Source: Brachyspira pilosicoli P43/6/78
GTDB taxonomy: Bacteria > Spirochaetota > Brachyspiria > Brachyspirales > Brachyspiraceae
Assembly (NCBI RefSeq): GCF_000325665.1
Contig: NC_019908.1
Span: 1,364,001-1,428,000, forward strand
Direction of reading: 5' to 3'
Length of the DNA: 64,000 nt
Shown: in pieces, positions 1-64,000 of the stretch
Numbering within the stretch: position 1 is the stretch's first letter
Layout of the letters: each line of letters begins with the position of its first letter
Notes under the pieces: generated by a model
The model's database searches: none
What the model saw: only the letters and a program-made list of their open reading frames with translations
What the model was told of the DNA's origin: nothing
Program-made: the position numbers and the translations under genes

Positions 1-345
1 AGATAATCCAACTCCGCCGTATTTTCCAGACATCTCTGTACTAAGTGCCTCATTTAGCTTTTCATCAAGCAAAAATGTAAATGGGTCATCGGTAGCTTCA
101 AGCATACCTTTAATAGCACCATACATAAGTTTTTTGGTAGTAACATTATTTGTATCAACAAAGTTCTGCTGTAATGTAGCAAAAACTTTTTGAAATAGCC
201 TGCTGTAATAATAAAAATCATTATCCGATTGAGCCATACCTTGCTGTGCTATAGCTATTGAAGGGCTCTTAAAATTAAAAAATGATATAGCTAAAACAAA
301 TATTAAAAGAAATATCCATAATGCTCGCTCTTTGTTTTTCATCAT
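1..345 (-). CDS. ctpA: Carboxyl-terminal processing protease (S41 family), N-terminal fragment
   Basis: The minus strand reads 115 codons without a stop and runs off the left edge, so only the N-terminus is visible. The start is a double ATG at 345, preceded by an AGAGG ribosome site at 355-359. Residues about 8-24 form a hydrophobic signal or anchor segment. The following stretch (FYYYSRLFQKVF, then ATDDPFTFLL and GKYGGVGLS) matches the helical lead-in and PDZ entry of C-terminal processing proteases, periplasmic serine proteases that trim protein C-termini. The catalytic Ser and Lys lie outside the window, so activity cannot be judged. It is divergent from the amidase gene at 518. Family assignment is from motif recognition only. 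Confidence 0.75.
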   Translation of the reverse strand, partial: MMKNKERALWIFLLIFVLAISFFNFKSPSIAIAQQGMAQSDNDFYYYSRLFQKVFATLQQNFVDTNNVTTKKLMYGAIKGMLEATDDPFTFLLDEKLNEALSTEMSGKYGGVGLS

Positions 346-480
346 ATTTTGTAACCTCTATTCTAATTAAATATAAAATGATTTATTTCTATTTTTTTCT
401 ATACAATAATAATTGGTATTATAACATAAATGGTAAAAAAAAGAATATACATGTTAATATTATTTATATACTTAAGCAAA

Positions 481-507
481 TAAAATTTATAATAAAAAAT
501 CCGATAC
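481..507 (+). promoter_or_regulatory. Sigma-28 (flagellar) type promoter candidate for the amidase gene
   Basis: TAAA at 481-484, exactly 15 bases, then TCCGATAC at 500-507. The flagellar sigma-28 consensus is TAAA-N15-GCCGATAA, so this matches 4/4 and 6/8. The predicted start of transcription falls only a few bases before the ATG at 518, and no ribosome site is visible, so the mRNA would have almost no leader. A very similar element lies at 21012-21038. Confidence 0.4.
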
Positions 508-517
508 TCAAAGTAAT

Positions 518-1453
518 ATGGAAAATAAAAACCGTTTTATAATTTTTTCTACAGTTATTATTGTATTAATTATAATATCATTTTCTTCTTTAATGATAAC
601 AGCAAATGACAATATTAGTAAAGATACAAACTATAAAAAAATCAACAATACTAATCAAATCAATTATGCAAGCAATAAAAAAGAAAATAAAAAAATTAGA
701 ATATTAATAGATCCAGGTCATAATGCTGCTACAAAAGGTGCTGTTGGATTTTTGGGTTATGAATATTACATGACTTTAAGGCTTGCAAAACAGCTTACAG
801 CAATACTTGATAAAGATGATAGATTTGAATACACTTTAAGCAGAACAGGTGCCTATTATGATAAACCTATAAAAGAATATATAACAAATAATTATCAAAA
901 ACTATTAGGCATATACAATACAGAATTAGAAAAAACTGAAAGAACAGGAAACTTAACAAGATATCAAACTATGGAAATATATGCTATTAGACATTATGCC
1001 ATAGACAATAATTTTGATGCTTTAATAAGTTTGCATTTTGATTATATGCCTTATATAAAGCAAAGAGAAAAAACTGAAGGATTTCATATTATAGTAAGTC
1101 CATATAATGGCGAGTTTCAAACTTCTATGAAAATAGCAAATAAAATATCTGAAAGAATGCAGGAAAGTTATAAAATATCTCCTGTTATAGCAACAGATAA
1201 TATACTTCCAGATAATGTATGGAAATTTTATAATAAAGAAGATTTATTAAATAAAGGAATTGCTTTAAGAGGATTAGTTCTATTAGGTGATAGTTTTGAA
1301 TATGAGTACAATAAACAAACATTCAAAAAAGATATACCTTCAGTTATGGTAGAATCTGGATTTATGCATGATTGGAGACTAGGAAGCACCAAAGAATTAA
1401 GCAATATATCAGATAAAATATATAAAGCCTTAGTAGATGTATACTGCAATTAA
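518..1453 (+). CDS. N-acetylmuramoyl-L-alanine amidase (Amidase_3 type)
   Basis: This 311-residue protein should cleave the amide bond between N-acetylmuramic acid and the stem peptide of peptidoglycan in the periplasm. Residues about 8-28 form a single N-terminal membrane or signal segment. The zinc site of the family is visible: His68 in DPGHNA, Glu82 in YEYY, His173 in SLHFD and the catalytic Glu279 in VESGF. The region between 110 and 160 is longer than in minimal amidases. The ATG at 518 has no clear ribosome site but sits just after a sigma-28-like promoter, which would link it to the motility regulon. It ends convergently with the glucokinase gene and overlaps it by 4 bases. Confidence 0.85.
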   Translation: MENKNRFIIFSTVIIVLIIISFSSLMITANDNISKDTNYKKINNTNQINYASNKKENKKIRILIDPGHNAATKGAVGFLGYEYYMTLRLAKQLTAILDKDDRFEYTLSRTGAYYDKPIKEYITNNYQKLLGIYNTELEKTERTGNLTRYQTMEIYAIRHYAIDNNFDALISLHFDYMPYIKQREKTEGFHIIVSPYNGEFQTSMKIANKISERMQESYKISPVIATDNILPDNVWKFYNKEDLLNKGIALRGLVLLGDSFEYEYNKQTFKKDIPSVMVESGFMHDWRLGSTKELSNISDKIYKALVDVYCN

Positions 1454-2403
1454 TTTCTAAAAAACATAGCAGCACAGCCTAATACACCGGCATCATTTCC
1501 TAAAGAAGCAGGTTTTATTTCAAGATTTCTTACCATCATTCTAAGACCATAATTATTAACGCCTCTTTTAATATGCTCTATCATCATATCAAAATCTTTA
1601 CAAAGCCCACCGCCTATAAGAACCAAATCCAAATCAAGCATATTCAAAGCCTGTGCTATAGACATACCTAAATAATAAGAACACTCCGCAATAGTCTCTT
1701 TAGCAAGAGCATCTCCTTTTTTAGCAGCATCAAATATAGCCTTAGCCTTACCTTTTTCTAATTCCTCATAAGTTAAAGTAGTAGGAACAACATTTTTATG
1801 AATCTTTTGTTTAGCCATAGCAATAAAACCAGTAGCAGAAGCATAACGCTCTATACAGCCGCTTGAACCGCAATTACATTTATCACCATCAGGAACTACA
1901 AATACATGCCCTACTTCACCAGCTCCTCCCAAAGAACCTGTAAATAATTTTCCGTTAAATACAAATCCTCCGCCTACACCAGTGCCAAGTGTAATAAACA
2001 TTACAGATTTATATTCTTTATCCTTACCGCTTCCGTATTTAGCCTCACCTAATGCAGCCATACTAGCATCATTGGCAGTTTTTATAGGCAAATCAAATAA
2101 ATCACCTATATCAGAAAACTTAATACCATGCAAACCAGGAACATTTTCTGCTCCTCCCATATGAAGCGTCTCAGAGTTCATAACTCCAGGACAATCTAAA
2201 CCAATTCCTATAGCATTATATTCTGAAGGCATATTCTCTAAAAGCTTTTTTATTATATTTGCTATATTTGTCTTATGTTCTTCAGAGGTAAAATTAGCTT
2301 CTATATTAAAGCTATCTTTATATAAAATATTTCCCTCTTCATTAATTATAGCACCCTTTATTGAAGTGCCTCCTATATCTAAAGCAATAACAGCATCTTT
2401 CAT
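1450..2403 (-). CDS. ROK-family glucokinase
   Basis: This 317-residue protein should phosphorylate glucose with ATP at the entry to glycolysis. The N-terminal phosphate-binding motif ALDIGGTSIKG is present, as are the ROK zinc-binding cysteines (CNCGSSGCIE), a GTGVGGG loop and an EVGH segment. The start ATG at 2403 follows a GGAGG site 7 bases upstream. A sigma-70-type promoter lies immediately before it. The length and motifs are normal for ROK glucokinases. ROK repressors are excluded because there is no N-terminal helix-turn-helix. A closely related sugar kinase (fructokinase or N-acetylglucosamine kinase) cannot be ruled out. It is likely to work on sugar imported by the mgl system at 17-21 kb, although the genes are not linked. 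Confidence 0.85.
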   Translation of the reverse strand: MKDAVIALDIGGTSIKGAIINEEGNILYKDSFNIEANFTSEEHKTNIANIIKKLLENMPSEYNAIGIGLDCPGVMNSETLHMGGAENVPGLHGIKFSDIGDLFDLPIKTANDASMAALGEAKYGSGKDKEYKSVMFITLGTGVGGGFVFNGKLFTGSLGGAGEVGHVFVVPDGDKCNCGSSGCIERYASATGFIAMAKQKIHKNVVPTTLTYEELEKGKAKAIFDAAKKGDALAKETIAECSYYLGMSIAQALNMLDLDLVLIGGGLCKDFDMMIEHIKRGVNNYGLRMMVRNLEIKPASLGNDAGVLGCAAMFFRN

Positions 2404-2434
2404 TATTTATATGCCTCCATAATTTTATAATCAT

Positions 2435-2463
2435 ATTTTAGTATTAAGATAAAAAATTGTCAA
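2435..2463 (-). promoter_or_regulatory. Sigma-70 promoter of the glucokinase gene
   Basis: On the minus strand TTGACA (2458-2463), a 17-base spacer, then TAAAAT (2435-2440). The ATG of the glucokinase is 32 bases downstream of the -10 element. Confidence 0.6.
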
Positions 2464-2556
2464 TGATTAATAATTAATAATAATATATCTATTTCAATTT
2501 TATGAATTATCAATTATAATAAACATAATAAATAAAAAATATTTTAAAGTATTCCT

Positions 2557-4347
2557 ATGAAAATAAATGAATTAGTATCAATATTAGTACCTGTATATAA
2601 TATAGAAAACACTATAGAAAAAAATATAAATATATTAATAGATAAAGTTTCTCCATTTTTAATGAACTTTGAGATAATTATTTCTGATGACGGAAGCAGC
2701 GACAACTCAAAAGAAGAAATAAAAAAAATATGTTTAAACTTTCAAAATAAAAACGCAAATCTGAAAAACATAATAGGAGTTTATGCAAAAGAAAATCAAG
2801 GAAAGGGACATGCATTAAAAAGAGCCTGCGAAGTTTCTAATGGCGAATATATAATATTTTGCGATGGCGATATGGAAATAGACCCTTCTCAATTAGAAAA
2901 CTTTTTTAACATCATGCAAAAAGAAAATGCTGATGTTGTTATAGGCTCTAAGAGACATAAAGATTCTGTAGTTAATTATTCTAATATACGAAAACTTATT
3001 TCTTTTATTTATTTTATGTTTGTGAAGATATTTTTTCATCTTCCAATACAAGACACTCAAACAGGATTAAAACTTTTTAAAAGAGATGCCATAATAAATA
3101 TTTTCCCTAGAATACTCGTAAAAGCATTTGCTTATGATTTGGAAGTTTTGGTTGCATGCAATTCTAATAATAAAAAAATAGTTTCTGCTCCTGTAATAGT
3201 AAATCCAAATAGACATTTTGGTTTTATTAGATTTCCTATATTGTGGAGAACATTCATTGATACTTTAGCAATATTTTACAGACTCAATATTGTTCATTTT
3301 TATGATGATTTGTTTTCAGAATTAAAAGAAAAACCATTGGTAAGCATTATTATACCATTAAAAAAAATTAATGATTATATAAAAGAAGAGACAGAATATT
3401 TACTTGAACAAATATACACAAACTTTGAAGTAATAATACTTCCAGACAAATATACAAACGAAGAAATTGATATAACACTTTTTAAAGATGAAAGAATAAA
3501 AATAATAGAAACAGGAGAACTTCCTCCTGCAATAAAAAGAGCTATTGGAGTGAAAAACTCTAAAGGAAGCATATTAGCATTTTTAGATGATGATACATAT
3601 CCAGAGAAAGATTGGCTTTTGAATGCATTAAGAGCTATGGAAAGTAAAAAAGTTTATGCCCTTGGGGGACCTGCTATCAACACTCCAAAAGATAATTTCT
3701 CAAAACAAATTAGCGGACTTATTTATAGTTCAACACTTATGAGCGGAAAACATAGAGCAAGATATATACCAGACAAGGTTCAATATGTTAATGATTATCC
3801 AAGCTGCAATTTTATAATCACAAGAGAGCTTTATGATAGAGCTGGAGGATTTGACAGCGAGTATTGGCCTGGTGAAGACACTATTCTTTGCAATAATATA
3901 ATGAAACAAAAAGAAAAAATATTATATACTCCAGAAGCTTTGGTTTATCATCATAGAAGAGATTTATTTTTTGGGCATTTCAAACAGTTAAAAGGTTATG
4001 CATGGCATAGAGGATATTTTGTAAAAAGATTCGGCGGAAACTCATTAGCTTTATCATATTTTATACCGTCAATATTCTTAATCTATACTATTTTTCTTCC
4101 AATTGCATTATATTTTAATTTGCCTCAAGTTTTAAATAATTTAATACCAGCAATTAATAAAAATATATTTCTTTCTTTATTATTATTTCCTCATAGTTTT
4201 TATGTATTATGCTTAATAGGAAGTTGGATTAGTACACTCTCTCTTACAAAAGGTTTTTGCAAGGCCATAGGAATATTTTTATCGCATCTCACCTATGGAT
4301 TTTTCTTTATCAAAGGTTTTATGCAAGGATTTATTAGTAAAGAATAA
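2557..4347 (+). CDS. Two-domain family 2 glycosyltransferase with C-terminal membrane segments
   Basis: This 596-residue protein carries two separate GT-A (GT2) domains in one chain. The first (about 5-250) resembles dolichyl-phosphate-mannose or prenyl-phosphate glycosyltransferases, with SILVPVYN, SDDGSSDNS, a CDGDMEID metal-binding DxD motif and TQTGLKLF. The second (about 262-500) has SIIIPL, a FLDDDTYPEKDWL metal motif and a GGFD...GED acceptor segment typical of rhamnosyl- or galactosyl-type GT2 enzymes. The last 100 residues contain two or three hydrophobic segments. It probably transfers sugars to a lipid carrier or glycan at the inner membrane. No clear ribosome site precedes the ATG. 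Its end overlaps the chromate transporter gene by 14 bases, convergently. Substrate unknown. Confidence 0.75.
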   Translation: MKINELVSILVPVYNIENTIEKNINILIDKVSPFLMNFEIIISDDGSSDNSKEEIKKICLNFQNKNANLKNIIGVYAKENQGKGHALKRACEVSNGEYIIFCDGDMEIDPSQLENFFNIMQKENADVVIGSKRHKDSVVNYSNIRKLISFIYFMFVKIFFHLPIQDTQTGLKLFKRDAIINIFPRILVKAFAYDLEVLVACNSNNKKIVSAPVIVNPNRHFGFIRFPILWRTFIDTLAIFYRLNIVHFYDDLFSELKEKPLVSIIIPLKKINDYIKEETEYLLEQIYTNFEVIILPDKYTNEEIDITLFKDERIKIIETGELPPAIKRAIGVKNSKGSILAFLDDDTYPEKDWLLNALRAMESKKVYALGGPAINTPKDNFSKQISGLIYSSTLMSGKHRARYIPDKVQYVNDYPSCNFIITRELYDRAGGFDSEYWPGEDTILCNNIMKQKEKILYTPEALVYHHRRDLFFGHFKQLKGYAWHRGYFVKRFGGNSLALSYFIPSIFLIYTIFLPIALYFNLPQVLNNLIPAINKNIFLSLLLFPHSFYVLCLIGSWISTLSLTKGFCKAIGIFLSHLTYGFFFIKGFMQGFISKE

Positions 4348-4927
4348 CTCCAATTACAGCTGCTATTAATATTATAGCTATAATAGGCACTTTCCTTCCT
4401 GCTACCCTTATTTTTTTCAAAAAGAGAGATAAAGCAAATATAAATAAACCTACAGGACTTATATAATTAAAAATATTTTTTATAAATGCTACATTATTAA
4501 GTATAGATGAATCAGTTAATTTTACAAAGAAAGCATCTTTACAAAATGTAATAACAGCAGAAGCTATCAAAGCAACAGCACATACTCTAAGTCCGTTCAT
4601 TATACTATTAAACTGCTCATTATTTTTTAGACTATAGAAAAACTGAGAAACAATCATACATATTATAAATGCAGGTAAAAATATTCCAAATGTAGCAACA
4701 GAAGAACCCAATACACCCGCAACTTTATAACCCACAAAAGTAGCAGCATTAATAGCTATAGGCCCCGGAGTTACTTGAGATATAGCAACAAGATTAGAAA
4801 ACTCGCTAGGGCTAACCCAGCCATAACCTTCTAATATTCCTAAAAGTAACGCTATAATAGCATACCCGCCGCCATAAGTAAAAATTCCAAGCTTTGCAAA
4901 TATATAAAACAATCTAAAATATATCAT
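4334..4927 (-). CDS. Chromate transporter family protein, second half-size subunit
   Basis: This 197-residue, strongly hydrophobic protein has the CHR-domain signature: an N-terminal FTYGGGYAIIALL segment and a SQVTPGPIAINAATFVGY segment. These half-size CHR proteins occur as adjacent pairs that together equal one full-length chromate transporter; the partner is the next gene upstream, 2 bases away. The start ATG at 4927 follows AGGAA with 7 bases spacing. The family exports chromate in some bacteria, but many members have unknown substrates, so the anion transported here is not known. Confidence 0.85.
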   Translation of the reverse strand: MIYFRLFYIFAKLGIFTYGGGYAIIALLLGILEGYGWVSPSEFSNLVAISQVTPGPIAINAATFVGYKVAGVLGSSVATFGIFLPAFIICMIVSQFFYSLKNNEQFNSIMNGLRVCAVALIASAVITFCKDAFFVKLTDSSILNNVAFIKNIFNYISPVGLFIFALSLFLKKIRVAGRKVPIIAIILIAAVIGVILY

Positions 4928-4929
4928 TA

Positions 4930-5514
4930 TTAATTCCTAATAAACTTTTTACTAATCAAATAATAAAGCCAACCCAAAAAAGCAGAAAGAAGCAAAGTAT
5001 ATATTACATTAAAATTAAGAAATACAACTAAAATAAAACTTAAAATAAAAAGTAAAGCAGTAAATTTATTTTTTAAAACGCTCTTTCCCATATCATAAGC
5101 AGATATAAGTATTAAAGCAGCTATTGCACCCTTTATACCTAAAAAAGCTTTATTCACATATTCTAAGCTTTGTACTCTTTCAAATATAGGAGCTATTATA
5201 AGTATAATAATAAAGGAAGGCATCATCACACCAATACCAGCCATTATGCCTCCAAAAATACCTGCTATCTTAAAACCTGTAAGAAGAGAAGTATTAACAG
5301 CTATAACACCAGGTATACTCTGTGCCAATGCAAATACATCTACTATCTCAGCCTTTGTTAAAAACTTCCTCTTATCAACAAACTCCTCTTGCATAATAGG
5401 AAGCATAGCTAATCCTCCCCCTATTGTAACAAGACCTATATAAAAAAACGAAATAAACATTGTAAGAGCAGAAATTTTATTTGGTTTTTCTTCTTTTTTT
5501 TCTTCTTCTATCAT
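4930..5514 (-). CDS. Chromate transporter family protein, first half-size subunit
   Basis: The paired CHR half-domain: residues about 15-190 hold a FFYIGLVTIGGGLAMLPI segment and an AQSIPGVIAVNTSLLTG segment, the counterparts of those in the downstream subunit, plus several membrane helices. I place the start at the ATG at 5514 (MIEEEKK...), because GGGA lies 9 bases before it. An ATG five codons further upstream (5529) has no ribosome site. The N-terminal 10 residues are charged and cytoplasmic-looking. A good promoter lies at 5555-5583. The two genes form a two-gene operon. Confidence 0.85.
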   Translation of the reverse strand: MIEEEKKEEKPNKISALTMFISFFYIGLVTIGGGLAMLPIMQEEFVDKRKFLTKAEIVDVFALAQSIPGVIAVNTSLLTGFKIAGIFGGIMAGIGVMMPSFIIILIIAPIFERVQSLEYVNKAFLGIKGAIAALILISAYDMGKSVLKNKFTALLFILSFILVVFLNFNVIYTLLLSAFLGWLYYLISKKFIRN

Positions 5515-5554
5515 ATATAATAATCCCATTATTCATTAATATTTATTTCAATAT

Positions 5555-5583
5555 AAGATAATATTAGTTAAATAAATTGTCAA
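5555..5583 (-). promoter_or_regulatory. Sigma-70 promoter of the chromate transporter pair
   Basis: Minus strand TTGACA (5578-5583), 17-base spacer, TATCTT (5555-5560), about 40 bases before the preferred start codon. Confidence 0.55.
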
Positions 5584-5659
5584 CAATAAAATACAAAGAT
5601 ATTATTTTTTATAAAAAATTTAATTTTTGAAATTATTTTTTAAACTAATAAATAAAAAA

Positions 5660-5695
5660 AAGATAATAGCAATTATTAAAAATTGCCATTATCTT
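5660..5695 (-). terminator. Intrinsic terminator after the lipoprotein gene
   Basis: A 15-position stem (8 bp, one mismatch, 6 bp) with a 6-base loop, followed on the minus strand by a run of eight T. It ends the gene at 5721-6620. Confidence 0.75.
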
Positions 5696-5720
5696 ATAAA
5701 ATTATATTTTTAATTATAAA

Positions 5721-6620
5721 TTAATACTGCACCATCTGTTCATCAACTAATCTATTAGCAGGAACATAATCATTAACTTTTTGAGAGAAAACTAAAGTAT
5801 CTGCAAATCCGCCTCTTTTAACAGATAAGAATAAATCATTATATTCATTAGCAGGTCTTCCCATTTTTTTAAGTGTTAAAGCTTTATAGAATATAGCATC
5901 ATTAGCAAATCTTGTTCTAGGATAAGAATTGATAATGTTATCAAATAATGAAACAGCATTTTGTAACTCATTAGGGTCATTAGAATAAGTTTGATATAAC
6001 ATACCATTCCATAACAATGATAAAGGCTTAAACTTCTCTATTTTTGTAGAAGCTGCAACCATTTTGAATGAATCATTAGCTATAGCAATATTACCTTTAT
6101 CAGATTTAGATAAGAAATAATGAACTATACCTTTAAATTGATATAATTGACCTAAATCAACATTAGCAGGTAAATTATTAAAATCCAATCTATCTATATA
6201 ATTTTTAGCTTGAACATATTCTTTGTTTGCTATCATTACTCTAATTTCTTGTATTATTAAAGGGTCTGTTTTATGTGTATCTGCCCAAGGACTATAGAAA
6301 TTATTTACAGTAGCCTTTTTTGGACCAGGCATAACATATGCATTTGGTGTTGTTGTTGGTGTATATGTATTAGCCGGCTGCATAGGAGTTTGAGTATAAA
6401 CATCATTGCTCATTGTCATATCAGAATATTGATTATCTGTTAATATTCCTGTATCTTCAATTGTTGTATTATCTGTTTCTAATACTACATTACTTCCTGT
6501 GTTTTGATTATACTCATTTTCTATTTGATTAAGATAATCATTTTGAATATTATCATCTTTTTTATTACAAGATATTATAAAAATTAAACTTAAAACTATT
6601 AATAAAGCTTTTTTCATCAT
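5721..6620 (-). CDS. Lipoprotein with C-terminal TPR/BamD-like region
   Basis: The ATG-ATG at 6620 is chosen because GGAG lies 6 bases upstream; an in-frame TTG at 6632 overlaps that site and is unlikely. The product (about 299 residues) has a lipoprotein signal with Cys18 as the predicted lipidated residue. A low-complexity Asn/Thr/Pro-rich linker (about 20-105) follows. The C-terminal half is helical, and a segment near residue 245 (SYPRTRFANDAIFYKALTLKKMG) is typical of tetratricopeptide or BamD/YbgF-type repeats. It is probably an envelope-anchored scaffold or assembly factor. I do not recognise a specific orthologue, and BamD itself is unlikely because of the long linker. Confidence 0.7.
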   Translation of the reverse strand: MMKKALLIVLSLIFIISCNKKDDNIQNDYLNQIENEYNQNTGSNVVLETDNTTIEDTGILTDNQYSDMTMSNDVYTQTPMQPANTYTPTTTPNAYVMPGPKKATVNNFYSPWADTHKTDPLIIQEIRVMIANKEYVQAKNYIDRLDFNNLPANVDLGQLYQFKGIVHYFLSKSDKGNIAIANDSFKMVAASTKIEKFKPLSLLWNGMLYQTYSNDPNELQNAVSLFDNIINSYPRTRFANDAIFYKALTLKKMGRPANEYNDLFLSVKRGGFADTLVFSQKVNDYVPANRLVDEQMVQY

Positions 6621-6809
6621 TTTATGCTCCAAAAATATAATTCTGTAATATTTTCGGAAATATATAACAAAAGATTAGAGTTTTAATTACACTTTTTTAT
6701 ATTTTGGCATTATTATTTTTTCATATTATAAAAAATATATATTAATATTGATTGATAAATACATAAAACACTTTTTATAAGCTATAATTATTATTTATAG
6801 AATTTTTTA

Positions 6810-6837
6810 TTGACTTTGCATAGACATATCATATAAT
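6810..6837 (+). promoter_or_regulatory. Sigma-70 promoter of the peptide-binding protein gene
   Basis: TTGACT (6810-6815), 16-base spacer, TATAAT (6832-6837), 25 bases upstream of the start codon; one of the best-matching promoters in the window. Confidence 0.7.
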
Positions 6838-6862
6838 GTAAAAAATATACGGAGTACCAAAA

Positions 6863-8482
6863 ATGAAAAAAATTATATTAATTGTATCTTTTATTTTTAT
6901 ATATACTATATCTTGTGCAAAACAAAATTCAATTGTAAATGAAGCTATCTCCATTAACATGGGGCCAGAGCCAAAAACTTTAGACCCAACATTAAACTCA
7001 TTAGGCTCTGCATCTTGTTATATACTTCATGCTTTTGAAGGCTTAACTAAAATGGATTCTAATAATACAGTTCAGCCTGGTATAGCAGAAAGATGGGATA
7101 TATCAGACGATGGACTTACATATACATTTCATTTAAGAACCAATGCTTTATGGTCTGACGGAACAAATGTTAAAGCTAAGGACTTTGAATATTCTTGGAA
7201 GAGAAGTGTTAATCCTAGTGTTGCTGCTGAATATGCATATATGATGGAAATAGTACAAAATGCTAAAGAAATAAATGAAGGCACTATGGATTATAATGAA
7301 TTGGCAGTAAAAGCTATAGATGATTATACATTTGAAGTAACACTAGCCAATCCTTCGCCATATTTCCTTGAGTTTATAGCTTCTACTGGAATATTCATGC
7401 CATTAAGAGAAGATATTATAAATACTTATGGAGATGAATGGACTTTAAAACCGGAAACTTATATAGTTAATGGTGCTTACACTATGACAGAAAGATTAGC
7501 AGATGAAAAAATAGTATTTTCTGCAAATAAAAATTATTATAATCCAAATGAGCAAGTTGCTAAAAAAATTAATTTTGTATTAATGAGTGAACCAAATACA
7601 GCTATGAGCGGTATTAAAAGTTCTTCTATACACTTTTCAGCATTAGAACCGCCTTCTTCAGAAATAGCCTCTCTAAAGGCTGATAATTTATTAGTTGAAA
7701 ACAATGCTATTGGAACTTATTTTATAGAATTAAATATTACAAATAATGCTTTAAGAGATAAGAGAGTAAGACAAGCTTTATCTTTGGCAATAGACAGAAA
7801 TTATTTAGTATTAAATGTAACTAAAGGAGGACAAACTCCTGCAGGAGCATTTATACCGCCTACTGTTAAAGGTTCTAATTCTACATTTAGAGTTGAAAAT
7901 CAAGAATATATAAACAACAAAACTTATTTAGCAAATGTTGAAAAAGCAAAAAGATTAATGGCTGAAGCTGGATATCCAAACGGAAAAGACTTCCCTGTTT
8001 TAGAATTAAAAGTATCTCCTGGTATTTATGTATTACTTGGAGAGACTATACAGCAAATGTGGAGAGATAATTTAAATGTATATATTAAATTATTACAAGA
8101 AGAGTTCCCTGTTACATTACAAACTTTAGTAGATAAAAATTATGAAATGGCTAGAATGGGTTGGACTGGGGATTATAATGACCCTATGACTATGCTTGAA
8201 ATAATGCTTAGCTATAGCGGAATTAATCATACAGGTTTTTCAAATGCTGATTTTGATAATCTTATTAACATAGCAAAAACTTCTGCTGATAATGATGTTA
8301 GAATGAATGCTATGAAAGAAGCTGAGGCTATACTTATGGACGAAATGCCTATAATACCGCTTTATTATAGAACAGATTTATTTATGGTAAACCCAATACT
8401 AAAAAATGTTGTATTAAGCCCTTTAGGAAGACATAAATTTAATTACTGCTATATAGAAGTAACTAAAAAGACAAATAGATAA
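6863..8482 (+). CDS. Oligopeptide ABC transporter substrate-binding lipoprotein (OppA-like)
   Basis: This 539-residue family 5 extracellular solute-binding protein should capture peptides at the cell surface or in the periplasm and pass them to an ABC permease. It has a lipoprotein signal with Cys18. The signature region is present (GPEPKTLDPTLNS, then GLTYTFHLRTNALWSDGTNVKAKDF, residues about 30-110), as is the C-terminal WTGDYNDPMTML segment. A GGAG site precedes the ATG by 9 bases, and a consensus promoter lies upstream. No permease or ATPase genes adjoin it, so it is an orphan binding protein that must share a transporter encoded elsewhere. Confidence 0.9.
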   Translation: MKKIILIVSFIFIYTISCAKQNSIVNEAISINMGPEPKTLDPTLNSLGSASCYILHAFEGLTKMDSNNTVQPGIAERWDISDDGLTYTFHLRTNALWSDGTNVKAKDFEYSWKRSVNPSVAAEYAYMMEIVQNAKEINEGTMDYNELAVKAIDDYTFEVTLANPSPYFLEFIASTGIFMPLREDIINTYGDEWTLKPETYIVNGAYTMTERLADEKIVFSANKNYYNPNEQVAKKINFVLMSEPNTAMSGIKSSSIHFSALEPPSSEIASLKADNLLVENNAIGTYFIELNITNNALRDKRVRQALSLAIDRNYLVLNVTKGGQTPAGAFIPPTVKGSNSTFRVENQEYINNKTYLANVEKAKRLMAEAGYPNGKDFPVLELKVSPGIYVLLGETIQQMWRDNLNVYIKLLQEEFPVTLQTLVDKNYEMARMGWTGDYNDPMTMLEIMLSYSGINHTGFSNADFDNLINIAKTSADNDVRMNAMKEAEAILMDEMPIIPLYYRTDLFMVNPILKNVVLSPLGRHKFNYCYIEVTKKTNR

Positions 8483-8542
8483 TCATATATTTAATAATAA
8501 TTATTAATTTTTTAAAATATAATATTTAAGGAAAATAATATT

Positions 8543-9829
8543 ATGTCAGATGAATTAAAGACAAAAGCATTAGAATATCATTCAAAAGAAAAAGCAGGCA
8601 AAATAGAAGTTATAGCAACAAAGCCTTGTAAAACTGCTGATGACTTATCTTTAGCATATACTCCGGGAGTGGCAAAGCCTGTACTTGAAATAGCAGAAAA
8701 TCCAAATGATGCTTATAAATATACTTCTAAAGGGAATTTAGTAGCTGTTATATCAAATGGAACTGCAATACTTGGTTTGGGGGACAGAGGTGCTTTAGCT
8801 TCAAAACCTGTTATGGAAGGAAAGGGTATATTATTTAAACGCTTTGCTGATATTGATGTTTTTGATATAGAGATAAATGAAAAGAATCCTGATAAAATCA
8901 TAGAAATAGTAAAAGCATTAGAGCCTACATTTGGAGGAATTAACCTTGAAGATATAAAAGCTCCTGAATGTTTCAAAATAGAAAAAACTCTAATAGAAAA
9001 ATGCGATATACCTGTATTTCATGATGACCAACACGGAACTGCTATAATATGTTCTGCTGCTTTGATTAATGCTTTGGAAATCGCAAATATAGACAAAAAA
9101 AATGCCAAGATAGTATTTAACGGTGCCGGTTCTGCGGGCATTTCTTGTGCTAAAATGTTTGTAGCATTAGGGGTTCCTAGAGAAAATATAATTATGTGCG
9201 ACAGTAAAGGTGTTATCACTAAAGAGAGAATAGAATCTGTTACTGAAGAGAAAAGAGAGTTTGCAACAGATTTAAAAGTAAAAAATCTTGAAGAAGCTAT
9301 GAAAGGGGCTAATGTATTTGCTGGGCTTTCTGTTGCTGATTGTGTTAGTGAGGATATGGTTAAATCTATGGCTAAAAACCCTATAATATTTGCTATGGCT
9401 AACCCTAACCCTGAAATACAATACGAGAAGGCTATAGCTATAAGAGATGATTTAATTATGGCTACAGGAAGAAGTGATTATCCTAATCAGATTAACAACG
9501 TGTTAGGTTTTCCTTTTATATTCAGAGGTGCTTTAGATGTGAAGGCAAAAGCTATATCAGAAAAAATGAAAATGGCGGCTTCATTAGCATTGGCTGCCCT
9601 TGCTAAAGAAAAAGTTCCTGAAGAAGTTTTCAAAGCTTATGGAAACAAGACTTTTGAGTTTGGCAAAAATTATATAGTGCCAAAACCTTTTGACCCTAGG
9701 GTTATTGAATGGGTATCTCCTGCTGTTGCTAAGGCTGCTTGTGATGAGGGGCTTGCTAGAGAGCCTATCACAGATTTTGAAAAATATAAGGCTTCTCTAA
9801 AAGATAGAATGAAAAAATATTGGAATTAA
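8543..9829 (+). CDS. Malic enzyme (oxaloacetate-decarboxylating malate dehydrogenase)
   Basis: This 428-residue protein should convert malate to pyruvate and CO2 with reduction of NAD(P). It is the short bacterial form without a phosphotransacetylase domain. Recognisable features include SLAYTPGVAKPVLEIAE near residue 35, GNGTAILGLGDRGA near 73, the acidic metal-binding region GINLEDIKAPECF near 135, FHDDQHGTA near 155 and the Rossmann motif GAGSAGISCAKM near 190. An AGGAAA site precedes the ATG. It is monocistronic, ending at a strong hairpin. Whether NAD or NADP is preferred cannot be read reliably. Confidence 0.92.
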   Translation: MSDELKTKALEYHSKEKAGKIEVIATKPCKTADDLSLAYTPGVAKPVLEIAENPNDAYKYTSKGNLVAVISNGTAILGLGDRGALASKPVMEGKGILFKRFADIDVFDIEINEKNPDKIIEIVKALEPTFGGINLEDIKAPECFKIEKTLIEKCDIPVFHDDQHGTAIICSAALINALEIANIDKKNAKIVFNGAGSAGISCAKMFVALGVPRENIIMCDSKGVITKERIESVTEEKREFATDLKVKNLEEAMKGANVFAGLSVADCVSEDMVKSMAKNPIIFAMANPNPEIQYEKAIAIRDDLIMATGRSDYPNQINNVLGFPFIFRGALDVKAKAISEKMKMAASLALAALAKEKVPEEVFKAYGNKTFEFGKNYIVPKPFDPRVIEWVSPAVAKAACDEGLAREPITDFEKYKASLKDRMKKYWN

Positions 9830-9854
9830 TAAAAATATATTAATAAATGCAAAT

Positions 9855-9895
9855 AAAAAAGAGAATTTATTTTTTATTATAAATTCTCTTTTTTT
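9855..9895. terminator. Bidirectional intrinsic terminator
   Basis: GAGAATTTA (9861-9869) pairs with its complement at 9880-9888. Flanking A6 and T7 runs extend the stem and provide U-tracts in both directions. It separates the malic enzyme gene (+) from the gene at 9919 (-). Confidence 0.75.
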
Positions 9896-9918
9896 ATTTT
9901 TTCTTTATTTATTCTTAA

Positions 9919-10314
9919 TTATTTACTATCTTTTATTGCTCTGTATTTTGCTAAAAACTCATTTGATACATTTTGTAATTCTTTTGCATATTCAATATTT
10001 AAATTCATTGAATTATTAATTATCTCACTATCTGGATTTTCTTTAAGCATTTCTAAACGCATTTTTGTTTTTTCTGTATTTATTTTTTGTTTTAATTCAG
10101 AAATCTTTGGCTGATATTCAGTTTTTAATTTTGTTATTTCAGCTAATTGCTCTTTAGTGAGAGAAGCAGAATTATAAATAAAATATCCATAATTATAAGT
10201 TTCACCATCACAATAAGAATAATTATTAGCTTTGTTATAAGAAGAATTATTCTTAGCAAAAGCAGGTACTGATAAAATTGATACGATAAAAATAATGCTT
10301 AAAATGTGTTTCAT
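9919..10314 (-). CDS. Small periplasmic helical protein (Spy/CpxP-like, LTxxQ type)
   Basis: The start is set at the ATG at 10314 because GGAG lies 7 bases before it; an in-frame ATG four codons earlier contains that site. The product (131 residues) has a cleavable signal peptide ending near AFA. A short Tyr/Asn-rich segment follows, then one long amphipathic helix beginning SLTKEQLAEITKL, which resembles the LTxxQ motif of Spy, CpxP and zinc-resistance-associated proteins. These act as periplasmic chaperones or stress buffers. It is likely monocistronic. The assignment rests on one short motif and overall architecture. Confidence 0.6.
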   Translation of the reverse strand: MKHILSIIFIVSILSVPAFAKNNSSYNKANNYSYCDGETYNYGYFIYNSASLTKEQLAEITKLKTEYQPKISELKQKINTEKTKMRLEMLKENPDSEIINNSMNLNIEYAKELQNVSNEFLAKYRAIKDSK

Positions 10315-10391
10315 ATTTATCTCCATAAATATTATTTATATATTATTAGACGAGCTATTAAATATAAAAGTTCCCCAAAAAACAAATATTA

Positions 10392-11429
10392 TTAAGAGTT
10401 TAAAAAGTTTTTTATATATTTTGTCTGCTCATCATTTTTAAGTAAAAAAGTATCATGACCATAGTTTGATTTTAATTCATGAAACTCAGTATCAATATTA
10501 ATTTCTCTATAAGTTTTTACTATATCCTCAGACTGATAGCTCGGATAAAGCCAATCTGATACAAATGATATTACAAGAACTTTATCTATAGAGTGCTTCT
10601 TTATTTTTTTTATATCATCTCTCACATCAAATAAATCCATAGCCTTAGTAAGATACAAAAAACTATTAGCATCAAATCTCTCAGTAAACTTCTCCCCATT
10701 GTAATGCAAATAATTTTCTACTTCAAAAGAAGGAGTAAAATATTTTATAGCCTTTTTTCTTCTTCTTCCAAATTTCTTTCTCATATACTCTTCGCTCATA
10801 TATGTGATATGCCCAAGCATTCTAGCCAAAGCAAGTCCATTATCTGGAGTGGATATGCCGTAATATTTACCTCCATACCATTCTGAATCTTCTGTGATAG
10901 CCTGTCTTGATATTTCATTAAAAGCTATTTGCATAGGTGAATGACTCATACAGCTTGCTATAATGATTAATTTATCCATCATATTTGGGTATGATGCACT
11001 CCACTGCAAGACTTGCATTCCGCCCATAGAACCGCCTACAACAGCATAAAGCTTATTTATCTTCAAATAATCTATTAATAACTTTTGAGCCTTTACAATG
11101 TCTTTCATAGTAAAGCTTGGAAAATCTGTACCATAACACAAATTACTATTAGGTTTCTTTGATGAAGGACCAGTAGTACCGTAGCAGCCTCCAAGCACAT
11201 TTGAACATATTACAAAATATTTATCTGTGTCTATAGCTTTTTTCTTGCCAACAAAATTGCTCCACCAAGTTAGAACATCACTATCCCCTGTAAAAGCATG
11301 GCAAATTAATATGGCATTATCTTTTTTATCATTTAATTTACCATTTGTAGTGTAAGCTATTTTTAAATTATCTATAGCAGCAGAGTTTTCAAATTTAAAA
11401 GTTTTATTATAATTAAAATATTCTATCAT
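10392..11429 (-). CDS. metX: Homoserine O-acetyltransferase
   Basis: This enzyme should transfer an acetyl group from acetyl-CoA to homoserine, the activating step for methionine synthesis. The alpha/beta-hydrolase triad is visible: nucleophile Ser134 in GGSMGGMQ, an Asp in SDWLYPSYQ and a His near the C-terminus in YGHDTF. The N-terminal CHAFTGDSD segment and GGCYGTTGPSS near residue 80 are typical of MetX. I choose the ATG at 11429, preceded by AGGG at 10 bases; an in-frame TTG two codons upstream is possible. It lies 27 bases after metY, so the two are co-transcribed under the metY leader. Succinyl instead of acetyl specificity cannot be excluded from motifs alone. Confidence 0.92.
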   Translation of the reverse strand: MIEYFNYNKTFKFENSAAIDNLKIAYTTNGKLNDKKDNAILICHAFTGDSDVLTWWSNFVGKKKAIDTDKYFVICSNVLGGCYGTTGPSSKKPNSNLCYGTDFPSFTMKDIVKAQKLLIDYLKINKLYAVVGGSMGGMQVLQWSASYPNMMDKLIIIASCMSHSPMQIAFNEISRQAITEDSEWYGGKYYGISTPDNGLALARMLGHITYMSEEYMRKKFGRRRKKAIKYFTPSFEVENYLHYNGEKFTERFDANSFLYLTKAMDLFDVRDDIKKIKKHSIDKVLVISFVSDWLYPSYQSEDIVKTYREINIDTEFHELKSNYGHDTFLLKNDEQTKYIKNFLNS

Positions 11430-11456
11430 ACACAACTTACCCTATTTTTTGATTTA

Positions 11457-12755
11457 TTATTTACTTGCTATAGTTAAAGCCTCATCAAGATAATACAATA
11501 TATCATCTATATGCTCTATTCCTATAGAAAGCCTTATAAAGTTTTTGGTAATACCTGCATTTATTAACTCTTCTTCAGATAATTGAGAATGCGTTGTAGA
11601 AGCAGGGTGTGCAACCAAACTCTTAACATCTCCCACATTAACAAGATGAGAAAATAGTTTTATATTGTCTATAAACTTAACAGCAGCATCATATCCGCCC
11701 TTTATGCCAAATACAACCATTCCGCCAAACTTATCATCTTTCAAATATTTTTTAGCTACATTGTAAGAAGCATCATTTTTAAGACCAGGATACCTCACCC
11801 ACTCAACCCTATCATCTTTCTCTAAAAACTCAGCAACCTTCATAGCATTAAATGAATGCCTATCCATTCTCAAAGGCAAAGACTCCATTCCCTGAATAAA
11901 TACCCAAGAATTATCAGGCGACAAACAAGCTCCTAAGTTTCTTAAAGGCACAGTTCTAAATCTCATAGTAAAAGCAATATCTCTTAACTCATCAGGCAAA
12001 TCATAAGCCCATTTTAATCCATGATAATTAGCATCAGGCTGAGTAAACAAAGTAAACTTATCATCTTTCCAATTAAACTTACCAGCATCAGTAACTGCCC
12101 CTCCAACACTGCTTCCATGCCCGCCAATCCATTTGGTAAGAGAGTTAATTACTATATCAGCTCCATAATTTATAGTTTGAAGTAGATAAGGTGTTGTAAA
12201 AGTACCATCTACTATTAGTGGTATGTTGTTATTATGGGCTATTTTTGCTACTTCTTCTATATCTGTAAAATCTAATGAAGGGTTTGATATTGTTTCTATA
12301 TATATTGCTTTTGTTTTTTTAGTAATTGCATTTTCAAAGTTTTTTGGGTCTTTGGCATCAACAAAGTTTGTGTTAATACCAAATTTTGGAAGAATGGCAG
12401 CAAATTGTGAATATGTACCTCCATACAAACTAAAAGATGATAATATTTCATCACCAGCCTCGCATATAGTAATCATAGTATTAAATATAGCACTAGTTCC
12501 AGAAGATACCGCTATAGAAGATTTGCCGTTTTCCATTGCTGTAATTCTCTTTTCTAATACGTCTGTAGTAGGGTCGCCTAATCTTGTGTAAATATAGCCT
12601 AACTCTTTTAAGTCAAATAAATCAGCAGCATGTTTAGAGTTTTTAAACATATAAGATGTTGTTTTATATATAGGTACACCTCTGCTTCCAAACACATCAT
12701 TATTCTCTTGTCCTGCATGAACAGATAAAGTTTCAAATTTTAATTGTCTTGACAT
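11457..12755 (-). CDS. metY: O-acetylhomoserine sulfhydrylase (O-acetylhomoserine aminocarboxypropyltransferase)
   Basis: This PLP enzyme of the Cys/Met metabolism family should make homocysteine directly from O-acetylhomoserine and sulfide. It has 432 residues, longer than cystathionine synthases (about 380), as expected for MetY. The PLP-binding lysine is Lys208 in NSLTKWIGGHG; SSGTSAIFN near residue 84 and FVDAKDP near 131 also fit. A GGAG site precedes the ATG by 6 bases. It is the first gene of the metY-metX operon, behind a Met-rich leader peptide and attenuator (12781-12981). The partner MetX supplies its substrate. Confidence 0.93.
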   Translation of the reverse strand: MSRQLKFETLSVHAGQENNDVFGSRGVPIYKTTSYMFKNSKHAADLFDLKELGYIYTRLGDPTTDVLEKRITAMENGKSSIAVSSGTSAIFNTMITICEAGDEILSSFSLYGGTYSQFAAILPKFGINTNFVDAKDPKNFENAITKKTKAIYIETISNPSLDFTDIEEVAKIAHNNNIPLIVDGTFTTPYLLQTINYGADIVINSLTKWIGGHGSSVGGAVTDAGKFNWKDDKFTLFTQPDANYHGLKWAYDLPDELRDIAFTMRFRTVPLRNLGACLSPDNSWVFIQGMESLPLRMDRHSFNAMKVAEFLEKDDRVEWVRYPGLKNDASYNVAKKYLKDDKFGGMVVFGIKGGYDAAVKFIDNIKLFSHLVNVGDVKSLVAHPASTTHSQLSEEELINAGITKNFIRLSIGIEHIDDILYYLDEALTIASK

Positions 12756-12780
12756 ATAAACTCCTAAATATTTAAATTTA

Positions 12781-12813
12781 AAAATAAAAAAGCCGCCAAA
12801 AAATTTGACGGCT
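12781..12813 (-). terminator. Attenuator terminator in the metY leader
   Basis: On the minus strand a 10-bp GC-rich stem (AGCCGTCAAA paired to TTTGGCGGCT, one G-U pair) with a 3-base loop is followed by T6-A-T5. It sits before, not after, the metY start codon, so it must be conditional. Its 5' arm (12807-12814) is also complementary over 7 bases to 12848-12854 (ACGGCTG), which would form an antiterminator. Confidence 0.8.
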
Positions 12814-12842
12814 GTAATTTTACAAAATTAATATTTATTATA

Positions 12843-12911
12843 CTATGCAGCCGTAATGATTTTTTGCATTTGCATGAGGCAAAGCATGTTCATAATAACT
12901 GCATTATTCAT
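12843..12911 (-). CDS. Methionine-rich leader peptide of the metYX operon
   Basis: A 22-residue open reading frame, MNNAVIMNMLCLMQMQKIITAA, has methionines at 1, 7, 9, 13 and 15 and a cysteine at 11. It lies about 34 bases downstream of the predicted transcription start and 31 bases upstream of the terminator hairpin. Its last codons (ACG GCT GCA) form the 5' strand of the antiterminator, and its fourth codon region contains ATGCAG, complementary to CTGCAT at its end. This is the four-segment logic of trp/his-type attenuators. No Shine-Dalgarno sequence is visible before either ATG, which is the main weakness. Confidence 0.65.
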   Translation of the reverse strand: MNNAVIMNMLCLMQMQKIITAA

Positions 12912-12952
12912 AATATTTTACATTTATTCAAAATTTTATATTTTATTTATAT

Positions 12953-12981
12953 GTTATATATAAAAAATATATTGTTGTCAA
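12953..12981 (-). promoter_or_regulatory. Sigma-70 promoter of the metYX operon
   Basis: Minus strand TTGACA (12976-12981), 17-base spacer, TATAAC (12953-12958). The predicted mRNA begins near 12945, giving a leader of about 190 bases before metY. Confidence 0.7.
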
Positions 12982-13042
12982 TAGTAATTATTAAAACTTT
13001 TATAAAATTATTCGTATATTTTTTAAAAGCTTAATAATAGTA

Positions 13043-13071
13043 TTGAAATTGGTATATGCTTGATATATAAT
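13043..13071 (+). promoter_or_regulatory. Sigma-70 promoter of the 13.1-15.3 kb operon
   Basis: TTGAAA (13043-13048), 17-base spacer, TATAAT (13066-13071), 34 bases before the small gene at 13106. Confidence 0.65.
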
Positions 13072-13105
13072 ATACACTAATAATAAATTAAAAGGTATTT
13101 TAAAA

Positions 13106-13225
13106 ATGAATATTTTAAGAAAAATGATATTTATTTTTGGATTGTTATTAGCCTTAATTTCAATAGGTACAATAACAAGTTATGAAAAAAATCAAAAAGA
13201 TAAAGTTATAGGAAAAGACTACTAA
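13106..13225 (+). CDS. Small single-span membrane protein (39 residues)
   Basis: The reading frame starts at an ATG 10 bases after AAAAGG and encodes a short basic N-terminus, one hydrophobic segment (about residues 7-25) and a charged tail rich in Lys and Asp. It sits between a consensus promoter and the next gene, only 4 bases upstream of the ATG at 13230, so it is almost certainly the first gene of that operon. I do not recognise a family. Its position suggests either a small envelope protein or a translational leader for the downstream gene. Confidence 0.55.
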   Translation: MNILRKMIFIFGLLLALISIGTITSYEKNQKDKVIGKDY

Positions 13226-13229
13226 TTAT

Positions 13230-14369
13230 ATGTTCAAATATAAAATTATTTCATTACTATTTTTATTAACATTATTTAATTCTAATTTATATAGTGTAAA
13301 AGTAACTGTGCTTCCATTTTTAAGCAAAGATAAAGAATGGGTAGAAAAATATATGGTAGATGACGGAATGCCCAGAGCTTTTGAAATATCTTTGAGAAAT
13401 ACGCATATGTTTGATGTAAGCGATTATGATTTGCTTATTTCATATTTTGAGTCATATGATAATGTTATGGATTATAAAGCATTATCTACAAATATAACTG
13501 TGGCTAGCGATTTTGTTAAAGATACTTTTGAATCTGATTATTTAATCACTGGTGAAGTTCTTGATTTTAATCTCAAACAAGGCGGAAAAGATACGGCTAA
13601 TGTAGAGTTTAAGGTTAATCTTATAGATATAAATACTGCCAAAACAGTAAAAACTTTTACTAATTCTGCTAGTTATGTACTTCCTGGAAACAGTGTTGTA
13701 TATAATTCTGAAGATGCTTTATTTTATGAAAGTGCATTAGGTTGGGCTACTATTTTAGCTTTTAATAATATAGCTAATGAAATATCAGAATTTTTAGAAA
13801 TACCTCCTCTAATTGGAACTGTAACAAGAATAGAAGACAATAAAATATTTATAAACTTAGGAAAAAGAAACAATATAAAGATAGGAGATGAGTTTGGAAT
13901 ATATAGTGTAGAAAAATATTTGGATTTGCCTCCTAACAATGAATATCTTATAAATAAAATTAATGAAAGAAAACAAAGCTCTCTAACTAATGGAATATTA
14001 ACAAATAATATAGACCCAAATAACTTTGTAGTACACAATAATACTAATTCATATACTGCTACTAATCAATCATCAAATAATAATAATAATAATAATAATA
14101 AAAGTAATATATCTAAACAATATAATAACTCTAATAATGCTTCTTCTTCTGTTTATAGACAAACAAGAGAAAATGCTAATGGAGATTTTTGGTATACAAG
14201 TGAAATGCTTTATATATATAGATATTATAAAACTAGAAAAACATTAGTAACAAAAGCAAAAGTTATAGAATTATATGATAATTATGCTATATTAGAAAAT
14301 AAAAGCAATGCAAAAATAGAGCTGCTTATGGAAGTAAAAATTAATGAAGAAAAGGATAAGAACTTATGA
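13230..14369 (+). CDS. Exported protein with CsgG/FlgT-like regions and a poly-Asn tract
   Basis: This 379-residue protein has an N-terminal signal peptide (about 1-22). A region from 23 to 180 (VTVLPF..., then DYLITGEVLDFNLKQ) resembles the CsgG/TolB-N type lipoprotein fold used by several envelope assembly proteins. IGTVTRIEDNKIFINLGKRNNIKIGDEFGIY (about 191-221), shown here only as its outline IGTV...NLG...GD.FGIY, resembles the FlgT C-terminal domain. An (AAT)8 tract encodes a run of eight asparagines near 283-290. The stop overlaps the next start as ATGA, implying translational coupling. Function is not known; an envelope or motor-associated role is a guess. Confidence 0.6.
   Translation: MFKYKIISLLFLLTLFNSNLYSVKVTVLPFLSKDKEWVEKYMVDDGMPRAFEISLRNTHMFDVSDYDLLISYFESYDNVMDYKALSTNITVASDFVKDTFESDYLITGEVLDFNLKQGGKDTANVEFKVNLIDINTAKTVKTFTNSASYVLPGNSVVYNSEDALFYESALGWATILAFNNIANEISEFLEIPPLIGTVTRIEDNKIFINLGKRNNIKIGDEFGIYSVEKYLDLPPNNEYLINKINERKQSSLTNGILTNNIDPNNFVVHNNTNSYTATNQSSNNNNNNNNKSNISKQYNNSNNASSSVYRQTRENANGDFWYTSEMLYIYRYYKTRKTLVTKAKVIELYDNYAILENKSNAKIELLMEVKINEEKDKNL
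14076..14101 (+). repeat. (AAT)8 trinucleotide microsatellite inside a coding region
   Basis: Eight perfect AAT units plus AA, in frame with the host gene, encoding Asn. Length change by whole units would alter protein length without shifting the frame. Confidence 0.85.
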
Positions 14370-15349
14370 TAATAAAACAAAATGTTATTTTTAACAAGAC
14401 AGATAAAAAGGACTATTATATCTATATAGATAAAAAAAATAATAGAGGTATATTTACTCCATATTTCAAAGGTTCTTATAATAGTTTCTTCTATGATTTT
14501 AGTCTTGATAAATGCAGAATATTTCATAAGAATGCTAAATCTTATTCTATACTAGATTTATCTCTAGACGGTAAAAAAATAATAACTATATCTGTAGATA
14601 ATGTTAATAGTTCAAACAATACATTAAAAATTGTAGAGATAGGTACTAATAAAGTATTTTTGGAATTATCTGGAATGTATGTTTATGAGGCATATTTTAC
14701 TGCTAATCCTAAATTAATAATATGCAGAGCTAAAGAATTTAATAGAACTAATGTTTTTTTATATAACATAGAAGAGAAAAAAATAGTATACAGCTTAAAA
14801 GAAAATACATTTATATCTGATGGAGCTTTTGATGAAAAAAGAGTAATGTTTACATATCCATCTGCTATAAATAATAAAATATTATATCAAGTGAATGTGC
14901 TTACTTTAAATGACGGTAAAATACAATTAGAAAACCCAAATATGAAGATAAGCAGTATATATTCTGTAGGAAAAGACTTTGTATTAATGGAATCAAATAA
15001 ATCAATAGCATTCTATAGCAATAAAAAAATTGTATGGAAAGTAGAATTATCATCTGTATTTAGCTGTGAATATGATGGCGGAATATTTTATTTGGATAAA
15101 AAAATATATTTTGACAATCCGGCTATATCAAAAGATAATATGGAAAATGATAAAAATCTTAAAGAGAGTATGATACTTTATAGAATTGATATAGACACAG
15201 GTAATATAGAATATTTGCTTCTTCCTGTGAATATACAATATAAAAGATTTACTACTATGTTTGGAACTAAAATTATAGATACTACAGGAAATATATTAGA
15301 TATAAGAAGCGGAAAAACATTAACTTTCCCATTAAAGTTATATAAATAA
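14366..15349 (+). CDS. Hypothetical beta-propeller-like protein
   Basis: This 327-residue protein is translationally coupled to the gene upstream through an ATGA overlap. It has no signal peptide or membrane segment. The sequence is made of repeating beta-strand-like blocks with patterns such as SLDGKKIITISVD (about residue 67), NVFLYNIEEKK (about 130) and MILYRIDIDTGNIEYLLL (about 274), as in WD40- or TolB-type propellers reporting values. I do not recognise a named family. The pairing with an exported CsgG/FlgT-like protein is the only functional clue. Confidence 0.55.
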   Translation: MIIKQNVIFNKTDKKDYYIYIDKKNNRGIFTPYFKGSYNSFFYDFSLDKCRIFHKNAKSYSILDLSLDGKKIITISVDNVNSSNNTLKIVEIGTNKVFLELSGMYVYEAYFTANPKLIICRAKEFNRTNVFLYNIEEKKIVYSLKENTFISDGAFDEKRVMFTYPSAINNKILYQVNVLTLNDGKIQLENPNMKISSIYSVGKDFVLMESNKSIAFYSNKKIVWKVELSSVFSCEYDGGIFYLDKKIYFDNPAISKDNMENDKNLKESMILYRIDIDTGNIEYLLLPVNIQYKRFTTMFGTKIIDTTGNILDIRSGKTLTFPLKLYK

Positions 15350-15428
15350 TTGTAAATATTTATATTTTTATTATATTTGTATAGTATGTATAATTTTTAT
15401 ATTTAAATAAATTAATAGGAGTTTTAAT

Positions 15429-15953
15429 TTGTATAAATACATAATATTACTTTTAACAATATCTATTATATCTATATCTTGCAACGGCAAAGAGATAAAC
15501 AATATAATAGTACAAACAAATAAAGCTGATATATCAAATAATAATAATAGAGATGATATAAAAGTATCCACATCAAAATTAACCTCAAAAGAATATGAAG
15601 TGTTAATAAACAAAGGTACAGAGTTTCCATTTACAGGAGACCTTTTAGATGTAAAATCTGATGGTGTATATACTTGTAAACTATGCGGTAACTTACTATT
15701 TAAATCTGATGCTAAATTTAATTCAGGTACAGGTTGGCCTAGTTTTGATGATGCGGTTGCAGAAAACATAAAATTAGTAAAAGATGGGTGCCGAGTAGAA
15801 GTATCATGTGCAAAATGCGGAGGTCATTTAGGACATGTGTTTTACAATGAAGGCTTTACAGATAAACAAACTAGATATTGTATTAATTCTGTATCTTTAA
15901 ATTTTGTTAATAAGGCAGAATTTGAAGAAACTAATGATAGTACAAACAAATAA
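15429..15953 (+). CDS. msrB: Peptide-methionine (R)-S-oxide reductase, lipoprotein form
   Basis: This enzyme should reduce methionine-R-sulfoxide in proteins. It starts at a TTG, supported by AGGAG 8 bases upstream. The product (174 residues) has a lipoprotein signal with Cys18, so it acts outside the cytoplasm. The MsrB domain (about 60-165) has the two zinc CxxC pairs (CKLC and CAKC), GTGWPSF, GGHLGHVF and the catalytic Cys in TRYCINS. It lies 17 bases upstream of the msrA gene, and both products carry lipoprotein signals, forming an envelope methionine-repair pair. Confidence 0.92.
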   Translation: MYKYIILLLTISIISISCNGKEINNIIVQTNKADISNNNNRDDIKVSTSKLTSKEYEVLINKGTEFPFTGDLLDVKSDGVYTCKLCGNLLFKSDAKFNSGTGWPSFDDAVAENIKLVKDGCRVEVSCAKCGGHLGHVFYNEGFTDKQTRYCINSVSLNFVNKAEFEETNDSTNK

Positions 15954-15970
15954 TGAGGTAAAAACTATAT

Positions 15971-16577
15971 ATGAAAAAAATTGCATTAATAGCAGCTATT
16001 TCTATATTTTCTTTAATATCATGTAATGAAAAATTAAATAGCGAATCTTCAAATATTAAAGAAAATAAGGAGGAGACAAAAATGATTCCAGAAAATCTTA
16101 AATACGCATATTTTTCTTCCGGCTGTTTTTGGGGAACTGAATATTGGTTTGAAAAAGGCAAAGGAGTATATGAAGTTGTAAGCGGATATGCAGGAGGACA
16201 TAAAATAAACCCAACATATCAAGAAGTTTGCACAGGTCTTACAGGACATTTAGAAACAGTACAGGTTGCATATAACCCAGATGAAACTACTTATGAAGAT
16301 TTAGTTAAACTCTTCTTTGAAACTCATGACTTTACTCAAAAAAATGGTCAAGGTCCTGATATAGGCTCGCAATATTTGTCTGCTATTTTTTATCAAACAG
16401 AAGAAGAAAAAGAAATAGCTCAAAAATATATAGACATGCTAAAAGAAAAAAAATTATGATGTGGCAACAACTTTAAGAGAGTATAAAAACTTCTACCCAG
16501 CAGAAGCTTATCATCAAAACTATTATGAGAGAAAAGGCTCTATACCTTATTGCCATTTCTATAACAAAATATTTTAA
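15971..16577 (+). pseudogene. msrA: Peptide-methionine (S)-S-oxide reductase, frameshifted at an A8 run
   Basis: The N-terminal frame (15971-16459, 162 residues) has a lipoprotein signal with Cys18 and the MsrA catalytic motif SSGCFWGTEYWF. It also has GYAGGH and GHLETVQV. It stops right after eight A (16446-16453). The expected C-terminus (YDVATTL..., FYPAEAYHQNYY, and a final PYC) continues in the +1 frame to a TAA at 16575-16577. Removing one A restores a full MsrA. A strong second ribosome site, AAGGAGGAG (16067-16075), lies 8 bases before an in-frame ATG at 16082, the natural start of a cytoplasmic MsrA. The truncated form lacks the resolving-cysteine tail. It may be sequencing error, decay or slippage. 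Confidence 0.85.
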
Positions 16578-16639
16578 GTTTGTTTAAAAACTAAATTGAT
16601 AAATATTTATATTGTTTTAATTTTATTGTTTGTACAAGT

Positions 16640-16690
16640 TTTTTATTCAACTTTTTCCCGTAGCAAAAAGTTGCAAAAAGTACAAGTGTT
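16640..16690 (+). repeat. Intergenic repeat family A, short copy (A1)
   Basis: Core CAACTTTTTCCCG followed by an inverted AAAAAGTTG arm (16649-16673), then AAAAAGTACAAG. It shares its start and end with copies at 16746, 39188, 42801 and 43071. It occupies the convergent gap between msrA and the mgl operon. Confidence 0.6.
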
Positions 16691-16745
16691 TTTATTCTAT
16701 ATCTTAGAATACATATATAATACTTGTATTTTAACTAAATATGTA

Positions 16746-16823
16746 AGTTTTTTATTTTATTCAACTTTTTCCCGCCTTAGCTTTGCGGACTTCATCAAAG
16801 AACCAAAAAGTGCAAGTATTTAG
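16746..16823 (+). repeat. Intergenic repeat family A, copy A2
   Basis: Starts TTTTATTCAACTTTTTCCCG and continues through CCTTAGC, GCGGACTTCATCAAAGAACC and AAAAGTGCAAGTATTTA. GC content is locally far above the surroundings. It is nearly collinear with the copies at 39188 and 42801, which carry extra internal modules. Confidence 0.65.
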
Positions 16824-16856
16824 GTTTTTATATCTAAGAAATATATATAAAATAAA

Positions 16857-16889
16857 AGAGCTATCACTAATTAAATTAGCAATAGCTCT
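16857..16889 (-). terminator. Intrinsic terminator of the mgl operon
   Basis: A long hairpin: AGAGCTAT pairs with ATAGCTCT, and CTAAT with ATTAG, with small internal mismatches. On the minus strand it is followed by TTTTATTTTAT. It lies 21 bases after the 46-residue gene that ends the operon. Confidence 0.75.
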
Positions 16890-16909
16890 ATTATTATTTT
16901 AATAAATAA

Positions 16910-17050
16910 CTACATCAAGCCTTTGATATATCTAATCAATTCAGCAACCACAAAAATTAGAAACACAAATCCAAAAAATATCCAAGACTTAATAGTTCTT
17001 TTTCTTGTCTCTTTTTTATTAAACTCTGTTCTAAAAGGATCATTTTCCAC
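16910..17050 (-). CDS. Small membrane protein at the end of the mgl operon (46 residues)
   Basis: A GTG-started frame begins 6 bases after the mglC stop codon, with AGG overlapping the mglC end. It encodes a charged N-terminal half with a Lys/Arg-rich block (about 12-21), one hydrophobic helix (about 23-38) and a short basic tail. The stop is followed by the operon terminator at 16857-16889, so the gene lies inside the transcription unit. An in-frame stop just upstream fixes the GTG as the only plausible start. I recognise no family. A role as an accessory subunit of the Mgl permease is inference from position. Confidence 0.6.
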   Translation of the reverse strand: MENDPFRTEFNKKETRKRTIKSWIFFGFVFLIFVVAELIRYIKGLM

Positions 17051-17056
17051 AATTCA

Positions 17057-18079
17057 TCAAACCTTTTTCAAATATTTTTGAGTATCAACAGCAACAGCAG
17101 CAATGATGATAGCACCTTTAATAATGTATTGCATATAAGGTGAAATACCAACGAAAGTCATACCGTAGTTAATAACTTGGAATATCAAAACCCCAGAAAC
17201 AATACCCAAAATAGAACCAATACCTCCAGAGAATGAAACTCCTCCAACAACGCAGGCAGCAATAGCATCAAGTTCGTATCCATTACCTAAGTTGTTTGTA
17301 GCAGAACCAACCCTAGCAACCTCTAATGAACCAGCTATACCATATAAAGCACCAGCCATAGTATAAACTATCATAAGAGTAAGAGGAATGTTTACACCGC
17401 TTACAGCAGCAGCTTCAGGGTTGCCTCCAACCGCAAATATGTTTTTACCTAATTTAGTTTTGTTCCAAATTACCCACATAATTAAAGTAATAATTACAGC
17501 AAATATTATTAAGTATGATATTGTAAGTCCGCCTATTTTTATACCGCCTTGAGCTAAATTAGTAAATCTAGGGTCAAGTCCGCCAATAGGCTGAGCACCA
17601 TAAGGAGGTCTGTCAAAATAAGTACTAGTAACACCGTAAAGTATTAGCTGCATACCCAAAGTAGCAATAAATGGAGTTACATAAAGTTTAGAAATAATAA
17701 AACCATTTATAAAACCAAATATCATAAGTATAACCATTACCAATAATATAGGTACTATAACAGGAAGTAAAGGCAAATCAGGATACATTCTAGTAGGATT
17801 GCTCATAGATTGTAGTAAAGAAGCACTAACAACCGCAGCAAGACCAACAGCCCTACCAGCACCAAGGTCGTTACCTTGAGTTACTAGCAAAGTACCAATA
17901 CCAACAGCAATAATCATACGAGTAGAAGCCTGAGCAAAAATGTTTACAAAGTTGCTAAGTCTAAAGAAAGATGGCTCTTTAATAATAATACCAATAAGTA
18001 TAAGCAAAAGTGCTGCAAATATGGCATTATTCAGTATAAATTTTAATATTTTGTTTATAGTAGAATTTCTGTCTGACAT
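17057..18079 (-). CDS. mglC: Galactose/methyl-galactoside ABC transporter permease
   Basis: This 340-residue protein has about ten hydrophobic segments and matches the ribose/galactose-type permeases (BPD_transp_2). Visible signatures are TLLVTQGNDLGAGRAVGLAA near residue 60 and AVGGNPEAAAVSGVN near 215. Near 270 it has ACVVGGVSFSGGIGS, the cytoplasmic loop that contacts the ATPase. It would form the membrane channel for sugar imported by MglB with MglA. AAGGAA precedes the ATG by 8 bases. It is the third gene of the mglB-mglA-mglC operon. Confidence 0.9.
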   Translation of the reverse strand: MSDRNSTINKILKFILNNAIFAALLLILIGIIIKEPSFFRLSNFVNIFAQASTRMIIAVGIGTLLVTQGNDLGAGRAVGLAAVVSASLLQSMSNPTRMYPDLPLLPVIVPILLVMVILMIFGFINGFIISKLYVTPFIATLGMQLILYGVTSTYFDRPPYGAQPIGGLDPRFTNLAQGGIKIGGLTISYLIIFAVIITLIMWVIWNKTKLGKNIFAVGGNPEAAAVSGVNIPLTLMIVYTMAGALYGIAGSLEVARVGSATNNLGNGYELDAIAACVVGGVSFSGGIGSILGIVSGVLIFQVINYGMTFVGISPYMQYIIKGAIIIAAVAVDTQKYLKKV

Positions 18080-18101
18080 ATATTATTCCTTTATTAATAA
18101 A

Positions 18102-19604
18102 TTATAAATATTTGGCAGATAATGCCATTATTTCTTCTTGATTAGTACTAGCTGTATCAACTATGCCCGCAACCCTTCCATTACTCATAACCATTATCCT
18201 ATCGGTTATACCAAGTAATTCAGGCATTTCAGAGCTAACCATAATAATAGTCTTACCTTCCGTAGCTAAATCTATTATAAGTTTATATATATCATATTTT
18301 GCCCCTACATCAATACCTCTAGTAGGCTCATCAAGCATAAGAATATCAGGAGCACTCAAAAGCCATCTGCCTAATATTACCTTCTGCTGATTACCTCCAG
18401 ATAATGATTGTATAGCAGTTTTCTCTGAAGGAGTCTTTACCTGCATACTGTCTATTACCCATTTAGTATCCTCTCTCATCTTCTTATTATTTAAAAATCC
18501 AAAATTACCTTTATAATTATCTATATTAGCTATTATAGAATTAAAATTAATAGAAAGCATACCAAATATACCAGTCTGTCTTCTTTCCTCTGTTACCAAA
18601 GCAAATCCATGCTTAATAGCTTTTCTTGTTGTATTATTTTTTATATCTTTATCATTTTTAATAATCTTACCGCTTGATAAAGTACGCATACCAAATATAC
18701 TTTCAAGCACCTCAGTTCTTTTTGCACCAACAAGACCGGCTATACCAAAAATCTCACCTTTTCTCACACTAAAATTAATATCAGTAAGAGAAGGCTGATA
18801 AAATGCTGTAAAATTTTGAATCTCCAAAATTCCTTCACCAGGAGTATTAGTTTTAGGAGGGAATCTATTAGTTAAATCACGACCTACCATCTGTTTAATA
18901 ATAAGGTCAGTTGTTAATTCTTTAGCAGGAGTAGTTGAAACAAACTTACCATCACGCATTATAGTAACTTCATCAGATATCTGTAATATCTCTTCCATTT
19001 TGTGTGAAATATATATCATACCAACGCCGCGGCTTTGAAGCTTTCTTATTATTTTAAACAATTTAGCAACTTCTTTTTCTGTAAGCGAACTAGTAGGCTC
19101 ATCTAAAACAAGTATTTTAGAATTGTATGATACTGCTTTTGCTATTTCAACCATTTGCATTTCAGATACTGATAGTGTGGATACTTTAGTTCTAGGGTCT
19201 AAAGGTATTTCTAAATCATCAAAAATAGCCTTAGTATCATTATACATTTTTTTCTCATCTACAAACCCTAATTTAGTAGGATATTTACCAAGCCAAATAT
19301 TATCTTGTATATTTCTTTGCCTAACCTGATTAAGCTCCTGGTGAACCATTGCTACACCATTATTCAAAGCTTGTTTAGGAGAAGTAAAATTCACTTCATT
19401 ACCATCTAATAATATTGTTCCTTCATCTTTATGGTAAATACCAAATAAACATTTCATAAGAGTGGATTTTCCAGCACCATTCTCTCCCATAAGAGCAACA
19501 ACATTTCCCTCTCTCACAACAAGTTCAGCCTTATCTAAAGCTTGAACACCAGGGAAATATTTTGATATGCCCTTCATCTCAAGAATTACTTTTCTCTCTT
19601 CCAT
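18102..19604 (-). CDS. mglA: Galactose/methyl-galactoside ABC transporter ATP-binding protein
   Basis: This 500-residue protein has two fused nucleotide-binding domains, as usual for monosaccharide transporters. In the first, Walker A is [12 protein letters not shown] (about 39-50), with a signature near [13 protein letters not shown] and Walker [12 protein letters not shown]. The second half has a degenerate Walker A (GLVGAKRTE), [15 protein letters not shown] and [13 protein letters not shown]. Degeneracy of the second Walker A is normal in this family. The ATG at 19604 follows AAGGAT. It is preceded by a hairpin in the mglB-mglA gap, likely setting relative expression. Confidence 0.93.
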
Positions 19605-19668
19605 AAAAACAAAATCCTTAAAATTACACTTAAAAAAAATACGATATACGAAATTAAAAATATGAAAT

Positions 19669-19698
19669 TGGGGACATTATAAAAGCATAATATCCCCA
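19669..19698 (-). promoter_or_regulatory. Stem-loop between mglB and mglA
   Basis: GGGGA-T-ATTAT pairs with ATAAT-G-TCCCC around a 6-base loop (one internal G-U pair), with no T-run behind it. Such hairpins usually stabilise the upstream message, giving more binding protein than transporter. Confidence 0.6.
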
Positions 19699-19714
19699 TT
19701 CATAAAAATGATTA

Positions 19715-20767
19715 TTACTTATAAGCTTCTTCAGCTATAGTAACATTATCTGCAGTTATAGGAACATAAGGAACGCGTACTGCTTTTACTTCGTCTAAAG
19801 TCCAAGTAGTACCTTCTACTGGGTCTTTACCAGCAGCAACATTTAATGTTAAATCTACAAGAGCTTGAGATTGTCCAACTGGGTCATTAAGTACTGAACC
19901 TAATATTGTTCCTTTTTTGATTTCGTTTAACATATCAGGAATAGCATCTACACCTACTATAGGGATATATTTAGCTTTATCGCCTGTGTTGTATCCTAAA
20001 GCTTGTATAGATTGTAAAGCACCTAAAGCCATAGCGTCGTTGTTAGCAAAAATAAACTCTATTTTATCGCCATGTTTTTGTATCCAAGCATCTACTATAT
20101 CTTTAGCTTTTGCTGTATCCCACATAGCTGTTTGTTCTGCCTCTAATTTTTCTACTTTAAGACCATTATTAGTAATATACATAGTTACATGAGAAGTTCT
20201 TGCTTCTGCATCTGGGTGGCCTGGTTCGCCTTTAATTAATACGTATTGTATAACACCGTCACCGTTTTTATCTAAAGTAGGATCTGCTTTCCAAGCATCT
20301 ACAACGATTTTACCTTGCATATCGCCAGATTCTTCTGGAGTAGTACCTACATACCAAGTTTTATCATAGCTAGCCATAGCTTGAGCACTAGGCTGTTTGT
20401 TAAAGAATACTACTGGTATATTTTTAGCTTTAGCTTTGTCTATAATAGTTTGAGCTGCTTGAGGGTCAACTAAGTTAATTGCTAAAGCTTTAACATCTTT
20501 GTTTATCATAACATCTACTTGGTCATTTTGTTGAGCTTGGTTATTTTGAGAATCGTTAATTATCAAATTAGCTTTGCCTGCTATTTTACTTTCGATGTTT
20601 CTTCTGTAGAAAGACATGAAGTTATCATCATAACGATAAATTGTAACCCCAATTAGTGGACCATTAGCATCTGAAGTTGCTGCATTGTCTTTAGTGCCGC
20701 CGCCGCAAGATACCATGAAAATTGTTGCTATTATAAGCATAGAACTTATAATGGATATTTTTTTCAT
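19715..20767 (-). CDS. mglB: Galactose/glucose-binding lipoprotein of the mgl transporter
   Basis: This 350-residue periplasmic binding protein has a lipoprotein signal with Cys21 (VSCGGG). It should bind galactose or glucose and deliver it to MglA and MglC. The type I binding-protein fold is recognisable from GVTIYRYDDNFMSFYRRNIE near residue 41 and ALAINLVDPQAAQTIID near 95. FANNDAMALGALQSIQ near 243 and VGVDAIPDMLNEIKKGTILG near 275 also fit. AAGGAG precedes the ATG by 8 bases. In Brachyspira, mgl-type lipoproteins are known surface antigens (general knowledge). It is first in the operon. Confidence 0.92.
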   Translation of the reverse strand: MKKISIISSMLIIATIFMVSCGGGTKDNAATSDANGPLIGVTIYRYDDNFMSFYRRNIESKIAGKANLIINDSQNNQAQQNDQVDVMINKDVKALAINLVDPQAAQTIIDKAKAKNIPVVFFNKQPSAQAMASYDKTWYVGTTPEESGDMQGKIVVDAWKADPTLDKNGDGVIQYVLIKGEPGHPDAEARTSHVTMYITNNGLKVEKLEAEQTAMWDTAKAKDIVDAWIQKHGDKIEFIFANNDAMALGALQSIQALGYNTGDKAKYIPIVGVDAIPDMLNEIKKGTILGSVLNDPVGQSQALVDLTLNVAAGKDPVEGTTWTLDEVKAVRVPYVPITADNVTIAEEAYK

Positions 20768-20807
20768 AATAGAAAACTCCTTAATTTAATTAATATTCTA
20801 TAATTTT

Positions 20808-20835
20808 AGTATATAAATTTTATTGATTAAATCAA
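20808..20835 (-). promoter_or_regulatory. Promoter of mglBAC with overlapping palindrome
   Basis: Minus strand TTGATT (20830-20835), 16-base spacer, TATACT (20808-20813). The -35 box lies inside a 13-base palindrome, TTGATT-A-AATCAA (20823-20835), a possible repressor or activator site. Confidence 0.5.
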
Positions 20836-21011
20836 GTTTTTAATATTCAAATAAAAAACCTTTTAAATACTATCTTCATATCATTATAAAAATATAAAAT
20901 TTATTACATATACAATATGAAAACATAAAAATATTATAAGCTCTTTTACAAAAAATTTACTAAAAAATTCTGTTTTTAAATATAAAAAATTATTATTTTT
21001 ATATATCTGCA

Positions 21012-21038
21012 TAAAAACAATATAAAAAAATCCGATAA
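21012..21038 (+). promoter_or_regulatory. Sigma-28 (flagellar) type promoter
   Basis: TAAA (21012-21015), exactly 15 bases, then TCCGATAA (21031-21038), matching the flagellar consensus TAAA-N15-GCCGATAA at 11 of 12 positions. The start codon at 21068 with its GGAGG site follows at the expected distance. Confidence 0.65.
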
Positions 21039-21067
21039 TATACATATAAAACATTTGGAGGTTAAAA

Positions 21068-21256
21068 ATGGATATATCTATTAATTCTATTTATTCATCT
21101 AAAATGTTTCCATTAACTGGACATATGTATAGTGCAGGGCTTAATGTGTATAATTTATCTGATTCTATAAGCAGAATAAATGAGTTTGTCTCTGGACAGG
21201 GTACTTCAGTTAAAGTAAATTACAATTTAGGAAAGAATTTAGATGCATATGCTTAA
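21068..21256 (+). CDS. Hypothetical 62-residue protein, candidate member of the sigma-28 regulon
   Basis: The frame starts at an ATG 7 bases after GGAGG and ends just before a strong terminator, so it is a complete single-gene unit. The product has no signal peptide or membrane helix. It contains a Ser/Tyr-rich N-terminus, a short amphipathic helix (about 27-42, NVYNLSDSISRINEFV) and a Gly/Asn-rich tail. I do not recognise a family. It does not look like the anti-sigma factor FlgM, although the promoter places it in the flagellar regulon. Confidence 0.65.
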   Translation: MDISINSIYSSKMFPLTGHMYSAGLNVYNLSDSISRINEFVSGQGTSVKVNYNLGKNLDAYA

Positions 21257-21268
21257 AAAGTTAGTATG

Positions 21269-21303
21269 AGCCAATTGCAATTAAAGCAATTGGCTTATTT
21301 TTT
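21269..21303 (+). terminator. Intrinsic terminator of the 62-residue gene
   Basis: Perfect 10-bp stem AGCCAATTGC / GCAATTGGCT with a 7-base loop, followed by TATTTTTT. It reaches the stop of the convergent rluD-type gene. Confidence 0.85.
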
Positions 21304-22198
21304 AAATTTCATCTGAAATCAAAAAATCTCTAAAATAATCTGTATAATCAACTTCAAATTTCATAATCTCGCCGCTAATAGGGTGAGTAAACTCTATTTG
21401 CTTTGCTATAAGCATTAAATTACTATAATTTGAATAACTCTTAGAATATATCTTATCGCCCGCTACAGGAAATCCTTTATATGAACAATGAACCCTTATT
21501 TGATGAGTACGTCCTGTTTTAATATTAACCTCTATTAAAGTATGCTTTTTAAATCTGTTTAATACTTTTATATAACTCAACGCCTTCTTGCCGTCTTCAC
21601 GAACTGTCATTTTTTTTCTATATACGCTATGCCTTCCTATCGGCAAATTAATCTCATAAAAATTCTCTCTCAATACACCTATAACTATAGCATGATAAAT
21701 CTTTTTTATTGTTCTATTTTTAAATTGCTCTTGAATAGCAGAAACTATATCAGCATTCTTTCCTACAATCATTATACCAGAAGTATCTTTATCTAATCTA
21801 TGTATAATGCCTGCCCTACTCTTATCACCAACAAAATTAAAATCTTTTATATGATAAAGCAAAGCATTAACTAAAGTGCCATGCCTTTCAGAAGGAGAAC
21901 AATGAACACTCATATTGCAAGGCTTATTTACAACCAATAAATATTCATCTTCATACAAAATATCTAAATCAATATTCTCTGCTAATATATCCTCTTCTTC
22001 TTCATTATCATCTGTTTTAATGTTTATCTCTACAATATCATTAAGTTTTAGAGAATATGAAAGTTTTTTTATATTACCATTAACTAGTATGGAAGATAAA
22101 TAATTTTTTACCTGAGACCTGCTTATATTTAATTTCTCGCTTACAAATATATCAAGTCTTTTATTTAAATCTTTTTCTTCTATTGAAAATTTATACAT
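21302..22198 (-). CDS. rluD: RluA/RluD-family 23S rRNA pseudouridine synthase
   Basis: This 298-residue protein should convert specific uridines of 23S rRNA to pseudouridine. An N-terminal S4 RNA-binding domain (about 1-60) precedes the synthase domain. The catalytic Asp lies in the family motif HRLDKDTSGIMIVGKN (about 133-148), and GRTHQIRVH is present near 230. It starts 3 bases after the lspA stop and has no own ribosome site, so it is translationally coupled to lspA. That lspA-rluD order is a common operon. The exact target position, and hence the RluD name, is inferred from domain layout and context. Confidence 0.88.
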   Translation of the reverse strand: MYKFSIEEKDLNKRLDIFVSEKLNISRSQVKNYLSSILVNGNIKKLSYSLKLNDIVEINIKTDDNEEEEDILAENIDLDILYEDEYLLVVNKPCNMSVHCSPSERHGTLVNALLYHIKDFNFVGDKSRAGIIHRLDKDTSGIMIVGKNADIVSAIQEQFKNRTIKKIYHAIVIGVLRENFYEINLPIGRHSVYRKKMTVREDGKKALSYIKVLNRFKKHTLIEVNIKTGRTHQIRVHCSYKGFPVAGDKIYSKSYSNYSNLMLIAKQIEFTHPISGEIMKFEVDYTDYFRDFLISDEI

Positions 22199-22201
22199 TT
22201 A

Positions 22202-22756
22202 TTATTTATTTTCTTTTTTTGCTTTTTTAAAAGTACTATCAAAATCTTCTTTAAAGAAAAATACTCCAATCGCTATAACTACAATACCTATAGTAATGGC
22301 AGCATCGGCAATATTATAATTCCAAGGAAATCTAATTTTTAAATTAAAACCCATATTAATAAAATCTGTTACAAAGCCTCTCATAATCCTATCTAATAAA
22401 TTGCCCATAGCTCCGCCTAACACCATACTAAAACCAACAATAGATATTCTCTGTTTTTTCTTATCTATGATAGTTATTATATAAAATACAACAATCATCG
22501 CTAAAAAAACAACAACCTTTAAAAACTCAGGTATAATATGCTGTATAACCTCTGGTACATTATTGAGAAAGCCAAAAGAAACTCCATAATTTCTTGTATA
22601 TATAAATATTAGTATATCTCCAATAATATTTTTATAAACAATAGGCTGTAAATACTTATCAATAAAATATTTTGAAACAGTATCTGCTATAAATATTAAT
22701 ATAGATATTAAAAAATATATCTTTTTGTCTTTTATCTGCAATAAAATCTTACTCAT
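22202..22756 (-). CDS. lspA: Lipoprotein signal peptidase (signal peptidase II)
   Basis: This 184-residue inner-membrane aspartyl protease should cut the signal peptide from prolipoproteins just before the lipidated Cys. It has four hydrophobic segments. The catalytic aspartates lie in GNLLDRIMRGFVTDFI (about 117-132) and YNIADAAI (about 147-154), and the conserved RNYGVSFGFL segment is near 55. AAGGAA precedes the ATG. It serves the many lipoproteins seen in this window. The sequence is complete, with a slightly longer basic C-terminal tail than usual. Confidence 0.93.
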   Translation of the reverse strand: MSKILLQIKDKKIYFLISILIFIADTVSKYFIDKYLQPIVYKNIIGDILIFIYTRNYGVSFGFLNNVPEVIQHIIPEFLKVVVFLAMIVVFYIITIIDKKKQRISIVGFSMVLGGAMGNLLDRIMRGFVTDFINMGFNLKIRFPWNYNIADAAITIGIVVIAIGVFFFKEDFDSTFKKAKKENK

Positions 22757-22884
22757 AAAAAATAAATTCCTTATATAATCAAGTGCTAATAATAATTTAT
22801 ATTAATAAAAATTACAACCTAGAAAAACTAAATAAAAAAAATTATATTTATAAATTAATATAATTTAAAAATAATGCTTTTATA

Positions 22885-22912
22885 TTGATATTATATATTT
22901 TTTGTATATAAT
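22885..22912 (+). promoter_or_regulatory. Promoter of coaD predicting a leaderless mRNA
   Basis: TTGATA (22885-22890), 16-base spacer, TATAAT (22907-22912). Only 8 bases separate the -10 box from the ATG at 22921, and there is no ribosome site. Confidence 0.6.
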
Positions 22913-22920
22913 TTACTATT

Positions 22921-23409
22921 ATGAAAAATGGAAAAGTAATATTTCCGGGTACTTTTGACCCTTTTACTTTGGGACACCTTGATGTTCTCTATAGACTTGC
23001 TGATATATTTGAAGAAGTATATATATCTGTGGCTGTAAACTTAGAAAAATCTCCAACTTTCACTATAGAAGAAAGAAAGGCGATGATTGAAAAAGTTATT
23101 GGAAATAATGATACAATAAAAATAGTGTCTATATCTGGGCTTGTTACAGAATATATGAAGCAAAATGATATAAGAGTATTGGCTAGAGGAATAAGAGACA
23201 GCGAAGATTTATATTATGAACTTAAAATGTCAAGAATGAATAAATTATTATACCCAGAGATGGATACTATATTCTTACATACATCTGAGCATTATGCTTA
23301 TATAAGTTCGTCTCTCATTAAAGAGATACTTAAATTTAATGGACCTATAGATGGTTTAGTTCCAGAAGTTTTAATAGATGATATTAAATCCAAATTCATA
23401 AAAAAATAA
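22921..23409 (+). CDS. coaD: Phosphopantetheine adenylyltransferase
   Basis: This enzyme should transfer AMP to 4'-phosphopantetheine, the penultimate step of coenzyme A synthesis. At 162 residues it is the normal CoaD length. The nucleotidyltransferase motif is [10 protein letters not shown] (about 8-17), and the second motif ISSSLIKEI lies near the C-terminus. [21 protein letters not shown] around residue 90 is typical, shown here in outline as RGIRD...YELKM. It lacks a ribosome site and appears to be translated from a leaderless message. CoaBC, the preceding steps in the pathway, is encoded at 34798. Confidence 0.95.
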
Positions 23410-23450
23410 AATAATAAATAAAACATCAAAAAACGAATAAAGATTAGAAT

Positions 23451-24761
23451 ATGAAAAATTTTTACTTAGAAAATTACGGCTGCCAAATGAATAAAGCAGA
23501 TTCAAATAGTTTAATAAACTCATTAATGCAAGAAGGCTTTATACAAACAGAAAATCATGAAAATGCTGATAATATTATAATAAATACATGCAGTGTAAGA
23601 GCACATGCTGAAGAGAGAGTTTTTTCAAGGGTAAAGCTATTTAATGCAAACAGGAAAAAAAACAAAAAAGATACAAAAATAATCATTATGGGCTGTATGG
23701 CTCAAACTTCTAAAGAACATCTTGAGAGTTTAGGTGTTGATAAAATATTTGATGTATACAATGAAGTTAATATAATAGACTATTTGAAAGATGAAGAGGT
23801 TTTTGTAAGAAAGTTTAATGATAATTATATATTTAATAAGTCTTATGTTGATGAAGACAAACCGCACAAAGCATTCATACCAATTACGCATGGATGCAAC
23901 AACTGGTGCACATATTGTATAGTACCTCACACCAGAGGAAAGATGATTAGCAGAAAATCTGAAGAGATATTAGATGAAGTAAAAAGGCTTATTGATGAAG
24001 GAGCTAAAGAAATTACGCTTCTTGGGCAGAATGTTAACTCTTATGGGCTTGATATTGATAATGAAATAAACTTTACAGAGTTATTATACAAGATAGACAA
24101 AGTAATAGATGAAAAAGCAAAAGATAAAGTGTGGATAAGATTTTTAACTTCACACCCTAAAGATTTTGATAAAGAACTTGCTGATGCTATATGGAGTTTA
24201 AATAGCTTATGCAAGCATATACATCTTCCTTTTCAAAGCGGTTCGGATAGAATATTATCTTTAATGAATAGAAAATATACAAAAGAAGAATATATTAAAA
24301 AAGTATCATTTTTAAGAGAGCATGCCGATGATTTTCCTATTTCTACGGATATAATAGTTGGTTATGCTGATGAAACTGAAGAGGAATATCAAGAAACATT
24401 AGATTTACTTGAAAGCATTGGTTTTGAAGAGGCTTATTTATATAAATATTCTGAGAGAGAAGGCTCTATTGCATACAAAAAGAAAGTGCAATATGATAAA
24501 GTTGCGGGGGCAAGAAGACTCACTCAAATAGTTAACTTCCAAAGAGAATTGGCACAAAAATTACTCTCTAAACAAGTTGGCAAAAAAGCTTATATTATGA
24601 TAGATGATATTGCTAAGGATAATATGCATTATTTATGCAGAAGCAAAGAAAACAGAATAGTTTTAATAAAAAAAGAAAAAGAACTTAATATGGGTGATAT
24701 ATATTACTGTGAGATAACAGAAATAAAAAATCATACTTTGATTGGAAATTTAATAAATTAA
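23451..24761 (+). CDS. miaB: tRNA-2-methylthio-N6-dimethylallyladenosine synthase
   Basis: This radical SAM methylthiotransferase modifies A37 of tRNAs reading codons that begin with U. The N-terminal UPF0004 domain starts with NYGCQMNKADS (Cys11 is one auxiliary cluster ligand). The radical SAM motif is in HGCNNWCTYCIVPHTRG (about 147-163). A TRAM-type domain ends the protein (about 370-436). The MQMN form of the first motif and the overall length (436) favour MiaB over MtaB or RimO. No strong ribosome site is visible. It follows coaD after 41 bases and may be co-transcribed with it. Confidence 0.92.
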   Translation: MKNFYLENYGCQMNKADSNSLINSLMQEGFIQTENHENADNIIINTCSVRAHAEERVFSRVKLFNANRKKNKKDTKIIIMGCMAQTSKEHLESLGVDKIFDVYNEVNIIDYLKDEEVFVRKFNDNYIFNKSYVDEDKPHKAFIPITHGCNNWCTYCIVPHTRGKMISRKSEEILDEVKRLIDEGAKEITLLGQNVNSYGLDIDNEINFTELLYKIDKVIDEKAKDKVWIRFLTSHPKDFDKELADAIWSLNSLCKHIHLPFQSGSDRILSLMNRKYTKEEYIKKVSFLREHADDFPISTDIIVGYADETEEEYQETLDLLESIGFEEAYLYKYSEREGSIAYKKKVQYDKVAGARRLTQIVNFQRELAQKLLSKQVGKKAYIMIDDIAKDNMHYLCRSKENRIVLIKKEKELNMGDIYYCEITEIKNHTLIGNLIN

Positions 24762-24871
24762 AAAAAATATTCAAATAATTTGTGAAAAAAAAATTCATTT
24801 TCTGTTTATATATTTGCAATTTTTTTTGTTAAATGGTAAAATTTTATTATAATAATTTTAGGGGTAGCATC

Positions 24872-25429
24872 TTGAGTTGTAATATTTGTGGCAAGAATCT
24901 TGCCGTTTTACATATAAAAGAATCTATAGGCAATAAAAAATACGAAATGCATATCTGCGAAGAATGCGAAAAAAAAATGAATATAATGGAAAAATGTATA
25001 GAGCTTGAATTTAATAACTTGCATACAATATTTCCAGAATCTAAACCAGTCGTTGATATAAAAAAGAAAAGTGTAAAAAGACCTAAACTAAAAGATAAAA
25101 TATGCCCTTCTTGCGGTTATTCTTTAAGAGAGTTTAAAAAAACAGGTATAATGTCTTGTCCTCAATGTTATGAGAACTTCTCTAAAAGTATAGCTAAATA
25201 TGTAAGAAAAATACATACTTACAACAAACACTTAGGAAGAGTTGCCAATAAAAATCTTACTAATAGAGATATAGAAGAAAAAATTAAACAATATGAAGCT
25301 ACTATGGATATGCTCATCAAAATAGAAAACTATGAAGAAGCTTCTATTATTAAAAATAAAATAGAAAACCTTAAACAAACTTTAAATATAAAAGAAACTT
25401 TAAGTGAAAATAAAGATGTCCGCAGATAA
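24872..25429 (+). CDS. mcsA: McsA-like zinc-finger protein with UvrB/UvrC motif
   Basis: McsA is the activator and adaptor of the protein-arginine kinase McsB in the Clp stress system. I start at the TTG at 24872 (MSCNICGKN...), because AGGGG lies 7 bases upstream; an ATG 13 codons earlier has no ribosome site. The product (about 185 residues) has two zinc-finger pairs at the N-terminus (CNIC and CEEC) and two more in the middle (CPSC and CPQC). A C-terminal helical UVR motif (about 140-175) completes the McsA layout. It overlaps the start of the mcsB-like gene by 14 bases. Confidence 0.85.
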   Translation: MSCNICGKNLAVLHIKESIGNKKYEMHICEECEKKMNIMEKCIELEFNNLHTIFPESKPVVDIKKKSVKRPKLKDKICPSCGYSLREFKKTGIMSCPQCYENFSKSIAKYVRKIHTYNKHLGRVANKNLTNRDIEEKIKQYEATMDMLIKIENYEEASIIKNKIENLKQTLNIKETLSENKDVRR

Positions 25430-26440
25430 TATTGCTAAATGGATATATAAAAAAGGCTTAGAAGATAATATTATATTATATTCTAAAGTATCCATATATA
25501 GAAATATAGACAATATTAGATTCTACAATCATATAGATAAAGATGATATAGAAAAAATTGACAATATTCTCACAAAAGAAATAGAAGAACTGAAAAAATT
25601 AGATATTCATCTTGAAAAAATAAAATTAATAGAGCTTCCATCAATAGAAATTAAGCTTTTAAAAGAAAATCTTACAATACCAAATAAAAGAAATTTATTA
25701 AACGCTTCTATATATATTGATGAAGATGAAGAGACATCTATCTTAATAAACTCTAATGAACATTGCGAAATACAAACTATAGCTAGAGGCTTAGAATTAG
25801 AAGAATGTTTTAACAGAGCTTATAAAATAGAGAGCATGTTGGATAAAAAAATAGACTTCGCTTTTAATAAGAAATTCGGATATCTAACTAGTTCTCCAGA
25901 AAAAATAGGTATTGCAATGAATGTAACAGTATCTATGGCAATACCAGCTTTAATATGGAAAACACCAGACAATATAGAATATTTTATTAATAGAGCATCA
26001 AAAAAAGGCTTTGATATATCAATTAGAGCAGGAAGAACAATGCCTGTACTCAATATAACAAATAGAACCATGATGGGTATTTCAGAGAGAGATGTTTTAA
26101 ATAATATGCTTGAAATCGTAAATTATATTCTAGACAAAGAGAAAAAAATGCGATTAAAAATAAAAAATATAGATAGGCTCAATATAGAAGATAAAGTTTA
26201 TAGAAGCAAGTCTTTATTGTCAAATGCGAGGGTTATGAATTATATGGAGTTTATAAAGCATAATTTATGGCTTAGAGTTGGACTTGATTGTAATATTATT
26301 GATGATATAGATTTAGATACTTTATCTTATATGATATTTATTGCTAAGAATAATCATTTAAAATCAATGTTTAATAACAAAAAAAGTATAAAAAAGTATC
26401 TGAAATGAGAGCAGCTGCATTAAGAGATATAATGAAATAA
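25416..26440 (+). CDS. mcsB: McsB-like ATP:guanido phosphotransferase, degenerate and frameshifted near the C-terminus
   Basis: The protein aligns along its length with McsB from my memory of the Bacillus sequence, but key residues differ. The phosphate-binding SSRIRLAR block reads YSKVSIYR, the catalytic NEEDH block reads NSNEH, and the reactive Cys in LTSCPTN is Ser (LTSSPEK). The glycine-rich RGxYGEGSEA loop is missing. It is therefore probably not an active arginine kinase. The open frame ends at 26408. After six A (26390-26395) the -1 frame gives VSEMRAAALRDIMK to a TAA at 26438-26440, matching the conserved C-terminal RRAALIRERL of McsB. The ATG at 25416 is preferred over an in-frame GTG at 25404. 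Confidence 0.75.
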
Positions 26441-26442
26441 TT

Positions 26443-26853
26443 TTACTTCATCAATTCTTTTATAATATCTAATATATTAAAATGTTTTACTCTATTAGAG
26501 AGGTTAATTGGAAGAAGAGAGAATAATTTTAATTTGCCATTAACAGCATGTATTTTGAACTCTGATTTTTTTAAGTTAATAAAATCTGATATTAAATTAG
26601 AAGTTTCTTTATTATAAAACACAACATTAATATTAACACTTGATGATGAATGAGATTTAATAGCTATATTTTCTGACACACAATAAGCAAACTTTTCATT
26701 TCTGCTGTTAATAAGATTACACTCAAAATCATCTAAAACCATTTTTATTGGAGCATTATTTTTTATATTAACAAGAATATTCACATTTGTAGACTCCCAT
26801 TCAAATTTTTTTAGCTCAAAACCTCCAAAACTATAATCTACAGGTATTTTCAA
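26443..26853 (-). CDS. LEA14-like (LEA type 2, WHy) small protein
   Basis: This 136-residue protein starts at a TTG with AAGGAG 6 bases upstream. It has no signal peptide. The pattern VNILVNIKNNAPIKMVLDDFECNLI (outline: V.V.I.N...I...D..C.L, about 24-48) followed by an alternating beta-strand core (SSSVNINVVF) resembles the LEA-2/WHy immunoglobulin-like fold found in some bacterial stress proteins. That similarity is weak. It ends 2 bases from the extended mcsB frame, convergently. Function unknown. Confidence 0.55.
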   Translation of the reverse strand: MKIPVDYSFGGFELKKFEWESTNVNILVNIKNNAPIKMVLDDFECNLINSRNEKFAYCVSENIAIKSHSSSSVNINVVFYNKETSNLISDFINLKKSEFKIHAVNGKLKLFSLLPINLSNRVKHFNILDIIKELMK

Positions 26854-26877
26854 ATTATACTCCTTTTAAAGATAAAA

Positions 26878-26911
26878 AAGAGCTATAACCTTTATAAAGA
26901 TTATAACTCTT
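26878..26911 (-). terminator. Intrinsic terminator of the rplS-nfnA operon
   Basis: AAGAG-x-TATAA pairs with TTATA-x-CTCTT, with an inner palindromic CTTTATAAAG. On the minus strand it is followed by T6. Confidence 0.7.
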
Positions 26912-26940
26912 ATTTTTTTAAATAAATACTTAAAATGCCA

Positions 26941-27769
26941 TTAATTAGCCAATTTTAAATTACATTCATGCTCTTCTTTTTTATACATAGCCTGTCTTTT
27001 CATAAGCAAGTCAAAATCAACCAAATGACCATCAAATTCAGGACCCTCAACGCAAGCAAATTTAGTTTGAGTACCAACTAATACTCTACAGCATCCGCAC
27101 ATACCAGTACCATCAATCATAATAGGATTCAAACTAACAGTAGTAGGAATATTATATTCTTTAGTAAGCTTACAAACAAATTTCATCATAATAGCAGGAC
27201 CAATAGCTATAACTTCAGAAATTTTCTCGCCCCTATCATGTATTTTTTTAATCATATCTGTAACTAAACCTTTCTCACCATAACTTCCATTATCAGTACA
27301 AACTAATAGTTCATCAGATACTTTTCTCATCATGTCTTCCATAATGATAAGTGATTTATCTCTAGCACCTAATATAGATATCACTTTATTACCAGCATTA
27401 TGATGGGCTTGTACTATAGGGTGTAAAGGAGCAATACCAACACCGCCTCCAACACCAAGTATAATGCCGTCTTTCTTTTCAATATGAGTAGGCTGTCCCA
27501 ATGGTCCTATAACGTCCATTATTTCATCGCCAACTTTAAGTTCCATCAATTTAGCTGTAGAATAACCAATACTTTGAGTTACTATAGTAATTGTTCCCGC
27601 TTCAGGGTCAGCATCAGCTATAGTAAGAGGCACTCTCTCCCCTAACTCATCTAATCTAAAAATAATAAAATTACCTGCTTTACGATGCTTAGCTATATCG
27701 GGAGCTACAACTTTCATCATAAAAACCTTAATCTGACCATTGTTCTTTGGCAACAATTTTATAGCCCAT
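26941..27769 (-). CDS. nfnA: NfnA-type ferredoxin-NADP reductase subunit alpha, apparent frameshift near the N-terminus
   Basis: This protein binds FAD, NAD(H) and a [2Fe-2S] cluster, as in the small subunit of NADH-dependent ferredoxin:NADP oxidoreductase (also called sulfide dehydrogenase or GltB-like). The main frame (26941-27756) has LGVGGGVGIAPLHPIV near residue 99 and a C-terminal cluster site (DGTGMCGCCRV and FACVEGPEFDG). A strong AAGGAG (27778-27783) serves an ATG at 27769. That ATG opens a different frame encoding MGYKIVAKEQWSD, the usual N-terminus of this family, which then stops near 27730. The two frames must be joined near 27735-27745. No large (NfnB/GltD) subunit gene is nearby. 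Confidence 0.8.
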
Positions 27770-27807
27770 AAAGATTTCTCCTTAAAATATAAAATTATTT
27801 AAATTTA

Positions 27808-28245
27808 TTAATTATTTTCTGTTGTTGTTGTTTCTTCTGCTGATTCTTCTTTAGCAGGTTCTTCAGATTTTATTAAATCAGAATGTTTAGGTATTTTTAC
27901 GCCAAGTCTTTCTACCAAGCGAGCTTTTTTACCTACTTTATCTCTTAAATAATAAAGTTTAGCTCTTCTTACTTTAGCTTTTCTTATAATATCAATATGG
28001 TCAATTCTAGGAGAGTTTACTAAGAATATTCTCTCAACACCTACACCATAAGATATTTTTCTAACTATAAAACTTTTATTGATACCTTTACCGCGCATTG
28101 AAATAACAACACCTTCAAATGCCTGTAATCTTTCTCTATCACCTTCTATAATTTTTACCCATACTTTTACTGTATCACCTATTTCAAAAGGCAAAATAGC
28201 TTCTTTTTTATGTTTTGCTTCTACTAATCTAATCTGTTGCTCCAT
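27808..28245 (-). CDS. rplS: 50S ribosomal protein L19
   Basis: This 145-residue protein lies at the 30S-50S interface. The L19 core is clear: [14 protein letters not shown] (about 19-32), [16 protein letters not shown] (about 42-57), then [14 protein letters not shown] and [13 protein letters not shown] Glu/Thr/Ala-rich C-terminal tail (about 127-145) is an extension beyond the usual 115 residues. AGGAG precedes the ATG by 8 bases. It is first in a two-gene unit with nfnA. Confidence 0.96.
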
Positions 28246-28301
28246 TGATTTTCTCCTAAAAATTTATATTAATTTATTTAAATACACTTTATAGAAGTTA
28301 T

Positions 28302-28330
28302 ATTCTATCACAATATACTAATTTAATCAA
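28302..28330 (-). promoter_or_regulatory. Sigma-70 promoter of rplS
   Basis: Minus strand TTGATT (28325-28330), 17-base spacer, TAGAAT (28302-28307), giving a leader of about 50 bases. Confidence 0.6.
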
Positions 28331-28429
28331 GTATAATATATAGAATTTTTTATCTGATACAATTATTAATATTTAACTTATAGTTTTACGAAATTATAAC
28401 TTATTAAAAAGGCAATTATTTATTTGATA

Positions 28430-28458
28430 TTGATATAATTTTATATTATTGTTATAAT
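28430..28458 (+). promoter_or_regulatory. Promoter predicting a leaderless mRNA for the M23-like gene
   Basis: TTGATA (28430-28435), 17-base spacer, TATAAT (28453-28458); the ATG follows 7 bases after the -10 box, with no room for a ribosome site. Confidence 0.6.
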
Positions 28459-28465
28459 TTTAAAT

Positions 28466-29365
28466 ATGTACAAAAATAAAAAAAAGAATAAAAGCAATTT
28501 CTATAAAAAGAATAACTCTGATAATTCTTCGTTTTTAAGCAAACTGCATAAAATATTATCGCACAGACTTTATTTTATGTTTATACCGCATTCTAAAAAG
28601 AAAACTAAAACTTTATCTATACCTATATATGGTCTTTTAATAATAGTTTTAATTATAGCAGCAGCACTATTAATAACATTCTCATCTCTTACAAAAAACA
28701 CTGTTATTGCAAGCAAAACACTAGTTCTTACTGGAAGCTATCAAGAGAGACTTGAAGAAATTAATTCTTTGGAAAACTTATTTAATTCTGTATTTTCTAA
28801 TGATTCATATAGAGAAGATATGTCTAATATGATGAATAAATTTAAAATAGAAAATACTAATTTAATAAATACAAACAATACTGATAATATAGCACTTCTC
28901 AATGCCAGAGCTAAAGAGTTTGAAAATTTAAAAAATTATTTAGAAGAATTGAAAGCTAATATTAATTCTAAAAACACTTCATTAGAATATGTGCCTACAA
29001 TTACGCCAATAGACTCTAGATATGCAGTTATATCAAAACCATATCAAAAAGACTCTCTCTTATCAAAAGGCATAGGCTTTCAAACAATAGCAGGTACACT
29101 TGTTAGAGCAACAGCATCTGGTACAATTAATAGTGTAGTATACGATAAAGATGAAGGAGTAAGCATAGTTATTTATCATAGATATGGTATCATAACTACT
29201 TATAAGGGATTAGCCACTACTTCTGTAAAAACAAATGTTGATGTAAAAAAGGGTGATATTATAGGAAACGCAAAAACAGGCGAACTTGAATATGAATTAA
29301 AATTAGCTTCTGAATATGTTAATCCTTTAATTTTTACAACGCTTAATTATGAACAGCAAGAATAA
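28466..29365 (+). CDS. Membrane-anchored M23 (LytM)-like protein with lost catalytic residues
   Basis: This 299-residue protein has a basic cytoplasmic N-terminus, one membrane helix (about 52-72), a coiled-coil-like stretch (about 85-175) and a C-terminal LytM fold (about 195-295). The fold is recognisable from GTLVRATASGTINSV, VIYHRYGIITTYKGL and GDIIGNAKTG. The zinc-binding HxxxD and the second HxH are replaced (LEYELKL instead of LHFEL). As in EnvC or NlpD it is probably not an enzyme but a regulator of amidases, such as the one at 518. Its last 17 bases overlap the next gene. Confidence 0.75.
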   Translation: MYKNKKKNKSNFYKKNNSDNSSFLSKLHKILSHRLYFMFIPHSKKKTKTLSIPIYGLLIIVLIIAAALLITFSSLTKNTVIASKTLVLTGSYQERLEEINSLENLFNSVFSNDSYREDMSNMMNKFKIENTNLINTNNTDNIALLNARAKEFENLKNYLEELKANINSKNTSLEYVPTITPIDSRYAVISKPYQKDSLLSKGIGFQTIAGTLVRATASGTINSVVYDKDEGVSIVIYHRYGIITTYKGLATTSVKTNVDVKKGDIIGNAKTGELEYELKLASEYVNPLIFTTLNYEQQE

Positions 29366-29567
29366 TATAAAAAATGGAATAAAATATACGGCTTTAGGTA
29401 TTGAGTTTGGAAGTATAATACTTGGACTTGCTTTTGTTGGAAATTTAGCTGATAAAAAATTTAATACTTCTCCATTATTTACTATAGCTGGTATATTTTT
29501 TGGATTTATATCTGGCATATACAGACTTTATCAGCTTTCTAAAATTATAGAAAGAAATAAAAAATAG
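29349..29567 (+). CDS. AtpZ/AtpI-family small membrane protein
   Basis: This 72-residue protein has two membrane helices (about 12-31 and 39-58). The family pattern is visible: an entry glycine segment, GNLADKKFNTSP between the helices, then a second helix with GIFFGFISGIYRLY. AtpZ/AtpI proteins are encoded with F-type ATP synthases, where they help assemble the rotor ring or transport magnesium. No ATP synthase gene is present here. It overlaps the preceding gene by 17 bases in another frame, so its expression is coupled. Confidence 0.7.
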   Translation: MNSKNNIKNGIKYTALGIEFGSIILGLAFVGNLADKKFNTSPLFTIAGIFFGFISGIYRLYQLSKIIERNKK

Positions 29568-29590
29568 ATAAAGTTTTTAAGGATTTATTT

Positions 29591-30790
29591 ATGGATAATA
29601 TAATAAATAGTTTGCTTGATACTGATTTATATAAATTCACAATGCAGCAATGTGCTTTAAGGCAATTTTCTAATGTTTGGGTAAAATATATTTTTAGAAG
29701 CAGAAATATATTAGAATGGACTAAAGAGATGCATGATGAGCTATTAAAGCAGATAAAGCATTTTTGCAATCTTTCATTCAAAAAAGATGAACTTGAATAT
29801 TTAGCTTCTCTTAGATTTATAAAGAGAGATTATATAGAGTTTTTAAAATTATACAGACCATTAGAAGAACATATTAATGCATCTTTTGAAGATAATAAAT
29901 TAACTGTTTCTATAGAAGGTCCATGGTATCAAACTATTATTTGGGAGATACCTGTACTTGCTATGATTAGTGAAATATATTATTACTATACTGTTTGTAA
30001 GACTAATGGAGAAGAAGCAGTTTATAAACAAGGCAAATCAAACTTAATAAAAAAGCTAGATGATAAATTACTTCCTATATATAAGGCTGAAAGCGGATTT
30101 AAATTTTCTGATTTTGGTACTAGAAGAAGATTTTCTTTTAAGTGGCAAGATAGAGCTATTTCTATATTAAAAGAAAAAGTTCCTGCTGATTGTTTGGTGG
30201 GTACTAGCAATGTATATTTTGCTAAGAAATATAATTTACTTGCGGTTGGTACTAATGCTCATGAATATTATCAAGTTGGTCAGGCTTTAGATAAAGTGAG
30301 GCTTGCAGAGAGCCAAAAATTTATGCTTCAGTCTTGGGTTAATGAATATAGAGGCGATTTAGGTATTGCATTATCTGACACTTTAGGAACAGATAAATTC
30401 TTAAAAGATTTTGATTTATATTTTGCAAAACTCTATGACGGCATAAGGCATGACTCTGGAGACCCTATTGAATGGGGATACAAAGTTATAAAACATTATA
30501 AAAACTTAAGAATTGACCCTAAAACTAAAACCCTACTATTTTCTGACAGCCTTAATTTTGACAAAGCTTACAATATATATAAAGAGTTCAAAAACGAAAC
30601 TAAAGTTACATTTGGAATAGGCACATTTATTATGAATGATTTTGAACCTATTGCCAAACCTTTAAATATTGTAATGAAACTTCAGATGGTTAATGGTAAG
30701 CCTGTTGCTAAGTTATCTGATGATGAAGGCAAAACTATGTGCGATGATAAAGAGTTTTTGCATTATTTAAAAATTGTTGCTATGGAATGA
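29591..30790 (+). CDS. pncB: Nicotinate phosphoribosyltransferase
   Basis: This 399-residue enzyme should make nicotinate mononucleotide from nicotinate and phosphoribosyl pyrophosphate with ATP, in NAD salvage. Near the N-terminus LLDTDLYKFTMQQC is the family signature. GTRRRFSFKWQ lies near residue 176, and GTNAHEYYQV near 218 contains the phosphorylated His region. The C-terminal half has RHDSGDPIEWGYK and FGIGTF, typical of the phosphate-binding site. AAGGAT precedes the ATG. The stop overlaps the start of the following lipoprotein gene as ATGA. Confidence 0.93.
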   Translation: MDNIINSLLDTDLYKFTMQQCALRQFSNVWVKYIFRSRNILEWTKEMHDELLKQIKHFCNLSFKKDELEYLASLRFIKRDYIEFLKLYRPLEEHINASFEDNKLTVSIEGPWYQTIIWEIPVLAMISEIYYYYTVCKTNGEEAVYKQGKSNLIKKLDDKLLPIYKAESGFKFSDFGTRRRFSFKWQDRAISILKEKVPADCLVGTSNVYFAKKYNLLAVGTNAHEYYQVGQALDKVRLAESQKFMLQSWVNEYRGDLGIALSDTLGTDKFLKDFDLYFAKLYDGIRHDSGDPIEWGYKVIKHYKNLRIDPKTKTLLFSDSLNFDKAYNIYKEFKNETKVTFGIGTFIMNDFEPIAKPLNIVMKLQMVNGKPVAKLSDDEGKTMCDDKEFLHYLKIVAME

Positions 30791-31626
30791 TTAATATGAT
30801 AAAAAATATTATATTAATTTTTACATTTATATTATCAATTTCTTGCAGCAGAAATAATAATACAACTACAGTTAATGAAATAGAACCTAATGATAATGAA
30901 GAGTATGCTCAGTTTATAGAATCTGATATAAGCTTAAAAGGAAGTTTTAATATTGATGATATAGATTATTATCATATTAAGCCTACTAATGGTTTTATAA
31001 TGAACTTTGGACTTTATGCTAATAATGATTCTGATATTGTATTAGAGTTTTATAATAAAGAAAATAGAGATATTGTTTTTAGAGTAGAAACTAAAAATGC
31101 TAAAAATTATTTTGGAAATATAGAATTAAAAAATATTTTATTAAATGAAAAAGAATATTTATTAAAATTAACTTCTGAAGATAATATTGACTATAACCTA
31201 AAACTAAATTTTTCTGATGATTATAAATATAAAAACGGCAATGAATATAATGATAATATTTTATATGCTGAAGAGATAGAATATCCAAATCAAAAAATAA
31301 ACGGCTTTTTTATTAAGAAAGATTTAGTTTTAGATGAAAAGATTAAACCATATTTAAAAAATTATAATATAATAGATATAGACTTTTACAGAATAAAAAA
31401 CAAAACAGATATAGATTCTTATATAAATATTATACTAGAATATAAAGAAGATATAGAGATTATACTTTTTGATGAAAATTACAACTATATAAGAAAAGCC
31501 GTAAACAGAATTGACAATATAAGTTTTAGCAAAAATAAGGAATATTATATAGCATTAGTTTATTATGGGGATATATATTTGATAGAGCAATATATTTTGC
31601 ATTATGAGTTTAGCAATAATAATTAA
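30787..31626 (+). CDS. Lipoprotein with pre-peptidase C-terminal (PPC)-like repeats
   Basis: This 279-residue protein has a lipoprotein signal with a Cys near residue 20 (LSISCSRN). A PPC-like unit follows: EIEPNDNEEYAQ, then GSFNIDDIDYYHI (about 32-63), a pattern of beta-sandwich domains often attached to secreted proteases. A weaker second unit follows, with NGNEYNDNILYAEEI and IDIDFYRIK (about 155-205). The ATG at 30787 overlaps the pncB stop; an ATG three codons later is an alternative. It is probably an outer-membrane or surface lipoprotein. Specific function unknown. Confidence 0.6.
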   Translation: MINMIKNIILIFTFILSISCSRNNNTTTVNEIEPNDNEEYAQFIESDISLKGSFNIDDIDYYHIKPTNGFIMNFGLYANNDSDIVLEFYNKENRDIVFRVETKNAKNYFGNIELKNILLNEKEYLLKLTSEDNIDYNLKLNFSDDYKYKNGNEYNDNILYAEEIEYPNQKINGFFIKKDLVLDEKIKPYLKNYNIIDIDFYRIKNKTDIDSYINIILEYKEDIEIILFDENYNYIRKAVNRIDNISFSKNKEYYIALVYYGDIYLIEQYILHYEFSNNN

Positions 31627-31694
31627 TAGTTAATTTATTGTATTAAGATTTCTTATATGTTATAATTACAAAAATTATTGATTAGAGTTATATC

Positions 31695-32696
31695 GTGATA
31701 AAAAAATTAAGTTTTATTTTTATTATTCTTTTTGTATTTAGCTTTTTATTATACGCTGATACATTATCTTCAAGACATTCTTTATCTATTTTAAACTACA
31801 CAAGCACAAGAAGCAGAGGAATGATGAACAGCACTTTTCTAATAGGAAACGACTCTTCTGCATTATTTGTAAACTCTGCTTCATTAATGGGGCTTATTAG
31901 AGACAGCATTAATATAAACTACACTCTATCACCAGACTTTAAAAACGAATATATATTTAATGCCTCATATTCTCATACAGGTAATTCTTATGCAATAGGG
32001 TTGGGTTTTGCTTCAGAAATAAACAAAATACAAAGTTATGATGCACTTGGAAATAAAAAAGATAATATATATAACGGTATTTACTTAGCAAATATTGCCT
32101 TTGCTTATGCTATAAATGATAAATCTTTTATAGGCGGAAATATTAAAGGAGTATTAAATAATTCTTTAAATAAAAACGTTTTTGGAGGATTTTTAGACGT
32201 ATACTATATGCAATCTATTTTTACTCCAGTGTTTAAAATTGGTGCTGGTATTAGAAATTTTGGTTTTTACAATAACGTATTTGCTAACATAGATACAGAC
32301 ATTGTAGCTTCAGTTGCTTATGCTAAAGAAGATTCTACAGTATCTGTTTCGCTTACTTATTCTGTAGGAGTTCCTTCTATTACGCATAATATATCTTTAG
32401 GTCTTGAAGCTATGATAATAGATTTTAATAAATTAGGGTTATTTAATAAATATTCTTCATCTTCTTGGTATGATGATTTGCCTGAGAGCGTATTAGATGA
32501 ACCTAGTGCTATGCAAAAAAGACGTTCTGCTAAATTACCAAGCGGTGTTTTAGCAAGACTTGGTATTGGAAATAATGGAGTTTCTTTGGGGCTTTCATTA
32601 TATATTGATTTGTTTAGACTTGATTATGCTATAATATTTGATGAGTTTAATAAAAACAATATTTCTCATGATTTTGGTTTAAGCTTTATGTTTTAA
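31695..32696 (+). CDS. Outer-membrane beta-barrel protein resembling UPF0164/PorV
   Basis: This 333-residue protein starts at a GTG and has a signal peptide ending near LLYA. The mature part is rich in alternating strands with Gly/Tyr/Ser. It includes FLIGNDSSALFVNSASLMGL near residue 48, the amino-terminal plug-like motif of PorV/FadL-related and spirochaete UPF0164 proteins. It ends in FGLSFMF, a good C-terminal beta-signal with a terminal Phe for outer-membrane insertion. The following gene starts 5 bases downstream. Its cargo or pore function is not known. Confidence 0.7.
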   Translation: MIKKLSFIFIILFVFSFLLYADTLSSRHSLSILNYTSTRSRGMMNSTFLIGNDSSALFVNSASLMGLIRDSININYTLSPDFKNEYIFNASYSHTGNSYAIGLGFASEINKIQSYDALGNKKDNIYNGIYLANIAFAYAINDKSFIGGNIKGVLNNSLNKNVFGGFLDVYYMQSIFTPVFKIGAGIRNFGFYNNVFANIDTDIVASVAYAKEDSTVSVSLTYSVGVPSITHNISLGLEAMIIDFNKLGLFNKYSSSSWYDDLPESVLDEPSAMQKRRSAKLPSGVLARLGIGNNGVSLGLSLYIDLFRLDYAIIFDEFNKNNISHDFGLSFMF

Positions 32697-32701
32697 TAAT
32701 T

Positions 32702-33526
32702 ATGCCTAGTATATGTAAACAATTAATATCAAACACAGAAAAATGCGACAGAGAAGTTTATAAAGATGATTTATGCATTATACATCATAAATCAGACAGT
32801 AAACCTGCTAATCTATTTAGAAACATTATAAGAGATGATATATATAGAGGATATTATAATTTTTCTCATATGATTAGCTATGAAGGCTTTAATTTTGAAG
32901 GCTTAAAAATACAAAAAGATTCAAATTTCAACTTTTCTGATTCTTCGTTTTATGCTCCGTTTAATATTAATAATTTAAAATTAGATATATCACTTGATTT
33001 TACTAATGCTTTATTTGATTCTGGAATATTTATAAAGATGTCTAATATAAACAAAGAAATTATAATGAAAAATACTGTTGTAAATATGGATTTAAACTTT
33101 TCAATATCAAATTTTGAATCTATTAATTTATATAATGCCAAAATTAATTGTAATGCCAATTTTACTAATTCTGACTTTATAAAAAAAACTACATTCAACC
33201 ATGTTCATTTTAGCAATAATTTAAGCCTTTTAAATGTAAACTTAAAAGATGATTTTTCATTAGAGAATATAATAGTTGAAAAGGATGCAGATTTTAGAAA
33301 CCTTATTTTTCATAAGAGTTTAAAATTAGAAAATGTTGAAATAAAAGGTACAACTTTGCCTCATGAATTAATTAAAAATGAAAATATAATTCTAAAAAAT
33401 GTACTTATAAATGGTACACTTATAGAAGACAATCAAAAAAGCAAAAAAGAAAAAGAAAGCCAAGAAAAAGTAAAACAAGCAAAAGAAAAAATATATAAAG
33501 AAACTATATTAAATAAAAAAATATGA
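32702..33526 (+). CDS. Pentapeptide-repeat-like protein with N-terminal Cys/His cluster
   Basis: This 274-residue protein begins with a compact zinc-finger-like cluster (CKQLISNTEKC, then CIIHH). It continues with irregular five-residue beta-helix repeats (for example NFSDSSF, NLYNAKI, NANFTNSDF, about 75-205). A Lys/Glu-rich tail closes it (about 235-274). No signal peptide is visible, so it is cytoplasmic. Such right-handed beta-helix proteins often bind other proteins; some protect DNA gyrase from inhibitors. That role is not supported here by any specific residue. Confidence 0.65.
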   Translation: MPSICKQLISNTEKCDREVYKDDLCIIHHKSDSKPANLFRNIIRDDIYRGYYNFSHMISYEGFNFEGLKIQKDSNFNFSDSSFYAPFNINNLKLDISLDFTNALFDSGIFIKMSNINKEIIMKNTVVNMDLNFSISNFESINLYNAKINCNANFTNSDFIKKTTFNHVHFSNNLSLLNVNLKDDFSLENIIVEKDADFRNLIFHKSLKLENVEIKGTTLPHELIKNENIILKNVLINGTLIEDNQKSKKEKESQEKVKQAKEKIYKETILNKKI

Positions 33527-33528
33527 AA

Positions 33529-34599
33529 TTATAATAATTCTTTATATTTATTTAATTCATTTTTCTCTCTAATATCTTTTAATATCTCTTTTATTTTAGA
33601 ATCCTCATTATTAGGATACATTAAAACAACACCATTAGACTTTACTACTGTGAGATTGTTAACACCATTTAAAGTAAGCAAATCATTATCATCATTTATT
33701 ATTATATTATTGCTAGAGTTTTTAAGATAAACCTGCCCTATTACAACATTGTTATTTTCATCTTTTTTGTATATCCTTCCAAGAGCAGAAAAAGCTCCCA
33801 AATCGTCCCAAAAAAACTCTGACTTTATACATATAATATCTTCTAGTTTTTCCATTACACCAAAGTCGAAAGAAATTTTATCAATACTGTTAAATATTTC
33901 TAATGCCTTATCTTCATTATTAATATTTTTTAATGTATCATTTACTTTATTAAAAGTGTCAGGCATAAATTTGTTTATACTGTTTAGTATACTTTCACTA
34001 TCCCATATAAACATGCCGCTATTCCACAAATAACTTCCCTCTTCCAAAAACTTTTTGGCATTTTCTAAATTTGGTTTCTCTACAAATCTATGAACAATAT
34101 ACTCATTGCCTTTTATATTTTTATCTAATTTTATATATCCATATCCAGTCTCAGCTCTAGTCGGCACTATACCCACAACTACAACATTTTTTGTTTCTAT
34201 AGTTGCATTTACAGCCTCTTTTATTGTATTTATAAACAAATCTTCTTGTTTTATTATAGGGTCAGCTGGAATTATCACTACATTTGAGTCGCCTATTTTC
34301 TCTTTTACAGTTAATACTCCTAAAGCTACAGCCGCAGCAGTATCTCTTCCAATAGGTTCATATATAATATTATCTTTTTTAAAGTTTGGTATATAAGTAG
34401 AGAAAGCCTCTTTATATCTTTTTCCTGTTATTATGAAAATATTTTCTTCTTCTGTAATTTGCAAAGCTCTATCTATTGTTTGTTCTATAAGTGATTTATT
34501 GTCAATTATTTTTAAAAATTGTTTTGGTTTTTTTTCTCTGCTTAAAGGCCATAGTCTCTCCCCTATACCTCCAGCCATAATAATTACAGAAGTTTTCAT
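33529..34599 (-). CDS. manC: Mannose-1-phosphate guanylyltransferase
   Basis: This 356-residue enzyme should make GDP-mannose from mannose-1-phosphate and GTP, for glycan synthesis. The nucleotide-binding motif is MAGGIGERLWPLSREKKPKQF (shown as two parts: AGGIGERLWPLSR and KPKQFL, about 9-29). VIIPADP near residue 106 and FVEKP near 170 are diagnostic, as is NSGMFIWD near 193. It lacks the isomerase domain of bifunctional ManC/AlgA. GGAG precedes the ATG by 10 bases. It could supply donor sugar to the glycosyltransferase at 2557. Confidence 0.9.
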   Translation of the reverse strand: MKTSVIIMAGGIGERLWPLSREKKPKQFLKIIDNKSLIEQTIDRALQITEEENIFIITGKRYKEAFSTYIPNFKKDNIIYEPIGRDTAAAVALGVLTVKEKIGDSNVVIIPADPIIKQEDLFINTIKEAVNATIETKNVVVVGIVPTRAETGYGYIKLDKNIKGNEYIVHRFVEKPNLENAKKFLEEGSYLWNSGMFIWDSESILNSINKFMPDTFNKVNDTLKNINNEDKALEIFNSIDKISFDFGVMEKLEDIICIKSEFFWDDLGAFSALGRIYKKDENNNVVIGQVYLKNSSNNIIINDDNDLLTLNGVNNLTVVKSNGVVLMYPNNEDSKIKEILKDIREKNELNKYKELL

Positions 34600-34797
34600 T
34601 ATACAAACTCCATTCTTTGTTAATTCTTTATTAATTCTCTAATTTTATTATATTTTATTATATATAAATATCAATAGTTAGTAATTGTATATTATAAGTA
34701 ATATAATCATATAAAAAAATAAAATTAAATATAGACTATTTTTTTTATTTATATTAATATATAATAAATTCACTAATAACTATTAAGAGATTAATTT

Positions 34798-36000
34798 ATG
34801 AAAATTTTATTAGCTATAACTAGTTCTATATCAGCATATAAGATGCCATTTCTTGTTAGTATGCTAAAGAAGCAAGGACATGAAGTAATATGTGCTGTTA
34901 CAAAGAATGCAGAATATATGGTTGGTATAAAAGCATTAGAAACAATGAGCGGTAACAGTGTTATAAGAGATATGTGGCAAGAAGAAGACCCTCTTACACA
35001 TATAAACATTAGCAGAAAAACCGATGTATTCTTATTAGCTCCAGCAGATGCTAATACAATATCTAAAATAGCAAACGGCATATGTGATAATACCATCACT
35101 ACCATAGCATGTGCCTACACCGGAAAAAAAATGTTTGCACCTGCTATGAATCCTAATATGTGGTTTAATAAAGCGGTGCAAAAAAATGTACGTTATTTAA
35201 TCGATGAGCTTGAATACACTATGATAGGTCCTGAAAGCGGAAATATGGCTTGTAATGATACCGGAATAGGAAGACTTGCTAATTTGGAAGAGATATTAGA
35301 TAAAGTTGTTAATAACTTTAGTCATTTTAGTTTGAAATATGATAATATAAGATTTACAGTAACTTCTGGTGCTACAAAAGAGTGGATAGACCCTATAAGA
35401 TATATTACAAACAATTCAAGCGGTAAGATGGGAGAAGCTATATATAATGAAATACATCTTGGAGGCGGAGTTACTACTTATATAGAAGGCGATGTTAATG
35501 AAGAGCTTCGTGTGTATGCAAGCGATAAAAAAATAAAAATAGATACTACAGAAGATTTAAAAAATAATGTACTTGCTGAACTTGAAAATACTGATATTTT
35601 ACTTATGGCAGCTGCTCCTCTAGATTTTAGACCTGCTATTGTTCATGACAAAAAAGTAAAAAAACAAAATATTAATGCTATAGAACTTAAACAAAATGAT
35701 GATATATTGGTTAGTACCAAAGATAAGAAATCTAAAAACACTCTTATAGTTTCATTTGCGGCAGAAACAGCTATTAATGATGAAGAGCTAAAAAATTATG
35801 CTATAGACAAAATGAACAAAAAGGGGGCAGACATGATAGTAGCTAACAATATAAAAGATGCTATTGGAAAAGATACTAATAAAATAACTATCTTTTTCAA
35901 AGACGGCAGAGTAAGAAATTTCCCTGTATTAAGTAAAAGGGAATGTGCAAAAGAAATTGTTAGTATTGCTGTTGAAGAATGGAAGAATAAAAATCTTTAA
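34798..36000 (+). CDS. coaBC: Bifunctional phosphopantothenoylcysteine decarboxylase / phosphopantothenate-cysteine ligase
   Basis: This 400-residue protein should catalyse two successive steps of coenzyme A synthesis. The CoaC flavoprotein domain (about 1-180) has AITSSISAYK, the substrate segment APAMNPNMW and the conserved GRLA near the domain end. The Cys in GNMACNDTG (about 145) is the expected catalytic residue. The CoaB ligase domain (about 185-400) starts with FTVTSGATKEWIDPIRYITN and contains SNNSSGKMG-type acidic and Lys residues (NSSGKMGEAI) and the MAAAPLDFRP loop. AAGAGA precedes the ATG. CoaD at 22921 acts next. Confidence 0.93.
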   Translation: MKILLAITSSISAYKMPFLVSMLKKQGHEVICAVTKNAEYMVGIKALETMSGNSVIRDMWQEEDPLTHINISRKTDVFLLAPADANTISKIANGICDNTITTIACAYTGKKMFAPAMNPNMWFNKAVQKNVRYLIDELEYTMIGPESGNMACNDTGIGRLANLEEILDKVVNNFSHFSLKYDNIRFTVTSGATKEWIDPIRYITNNSSGKMGEAIYNEIHLGGGVTTYIEGDVNEELRVYASDKKIKIDTTEDLKNNVLAELENTDILLMAAAPLDFRPAIVHDKKVKKQNINAIELKQNDDILVSTKDKKSKNTLIVSFAAETAINDEELKNYAIDKMNKKGADMIVANNIKDAIGKDTNKITIFFKDGRVRNFPVLSKRECAKEIVSIAVEEWKNKNL

Positions 36001-36032
36001 TTAAATATAAATAAAAAAAATAGGAACAATGA

Positions 36033-36740
36033 ATGAGTTATCTTTATGAAATAAACAATATTAGTAAGATATATGGTCATGGAGGAGGTGCCACAGAGGC
36101 ATTAAAATCTATTAATCTTACTATAGAAGAAGGAAAACTGACTGCTATACTTGGACCGAGCGGTTCTGGTAAGAGTACACTTTTAAACATACTTGGGGCA
36201 TTAGATAAGCCTACTGGAGGAAGAGTATTATTCTTGGGAGAGGATATTACTCATTACAGCAATAAACAATTAGCTAAGTTTAGAAGAGAAAATATTGGAT
36301 TTGTGTTTCAGAGTTATAACCTGCTTCCAAATTTAACTGCTTTAGAAAATGTTGAGTTCTCCACAGAAATAACTGGTCTTACAAGAGATAATGCTGAAAA
36401 TGCTTTAAAGCTTTTAGGACTTGAGCATAGAATGAAACATTATCCTACAGAATTATCTGGAGGAGAACAGCAGAGGGTAAGTATTGCTCGTGCTATAGCT
36501 AAAAAGCCAAAAGTTGTATTATGCGATGAGCCTACTGGTGCTTTGGATAATAAAACTGGTATTATGGCTCTTAGGATATTAAGAAACTTAAATAAGGATT
36601 TTGGTACTAGTATAGTATTAATTACTCATAGTAAAGAGATTGCTAAAATGGCTGATACGGTTGTTAAGGTTTTAAGCGGAGAAGTAATAGAAAAATATGA
36701 TGTAGAAAATCCTTTAAATCCTGAAGATATAGAATGGTAA
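36033..36740 (+). CDS. ABC transporter ATP-binding protein (MacB/LolD type)
   Basis: This 235-residue ATPase has Walker A GPSGSGKSTLLN (about 41-52), a Q-loop VFQSYNLLPNLTA, signature LSGGEQQRVSIARA, Walker B VVLCDEPTGALD and the switch His in LITHSKE. The combination is typical of the lipoprotein-release and macrolide-export type. It is followed 27 bases later by the large permease gene. The pair should move lipids, lipoproteins or hydrophobic molecules outward from the inner membrane. Substrate not known. Confidence 0.9.
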   Translation: MSYLYEINNISKIYGHGGGATEALKSINLTIEEGKLTAILGPSGSGKSTLLNILGALDKPTGGRVLFLGEDITHYSNKQLAKFRRENIGFVFQSYNLLPNLTALENVEFSTEITGLTRDNAENALKLLGLEHRMKHYPTELSGGEQQRVSIARAIAKKPKVVLCDEPTGALDNKTGIMALRILRNLNKDFGTSIVLITHSKEIAKMADTVVKVLSGEVIEKYDVENPLNPEDIEW

Positions 36741-36767
36741 TAAAATAATTTTATTAATGGGAAAATA

Positions 36768-39083
36768 ATGGTTAATATAAAAACAAAACTTTTATTTAGA
36801 AAAATTAGCAAACAGCTTGCGATATTTATGTCTGCTATTTTTATAGTAACTTTAGCGGTGCTTTTTTTTGTGGCAGTAAAGACTGTATATAGAGATTTTA
36901 AACTTACTGCTGAAGAGTATTTCGATAAAAATAATTTAGATGATTTAGTATTATTTGGAATGTTTAGCGAAGATGATATTAAAACTATTGAAGAGATTAA
37001 TGGTATTGATATGGTGGAAGCTAAACATAGATTTCAGGGCAAAATAGATGATATTGATGCTATTATATATGCTTCAAAGGATAATAATAATAAAATAAAT
37101 AAGCCTTATATATATGACGGAAAAGATAATTTAGAGACTAATGAAATAGCAATTAATAAAAATTTTGCAGATGCTAATTCATTATCTTTGGGAGATGAAG
37201 TTGAGGTTATATATAATGATAAAACTAATTCTTTTACAATAGCCGCTTTAGTCTCCTACCCTAATTATGTGTTTTTATTTAAAGACGGAGCTTCTACAGC
37301 TTCCGAGGCTAAAGATTTTGCCGTTATAGAAATGAATGATGATAACTTTAATTATGTTCCATACAATTCTATATATATAAAGTACAAAGAGAATGTAAAT
37401 AGAGATAATATAGAACAGCTTATAAGAATAAAATTAAAACAGAAAATATTCTTCTTCACAGATAGAAGCCAATCTGTAAATTATATAAACTATGAACAAA
37501 CATTGCTTCAAATAGATTCTTTCTCATATATTTCGCCTTCTATACTTTTACTTATGGCTATACTTCTTTTATATATTATACAAAGAAGAAATGTTGCTGT
37601 TGAAAGAAAACAAATTGGTATAATGAAAGCTATTGGGCTTACAGACTTTTCTATTATGTTTATGTATATCAAATATTCGTTTTTGGTATCATTCTTTGGT
37701 ATATTATTAGCTTTTGTAGCAAGTAAGTTCCTTTTACCTCCAATATTTAAGTCCCTTGGGGCTATATTTGATATGCCTAATTATAATTATCATATATATT
37801 TAGATTTATGGATAATATCAACTTTAATAATATTGTTTGTATGCATATTCTCTAATTTGCTTGCTGCTATTTCTATATTAAAACTAAACCCTGCTCAGTC
37901 AATGAGAGGAGAGCCTCCAAAAAGCTCTGGAAAAACATTAATAGAGAAATTTAGTATATGGAATAAACTATCATTTAACAGCAGATATGCTATAAAAAAT
38001 GCTTCAAGAAGTAAAACAAGATATTTAGCATCGCTTTGGGGAATGTTTGCTGCAATTAGTATGACTATATTTGCTCAAGGGTTTAATAACTCTTTTGATT
38101 ATTTCTTATATACTCTATATGAGAAATTTGCTTTATATGATGCTTCTGTTAGTATAACTCCTACAAAATGGGAAGATAATACTGATATACTTACTAATGA
38201 TAGTATAAAATATTATGACAAGGCTGCCATCTATCAATCAAGGCTCTATCCTGCTTTTGATGATGATAGCGAAAGTATTTATTTGCCTACTTTGATATAT
38301 AAAGACGGATTTTCTTCTCTTGACATACCATATAATGATAGTAAAGAAGATTCTGTAATGATTCCAAAATATTTGGCAGATAAATTAAAAGTAAAAGAAA
38401 ATGACTATATAGGTATAGAACTATATACTGTTGGAAACAGCGTATCAAGAAGAGTGAAAGTTAGTAAGCTTGTTGAACAGCAAGGTATGTTTTATATTTA
38501 TATGGATAAAGATTTTGCAGAAGACACTTTTGAAGTACAAAATGTTTATAATTCTGTATTTTTAACTTCTGATGTTAGTCAAGATGATATAAAAACTCTA
38601 TTAGACGACAGCAGTGAAGTATCATACTACAGCTTTAGAAATGATGAATATCAGGCATATAAAAATCAAATAGCTACAATATATTTACTTGTACAAATAC
38701 TTATATTTATAGCATTCTTGCTTGGTGCTACATCGCTTTATGGTGTTGGTGTTATTACTTTGGCTACAAGAAGATACGAGTTTACTCTTCTTAAAGTTAT
38801 GGGATACACCACTAAAGAGATAATGCTTGCTTCATTAAAAGAAACTATTACTCAAGTGATAATAGCAATACCTACAGGAATATTAGCAGGATATGGTATA
38901 CTTTATTTGGTTAAGAAACCATTTTCAAGTAAGTTATTTTCATTTGTACCGCATATTTATAATTACAGTTATTTATTAGCAATAGTATTACTTGTTGTTG
39001 TAATATTCTTGGTGTCTTTGATGAGTATGCATTATGTTAATAAGCTTGATATGGTTGAGGGCTTAAAAGACAGAGAAGAATAA
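36768..39083 (+). CDS. ABC transporter permease with two FtsX domains
   Basis: This 771-residue inner-membrane protein has an N-terminal helix (about 17-40), then a periplasmic domain to about 245. A three-helix FtsX block (about 250-370) follows, then a second helix (about 425), a second periplasmic domain (about 445-620) and a final three-helix FtsX block (about 640-760). The conserved cytoplasmic segments RRNVAVERKQIGIMKAIG and LATRRYEFTLLKVMGY mark both blocks. It pairs with the ATPase upstream. GGGA precedes the ATG. The two-block layout resembles LolC/LolE or antimicrobial-peptide exporters. Confidence 0.88.
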   Translation: MVNIKTKLLFRKISKQLAIFMSAIFIVTLAVLFFVAVKTVYRDFKLTAEEYFDKNNLDDLVLFGMFSEDDIKTIEEINGIDMVEAKHRFQGKIDDIDAIIYASKDNNNKINKPYIYDGKDNLETNEIAINKNFADANSLSLGDEVEVIYNDKTNSFTIAALVSYPNYVFLFKDGASTASEAKDFAVIEMNDDNFNYVPYNSIYIKYKENVNRDNIEQLIRIKLKQKIFFFTDRSQSVNYINYEQTLLQIDSFSYISPSILLLMAILLLYIIQRRNVAVERKQIGIMKAIGLTDFSIMFMYIKYSFLVSFFGILLAFVASKFLLPPIFKSLGAIFDMPNYNYHIYLDLWIISTLIILFVCIFSNLLAAISILKLNPAQSMRGEPPKSSGKTLIEKFSIWNKLSFNSRYAIKNASRSKTRYLASLWGMFAAISMTIFAQGFNNSFDYFLYTLYEKFALYDASVSITPTKWEDNTDILTNDSIKYYDKAAIYQSRLYPAFDDDSESIYLPTLIYKDGFSSLDIPYNDSKEDSVMIPKYLADKLKVKENDYIGIELYTVGNSVSRRVKVSKLVEQQGMFYIYMDKDFAEDTFEVQNVYNSVFLTSDVSQDDIKTLLDDSSEVSYYSFRNDEYQAYKNQIATIYLLVQILIFIAFLLGATSLYGVGVITLATRRYEFTLLKVMGYTTKEIMLASLKETITQVIIAIPTGILAGYGILYLVKKPFSSKLFSFVPHIYNYSYLLAIVLLVVVIFLVSLMSMHYVNKLDMVEGLKDREE

Positions 39084-39148
39084 GAAACTTTCTCAATAAG
39101 TATTTTAAGTTTTATTAAAATAGATATTTTTAATTATTTTTAGCATAT

Positions 39149-39198
39149 ACATAAATAGCTATATTTTGATAATTTTTATAAATGTATTATCAACTTTT
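39149..39198 (+). repeat. 50-bp direct repeat, left copy
   Basis: Matches 39326-39375 with three mismatches by eye. The two copies bracket the GC-rich family A repeat at 39188-39275. Confidence 0.75.
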
Positions 39199-39275
39199 CC
39201 CGCCTTACGAACCTAAAGGTACTCCCTTTGGTCGCGGTGCGGACTTCGTCAAAGAACCCAAAAGTGCAAGAGCTT
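39188..39275 (+). repeat. Intergenic repeat family A, copy A3
   Basis: Begins CAACTTTTCCCGCCTTACG, carries the internal module CCTAAAGGTACTCCCTTTGG-TCGC, and ends with GTGCGGACTTCGTCAAAG, AACC and AAAAGTGCAAG. Located in the convergent gap between the ABC permease and the M16 peptidase genes. Apart from this repeat and its flanking direct repeats, nothing else is seen in 39084-39452. Confidence 0.7.
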
Positions 39276-39325
39276 TAGCTTTATATGTTTGGAATATGAA
39301 TAAAATATAGTTGTTTCAGTATATA

Positions 39326-39375
39326 ACATAAACAGCTATATTTTGATAATTTTTATGAATGTATTATCAGCTTTT
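39326..39375 (+). repeat. 50-bp direct repeat, right copy
   Basis: Second copy of the 39149-39198 sequence, in the same orientation, on the far side of the GC-rich repeat A3. Confidence 0.75.
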
Positions 39376-39452
39376 TAAGAACTTTTGGAGCTATTATACG
39401 TATACGCTTATCAGTTGGAAAAACCATCACAAATAAAAAAATTAAAAATTAA

Positions 39453-40715
39453 TCAATTAAGTTTTAATTTCTTACTTACTTTATCTGTAATTTTCTTTGT
39501 TCCTTTTGGGCCTACTGCTGTGAGAAAAAACTTTTTATTTTGAAATATATCTTCTATTGCTTTATTTATATCATTTATACTAATTTTATCTATTGTGTTA
39601 TACAAATCTTTATAAGATACATATTTAGAAAAATAAAGCTCATTTCTTGCATTTTTATTCATAGCAAAACTTGCACTGAATTTGCTAAAAGACATAGAAC
39701 TTTTATAGCTCTCTTTTGCCTCTTCAAGCTCTTCTTTAGTTATTCTCTCGTCTAATAATCTTTCTATTTCATTATATATGCTTATCAATGTTTCTTCATA
39801 TTTATCTAAACTAGTTGAACCAAATATATCAAAAGTTCCTCCGTTTAGAAATGCAGAGTTGTTGCTGTATATACTATAGCATAATGCTTTATTTTCTCTT
39901 ATAGATTGAAATAATCTTGAATATGAACTTCCTCCGAATATATCGTTTACAATGTTCATAGTATATTTTCTTTTATCTTTTGCATTATATGACGGTGTTA
40001 TTAAGGCAAAATATACTTGATTTAAATCAGATTTTTCTTTTGATACCGATTTATAAAAGAATGGTAATTCTTCATCTGCTTTTAATACATTTTCTTTTAG
40101 CTCTAAAGAAGATAATTTATCTATTGCAGATTTTACATTAAAATTGCCTGCTATTGATACTATTAAATTATTTGAATTAAAGTGATTTTGAAAATAATTT
40201 AATATTTTATCTCTGCTTATATTTTTAATGTTTTTTATATTACCGCCTATAGGAAATTGCATAGATGTGCCTTTGTAGGCTTTTGCAAAAAATTGATTAG
40301 TCATTATTTCTTCAGGAGAGTCTGATGTCATTTTTAACTCTTCTATAATAACCTTTTTCTCTTTTTTTATATCTTCTTCTCTAAATGCTGAGTTTAATGC
40401 TATATTAGATAATGTATCTATAGCTCTGTCAAAATATTTTGATATTATATTTATATAAAAAGAAGTGAAATGTCTTGAAGTATAGGCATTAAATACTCCT
40501 CCTACCCCTTCTATATATCTCACTATCTCTTTAGAAGTCATATCATTAGTGCCTTTAAATAGCATATGTTCTATAAAATGTGAATATCCATTTTCTTTTT
40601 CAGTTTCATTTGCACTGCCTGTAATAAAGAAAAAACCAACTGAAACTGTCTCTAAAATTGGCATATATTCTAAAATTATTCTTATGCCATTCTTTAAGGT
40701 TAATCTTTTTACCAT
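39453..40715 (-). CDS. M16 family zinc peptidase (processing-peptidase-like)
   Basis: This 420-residue protein has the inverted zinc motif HFIEH (about residue 46-50, in a GYSHFIEHMLFKGT context), with the third ligand expected at the Glu of IIEELKM (about 124). The two-lobed M16B layout is complete, with the second lobe starting near 190 and the conserved RLFQSIRE near 275. Relatives include mitochondrial processing peptidase and bacterial YmxG/PqqL-type enzymes, which degrade or trim peptides. There is no signal peptide, so it is likely cytoplasmic. AGGAA precedes the ATG. Confidence 0.88.
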   Translation of the reverse strand: MVKRLTLKNGIRIILEYMPILETVSVGFFFITGSANETEKENGYSHFIEHMLFKGTNDMTSKEIVRYIEGVGGVFNAYTSRHFTSFYINIISKYFDRAIDTLSNIALNSAFREEDIKKEKKVIIEELKMTSDSPEEIMTNQFFAKAYKGTSMQFPIGGNIKNIKNISRDKILNYFQNHFNSNNLIVSIAGNFNVKSAIDKLSSLELKENVLKADEELPFFYKSVSKEKSDLNQVYFALITPSYNAKDKRKYTMNIVNDIFGGSSYSRLFQSIRENKALCYSIYSNNSAFLNGGTFDIFGSTSLDKYEETLISIYNEIERLLDERITKEELEEAKESYKSSMSFSKFSASFAMNKNARNELYFSKYVSYKDLYNTIDKISINDINKAIEDIFQNKKFFLTAVGPKGTKKITDKVSKKLKLN

Positions 40716-40834
40716 TTGTTTATTTCCTAGTTTATTGAAATTAGATTATAATGTATAACATAAGTATTTGCAAATATTTTAATGATAATTAAAATATTAG
40801 TCGATACTGTTATTAAATATTTTAGGAAATAGGC

Positions 40835-41366
40835 ATGCAAAAGTTATTCGGTATTTTTTTATTATTATTCTTCACATTCTCTTGTGCATCAAACATGAAA
40901 ACAGCTAATAGAAATTATAATAATATATGGATAAAAAAAGTAAAAGGTAAAAGAGTTGTTGCTCCAAATGGATATTTATACACTTTTTTAGATAATGGCG
41001 ATGTGGAATATAGTTTATTTGGAAAAAAACGTGGTGTAGGTAAGTTTGATTATGCAGAAAGTGAAACTAATGCCTATTATTATGAAGTAACACCTTTGAA
41101 AAAAGTTGTACACAATAGTAAAAACTACTTCAGAGATACCTAATAAAAAAGTTAATATGTATGTAAGTTTTATTTTAGATGGAAATAATATATCTATGAC
41201 TTCAGATTATACTAGAGCATATTATAATAGATTAAATACTTGGAACAAAAACAATTTAAATCTATATGGTTTTCTTCGCGAAGGTAAAGATATAACAGAA
41301 TATCCTATACCAAATCCTGATGAAGTAGAGTTTAATAGACCTATTAATTTTGGCGTATTAAGATAA
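40835..41366 (+). pseudogene. Small lipoprotein gene with a frameshift at an A6 run
   Basis: The first frame (40835-41143) encodes a lipoprotein signal with Cys17 (FTFSCASN) and about 85 further residues, then ends in an unlikely tail. Beginning at the six A at 41099-41104, the +1 frame continues without a stop as LYTIVKTTSEIPNKKVN and onward to a TAA at 41366. Its composition (Tyr/Asn/Asp-rich, with beta-strand patterns) is like that of the first part. Deleting one A gives one continuous protein of about 176 residues. AGGAAATAGGC precedes the ATG. No family recognised; it may be decayed, phase-variable or a sequencing artefact. Confidence 0.65.
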
Positions 41367-41453
41367 TTATTTTTATTATATTATTTTATTTTTTATATTA
41401 AAAACTGTTAAATATAGTATAAGAATATTTATCAATTAGGAGATTTTTTTAAT

Positions 41454-42614
41454 ATGAATAAGAAAAAAGCTGTTTTAATAGTTGTAGATAGCTGCGGTGT
41501 TGGAGCTTTGCCTGATGCTAAAGAATTTGGCGATGAGGGAGTAAATACTTTGGCTAATTTGGCTAAGGCATCTGGAGGAATAAGTTTGCCTAATTTGGAG
41601 AAAATTGGGCTTGGAAATATTATAGATATAGAAGGTGTGGCAAAAGTAGATAATGCAGAAGGTTATTACGGTAAGGCAATGGAGACTTCTAAAGCAAAAG
41701 ACACAACTACTGGACACTGGGAGATAGCTGGTTTAGTTTCTACAAAGCCTTTTAATACTTATCCTAATGGTTTTCCTGATATTACAATAAAAGAAATAGA
41801 AAAAATGTCTGGAAGGGCTGTTGTATGCAATAAGCCTTATTCTGGAACCGAAGTTATAGATGATTATGCTGATGAACAGTTAAAAAACGGTTCTTTAATA
41901 GTATATACTTCTGCAGACTCTGTACTTCAAATAGCAGCTCATGAGGAAATTATACCTGTAGATGAACTTTATAGAATATGCGAAAAATCTTTAGAGATAT
42001 GCAATAAATATTCACCTGTTGCTAGAGTTATAGCTCGTCCTTATATTGGCACTAAGGGTAATTATAAGAGAACAGAAAGACGTCATGACTATTCTGTGCC
42101 TCCAAGCGGTGAAACTATACTTGATAGACTTAAAAATAATAATTTGCCTGTTATTGGTATAGGTAAAACTAGTGATATATTCGCTGGTGTTGGTATTACT
42201 GAAAACAGATTAACTAACAAAAATAATCTTGATGGTATAGAAAAGACTATTAAGGCTATTAAAGAAGTTGATAATGGTCTTATATTTACTAATTTAGTTG
42301 ATTTTGATATGCTTTATGGTCATAGAAGAGATTATATAGGATACAAAAACGCTTTAGAAGAATTGGATAAATATATACCAGAGATGATTGATAATTTAAA
42401 TGATGATGACTTGCTTATAATAACAGCCGACCATGGATGCGACCCTACATACAAAGGAAGCGACCATACAAGAGAATATATACCAATACTTGCTTTTGGA
42501 AAGAAATTAAATAAAAATATTAATATAGGTGTAAAAGAATCATTTGTTTCTATAGCAGCTACAATAGAAAAGTATTTGCTTGGACAAACAAAGTTAGAAG
42601 GTGCTTTTATATAA
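41454..42614 (+). CDS. deoB: Phosphopentomutase
   Basis: This 386-residue metalloenzyme should interconvert ribose-1- and ribose-5-phosphate in nucleoside salvage. The alkaline-phosphatase-like metal motifs are visible: VDSCGVGALPDA (about 11-22), KDTTTGHWEIAG near residue 83 with the nucleophile Thr, DFDMLYGHRRD near 282 and ITADHGCDPT near 324. GSDHTREYIP near 337 completes the set. AGGAG precedes the ATG by 11 bases. Sequence is full length and typical. Confidence 0.95.
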   Translation: MNKKKAVLIVVDSCGVGALPDAKEFGDEGVNTLANLAKASGGISLPNLEKIGLGNIIDIEGVAKVDNAEGYYGKAMETSKAKDTTTGHWEIAGLVSTKPFNTYPNGFPDITIKEIEKMSGRAVVCNKPYSGTEVIDDYADEQLKNGSLIVYTSADSVLQIAAHEEIIPVDELYRICEKSLEICNKYSPVARVIARPYIGTKGNYKRTERRHDYSVPPSGETILDRLKNNNLPVIGIGKTSDIFAGVGITENRLTNKNNLDGIEKTIKAIKEVDNGLIFTNLVDFDMLYGHRRDYIGYKNALEELDKYIPEMIDNLNDDDLLIITADHGCDPTYKGSDHTREYIPILAFGKKLNKNINIGVKESFVSIAATIEKYLLGQTKLEGAFI

Positions 42615-42699
42615 TAAAATATATTTATGTGAATTAATCATAAAAACAATATAAAATTATACTAATTATATTTTATGTTTTAGATATATTGATATAAAA

Positions 42700-42760
42700 T
42701 GCAGTTCTTTTGGTTCTTTTATACCAATAAAAGAACTGGGGGCATGGGGGCAAAGCCACC
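42700..42760 (+). repeat. Intergenic repeat family B, copy B1
   Basis: Starts GCAGTTCTTTTGGTTC, with inverted arms GGTTCTTTTATACC/AAAAGAACTGG, and ends in a G-rich GGGGGCATGGGGGC tract. Similar to 42961-43051 and, inverted, to 53117-53251. Confidence 0.65.
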
Positions 42761-42800
42761 ATAAATAATAAAAAACATAAAAATTTTTAAATTTATAATA

Positions 42801-42914
42801 ATTGTTCTTTTTCCCGCCTTCGCACCCATACCTAAAGGTACTCCTTTCAGTCGCAGGCACTCCTTTCGGTCGCTGTGCGGACTTCGTAAAAGTTGCAAAA
42901 AGTGCAAATATTTA
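42801..42914 (+). repeat. Intergenic repeat family A, copy A4 (longest)
   Basis: Begins GTTCTTTTTCCCGCCTTCGC and holds tandem internal modules (AGGTACTCCTTTCAGTCGC, then AGGCACTCCTTTCGGTCGC). It ends in TGTGCGGACTTCG and AAAAAGTGCAAATATTTA. The modules explain the extra length compared with copies A2 and A3. Confidence 0.65.
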
Positions 42915-42960
42915 AACTTTATATATTAATATTTATAAAAATAATATATTTGATTTAAAT

Positions 42961-43051
42961 GCAGTCTTTTTGCTTCTTTGGGCCACGCCTCCGTCACTCC
43001 TTTCAGTCGCAAAAGAAGTGGGGGGCAGGGGCTAGTCCCCGCAAATAAAAA
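42961..43051 (+). repeat. Intergenic repeat family B, copy B2
   Basis: Starts GCAGTCTTTTTGCTTC, contains ACTCCTTTCAGTCGC (the module also seen in A4), then AAAAGAAGTGGGGGGCAGGG and GCTAGTCCCCGC. The shared module links families A and B. Confidence 0.65.
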
Positions 43052-43070
43052 CTTAAAAAATTTGTTATAT

Positions 43071-43119
43071 AAGTTTTTTATTTTATTCAACTTTTTCCCG
43101 TAGCAAAAAGTACAAATAA
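43071..43119 (+). repeat. Intergenic repeat family A, short copy A5
   Basis: TTTTTATTTTATTCAACTTT, TTCCCGTAGCAAAAAGTAC, like A1. The 616-base gap 42615-43230 between deoB and the convergent lipoprotein gene is thus mostly repeat; no credible gene was seen in it. Confidence 0.6.
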
Positions 43120-43230
43120 TAAAATAATACTAATTATATTATTAATATAAATTATTAAATTAAAACAATATAAATATTTACTAATTTAGTTTGAAAAGAA
43201 AAACATTATAAATTATTTTTGTATATAATA

Positions 43231-43776
43231 TTAATTATTAAACTCGTTGTTATAATATTCTATAGTGTCAATCATTGCTTTTACTTGTGATGATGATAAG
43301 ATAAACTCTTGATACTCTCTTCCAGATATCCTTAAACCTACACTTTTAGCATTAGTAAGTATCCTATAAAGCTCTTTTACTTCTGCTTCGCTAATTTGTA
43401 TTATAGCATTCTCCAAACAATTCACTTGACTTGGTATATATGCATACTCATTAATTACTGCCGCTGTTGTAGAAATATTTCTTGAAACATTAGTTAAAGT
43501 AAATGTTATTTTATCGTATGTTTTAGAATCAAATATATATGCCATATTAGCATAAATAAAATTAGGCATAGCTTTAGTGCCTATATATAGCCACCAAGTA
43601 ATTTCTTTATTATTATTTATTTGAAAATATAATTTAGCTCCATATTCATAATATTCATCTGCATATGTATAAGTTTGTATGCCTGTGAGCTTATCATCTT
43701 TTACTTTGAGAGAATAATTAGCACAGGATATACTTAAAAATAATATAGTTATAATAAATAAAAATTTTTTCAACAT
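43231..43776 (-). CDS. Hypothetical lipoprotein
   Basis: This 181-residue protein has a lipoprotein signal with Cys18 (FLSISCANYS) and a mature part with mixed strand and helix character. A segment near 60 (EITWWLYIGTKAMPNFIYANM) reads as an edge strand with aromatic residues. A C-terminal helix (about 155-178) ends it. AAAGG lies 12 bases before the ATG. I do not recognise a family. It lies between the repeat cluster and the TetR gene in its own unit. Confidence 0.6.
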   Translation of the reverse strand: MLKKFLFIITILFLSISCANYSLKVKDDKLTGIQTYTYADEYYEYGAKLYFQINNNKEITWWLYIGTKAMPNFIYANMAYIFDSKTYDKITFTLTNVSRNISTTAAVINEYAYIPSQVNCLENAIIQISEAEVKELYRILTNAKSVGLRISGREYQEFILSSSQVKAMIDTIEYYNNEFNN

Positions 43777-43828
43777 ATAAATAAAAACCTTTGTTTATAT
43801 TATAATATTTTTTTTAACTCTTTCAATA

Positions 43829-44431
43829 CTAATTTATTTTTATAAACAAAGATAAATACAGCTTCATTTCTTTTTCAGTTTCTTTCACAAGATTAAAATT
43901 ACTATTTGATAAAGCCCATTCATAAAAAAAACCTCTAAAAAACACTATAAGCCTCTTGGTTATAACATCAGAATTATCATCAGATATTACTAAATTAACT
44001 TCTCTTAATGAATTAACTAAAGATAAAATATGATTATAAAAAAAAGCATCTTTTGATAATAAAGCATTATTTCTATTCATAATACTATAATTAAATATTT
44101 CAAGTATTAAATCTCCACCTAATTCAGAAACTAATTTAGCAAATTCTTTAAAAGCATATAATATATCTTTATATGAATTAGTTTTATCTTTTGCTAATAT
44201 CTTTTTTTTATAAATATCAGCATTAGTATTAAAAATATAAAATATTATTTCTTGTTTGTTAGTAAAATAATGATAAAAATTACCTATAGATATATCAGCA
44301 TTACTACAAATATCTTTAATTTGAAGCTCATTTAAAGAGTATTTTTTTAACAAATTAATAGTAGTTTCTACAATTTTCTTTTTACTTTTTTCTGCCTGTT
44401 CTTTTCTTGTAAGTTTCTCTTTATTTTCCAT
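43829..44431 (-). CDS. TetR-family transcriptional regulator
   Basis: The start is placed at the ATG at 44431 (MENKEKLTRKEQAEK...), which leaves a normal 200-residue TetR protein. An open frame continues 51 codons upstream but crosses the promoter and start of the divergent gene and is unlikely to be used. The helix-turn-helix is clear: KKKIVETTINLLKKYSL, then ICSNADISIGNFYHYF (about 17-60). The C-terminal ligand domain is not assignable. It is divergent from the alkylsulfatase gene, and a 27-base inverted repeat overlaps that promoter, so it probably represses the hydrolase. Confidence 0.85.
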   Translation of the reverse strand: MENKEKLTRKEQAEKSKKKIVETTINLLKKYSLNELQIKDICSNADISIGNFYHYFTNKQEIIFYIFNTNADIYKKKILAKDKTNSYKDILYAFKEFAKLVSELGGDLILEIFNYSIMNRNNALLSKDAFFYNHILSLVNSLREVNLVISDDNSDVITKRLIVFFRGFFYEWALSNSNFNLVKETEKEMKLYLSLFIKIN

Positions 44432-44452
44432 TTTAAAATTATAACAAACAAC

Positions 44453-44501
44453 TTGACAAATTGCAAATATTTTATAGAATATATTCACCGAATTAATTCT
44501 A
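44453..44501 (+). promoter_or_regulatory. Alkylsulfatase promoter with TetR-type operator
   Basis: TTGACA (44453-44458), 16-base spacer, TAGAAT (44475-44480). The -10 box begins a 27-base inverted repeat: TAGAATATATTC (44475-44486), ACC, GAATTAATTCTA (44490-44501), with 10 of 12 arm positions matching. A protein bound there would block RNA polymerase. Confidence 0.7.
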
Positions 44502-44516
44502 TAAAAAGGAGAGCTA

Positions 44517-46403
44517 ATGAATAAATTTTTTACTTTTATACCAGTTCTAATTTTTTTAATATCCTGTTCTTCTGATAATTTCAACTCAGAAAGAAAAGAA
44601 GCAACAGAATATACAAAAAAAGAAAATGAGAAAATAAAAAACTATTTGCCATTCAATGATAACACAGATTTTGAGAATGCTAAAAGAGGTTTTATAGAAA
44701 CTTCTGATGGTAATGTATCTTTTCCTTTTATATCAAATCAATCAGCACCTGATACTGTTAATCCATCTTTGTGGAGACAGGCTCAACTAAATAATATATC
44801 AGGATTATTTGAAGTAACTCCGGATATATATCAGGTAAGAGGTTTTGATTTAGCAAATATAACTTTTGTAAGAGGAAATACAGGCTGGATTATAATAGAT
44901 GTACTCACAACAAAAGAATCTGCATCTAAAGCAATAGAATTATTTAGAAAGCATAAAGGAAACGACCCAATAACAGGAATAATATTTACACATTCTCATA
45001 TTGATCATTTTGGAGGAATAAAGGGTATTATTGAAAATGCTGATATACCTATAGTAGCTCCTGATGGATTTTTTGAAGAAGCTGTATCAGAAAATCTTTT
45101 AGCTGGAAATGCTATGAGCAGACGTTCTTCTTATATGTATGGAGGTCTTTTACCAAAAGATGAAAAAGGCACAGTTGATGCTGGATTAGGAAAAGTTGTG
45201 GCTAATGGAACTCCAGGAATAATAAAGCCTACAAAACTTATTTCAAAAGATTATGAGTCATATACTATTGACGGAATAGAATTTCAATTTTTAATGGCAG
45301 AAAATACTGAAGCACCTGCTGAATTTATGATTTATATACCAAAATATAAAGCTGCATCAAGTGCTGAAGTAATGAATCATACTCTTCATAACTTATCAAC
45401 ATTAAGAGGAGCTAAGACCAGAGATTCTCTTATATGGACTAAGGCTATAGAAAAATCAAAAGAGTTTTTAAAAGATAGAACAGATGTATTATTTGGTTCT
45501 CATCACTGGCCTATATGGGAACAAAAGAATATAGATGATTTTATTACAAAACATGGCGATTTATATAAATATATTCATGACCAAACTTTAAGACTTGCTA
45601 ATATGGGATATACTCCTATAGAGATAGCAGAAAAAATACAAATACCAGACAGCTTAGCAAAAGAGTTTTATAATAGAGGTTATTATGGCTCTGTAAACCA
45701 TGATGTAAAAGCTGTTTATGATTTTTATTTTGGTGCTTGGTGGGACGGAAATCCTGCTAATTTATATAAACTTCCTCCTGAAGAAGCAGCAAAAAGATAT
45801 GTCGAGTTTATGGGGGGAGAAGATAATATTTTAAAGATGGCTAAAAAATATTATGACAATGGAGATTATAGATGGGTTGTTGAAGTTTTAAATCATGTTA
45901 TTTTTGCAAATCCTAATAATACGAAGGCAAGAAGATTGAGTGCTGATGCTATGGAGCAGCTTGGATATATTAGCGAATCTGCTGTATGGAGAGCTTATTT
46001 ACTTACTGGGGCTTATGAACTTAGAAATGATATAGATAATAATATGAAAGCTCCTCAAACTGTTTCTTTAGATATGATTAATGCTTTATCTGCTGAAAAT
46101 ATGTTTGAATATATATCTGTAGCTTTAAATCCTGATAAAATAAAAGATAAAAATATTTCAATTCTTTTAAATATATCAGATGATGATGAATATCTTTTAC
46201 AAATAGAAAATTCTGTTCTTAAATACAAAAAATATAATAATGAAAATATTGATTACAAAATAGATATAAATATGTCTGATTTCAAAAAAGCTATATTTAT
46301 AAGAAATACAGAAGATATAAATATTTCAAACAAAGAAGCATTCAATGAATTTTTATCTTACTTTGATACGTTTAACTATTGGTTTAACATTGTAACACCA
46401 TAA
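44517..46403 (+). CDS. Alkyl/aryl-sulfatase, metallo-beta-lactamase fold, lipoprotein
   Basis: This 628-residue enzyme resembles SdsA1/BDS1-type alkylsulfatases, which hydrolyse sulfate esters such as dodecyl sulfate to alcohol and sulfate. It has a lipoprotein signal with Cys17. The zinc motif HSHIDH is at 159-164, a second metal-site region with Glu residues lies near 280 (ENTEAPAEF), and GSHHWPIWE near 345 supplies a further His. A helical dimerisation domain (about 400-510) and an SCP2-like C-terminal domain (about 520-628) complete the family layout. AAGGAG precedes the ATG by 5 bases. Expression is likely controlled by the divergent TetR protein. Confidence 0.9.
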   Translation: MNKFFTFIPVLIFLISCSSDNFNSERKEATEYTKKENEKIKNYLPFNDNTDFENAKRGFIETSDGNVSFPFISNQSAPDTVNPSLWRQAQLNNISGLFEVTPDIYQVRGFDLANITFVRGNTGWIIIDVLTTKESASKAIELFRKHKGNDPITGIIFTHSHIDHFGGIKGIIENADIPIVAPDGFFEEAVSENLLAGNAMSRRSSYMYGGLLPKDEKGTVDAGLGKVVANGTPGIIKPTKLISKDYESYTIDGIEFQFLMAENTEAPAEFMIYIPKYKAASSAEVMNHTLHNLSTLRGAKTRDSLIWTKAIEKSKEFLKDRTDVLFGSHHWPIWEQKNIDDFITKHGDLYKYIHDQTLRLANMGYTPIEIAEKIQIPDSLAKEFYNRGYYGSVNHDVKAVYDFYFGAWWDGNPANLYKLPPEEAAKRYVEFMGGEDNILKMAKKYYDNGDYRWVVEVLNHVIFANPNNTKARRLSADAMEQLGYISESAVWRAYLLTGAYELRNDIDNNMKAPQTVSLDMINALSAENMFEYISVALNPDKIKDKNISILLNISDDDEYLLQIENSVLKYKKYNNENIDYKIDINMSDFKKAIFIRNTEDINISNKEAFNEFLSYFDTFNYWFNIVTP

Positions 46404-46428
46404 AACTTTTTCATTTAATATAAATAAA

Positions 46429-46455
46429 AAGGCTATGATATTTTCTCATAGCCTT
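46429..46455. terminator. Convergent intrinsic terminator
   Basis: Perfect 10-bp stem AAGGCTATGA / TCATAGCCTT with a 7-base loop. The A5 on its left serves the minus strand; the T-run on the right is weak. It lies between the alkylsulfatase and HAD genes. Confidence 0.7.
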
Positions 46456-46483
46456 AATATATTTTAAATACTATTCTTTTTAA

Positions 46484-47242
46484 TTATAAATTATTTTCTA
46501 TAATATCAGACACTAAATTAAAATATTTATTTGTCAATTTTTTTATATGCTCTCTAGCATTAATTTGAACATAGCCATCATATTTTTTTATCATATCTAT
46601 ATCGTTGTTAGAATCCCCAGCTACTAATATTTTTTCTATATTTTTATCTTTTAAAATATTTTCAAGATTTTGTATTCCTGTAGCTTTACTAATATTTCTT
46701 CTTACTATATCTATAGCTGTAATATTTCCATAAGCTATTACAGTATCAAATTTATTATTTATTTCATCTTGTATAATTTCTGTAGTATTTACATCTGGAC
46801 TCATTTTATTTATTTGAATAATGTTTGATATATTTTTTGCTTCTTCTATTGTTATTTTTCTGTCTACTTTAAAAGGCAAATTATGCTCTCCTTTTCTAGG
46901 AATTATAGATAAAATCTCATTTTCATTTGATATCTCAACGCTTCCTTCATAGTCATTGTATAAATAATTAATAACTTCCATAGCATTATTTTTTTCTATC
47001 TCTTCTTTAAGCAATATATTATTATTTCTATCTATAATTAAAGCACCATTATTAGCTATAATATAATCAACTTCTATATTGTTTTTATAAGTTTGTTCTA
47101 ATATTGAAAATTTATTTCTGCCTGTAGCAATGGCAAATATATTTCCTTTTTCTCTCCATTTCTTTATAGCATTAATTACCTTATCATCTACAACACGATT
47201 AATAGCTAAAGTCATATCATAATCACTAACAAATAACTTCAT
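46484..47242 (-). CDS. HAD-superfamily (Cof-type) hydrolase
   Basis: This 252-residue protein has the HAD motifs of the IIB subfamily: DYDMT (motif I, about 7-11), ATGRN (motif II, about 39-43), Lys in the third region, and GDSNND (motif IV, about 214-219). Members are small-molecule phosphatases, often acting on sugar phosphates or flavin and pyridoxal phosphate. The substrate cannot be read from the sequence. It starts 2 bases after the yjbQ stop, so both genes are co-transcribed. Confidence 0.87.
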   Translation of the reverse strand: MKLFVSDYDMTLAINRVVDDKVINAIKKWREKGNIFAIATGRNKFSILEQTYKNNIEVDYIIANNGALIIDRNNNILLKEEIEKNNAMEVINYLYNDYEGSVEISNENEILSIIPRKGEHNLPFKVDRKITIEEAKNISNIIQINKMSPDVNTTEIIQDEINNKFDTVIAYGNITAIDIVRRNISKATGIQNLENILKDKNIEKILVAGDSNNDIDMIKKYDGYVQINAREHIKKLTNKYFNLVSDIIENNL

Positions 47243-47244
47243 TT

Positions 47245-47661
47245 TTATTCTCCAATAATCTTGATGAGTACTCTTTTATTTCTCATTCCGTCATACTCAC
47301 CATAAAAAATTTGCTCCCAAGTACCAAAATCTAACTTACCATTAGTAACAGCCACAACAACCTCTCTTCCCATAATCTGTCTTTTTAAATGAGCATCAGC
47401 ATTATCTTCATAACCATTATGCCTATATTGATTATGAGGCTTTTCTGGAGCTAATTTCTCAAGCCAAACTTCAAAATCATTATGAAGCCCGCTCTCATCA
47501 TCATTAATAAATACACTAGCAGTAATATTCATAGCATTGCATAAAACTAAGCCTTCTTTTATTGTACTTTCTTCTAAACATCTTTGAACTTCGTTAGTAA
47601 TATTAATATATCCTCTTCTCTTTGGATAATTTATCTCTAAAACTTTTCTATATGATTTCAT
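47245..47661 (-). CDS. YjbQ family protein (UPF0047, secondary thiamine-phosphate synthase-like)
   Basis: This 138-residue protein matches Yjb[17 protein letters not shown] near residue 17, [23 protein letters not shown] (outline: [11 protein letters not shown], about 45-65), then [35 protein letters not shown] (outline: HLK...GREV.V.V..GKL..GTWEQIF, about 91-123). Some members rescue thiamine-phosphate synthesis in mutants, but the physiological role of the family is unsettled. Full length. Confidence 0.9.
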
Positions 47662-47752
47662 TTTTGCATAAACTCTTTTATTTTATTTATTATGTAAAAG
47701 ATTATATCAAAATAAGAATCATTTGTCAAAAATATTTTTGTTGGTTTTATTG

Positions 47753-47780
47753 TTGAAATAAATTTTTTATATGATATAAT
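47753..47780 (+). promoter_or_regulatory. Sigma-70 promoter for the 47.8-50.7 kb unit
   Basis: TTGAAA (47753-47758), 16-base spacer, TATAAT (47775-47780). It drives the 29-residue gene and probably the NuoE/F/G-like genes, as no terminator is seen between them. Confidence 0.6.
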
Positions 47781-47813
47781 AAATATTCAAATTATATAAA
47801 AATGGGAGTGTAT

Positions 47814-47903
47814 ATGCCTTCAGGAAGAAAAAGACTTCGTCAAAAGATGGCTACGCATAAACGCAAAAAACGTTTACGCAAAAATAGGCATAAAAAGAAA
47901 TAA
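47814..47903 (+). CDS. AURKAIP1/COX24-type 29-residue ribosomal peptide (mS38/bS22-like)
   Basis: The ATG follows GGGAG by 5 bases and encodes a tiny, extremely basic protein with KRLRQKMATHKRKKRLRKNR at its core, rich in Lys, Arg and His. This matches, by memory, the short AURKAIP1/COX24 domain family, bacterial relatives of mitochondrial ribosomal protein mS38 and of the mycobacterial small-subunit protein bS22. In those ribosomes the peptide is buried in the decoding-centre region of 16S rRNA. It lies 32 bases upstream of the NuoE-like gene behind one promoter. The domain is recognised by pattern only. Confidence 0.75.
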   Translation: MPSGRKRLRQKMATHKRKKRLRKNRHKKK

Positions 47904-47935
47904 TAACTTTTCATCTCTTTATTTAGAGTTGTTAA

Positions 47936-48208
47936 ATGCAAAAGGACGAGATAAAAACCGTTATAGAAGTATGTGTAGGGCTTCATTGTTCTATGAAGGG
48001 TTCGTATGCTCTTTTGGAATCAATTAGAGCCCATTATGATTTGAAAATCGGCATTCCTTCTTATGACGGTATGCTCCTTAAAGAGGTGGAATGTATGCAT
48101 AATTGTAATAATGCCATTTCTGTTTTAATTAACGGCATAGAATGCAATGATTCTTCTTTTGGCAGCGTTATTAAATATATAGAAGCTGTACATGTTAAAG
48201 TAAGATGA
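47936..48208 (+). CDS. NuoE-like thioredoxin-fold [2Fe-2S] protein
   Basis: This 90-residue protein equals the C-terminal thioredoxin-like half of NuoE/HoxE. The four cluster ligands are in CVGLHC (about 13-18) and CMHNC (about 54-58). It lacks the N-terminal helical domain of full NuoE, as in many stand-alone versions. It is the first of three overlapping or adjacent genes (NuoE-, NuoF- and NuoG-like). The ATGA overlap with the next gene indicates translational coupling. It would pass single electrons to the partner subunits. Confidence 0.8.
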   Translation: MQKDEIKTVIEVCVGLHCSMKGSYALLESIRAHYDLKIGIPSYDGMLLKEVECMHNCNNAISVLINGIECNDSSFGSVIKYIEAVHVKVR

Positions 48209-49341
48209 AAAAATTTATTCTATATAATGATTATGCTACAAAAAATATCAAAGATTATAAAGACAATTTCGGTGATTACCTACACACCACTATTAATGAA
48301 TATGATACTTTGCTTGAATGCTTAAAAATAGCTAACATATTCACAAGAGATGTATATAAAAAATCTTTATATAATATTTTATCAAGCAAAAATAATGATA
48401 ATCAATCTTTAATTATAAATGCCTATTCTTTCGGATATTTAGTATTTAAAGACAAATTCTTTATAGATAATAACCCTCATCTCATTTTAGATTCTGCTAT
48501 ATTAATTGCTAAAATTTTAAACATCAAAAATATAGATATTCTAATTAGAAGCTACTATAATAAAGAAACATTAATTAATGCTATAGTAGAAGCAGAAGAT
48601 TTATACAAAATTGAAAGCGAAATAAATATAAATATATATGATGAAAATAATTTTAGAGAAAATATAAATATTTATTTTATTGAAAGACAAAAATATGCAT
48701 TAGATTTAGAAACTGTTATACAATTTGGATATTTTGCTCATATGGGATTAGAAAATTTCTCTAAATATGGAAATGAAAACCATAAAGGTACATGTTTAAT
48801 TTCTTTTTCTGGTGATATTCCAAATGTAAATTTACATGAATTTCAGTTTGGAAGTTCATTTAATGAAATAATTAAAGCCAGCGGATATATTTCTTATAAC
48901 AATGATATAAAATGTGTATTTACAAATGGATTTTTAAATGCCCCTACTACTTTAGAGAGTTTAAGCAGTAAAAGTTTATCATATGATGAAATAAATATTG
49001 GTAATGGGGGTATATGTTTTATAGCAGAAAATAGATGCATGCTTAGAGTAGTAATGAAAATTATTCAATTTGCAAAAAGTATTTCTTGTACAAACTGCAT
49101 GCCTTGTAATTATGGTTTTAATTTATGCGAGTATTATTTAAATAAAATTATATTAGGAAAGTCTAATAGTAATGATTATAAAAATTTAGTAAATGCTGTA
49201 GAGATGATTATTAAAGGCTCTTCTTGTATATATATATATAATATAGCAAAATGTATAATAGAGACTATAAAAATGTTTGAATATGAGTTTATATATGCTT
49301 TAGAAAAAAAGATAACACTTTATAGTTTTATTAATAAATAG
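48205..49341 (+). CDS. NuoF-like protein with eroded FMN/NADH site and intact 4Fe-4S site
   Basis: The C-terminal half of this 378-residue protein aligns with NuoF/HoxF. It has GNENHKGTCLISFSGDI near residue 192, INIGNGGICFIAE near 259, the cluster motif SCTNCMPCNYG (about 288-298, normally ESCGKCTPCREG) and the fourth ligand in GSSC. The N-terminal flavin site has decayed. The GRGGAGFPTG loop is unrecognisable, and NADEGEPG reads NAYSFGYLV (about 73-81), although the adjacent NPHLI is kept. It is therefore unlikely to oxidise NADH with FMN in the usual way. The Fe-S cluster path seems preserved. Confidence 0.75.
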   Translation: MKKFILYNDYATKNIKDYKDNFGDYLHTTINEYDTLLECLKIANIFTRDVYKKSLYNILSSKNNDNQSLIINAYSFGYLVFKDKFFIDNNPHLILDSAILIAKILNIKNIDILIRSYYNKETLINAIVEAEDLYKIESEININIYDENNFRENINIYFIERQKYALDLETVIQFGYFAHMGLENFSKYGNENHKGTCLISFSGDIPNVNLHEFQFGSSFNEIIKASGYISYNNDIKCVFTNGFLNAPTTLESLSSKSLSYDEINIGNGGICFIAENRCMLRVVMKIIQFAKSISCTNCMPCNYGFNLCEYYLNKIILGKSNSNDYKNLVNAVEMIIKGSSCIYIYNIAKCIIETIKMFEYEFIYALEKKITLYSFINK

Positions 49342-49359
49342 GGTAATTGTAAATATATT

Positions 49360-50724
49360 ATGATAGTAAGATTTAATTTTAATGGACGAGAGATATCATC
49401 ACAAAGCGGATATACAATATTAAAAGCATTATCGTATGTTGGAATAGATATAGCACATTTATGTTATTACAAATTAGACAGAATAAAAGATTTTGAAGAA
49501 GAAAAAGAAAATGATTTGCTTAAATGTAAACTTTGTTTGGTTAAAGTAAAAAAGAAAAATGAAGAGGAATATAGTTTAAAATATGCTTGTAATGAGATAG
49601 TTGAAAATGGAATGGATATTATAAGCAATGATGAAGAGATTATCGAATACAGAAAATCTTTACTTAAAGCTATACTTTACATGCATAAACCATTTTGCGA
49701 TAAATGCAGCAGTTATTACAATTGCAGATTAAAAAAATATATAGACTTTTATCAATTAAAAATAGAAAGGTTTGAAGGAGATAATGATTCAAAATTAAAA
49801 GAGATAAAAACTATTGTAGACAATTTTAATTTAGATAAAAATATAAAAATTGATTATGATAAATGCATTAATTGCGGAGTTTGCAGCAGATACGAAACTA
49901 TATCTGGTTATAAGAATATGATAGTAGATTTATGCCCTACTAAGGTGTTTAGAGTTGATAGAAAAATTGATGATAACGAAGAGCAAATTGAATATAAAAA
50001 AATAAATAGCTTTTGTATTGGATGTAATAAACTTTGCGAATGCAATTATTTTTATGATGAGAAAACTATAATAGATATACAATCACCAGAATTAAAAAAA
50101 TATGGTATATGCGATTTTGGACGTAATATGCTATATTATTCAAATAAAACTTTTGAATACCCATTAATAAATGGGATAGAAGATGATTTTAATAAAGCTA
50201 AAGATTTATTTCATAAGTTTTTAGAAGAAACAGATAAAAAAGATATTTTAGCAATTTCTTCTAGTCTTTATACTATGGAAGATTTGGAAGCTTTTAATGA
50301 TTTTATATATTCACTAGGAATTACAAACTTTATATATAAAAAAAATATTATAAAAACAACATCTGATGTCATTAGAGAAAATTATACTAACATTAACAAA
50401 TATTCATCAAAGAATTATAAATATACTTTAAATGAGATAAATAATAGTTTTAATAAGTTTATAATATTAGAAGACCCTTTATTTGAAATAGTAGATGATA
50501 CAATGGACTTTATACAGAAAAACAGAAGAAATTATATAGTATTTACTCCTTATCAATCTATTTTAGCATATAATTCTTATTTAACTTTTCCTATTGCTGG
50601 GTTTGGAGAGTTTGAGGGGGAATATATAGATTCTCATGGTAAAAATAAGTTTATTAAAAGTTTCTTAGAAAAAAATAAAAATAGATTAGAGTTTAAGAAT
50701 TTAATAAAATATTTGTATTTGTAA
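49360..50724 (+). CDS. NuoG-like iron-sulfur protein without a full molybdopterin domain
   Basis: This 454-residue protein carries four cluster motifs in order. A [2Fe-2S] site has HLC near residue 29, CKLC near 53 and YAC near 70. A HxxxCxxCx5C site (HKPFCDKCSSYYNC, about 107-120) follows. Next is a ferredoxin-like CxxCxxC plus CP (CINCGVC..., LCPTKVF, about 168-200). Last is the NuoG-type CIGCNKLCEC with a downstream IC (about 219-250). These match subunit G of complex I and the clostridial-type hydrogenase N-terminus. The remaining 200 residues are far shorter than the NuoG molybdopterin-like domain. With the NuoE- and NuoF-like partners it forms an electron-transfer module. Confidence 0.78.
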   Translation: MIVRFNFNGREISSQSGYTILKALSYVGIDIAHLCYYKLDRIKDFEEEKENDLLKCKLCLVKVKKKNEEEYSLKYACNEIVENGMDIISNDEEIIEYRKSLLKAILYMHKPFCDKCSSYYNCRLKKYIDFYQLKIERFEGDNDSKLKEIKTIVDNFNLDKNIKIDYDKCINCGVCSRYETISGYKNMIVDLCPTKVFRVDRKIDDNEEQIEYKKINSFCIGCNKLCECNYFYDEKTIIDIQSPELKKYGICDFGRNMLYYSNKTFEYPLINGIEDDFNKAKDLFHKFLEETDKKDILAISSSLYTMEDLEAFNDFIYSLGITNFIYKKNIIKTTSDVIRENYTNINKYSSKNYKYTLNEINNSFNKFIILEDPLFEIVDDTMDFIQKNRRNYIVFTPYQSILAYNSYLTFPIAGFGEFEGEYIDSHGKNKFIKSFLEKNKNRLEFKNLIKYLYL

Positions 50725-50787
50725 AAATTTATTATATAATATATATATATAGGTTTATGATTGAGCTTTATTATAAGGAGTTTATTA

Positions 50788-52356
50788 ATGGTAAATTCAA
50801 GATATAATATACTCTCTAATCTTAAAGATAAAACTTATGATCTTTTAATTATAGGCGGCGGAGTAATAGGTGCTACTATCGCTATGAAAACAGCAAGAGT
50901 AGGAATTTCAACCCTTCTAGTAGAAAAACATGATTTCTCATTTGGTTCATCTTCTAGAACTTCAAAAATGCTTACAGGCGGTTTTAATGATATGACTGCT
51001 AATAACTTCATATCTACAGTTTTTAAAGTTAGAGAAAGAAATAATATCATTAATAAATCCTCAGCCTCCCCTTTTGGAATATTATACCCAATATATTTTA
51101 GCGGCGGTACAAATGCTAATTCTGGTTTAATAAGAAATGAATTAAAAGCTAATATATATGATTTAATGTCAATTTTTGGAAAAACTAAAAAACATAAATC
51201 TCATAGCAGAAACTCTGTATTAGAAACTTTACCGGATTTAAATAATAATGACGTAATAGGAGCTACAGAGTTCTTTGAAGGTAAAATAGATGACAGCAGA
51301 TATGTTTTAGAATTGTTATTAAAAGCTAAGGAATATGGTGCTGATATTATTAATTATGCAGAAGTAAAAGCTTTTGATTATAATGAAAAACAAATTAATA
51401 AAACTATACTTTCAGATAAAATAAACGGCAAAATATACGAAATAAGTGCTAAAAAAATATTAGTTGCAGCTGGAGCTTGGGGAGATAGTATAGTATCTAT
51501 GCTTCCAAAATCTAACTTTACAGATAAAGTAAAATATGTAAAAGCTACTAATTTTATAGTTGATAGCGATATAATTCACATTAATAAATCTGTTGTTTTG
51601 CCAAAAATAAAAGACCGACCTAATGTTTTTCTAACAAAATGGAAGGATATGACTATAATAGGACCTGTTGTAAAAAAGTATACAGGTAATTTAGATTGTA
51701 TATATTCAACAAGTGATGAGATAGAATATTTACTTGATATTTATAATACTTATTTTGGCTCTATAGTTAATAAAAACCATATAGTTACTTCACAATCTGG
51801 AATGATGACTGTTAATCCTATGGATATGAAGATACATTCGCACCCTATTTATGATTTATTTATGGTTGAGGGCGGAAATTTCACTATGTCTTCTCATCTT
51901 GCTATTAAAACTTTACTTAAAATGTATGGTAAGCCTTATAAGTGGTTTAGCGTTAAAAAGTTTATGAATAATAGAATAGATAAAGCAGTAGATTGGGTAT
52001 TAAACAAAGATACTGTTAAATTTTTAATAGATTATTTCGGCTCTGTTGATATGGTATTAAGATTAAATGAATTCTGTAAAAATGATTCCTCTTTGCTTGT
52101 CTCTGTTGGTCTTGATAATAGAATACCTAGAGGATTAATAAAATATTTTGTTGAAGTAGAATATGCAATGCATTTAGATGATATAATGATGAGAAGATTA
52201 AGATTTATACTCACAGAAAATGATTGCGGAACATTATTAGCAGAACATATTGCCCAAGAAATGGGTTTAATTTTGGGTTGGGACAGTAAAAAGGTAGAAT
52301 ACGAAATAAAAAGATATAGAACAGAGATAAAGAGAAATAGAGTTTCTTTATATTAA
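50788..52356 (+). CDS. FAD-dependent glycerol-3-phosphate dehydrogenase-like protein
   Basis: This protein (522 residues from the preferred start) has the FAD-binding motif LLIIGGGVIGATIA near the N-terminus and SSSRTSKMLTGGFNDM near residue 52, as in GlpA/GlpD. It should oxidise glycerol-3-phosphate to dihydroxyacetone phosphate and pass electrons to quinone or another carrier. I use the ATG at 50788, with AAGGAG 8 bases before it, rather than a TTG 27 bases upstream. The C-terminal helical domain (about 390-522) fits the GlpO/GlpD type. It lies 63 bases after the NuoG-like gene; a functional link is possible but not shown. Confidence 0.82.
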   Translation: MVNSRYNILSNLKDKTYDLLIIGGGVIGATIAMKTARVGISTLLVEKHDFSFGSSSRTSKMLTGGFNDMTANNFISTVFKVRERNNIINKSSASPFGILYPIYFSGGTNANSGLIRNELKANIYDLMSIFGKTKKHKSHSRNSVLETLPDLNNNDVIGATEFFEGKIDDSRYVLELLLKAKEYGADIINYAEVKAFDYNEKQINKTILSDKINGKIYEISAKKILVAAGAWGDSIVSMLPKSNFTDKVKYVKATNFIVDSDIIHINKSVVLPKIKDRPNVFLTKWKDMTIIGPVVKKYTGNLDCIYSTSDEIEYLLDIYNTYFGSIVNKNHIVTSQSGMMTVNPMDMKIHSHPIYDLFMVEGGNFTMSSHLAIKTLLKMYGKPYKWFSVKKFMNNRIDKAVDWVLNKDTVKFLIDYFGSVDMVLRLNEFCKNDSSLLVSVGLDNRIPRGLIKYFVEVEYAMHLDDIMMRRLRFILTENDCGTLLAEHIAQEMGLILGWDSKKVEYEIKRYRTEIKRNRVSLY

Positions 52357-52492
52357 GCATTCTTTTGTAAAAAATATTTACTTTATAGCTAATTTTTAGC
52401 TATTTAGTACATTCATATGTATAAAATGTATAATAAATATCTATAATTTAGCGTATTTAAGTAAAAAAATAGTAAATTTATTGTAAAAAATA

Positions 52493-52545
52493 TTGACAAT
52501 AATCCTAAAATTTGTTATATTATAATTGTAAAGATAATTTACAAT
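52493..52545 (+). promoter_or_regulatory. Promoter and perfect palindromic operator of the PepSY-like gene
   Basis: TTGACA (52493-52498), 17-base spacer, TATATT (52516-52521). Just downstream, ATTGTAAA-GATAA-TTTACAAT (52525-52545) is a perfect 8-base inverted repeat with a 5-base centre, placed at the expected transcription start. It looks like a repressor site; the repressor is unknown. Confidence 0.65.
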
Positions 52546-52566
52546 CACTTTTTAAGGAGTTTATTT

Positions 52567-53034
52567 ATGACTAAATTTTTAACTTTATTAATTTCATTGA
52601 CAATTTTTGCTAGCTCTAGCTTATTTGCTGATTGGGTAGTACCTGCTTCTTCATTACCACAAAAATCAAGAGCTTTCATACAGAAAGTTTATCCTAATGC
52701 TCAGATATGGAAAGTTGAAAGAGACGGAGGAAAATTTGAAGTAAAACTTTCTAATGGTGCTTCTATTGATTTCTTAGCTAATGGAAACTGGCAAAGTATA
52801 GACGGTGAGTATAACGGTGTTCCTTTTTCTGCTTTACCTGCTGCTATAAGTTCTACTATAAAGAAAACATATCCTCAAGCTATGGTAATAGACGTTGAAA
52901 AAGAATGGGGTAATTACAAAGTAAAATTAAACAATATGATGGAATTATTTATATCTTCAAATGGACAGCTTATGGGACAGAAGTTTGATGATTTAAGAAT
53001 ATTGAATTTACCAAAAAGCCTCAAATTGTACTAG
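52567..53034 (+). CDS. Periplasmic PepSY-like (DUF2874) protein
   Basis: This 155-residue protein has a signal peptide ending near LFA. Two tandem PepSY-like units follow, each with a Pro-containing helix start and alternating strands: LPQKSRAFIQKVYPNAQIWKVERDGGKFEVKL (outline: LP...F...YP...I..VE....FEV.L, about 30-61) and LPAAISSTIKKTYPQAMVIDVEKEWGNYKVKL (same outline, about 91-122). These BLIP-fold proteins are common in host-associated bacteria, with unknown function, perhaps binding other periplasmic proteins. AAGGAG precedes the ATG. The 3' end overlaps its terminator. Confidence 0.8.
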   Translation: MTKFLTLLISLTIFASSSLFADWVVPASSLPQKSRAFIQKVYPNAQIWKVERDGGKFEVKLSNGASIDFLANGNWQSIDGEYNGVPFSALPAAISSTIKKTYPQAMVIDVEKEWGNYKVKLNNMMELFISSNGQLMGQKFDDLRILNLPKSLKLY

Positions 53035-53048
53035 GATTTGAGGCTTTT
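53014..53048 (+). terminator. Terminator overlapping the 3' end of the PepSY-like gene
   Basis: AAAAGCCTCAAAT pairs perfectly (13 bp) with ATTTGAGGCTTTT across a 9-base loop. The 5' arm and loop include the last seven codons and the stop of the gene. Confidence 0.8.
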
Positions 53049-53116
53049 ATTATTTAACGAATATACATAGCAAATGATTTCTTTTATTCAAAATTATTTT
53101 TTATTGTAAATATCTA

Positions 53117-53251
53117 CGGAGACTAGTCCCCGCACCCCTAGTTCTTTTGCCGACGCTCTGCGTGCCGTAGGCAAGGCACCTACTCGGTATTGGTATAAAA
53201 GAACCTTATATCCTTCGGATACGCTTCGCGAAGAACTGCATTTTTATTATA
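53117..53251 (-). repeat. Intergenic repeat family B, inverted copy B3
   Basis: Read on the minus strand it begins TGCAGTTCTTCGCGAAGCG and passes through GGTTCTTTTATACCAATAC. It ends AAAAGAACTAGGGGTGCGGG, GACTAGTCTCCG, the same frame as B1 and B2 with different internal modules. It lies in the convergent gap between the PepSY-like gene and fhs. Confidence 0.7.
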
Positions 53252-53280
53252 AATTTCATAATTTAATTGTACATTAAAAT

Positions 53281-53363
53281 GCACTCCCCCGCACGACTAA
53301 GAAGTTATAATTAAAGCATAGCATTACCGTGCGGCAAGGCGGTACAGCTCGTACGCGGGAAAA
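53281..53363 (+). repeat. Intergenic repeat family C, copy C1
   Basis: GC-rich segment with inverted arms CCGCACG (53289-53295) and CGTGCGG (53328-53334), then GCAAGGCGGTACAGCTCG and TACGCGGG. It shares TACCGTGCG with 55214-55285. With B3 it fills most of 53049-53425; no gene was seen there. Confidence 0.45.
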
Positions 53364-53425
53364 ATAACAATAAAAATTTACAAACTCAAAATTTTAACTA
53401 TATTCAAAAATCAGCTCATACAAAA

Positions 53426-55087
53426 TTAAAATAAACCTGTAATCTTGCCGTTTTCATCTATATCTATATTGCATGCTGCTGGCACTTTTGGAAGACCAGG
53501 CATATCAATAATTCCGCCTGCCATAGCAATAATAAAACCTGCACCTGAAGCAAGTTTTATTTCATCAATATTTAAAGTATAGCCTTTAGGAGCATTTAAA
53601 AGTGCTGGGTTATCTGATATTGACTTTTGTGTTTTTGACATACATATAGGCAAACCTCCAAAGCCAATAGATTCTATTTTTTTCATCATTTTATTAGCTT
53701 TATTAGAGAATTTTACCTCTCCTGCTCCGTATATTTCTTTACATATGTATTCAATCTTTTCTTTTATAGGTTTATCTAAATTATATAATGGCTTATAATT
53801 TGACTCTTCAGAAGTTGCTTTTACAATCTTTTTTGCTAAATCCTCTCCGCCTTCTCCGCCTTTCTCCCAAACTTCGCATAATGAAATATCAACACCCATC
53901 TCTTCACAATGTTTTTTAATTAATTCTACTTCTTTATCAGTATCAGAAACAAATTTATTAATAGCAACAACCACAGGCACATTATATTTTTTCATGTTTT
54001 CAATATGCTTGTCTAAATTTTCAAAACCTTTACTTAAAGCATTCAAATCTTCTTTGTTTAGTTCTAAAGCTCCGCCATGATGTTTTAAAGCTCTTATAGT
54101 AGCAACCAAAACTATACAATTAGGCTTAAGCCCAGCAACACGGCATTTAATATCAAGAAACTTCTCAGCTCCCAAATCAGCAGCAAAACCAGCCTCTGTA
54201 ATAGTATAATCAGAAAGTTTTAAAGCCAATTTTGTAGCAAGTATTGAGTTACAGCCATGAGCAATATTAGCAAAAGGACCTCCATGAACTATAGCAGGAG
54301 TATTCTCAAGAGTCTGAACTAAATTTGGTTTTATGGCATCTTTAAGCAATGCACAAGCAGCTCCCTCAACTTTTAAATCTTTTACTTTTAGAGGATTATC
54401 ATTAACATCATAAGCAAATACTATATTTCCTATTCTCTCTTTTAAGTCCATTAAAGAATTAGACAAACAAAGTATAGCCATAATCTCTGAAGCAACAGTT
54501 ATTTGAAAAGATGATTGTCTTGTAACTCCGTTCTCGCTTCCTCCAAGACCTATAACGATATCTCTCAAAGCCCTGTCATTCATATCAACAACTCTTTTAA
54601 ATATTATCTTATTGGTATCAATTTTTAATTCATTTCCTTGTTTAATATGATTGTCAATACAAGCTGATATTAAATTGTGCGCAGAACCTATAGCATGGAA
54701 ATCTCCATTAAAATGTAAATTAATATCTTCCATAGGAACAATTTGAGCATAACCTCCCCCGCAAGCTCCGCCTTTAATTCCAAATACAGGACCAAGTGAA
54801 GGCTCTCTTAAAGCAGCAACGGCATTTTTACCTATTTTGTTTAAGCCCTGTGTTAGACCTATTGTAACAGTTGATTTTCCTTCTCCTGCTGGTGTTGGAG
54901 TTATTGCTGTTACTAATACCAATTTACCGTCTTTTTTATCTTTTAATTTATTTAAAACTGATAATTCTATCTTTGCTTTATATTTACCGTAAACCTCATA
55001 ATCTTCATCTGTAAGATTAAGCATTTTAGCTATTTCATCTATTCTTTTTAATTTGCATTCTTGTGCTATTTGTATATCTGTTTTCAT
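53426..55087 (-). CDS. fhs: Formate-tetrahydrofolate ligase
   Basis: This 553-residue enzyme should make 10-formyltetrahydrofolate from formate, tetrahydrofolate and ATP, feeding purine and one-carbon metabolism. The N-terminal nucleotide-binding region has [20 protein letters not shown] (about 63-82), and [23 protein letters not shown] follows (outline: REPS.GP.FGIKGGA.GGGYAQ). [10 protein letters not shown] near residue 130 and [13 protein letters not shown] near 298 are typical. AGGAG precedes the ATG by 8 bases. It is probably monocistronic. Full length. Confidence 0.95.
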
Positions 55088-55213
55088 AAATATGACTCCT
55101 AAGCAATAAATTATTTATAGATTTTAGACTATTATAAAGTATTTAAAATATTATAAAATAGATTTAAAAATTATTATACAATAAAATAGTAAAATTTTTT
55201 AAGTTTGTCAACT

Positions 55214-55285
55214 GTGAGCCGCAGCACCTATACGCACGGTATTGACTACATTTATTCAATACACTCTATACGTGCGGTTTAATTG
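55214..55285 (+). repeat. Intergenic repeat family C, copy C2
   Basis: CCGCAGCACCTATACGCACG followed by GTATTGA (55239-55245) and its complement TCAATAC (55256-55262), then CTATACGTGCGG: nested inverted repeats. It lies upstream of fhs; the rest of 55088-55437 is plain AT-rich spacer with a lone TTGACA (minus strand, 55206-55211). Confidence 0.45.
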
Positions 55286-55437
55286 CTTATTATTACACAA
55301 AAATAAGAGTTTATTTTAGATATAAAGCATATTTAATAATATATTATAAGTTTTTATATCCTTAATAAATTATGGTTCTATTTTCAAATAAATAAAAATT
55401 GACAAATTATAATTGTTTAGGTATATACTAAAATATT

Positions 55438-57609
55438 TTAATTTATCTCATAATTCTCTATATAAATCTTTACTTCTTTGCTGCCATTAAATCTATTTAT
55501 TTTTATCTTGTACGAAATATTTATAAAATTTGAAGCTTCCAATTTAGAGCATTCTTCTTCTGATGAACTCCAAATTATAGCATTAGCTCTGCTGCCATTT
55601 TTTTGTAATTGCAGTTTTAAATGAATCTTATTATTTTTATTTATTTTTTCTATAGAGTTTATAGTAACCCTATTTGTAAAAAATACAGGCTCTTCATTAG
55701 CAAAACCATAAGGCTCAAATAACTCTAAGTACTCAGCAAACTGCATATTAATATCTTTAAAATCTAATTCCAAATCATAAGTCTTTTCATCTTTTGAAGT
55801 GTTAAAATTCTCTTCCGAAGCATATTTAATAATTTTTTTAGCAAACTTTTCAAAATTGTTTACACTCACAGTAAAACCAGCAGCATTCTTATGCCCGCCA
55901 AACTTATCTAAATAAACACTAGAATACTCAAGCATATCGCGAGCATTGTCATCACCTCTGCTTCTAATACTACCCGTACAAACTCCATCTTCTTTGGATT
56001 CATAAAGTATAACAGCAGTCTTTCCATATTGACTTAAAACTTTACCCGCTATAAGACCTGTTAAACCTCTATCTATTAAATCACTCTTTACTATTATAAT
56101 AGGATAAGACATGCAATTATTTTCTTTTATATATTCGCACACTATATTAAAATTGCTTTCTGTAAGAGATTTTCTTGTTTCGTTTAAATTATAAACTTCT
56201 TCAGACAATTGAAAAGCCTCTTCTCTAGTTTCAGAAGTTAAAAGCCTTAAAGCATATTCAGGCTTTCCCATTCTACCCGCAGCATTAATAAAAGGGGCAA
56301 GTCTCCAGCTTACAGCCTGAGTATCAACTTTAGTGTTTAATAGTTTTATTCTCTCTAGTATCACATTATACCTTATATGATTAGGCTTTTCCAATTCTGC
56401 CAAAGCACATTTTATATAAGCCCTATTCTCTTCAATAAGCGGTACAACATCGGCAACTGTTCCAAACAATACTAATATAGATTCTCTTTTTATATAGTTT
56501 TGCAATTGCTTTTGACTTAAATAATACATTCTTCTAAAAATTTCCATTTTTATTATTAAGTCTCTATAGAGAATATTATCATACTTATATATATTAACTT
56601 TAAGAAGCAAGGCAAACTCATCTAATGTTTTTACTGATTTGATATTAACTCCGCCATAATTAGCCCCCAACTGAAGTAAATCATAAACATTATCATATTC
56701 AGGCAAATATAGCTCATACTTTTCATATAGTCTAAGAAGTTTTTTAAGCCTAATCTCTCCGCCAGTTAAAACCAATACAACATTCTCCCCCTCAAACATA
56801 TAACTAGCTAACTCTTCTAAAACTTCATCTTCCGACAAAAACTCTTCATAATAATCTAAATAAATAGATTTGTAAGCATTATCATTATTTACAAGCTCAA
56901 AGCCAAATACATCATCACTATAAACAAAATTAGTAGACTTTAATGCTCTTATTCTTTTTAACTTATCAGTATTTTTATCTATCTCATAATCTAATATAAT
57001 GATATCTTTGTTATAAAGTTTGGTATAAGAAAAAACAAATGCCTGCATAAGCTTAAATGCAACAGCACACCCAGAAAAGTTTTTGGAAACAAAACCAGTA
57101 TTTGAAAGTTTAGGATTAAATATTAAGTAAGCATTTGGAAGTATTTCAGGTATATCATGATGGTCTGTTACTATAATATCTATAGAATGTTCTCTTGCAA
57201 ACTCAACTTCTTCAACATTCGATATACCGCAATCAACCGTAATGATTAAACTCACCCCAGAATTAGCATAACTTTCAATGACATCTTTTGAAAGCCCATA
57301 TCCCACTTCATGATTAGGAACAAAAGCTTCAACATTTTTTGTAACAGCCTTAAGAGTATTATATATTATAGAAGCAGCAGTAACACCGTCAGCATCTTTA
57401 TCGCCATATATCAATATTTTTTCATTATACTCTATAGCTTCTTTTAGCCTATCTACAAAAGCATTCATATCCCTAATATTAAATGGATTAGAAAGCGAAT
57501 ATATATCTTGAAAGAAAAAATCAAAAATATCTTCTTTTGAAACTACTCCCCTTAATTTAAGCAACTCTTTTATAATAGGATTCAAATTATCTATGTCAAT
57601 TTTTTGCAT
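55438..57609 (-). CDS. recJ: Single-stranded-DNA-specific exonuclease RecJ
   Basis: This 723-residue enzyme should degrade single-stranded DNA 5' to 3' in recombination and repair. The DHH-family metal motifs are present: GDKDADGVTAAS (about 69-80), DCGISN near 125, and the eponymous VTDHHDIPE near 147. GTVADVVPLI (about 382) follows, then the DHHA1 motif GGHKNAAGF (about 569) and a C-terminal OB-type domain. Between the DHH block and GTVADVVPL lies an insert of about 170 residues (roughly 205-375), rich in Tyr/Leu/Asp, that makes it longer than typical RecJ. No obvious ribosome site precedes the ATG. Confidence 0.9.
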   Translation of the reverse strand: MQKIDIDNLNPIIKELLKLRGVVSKEDIFDFFFQDIYSLSNPFNIRDMNAFVDRLKEAIEYNEKILIYGDKDADGVTAASIIYNTLKAVTKNVEAFVPNHEVGYGLSKDVIESYANSGVSLIITVDCGISNVEEVEFAREHSIDIIVTDHHDIPEILPNAYLIFNPKLSNTGFVSKNFSGCAVAFKLMQAFVFSYTKLYNKDIIILDYEIDKNTDKLKRIRALKSTNFVYSDDVFGFELVNNDNAYKSIYLDYYEEFLSEDEVLEELASYMFEGENVVLVLTGGEIRLKKLLRLYEKYELYLPEYDNVYDLLQLGANYGGVNIKSVKTLDEFALLLKVNIYKYDNILYRDLIIKMEIFRRMYYLSQKQLQNYIKRESILVLFGTVADVVPLIEENRAYIKCALAELEKPNHIRYNVILERIKLLNTKVDTQAVSWRLAPFINAAGRMGKPEYALRLLTSETREEAFQLSEEVYNLNETRKSLTESNFNIVCEYIKENNCMSYPIIIVKSDLIDRGLTGLIAGKVLSQYGKTAVILYESKEDGVCTGSIRSRGDDNARDMLEYSSVYLDKFGGHKNAAGFTVSVNNFEKFAKKIIKYASEENFNTSKDEKTYDLELDFKDINMQFAEYLELFEPYGFANEEPVFFTNRVTINSIEKINKNNKIHLKLQLQKNGSRANAIIWSSSEEECSKLEASNFINISYKIKINRFNGSKEVKIYIENYEIN

Positions 57610-57682
57610 AAAAGCCTTTATTAATATTTATGAATTACAACAACCAGTATATTTTATTTGCTTCAATGTTTCAAGTATCATT

Positions 57683-59072
57683 TTAAGCTTCATTTTCTTT
57701 AGTAGCAGAATGACTGGCTATATTAGCTCCTTTTTTCCAATGCCCTGTAAAATAATAAATAAGTATAAGCGACATACTAATAAAGTTTACAATAGCCATA
57801 GTAGTCCATACTCCCCACAAACCCATCTTTGTAGATAAGAAATGTGCAAGAGGAACTCTTATAAGTATATGAGCTACAAAAGCAAATATCATAAGTATAA
57901 AAGTTTTTCCAGCCCCATTAATAACACCATTAGTAGCAAACATCACAGAAAGCATTATTATAGAAGGCATAACCACATATATATAACTTTTTGTATATTT
58001 TAATACGCTCATATCTGAAGTAAATAATCTCACTATAAGCTCTGGAAATAACACAGAAAAAAGTGCCATAAAACTAGAAAGCCCTATTCCTATTTTAAGC
58101 CCTGCCTTATATATCTCTTTTACCCTATCCATTCTATTAGCTCCAATATTTTGAGCAACCATAGTAGCAATACCAGCAGATAAAGCTAAAAGCGGTAAAA
58201 ATGATAAAGAGTCCACCCTCATAGATACAGCAACCGAAGCAGAAGCCTCTTCTCCATAAGTGTTAATAATTCTATTTAAAAATAACCAGCTTATAGAAAT
58301 TATTAATTGCATAGCAGCAAAAGGCAAACCTATCTTAAACATTAATTTAGTTATATTAGCATCAAAAACTATTCTAAGAGGATTAGCACGAACTATACTA
58401 TCTTTAACTTTTAAATATATTATGCTCACAATTACAGAAAGAATTTGAGAAAATACTGTGGCATAAGCAGCACCATCTAAACCCATAGCAGGAAAACCAA
58501 ATAATCCTTTTATCATTATAGGGTCTAATATTACATTGACAATAGAAGCTATAGCTAAAAATATAAGAGGTCTTACAGTATCACCTACTCCCCTAAGCAA
58601 AGCAGATATTAAAAAATAATAAAATAAAAATGGAAAACCTATCATACTAATTCTAAAATAGCTAACAGAATATTCCATTATACTATCAGCAGCATTCAAA
58701 AATCTCATTAGCATAGGTGCAAATATATATCCTAATATAGCCCAAAACTAAAGAAAGTATTACACTCATAGTAGTGGAAACTCTAGAAATATAAAGCACA
58801 GAATCCTTATCATTAGCACCAAAGTATTGACCTATCAAAACATTCGCAGCAACAGTAACACCAGAAGCAATAGCTTGAAGTATTAATATTATAGGAAAAC
58901 TAACAGCAATAGCTCCAAGCCCTTTAGGTCCTATCATCTGACCAATCCAAATTGTATCAACTATATTGTAGGCTATATTTAAAAGGTTGCCAAGTATCAT
59001 AGGTACTACTAAATTAATAAGCCCTCTATTTACATTTCCTTCTGTAAGCTCTAACATCTTATTTTTTTCCAT
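57683..59072 (-). pseudogene. MATE-family efflux transporter, frameshifted
   Basis: Two minus-strand frames overlap by about 30 bases and together equal one MATE protein of about 460 residues, a proton- or sodium-driven multidrug exporter. The N-terminal frame (58686-59072) starts at an ATG with GAGG 6 bases upstream. It has LINLVVPMILGNLLNIAYNIVD (outline: L...VPM.LGNL....YN.VD) and AIAVSFPI. The C-terminal frame (57683-58714) has GVGDTVRPL, LDPIMIKG, AQNIGANR and NGVINGAG. Deleting one base near 58733 joins them as SLVLGYIGYIFAPMLMRFL. No homopolymer longer than two lies at the site. It is either a broken gene or a sequence error. Confidence 0.85.
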
Positions 59073-59382
59073 AGTTTTCCTCATCATTATTAATTATCAT
59101 TAATTATTATTTTTTTTGATAGTAATATTTTTTATTTCATCAAAGTTTTGTAGTTTCGACAAAAAATAAAATATACATATAAACAATGCTTGAACAATTA
59201 CAGCTTCTTTTTTGCTTGCGTTTTAAAAGCTTTATATAAAAAAGCTTAATACAATTAGATAAAATAAAAATATTCAGATAAACAAGAGGAAATATTAACC
59301 TACAAAAAAATAAAGTCAATACATAAAAAAAATATTTTTTTATAATAATTTTTTTATATTAATATTGATTAAAATACAATAG

Positions 59383-59410
59383 TTGATAAATATCTTTATT
59401 CATATATAAT
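59383..59410 (+). promoter_or_regulatory. Sigma-70 promoter of prfA
   Basis: TTGATA (59383-59388), 16-base spacer, TATAAT (59405-59410). The rest of the 59073-59442 spacer is AT-rich with nothing else recognised. Confidence 0.6.
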
Positions 59411-59442
59411 AAAAAACAATATTTAGGAGAATAATAATTTTT

Positions 59443-60519
59443 ATGTCAATAATAGATAAACTTTCATCTGTAGAAAACACATACAATGATATAGTAGACA
59501 AATTAAATGATGCAAATATAAAAGACAATAGAGTAATACAGGATTTAATGAAAAAAAAGTCAGAAATAGAAGACATAGTAAATGAATATAAAAAACTAAA
59601 AACAGTATTGAAAGAAATAGAAGATGCAAATGAAATGCTTAATCATTCTGACACTGATAAAGAATTAAAAAATATGGCATTGCTTGAAATAGAAGAATTA
59701 AATCAAAAAAAAGAAAATATCATTAATGATTTAAGGCTTCTACTTCTTCCAAAAGATAAAAATGACGGCAAAAATATAATAGTAGAAATAAGAGTTGGCA
59801 CTGGAGGAGATGAATCTGCTTTATTTGTGGGGGATTTGTTTAGAATGTACAGCCGTTTTATAGAGAGGGCCAATTTTAAAATGGAGATAATAGATATAAG
59901 CCCTACTGAGCTTGGAGGATATAAAGAAGTAATATTTTCTGTTTCTGGAAAGAATGCTTATAGAACTTTAAAATTTGAAAGCGGTACGCATAGAGTTCAG
60001 AGAATACCAGCAACAGAATCAGGCGGAAGAATACATACATCAGCTTCAACTGTAGCAATTATGCCTGAAGCAGAAGAAAGCGACGTAATAATAAAAGATG
60101 AAGATATAAGAGTAGATATATTTCGTTCAAGCGGTCCGGGAGGTCAATCAGTTAATACAACTGACAGTGCCGTTAGAATTACCCATTTGCCTACTGGTTT
60201 AGTGGTGCAGTGTCAAGATGAAAAAAGTCAGCACAAAAATAAAGCGAAAGCATTAAAAGTATTAAGAGCAAGAATATACGAAAAAGAAGAAGCTGAAAGA
60301 AAGGCAAAAGAAGCTAAAGAAAGAAGAGATAAAATAGGTTCTGGAGACAGAAGCGAAAGAATAAGAACCTACAATTTCCCTCAAAACAGAGTGACAGACC
60401 ATAGAATTAATGTTACATTATACAAATTAGATAGATTTATGGACGGGGAAATAACAGAAATTACTGATGCTTTATTTAAAAAAGAGCAGGAGGAATTATT
60501 AGCTTCTTACTCAGACTAA
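59443..60519 (+). CDS. prfA: Peptide chain release factor 1
   Basis: This 358-residue factor recognises UAA and UAG and triggers peptide release on the ribosome. The catalytic GGQ is at 233-235. The codon-reading PAT tripeptide (189-191, in [13 protein letters not shown]) marks RF1; RF2 would have SPF. An N-terminal coiled coil spans about 1-100. AGGAG lies 14 bases before the ATG, a long spacing, but the following residues match the normal RF1 start. The next gene begins 9 bases after the stop. Confidence 0.96.
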
Positions 60520-60528
60520 TAAAAAATT

Positions 60529-61233
60529 ATGAAATATATAGAAAATATACTTGGTGATGAAAAAATATTACATAATATAAAAGATGATGATACTGCTATC
60601 AATTATATAAAAAGTTTTAGCGATGTGTTATATTGTGATTATTCATATAAGCATAATGAAATTTCTTTAGCAGGATTATTTGCATACTCTAAAGATAATA
60701 AATATTGTTTTGGTGAGTTTGGCTTATTTAAAGAAAATAGATATGAATCAAAAATTGTTATAAGCGATTATCCTGAATATGCAACTCTAAACAATTATGA
60801 GCTTACTAATGATAAGTTTATAGATGTGCTTAATTTACACAATATAACTTTAAACAATCTCTTTAGCACAGCAAAAAAAGAATTTGAATCTATAGAAGCT
60901 TATCCATTGAAAAAAATATCATTAGATGATTATATAAAAATATTTCCGCATAGATATATTAATAATAGATTTAAAATATATGCTAAAAATAAATACAAAA
61001 AAATAAACATAAGAAATATTAACGAAGACTTTGTATATAGATGTCCATATTGTGCCTCTACTAATATATTAAAAATAATAGATATTAATAATAATACATT
61101 TGAGAAAATGGACGTTTATGATTTTAATGATATGTATGATAATATGGAAAATATTGAGCATGATGATTTTTATGTTTGTGCTTTATGCAATTTGGTTATA
61201 AGAAGCCCAAAAACTATTTTAGATTATATATGA
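60529..61233 (+). CDS. Hypothetical protein with C-terminal zinc-ribbon-like cysteines
   Basis: This 234-residue protein has no signal or membrane segment. The N-terminal 180 residues are mixed alpha/beta with no motif that I recognise. Two CxxC pairs near the C-terminus (YRCPYCAST, about 177-185, and YVCALCNLV, about 217-225) resemble a zinc ribbon. It lies 9 bases after prfA and 10 bases before the SPASM-type gene, suggesting a single unit. It could be a partner or substrate of that protein; this is inference from position. Confidence 0.6.
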   Translation: MKYIENILGDEKILHNIKDDDTAINYIKSFSDVLYCDYSYKHNEISLAGLFAYSKDNKYCFGEFGLFKENRYESKIVISDYPEYATLNNYELTNDKFIDVLNLHNITLNNLFSTAKKEFESIEAYPLKKISLDDYIKIFPHRYINNRFKIYAKNKYKKINIRNINEDFVYRCPYCASTNILKIIDINNNTFEKMDVYDFNDMYDNMENIEHDDFYVCALCNLVIRSPKTILDYI

Positions 61234-61243
61234 GGTGTTTTTA

Positions 61244-62680
61244 ATGGAATTCATTATAATTGTTGATGAATCATTTGAAAATGAATATTCAAAAATATTT
61301 TTAGAAGATTTCTCTAATAAAATAAAACTCTTAAAAGAGGAACTTAATTGCGATGTAAAGAATATAAATTATATTGCAAATACTACTGAAGATTATTTGA
61401 ACAATATATATAAAGAAACAGAAAACTATGACAATATTATATATATTCCAAATAATATGCCTATGTTTAATATAGATGAAACTGTAAAGCTCACCAAAAT
61501 ACATAATGAAAACATATCATATTTTACTTATGGAGAAAATTATCCTGAAGGAATCATACCTTTTATAATAAGAAGAAATGCTTTTGAAAAATTATTTAAT
61601 TGCATAAAAACAAAAAATATTAATATAACAGAAAATACTATAAAAGATATCGTATTTATTGACCCTAACTTTTTTGAAATAGAAATATTAGTGTCTGAAT
61701 ATGATATGAGATATTATAGAGTATCATTATTTGCAAATAGTAAAAGAAATGCTCTAATTATATCAAAACTAATAAAATATAAAAATTATGATGAAATTAG
61801 TAAGGCTATAAGAGAAGAAGCTTCATTAAGAAGAACTTTGCCTTCATATATTGAAATAGATATTAATAACAGACAAAACTTAATAAATAAAAACTTATTA
61901 TCATCTAATGCTTTTTCAAATGAAATAAACAAAGAAGAGAAAAATTTAAGCCTAGAAGAGTTTAAAACAATATATGATAAACTAGTAGATTTCTGTGATG
62001 ATTTTCATTTATCAATAGGAAGCTATTATGAACCTCTTTTAAATAAAGATGTTTTTGATATATTAGAATACGCTATTTCAAATAAAAATGTAAATGTATA
62101 TTTAGAGACTAATGCTGTTTTACTAGATGAAGAAAAAGCTAAAAAACTTCTTATGCTTCAAGAGAAAAATAATAATTTGCATGTAATAATTCATTTAGAT
62201 ACTGTAGAGCAAAATGTATTTAATGCAATTTATAAAGAAGACCATTTAAAAACAATACTTTCTAATATAGATTATTATTTTATAAGAGAGCCAAAAAACA
62301 CATATCTTCAAATTACAAAACAAAATGATAATTTTGATTATTTGGCTTCATACTACAAATATTTTGATAAGTATAAAATAGAGATTATAATGCAGAAATA
62401 TTATACTTACAGAGGAATTGTAGAAAATAAAAAAATTGGAGATATGACTCCTTTAATAAATGTAGGCTGCTGGCATTTAGCTAGGGATTTATTTATAGAT
62501 GCTTATGGAGACATTTATATTTGCAGATTTGATATAAATAAAGAAAAACTTATAGCGTCTATATATAAAGAGACTTTGGAGAATATTTGGACAAAATTAG
62601 AAAACTATTATAAAGAGAATACTTTAAAAAGTTTAGAGTTTTGTAAGAATTGCGATGAGTGGTATTTATTTAATTTTTAA
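61244..62680 (+). CDS. Spiro-SPASM-like protein lacking the radical SAM cysteines
   Basis: I start at the ATG at 61244, with GAGG 8 bases before it; a GTG three codons upstream is possible. The N-terminal 180 residues resemble a nucleotide-sugar-transferase-like region. A radical-SAM-type barrel (about 200-395) keeps LPSYIEIDI (about 202-210), a degenerate GSYYEPLL and VNVYLETNAVLLDEEKA (about 285). The expected CxxxCxxC after EIDI is absent (NNRQNLINKNLL instead). The C-terminal SPASM-type cluster is kept: GCWHLARD, YICRFD and CKNC (about 409-475). It is perhaps a binding or scaffold protein instead of a radical enzyme. The family name comes from memory. Confidence 0.65.
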   Translation: MEFIIIVDESFENEYSKIFLEDFSNKIKLLKEELNCDVKNINYIANTTEDYLNNIYKETENYDNIIYIPNNMPMFNIDETVKLTKIHNENISYFTYGENYPEGIIPFIIRRNAFEKLFNCIKTKNINITENTIKDIVFIDPNFFEIEILVSEYDMRYYRVSLFANSKRNALIISKLIKYKNYDEISKAIREEASLRRTLPSYIEIDINNRQNLINKNLLSSNAFSNEINKEEKNLSLEEFKTIYDKLVDFCDDFHLSIGSYYEPLLNKDVFDILEYAISNKNVNVYLETNAVLLDEEKAKKLLMLQEKNNNLHVIIHLDTVEQNVFNAIYKEDHLKTILSNIDYYFIREPKNTYLQITKQNDNFDYLASYYKYFDKYKIEIIMQKYYTYRGIVENKKIGDMTPLINVGCWHLARDLFIDAYGDIYICRFDINKEKLIASIYKETLENIWTKLENYYKENTLKSLEFCKNCDEWYLFNF

Positions 62681-62698
62681 TAATATTTTTTTGAGTTT

Positions 62699-63124
62699 AT
62701 GGAAAAATTAATTGTAGAATATTTAGAGCTTTTCTTTGCTGCTTATTTAATTAAGTTTTTATTTATAAGATTTATATCTGAGATTCCATATTTTAAAAAA
62801 TACTATTATACAAGAGAAATTTTACCTGGGGTAAGAAATTGGGATAATAGATTAAAAATGATTTATTATTTTGAAATTTTCTCTATATCTCAAAGTTTAT
62901 TTTTAGCATTATTAGTGATGCTGTTTCATTATTTTTTATCAATAAATAATTATATAGAAATAGTTATAGCTTTTTTAATATATGCTTTTATATCCACTTT
63001 TGAGAAGTTTAAATTTACAATAATAATGAGCGACTACCCTATCTCTCTTTTTGTAATGAATACAATTATAAGTATAACAATATTAATTATACAATTTTTT
63101 ATAATGGCTCTAATAATTATTTAA
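62699..63124 (+). CDS. Hypothetical membrane protein
   Basis: This 141-residue protein has three or four hydrophobic segments (about 8-26, 62-81, 85-105 and 118-140). A central cytoplasmic loop rich in Tyr, Arg and Lys (YYYTREILPGVRNWDNRLK, about 36-54) separates the first two. It begins 18 bases after the SPASM-type gene and overlaps the convergent nucleotidyltransferase gene by 4 bases. No family recognised. Confidence 0.55.
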   Translation: MEKLIVEYLELFFAAYLIKFLFIRFISEIPYFKKYYYTREILPGVRNWDNRLKMIYYFEIFSISQSLFLALLVMLFHYFLSINNYIEIVIAFLIYAFISTFEKFKFTIIMSDYPISLFVMNTIISITILIIQFFIMALIII

Positions 63125-64000
63125 TTTTGCTCAATATTAATAGAAGCACCCATATCCATAGAATTAGTCTTTCCCTTATAATGTGCATTTTCAGATATTA
63201 TACAATTTTCCATTAAAGCATTTGATATATCCACTTCCTCAAACATTATACAGTTTTTTAATATTGAGTTTTCTATATTAGAATTCTTTCCTATATGCAC
63301 ATAAGGACCTATAACAGACCTATTAATTTTAACGTCCTCTTCAATAAAAACAGGAGGTATTATAGCAGTATCTTTTACCCATTTACTGAGTATGCTATGA
63401 GTGATTATAGTTTTATTTGTTTCTATCATAGTGTTTTTCTCACCGCAATCATACCAACCATCAAGTTTGAATGTTTTAAACACACTTCCATTTTGTATCA
63501 TATGCTCTAAAGCATCTGTTAATTGATACTCATTTTTTGTTTTTATATCATTTTTAATTATATAATCTATAGCATCAAATAACTCTTTAGAACTTACTAT
63601 ATTATACATTCCTGTTAAAGCTAAATTACTCACAGGCTCTTTGGGTTTTTCTATAAGCTTCGTAATAACACCATTACTGTCAAGCAAAGCAACACCAAAT
63701 CTGCTTGGATTATCAACCTCACATACTCCTAATGCATTTTCATTTTTAGCTACTATTTCTGATAAATTAAGCTTAAATATTGTATCTCCAAGTATAATAA
63801 AAAGCTTATCATCATCTTTTATATGCTCTCTAGTAAGTGAAACAGCATGAGCTAATCCTCTAAACTCTTTTTGCTCTACAAAAGTAAGTTTTACATCTTT
63901 ATATTTAGAAGTTAAGTAGTTTATCATCTTATCTTTTAAATATCCTACTATAAATATAACCTCTTCAAGATTCTCTAACTCCAATACCTCTTTCATAATA
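63121..64000 (-). CDS. Sugar-1-phosphate nucleotidyltransferase with C-terminal left-handed beta-helix, 5' end outside the window
   Basis: The frame is open to the right edge, so the N-terminal nucleotide-binding motif (GxGTRL...) is missing. The visible part has the RmlA-type core: EVIFIVGYLKDKM, RGLAHAVSLTREH, ILGDTIF (the metal Asp), GVCEVDNPSRFGVALLDSNGVI (outline: V..PSRFGVA), KLIEKP and LTGMYNI. The C-terminal 80 residues form hexapeptide repeats (VKINRSVIGPYVHIGKNSNIENSIL, as outline [IV]...[SNI]). It should join a nucleotide to a sugar phosphate (glucose or mannose type) for glycan precursors. Substrate not assignable. Confidence 0.82.
   Translation of the reverse strand, partial: IMKEVLELENLEEVIFIVGYLKDKMINYLTSKYKDVKLTFVEQKEFRGLAHAVSLTREHIKDDDKLFIILGDTIFKLNLSEIVAKNENALGVCEVDNPSRFGVALLDSNGVITKLIEKPKEPVSNLALTGMYNIVSSKELFDAIDYIIKNDIKTKNEYQLTDALEHMIQNGSVFKTFKLDGWYDCGEKNTMIETNKTIITHSILSKWVKDTAIIPPVFIEEDVKINRSVIGPYVHIGKNSNIENSILKNCIMFEEVDISNALMENCIISENAHYKGKTNSMDMGASINIEQN

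Follow-up and report, generated by a model that had tools for sequence, protein, structure and literature searches.

Leader-peptide attenuation is the textbook mode of control for Trp, His, Phe, Thr and the branched-chain amino acids, and methionine control is usually ascribed to SAM riboswitches, T-boxes or repressors. The metYX locus of Brachyspira pilosicoli P43/6/78 raises the question of whether Met codons can serve as the sensor of such an attenuator, and with it a clean question of principle, namely how a leader would start when Met starvation also starves initiation. The window analysed here, a stretch of 64,000 nucleotides from the 2,555,556-base chromosome, carries on its minus strand, in this order, TTGACA, TATAAC, a short upstream open reading frame (uORF), an intrinsic terminator, metY and metX, as read directly from the sequence (Table 1). 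A preliminary description had proposed a Met-rich leader peptide and a four-segment attenuator at this site, and on direct reading the promoter, the 22-codon uORF with its five Met, the hairpin with its T-run and the pairing segments all lay exactly where it had placed them.

Table 1. Features of the metYX leader and the genes it precedes, in window positions
Feature	Positions	Strand	Remarks
-35 box TTGACA	12976..12981	-	Read directly; 17-nt spacer to the -10 box
-10 box TATAAC	12953..12958	-	Read directly; promoter kept in metY leaders
Leader-peptide uORF MNNAVIMNMLCLMQMQKIITAA, then stop	12843..12911	-	22 codons, five Met, one Cys
Core codons TGC CTC ATG CAA ATG (Cys-Leu-Met-Gln-Met)	12867..12881	-	Conserved in metY leaders
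Segment 1 ATGCAGTT	12897..12904	-	Protector hairpin 1:2, pairs with the 3' part of segment 2 (minimum-energy and consensus folds); includes ATGCAG, 12904-12899
Segment 2 ACGGCTGCAT	12845..12854	-	Antiterminator arm is 12854-12848; overlaps the last three uORF codons
Segment 3 CAGCCGTCAAA	12804..12814	-	Common to antiterminator 2:3 and terminator 3:4; includes CAGCCGT, 12814-12808
Segment 4 TTTGGCGGCT	12791..12800	-	Terminator 3' arm
Terminator T-run	12781..12790	-	
metY Shine-Dalgarno	12765-12761	-	
metY, O-acetylhomoserine sulfhydrylase	11457..12755	-	TIGR01326, 598.6 bits (cut-off 495.1); PF01053
metX, homoserine O-acetyltransferase	10392..11435	-	NF001209, 430 bits (cut-off 331)

The product of metY makes homocysteine, and the gap of 21 nt between metY and metX indicates that the two presumably form one operon. 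The gene 5' of the leader is divergent. As in a trp/his-type attenuator, both a promoter and a premature intrinsic terminator precede the first gene, and a promoter-like hexamer pair was located 30-42 nt 5' of the uORF in all 22 metY leaders, with a spacer of 16-18 nt and a hexamer score of 10-12 of 12 in 21 leaders and 8 of 12 in the other. On the opposite strand, about 2.7 kb from metY, two adjoining ORFs (15429-16459) appeared by eye to be MsrB-like and MsrA-like lipoprotein methionine sulfoxide reductases.

This metY was present in 22 of the 26 Brachyspira genomes (82-100% identity), and all of these 22 carry the leader uORF at the same place; the encoded peptides include MNNAVIMNMLCLMQMQKIITAA in the window, MKTIIVMNKMFCLMQMCMFNNDGCQ in B. 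hampsonii and MKPFVIINKLLCLMQMRIFIMMAV in B. alvinipulli. An ATG-initiated ORF of 15-40 aa with at least five Met arose in 3 of 5000 dinucleotide shuffles. Among the metY leaders, all uORF indels as far as the core were multiples of three, and when substitutions in the 22 leaders were counted on the metY tree, the core TGY CTY ATG CAA ATG had undergone six, all of them synonymous (22% expected; p about 1e-4), with 10 of 39 single-base changes synonymous outside it. The synonymous excess over the whole uORF was weak (p 0.03 to 0.17, depending on the assumed expectation), and the claim of selection rests on the core, where the purifying selection on codons for which the preliminary description had suggested a test was borne out. 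Met7, Met10 and Met18 were variable, and the Met-Gln-Met core was constant except in one genome, where 6 nt are deleted in frame; the two Met codons of the core (Met13/Met15) are likely the control codons. The short uORF was thus found to be both selected as codons and enriched for the amino acid of the pathway. Leaders that keep the hairpins after losing the frame or its Met codons, named beforehand as counter-evidence, were not encountered, the frame, core Met codons and both hairpins being kept in 22/22. Such conservation of the leader at all 22 orthologous loci is far beyond chance.

A covariance model of 148 positions was built from the metY leaders and run against 120 phylum genomes and each of the 26 Brachyspira genomes; it revealed strong leader copies at further loci besides the 22 known. 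The leader precedes metN-metI-ldh in three genomes of one clade (G002, G018 and G020), with a GTG-start uORF (e.g. MNFIMIVINMLCNSMQMTMVCSIDGCEV), and metX in two genomes that use a different metY (G001 and G003), with a TTG-start uORF (e.g. MNKTAFVNNRISRNHFSMMQMRFEDGCIV). The genes that follow these leaders serve to make or import the amino acid that the uORF encodes, metY and metX scoring above curated cut-offs and metN and metI having MetN and MetI as their best NCBIfam matches, but under the cut-off, with a NIL domain in metN. The elements constant across the metY, metN and metX leaders were Met-Gln-Met, GGCTG, AGCCGTCA and the greater part of the terminator; in place of the core Leu, the metN leaders have Asn-Ser or Lys-Ser and the metX leaders Ser-Met. 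The presence of the same leader before metNI and metX strengthened the original proposal of Met sensing. In a further genome (G017), a leader with a decayed terminator (L100, C19:44537-44680) stands before a stop-containing metY remnant; by its sequence, this leader decays along with the gene it controlled. In the window's own genome, metQ genes come next in the metNI-ldh operon; neither this metNI-ldh-metQ operon, which has the metN promoter directly upstream, nor metH carries such a leader there, and MetE is absent.

Outside Brachyspira, no clear leader match was seen in the sampled phylum genomes, on which a second model was also run, and metY relatives outside the genus were found without such a leader in Goldiibacteriota (L013), same-order G162 (L072/L076), same-family G146 (L073) and G065 (L074). 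Weak model matches in three genomes outside the genus (G087, G081 and G075) and one in the window's own genome proved to be terminators without a Met uORF. Another in G006 (L101, C4:1705328-1705482) was a hairpin repeat unrelated to the leader, in which a long AT-rich hairpin (AAAATTGCGAGCATCCGTTAAGTTTACTTGACGGAT...) recurs in tandem beside a masked stretch. Two extra matches to the exact core pattern in the genus lay within longer open frames, each in a different reading frame, and were taken as chance. In G001 and G003, a different uORF, led by a Shine-Dalgarno sequence and ending in ...FSMMMRV(V/C)AR and a stop, was noticed 5' of the divergent metY, which shares only 44% identity with that of the window; ATGATGATG is directly followed by a GCGCG hairpin and the stop (L039/L040). 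No clear intrinsic terminator was found at these two loci, which are perhaps another Met-leader design, translational or Rho-dependent.

Minimum-energy folding of every leader gave the terminator 3:4 and, around the uORF, a protector hairpin 1:2, and the consensus fold recovered both unguided. The terminator of the window (AGCCGTCAAA/TTTGGCGGCT, 12813-12791, T-run to 12781) has 10 pairs, in agreement with a terminator scan. The alternative antiterminator 2:3 comprised 7-8 pairs in every species, with a duplex energy of -11.9 to -14.4 kcal/mol, and for none of 15 leaders did more than 2 of 1000 shuffles reach this strength; a Watson-Crick-only version of this test failed in the non-pilosicoli leaders owing to a G-U pair, and the energy-based one was passed. 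Segment 1 reads AUGCAGUU with the partner GGCUGCAU in B. pilosicoli and UCAUCGUUAU with the partner AUAAUGAUGG in most other species, differing in register and sequence with its role unchanged; the four-segment logic of the preliminary description accordingly held across species, and its register for segment 1 applied to B. pilosicoli. As for the covariation of hairpins for which it had suggested a test, one two-sided change (A-U/G-C) was found in helix 1:2 of the consensus fold, and none in 2:3 or 3:4 of the leader alignment. None of the 27 intact leaders (22 metY, 3 metN and 2 metX) departs from AGCCGTC in segment 3, as expected of a segment that serves two helices; for this reason neither helix shows two-sided covariation, which would have been independent proof. 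The GGCTG of segment 2 was likewise invariant, yet read in two different uORF frames, and is therefore kept as RNA, whereas the core is kept as codons. Prediction and conservation thus agreed on mutually exclusive helices 1:2, 2:3 and 3:4. The loop between segments 2 and 3 (about TATAATTTATTTTTTATTTTGTA) was also well conserved among the metY, metN and metX leaders, and a pause site at this loop is a possibility.

The spacing of codons and segments suited a ribosome footprint. In 27/27 intact leaders, the last usable Met codon starts 13-18 nt 5' of the arm that forms the antiterminator, and the start of the stop codon lies 9-14 nt past the beginning of this arm. With an assumed footprint of about 14 nt hidden 3' of the A-site codon, a ribosome at the last usable Met would therefore leave the arm free and one at the stop would hide it. 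In masked folding, in which the nascent RNA up to segment 3 was folded with a parked ribosome, the stage at which kinetic trapping would act, a ribosome at a Met codon before segment 2 gave the antiterminator and one at the stop gave zero in 15/15 distinct metY leaders, and the five metN and metX leaders likewise formed it at Met codons and not at the stop. It reached full strength at the M-Q-M core of the metY leaders and was partial at the arm-nearest Met in some. Met codons that overlap the arm (Met21/22 in the B. alvinipulli group) brought no antitermination benefit, and some Met are therefore not control codons. In equilibrium folds with the complete terminator, the terminator mostly won at any ribosome position, and therefore the switch must be kinetic. 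Both spacing and masked folding agreed with the earlier claim that a ribosome at the stop masks segment 2 and one at Met frees it.

From this anatomy, conservation, geometry and predicted folding, all taken from sequence, we infer the coupling, stalling, termination and direction of response, and consider it highly probable that metYX is preceded by a ribosome-mediated transcription attenuator of the trp/his type that senses charged tRNA-Met. Transcription and translation of the leader would be coupled. With ample Met, the ribosome would reach the uORF stop and cover segment 2, and 3:4 would pair, stopping transcription before metY; with scarce Met, it would stall at Met codons, chiefly Met13/Met15 (MQM), allowing 2:3 to pair and transcription to read through into metYX. 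In a ribosome-free leader, 1:2 would form first and permit termination. The sign of this response is right, because stalling predicts the expression of methionine-making or methionine-importing genes, and in some lineages the homologous leaders would constitute a small methionine regulon of metYX, the metNI transporter operon and metX.

Every sequence-testable feature of a trp/his-type attenuator was recognizable except a usable uORF Shine-Dalgarno, which is absent from the window's strain. AGGA or GGAG occupies this position in 21 of the 22 metY leaders; the window's strain has TTTTGAATAAATG instead, degenerate across the region 12912-12935, and the spacing in its B. pilosicoli relatives is long (14-15 nt). 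This leader may be weakly translated or started without a Shine-Dalgarno, and the degenerate sequence might be a natural variant that alters the set point of the attenuator. A further point counts against the attenuator reading: Met starvation should also lower fMet-tRNA and hence uORF initiation, and an empty leader would therefore form 1:2 and 3:4 and terminate. In addition, a pure Met counter would have no need for the invariant Cys-Leu and Gln of the metY leaders, where Cys12, Leu13 and Gln15 (alignment numbering) vary no more than Met. The core Leu codon, directly 5' of a control Met codon, is CTC (12876-12878) in 20 of the 22 and CTT in the other two, and CTC is rare, accounting for 1.8% of the Leu codons within the window. 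As a tentative and rather unlikely refinement, the M-Q-M core, the rare Leu codon and the Cys neighbour may jointly tune elongation to charged tRNA-Met, and perhaps to Cys or a ligand, despite the Met-dependent start; if true, this would make the leader a class beyond simple codon counting.

The same invariant Cys codon, just 5' of the Met core in all 22 metY leaders, bears on whether cysteine, or sulfur amino acids generally, might be sensed instead of methionine specifically, and a ribosome parked at it likewise freed segment 2 in masked folding. We regard this as improbable, considering that Met codons outnumber Cys codons in every metY, metN and metX leader and that the metX leaders have no Cys at the control position, their only one lying where stalling would terminate. 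These metX leaders, which also have no Leu in the core, are the strongest evidence for sensing by Met codons.

The invariance of Cys12, Leu13 and Gln15 with Met, next to the variable Met7, Met10 and Met18, together with the rare CTC at Leu13 in 20/22, would also suit a nascent-peptide arrest leader of the TnaC or SpeFL kind, in which C-L-M-Q-M stalls its own ribosome on a small molecule and stalling antiterminates. This explanation seems distinctly unlikely, as C-L-M-Q-M is limited to the metY leaders, those of metN and metX having only M-Q-M in common with them, and the peptide is not conserved in the manner of an arrest sequence. Moreover, stalling that activates would run opposite to the feedback expected of Met or SAM on a biosynthetic operon, and the ligand would have to signal need.

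Still less probable is an unrecognised metabolite riboswitch, for SAM for example, with the ORF inside the aptamer by chance. In most metY leaders the uORF does fold as a long hairpin whose apical UUUGC/GCAAA stem is conserved, but the hairpin energies were just modestly under those of synonymous recodings, the stem is weaker in two leaders (G015 and G021) and unseen in the metX leaders, and the sequence and register of segment 1 shift between clades, while the Met codons persist throughout and the core changes are all synonymous. Consistently, the window gave no Rfam match, and a covariance model search detected no SAM-I riboswitch (RF00162) in the 26 Brachyspira genomes. An incidental uORF beside a hairpin that serves as constitutive terminator or insulator against upstream transcription is scarcely credible, because, good an intrinsic terminator as the hairpin and T-run make, a conserved promoter upstream is aimed at it, the upstream gene in the window is divergent, and an alternative antiterminator and codon conservation are present.

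The preferred reading, a Met-codon attenuator, would place leader-peptide attenuation in Spirochaetota and make one leader common to biosynthesis and transport operons, and the 148-position covariance model and exact recodings provide the means of testing it. As far as Naville and Gautheret (2010, PMC2965389) knew, the leader-peptide systems demonstrated before the Firmicutes case that they themselves described were confined to Proteobacteria and Actinobacteria, and Seliverstov et al. (2005, PMC1262725) listed methionine elsewhere as controlled by S-box riboswitches. The literature that we searched described leader-peptide attenuation for other amino acids and in other phyla, as well as RNA-based methionine control of other kinds; no Met-codon attenuator or spirochaetal leader-peptide attenuation was found in this open-access literature, with subscription literature mostly outside the search and priority unproven. 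Attenuation by Met codons is thus apparently undescribed before, for methionine or for spirochaetes, and within this incomplete coverage the remark in the preliminary description that it was not described in spirochaetes is consistent with the literature.

Among known systems, the SAM-I (S-box) and T-box elements are the common RNA controls of methionine genes in other phyla, whereas neither was detected in the 26 Brachyspira genomes, the T-box (RF00230) likewise having been sought with a covariance model. In the met operon of Xanthomonas (PMC6230763), methionine represses via the 5'UTR, as the present leader would allow, but mainly at the translational level through a SAM-I-like element, and no leader peptide is mentioned. 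The metXZ RNA element of beta-proteobacteria (Leyn et al. 2014, PMC4239095) resembles the present leader in its proposed terminator and antiterminator before metX/metZ; as described there, it differs in having six conserved RNA regions and an unknown sensor, and the term 'leader peptide' is absent from the main text. The cys-operon leaders of Mycobacterium (PMC1262725) also place sulfur-amino-acid codons in a uORF before sulfur-amino-acid genes, with Cys in place of Met and without obvious terminators, and the uORFC-8-2 motif before cysS in Rhodobacterales (PMC8632094) is similar in its sulfur-amino-acid uORF and again uses Cys. The closest likeness is to the trp, his, phe, thr, leu and ilv attenuators of Proteobacteria and some Actinobacteria, which share a leader rich in the regulated amino acid, three exclusive helices, an intrinsic terminator and a stop codon that overlaps segment 2. 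The Brachyspira leader differs from them in its spirochaete host, in a control amino acid, Met, that is also the initiator, and in heading both biosynthesis and transport operons.
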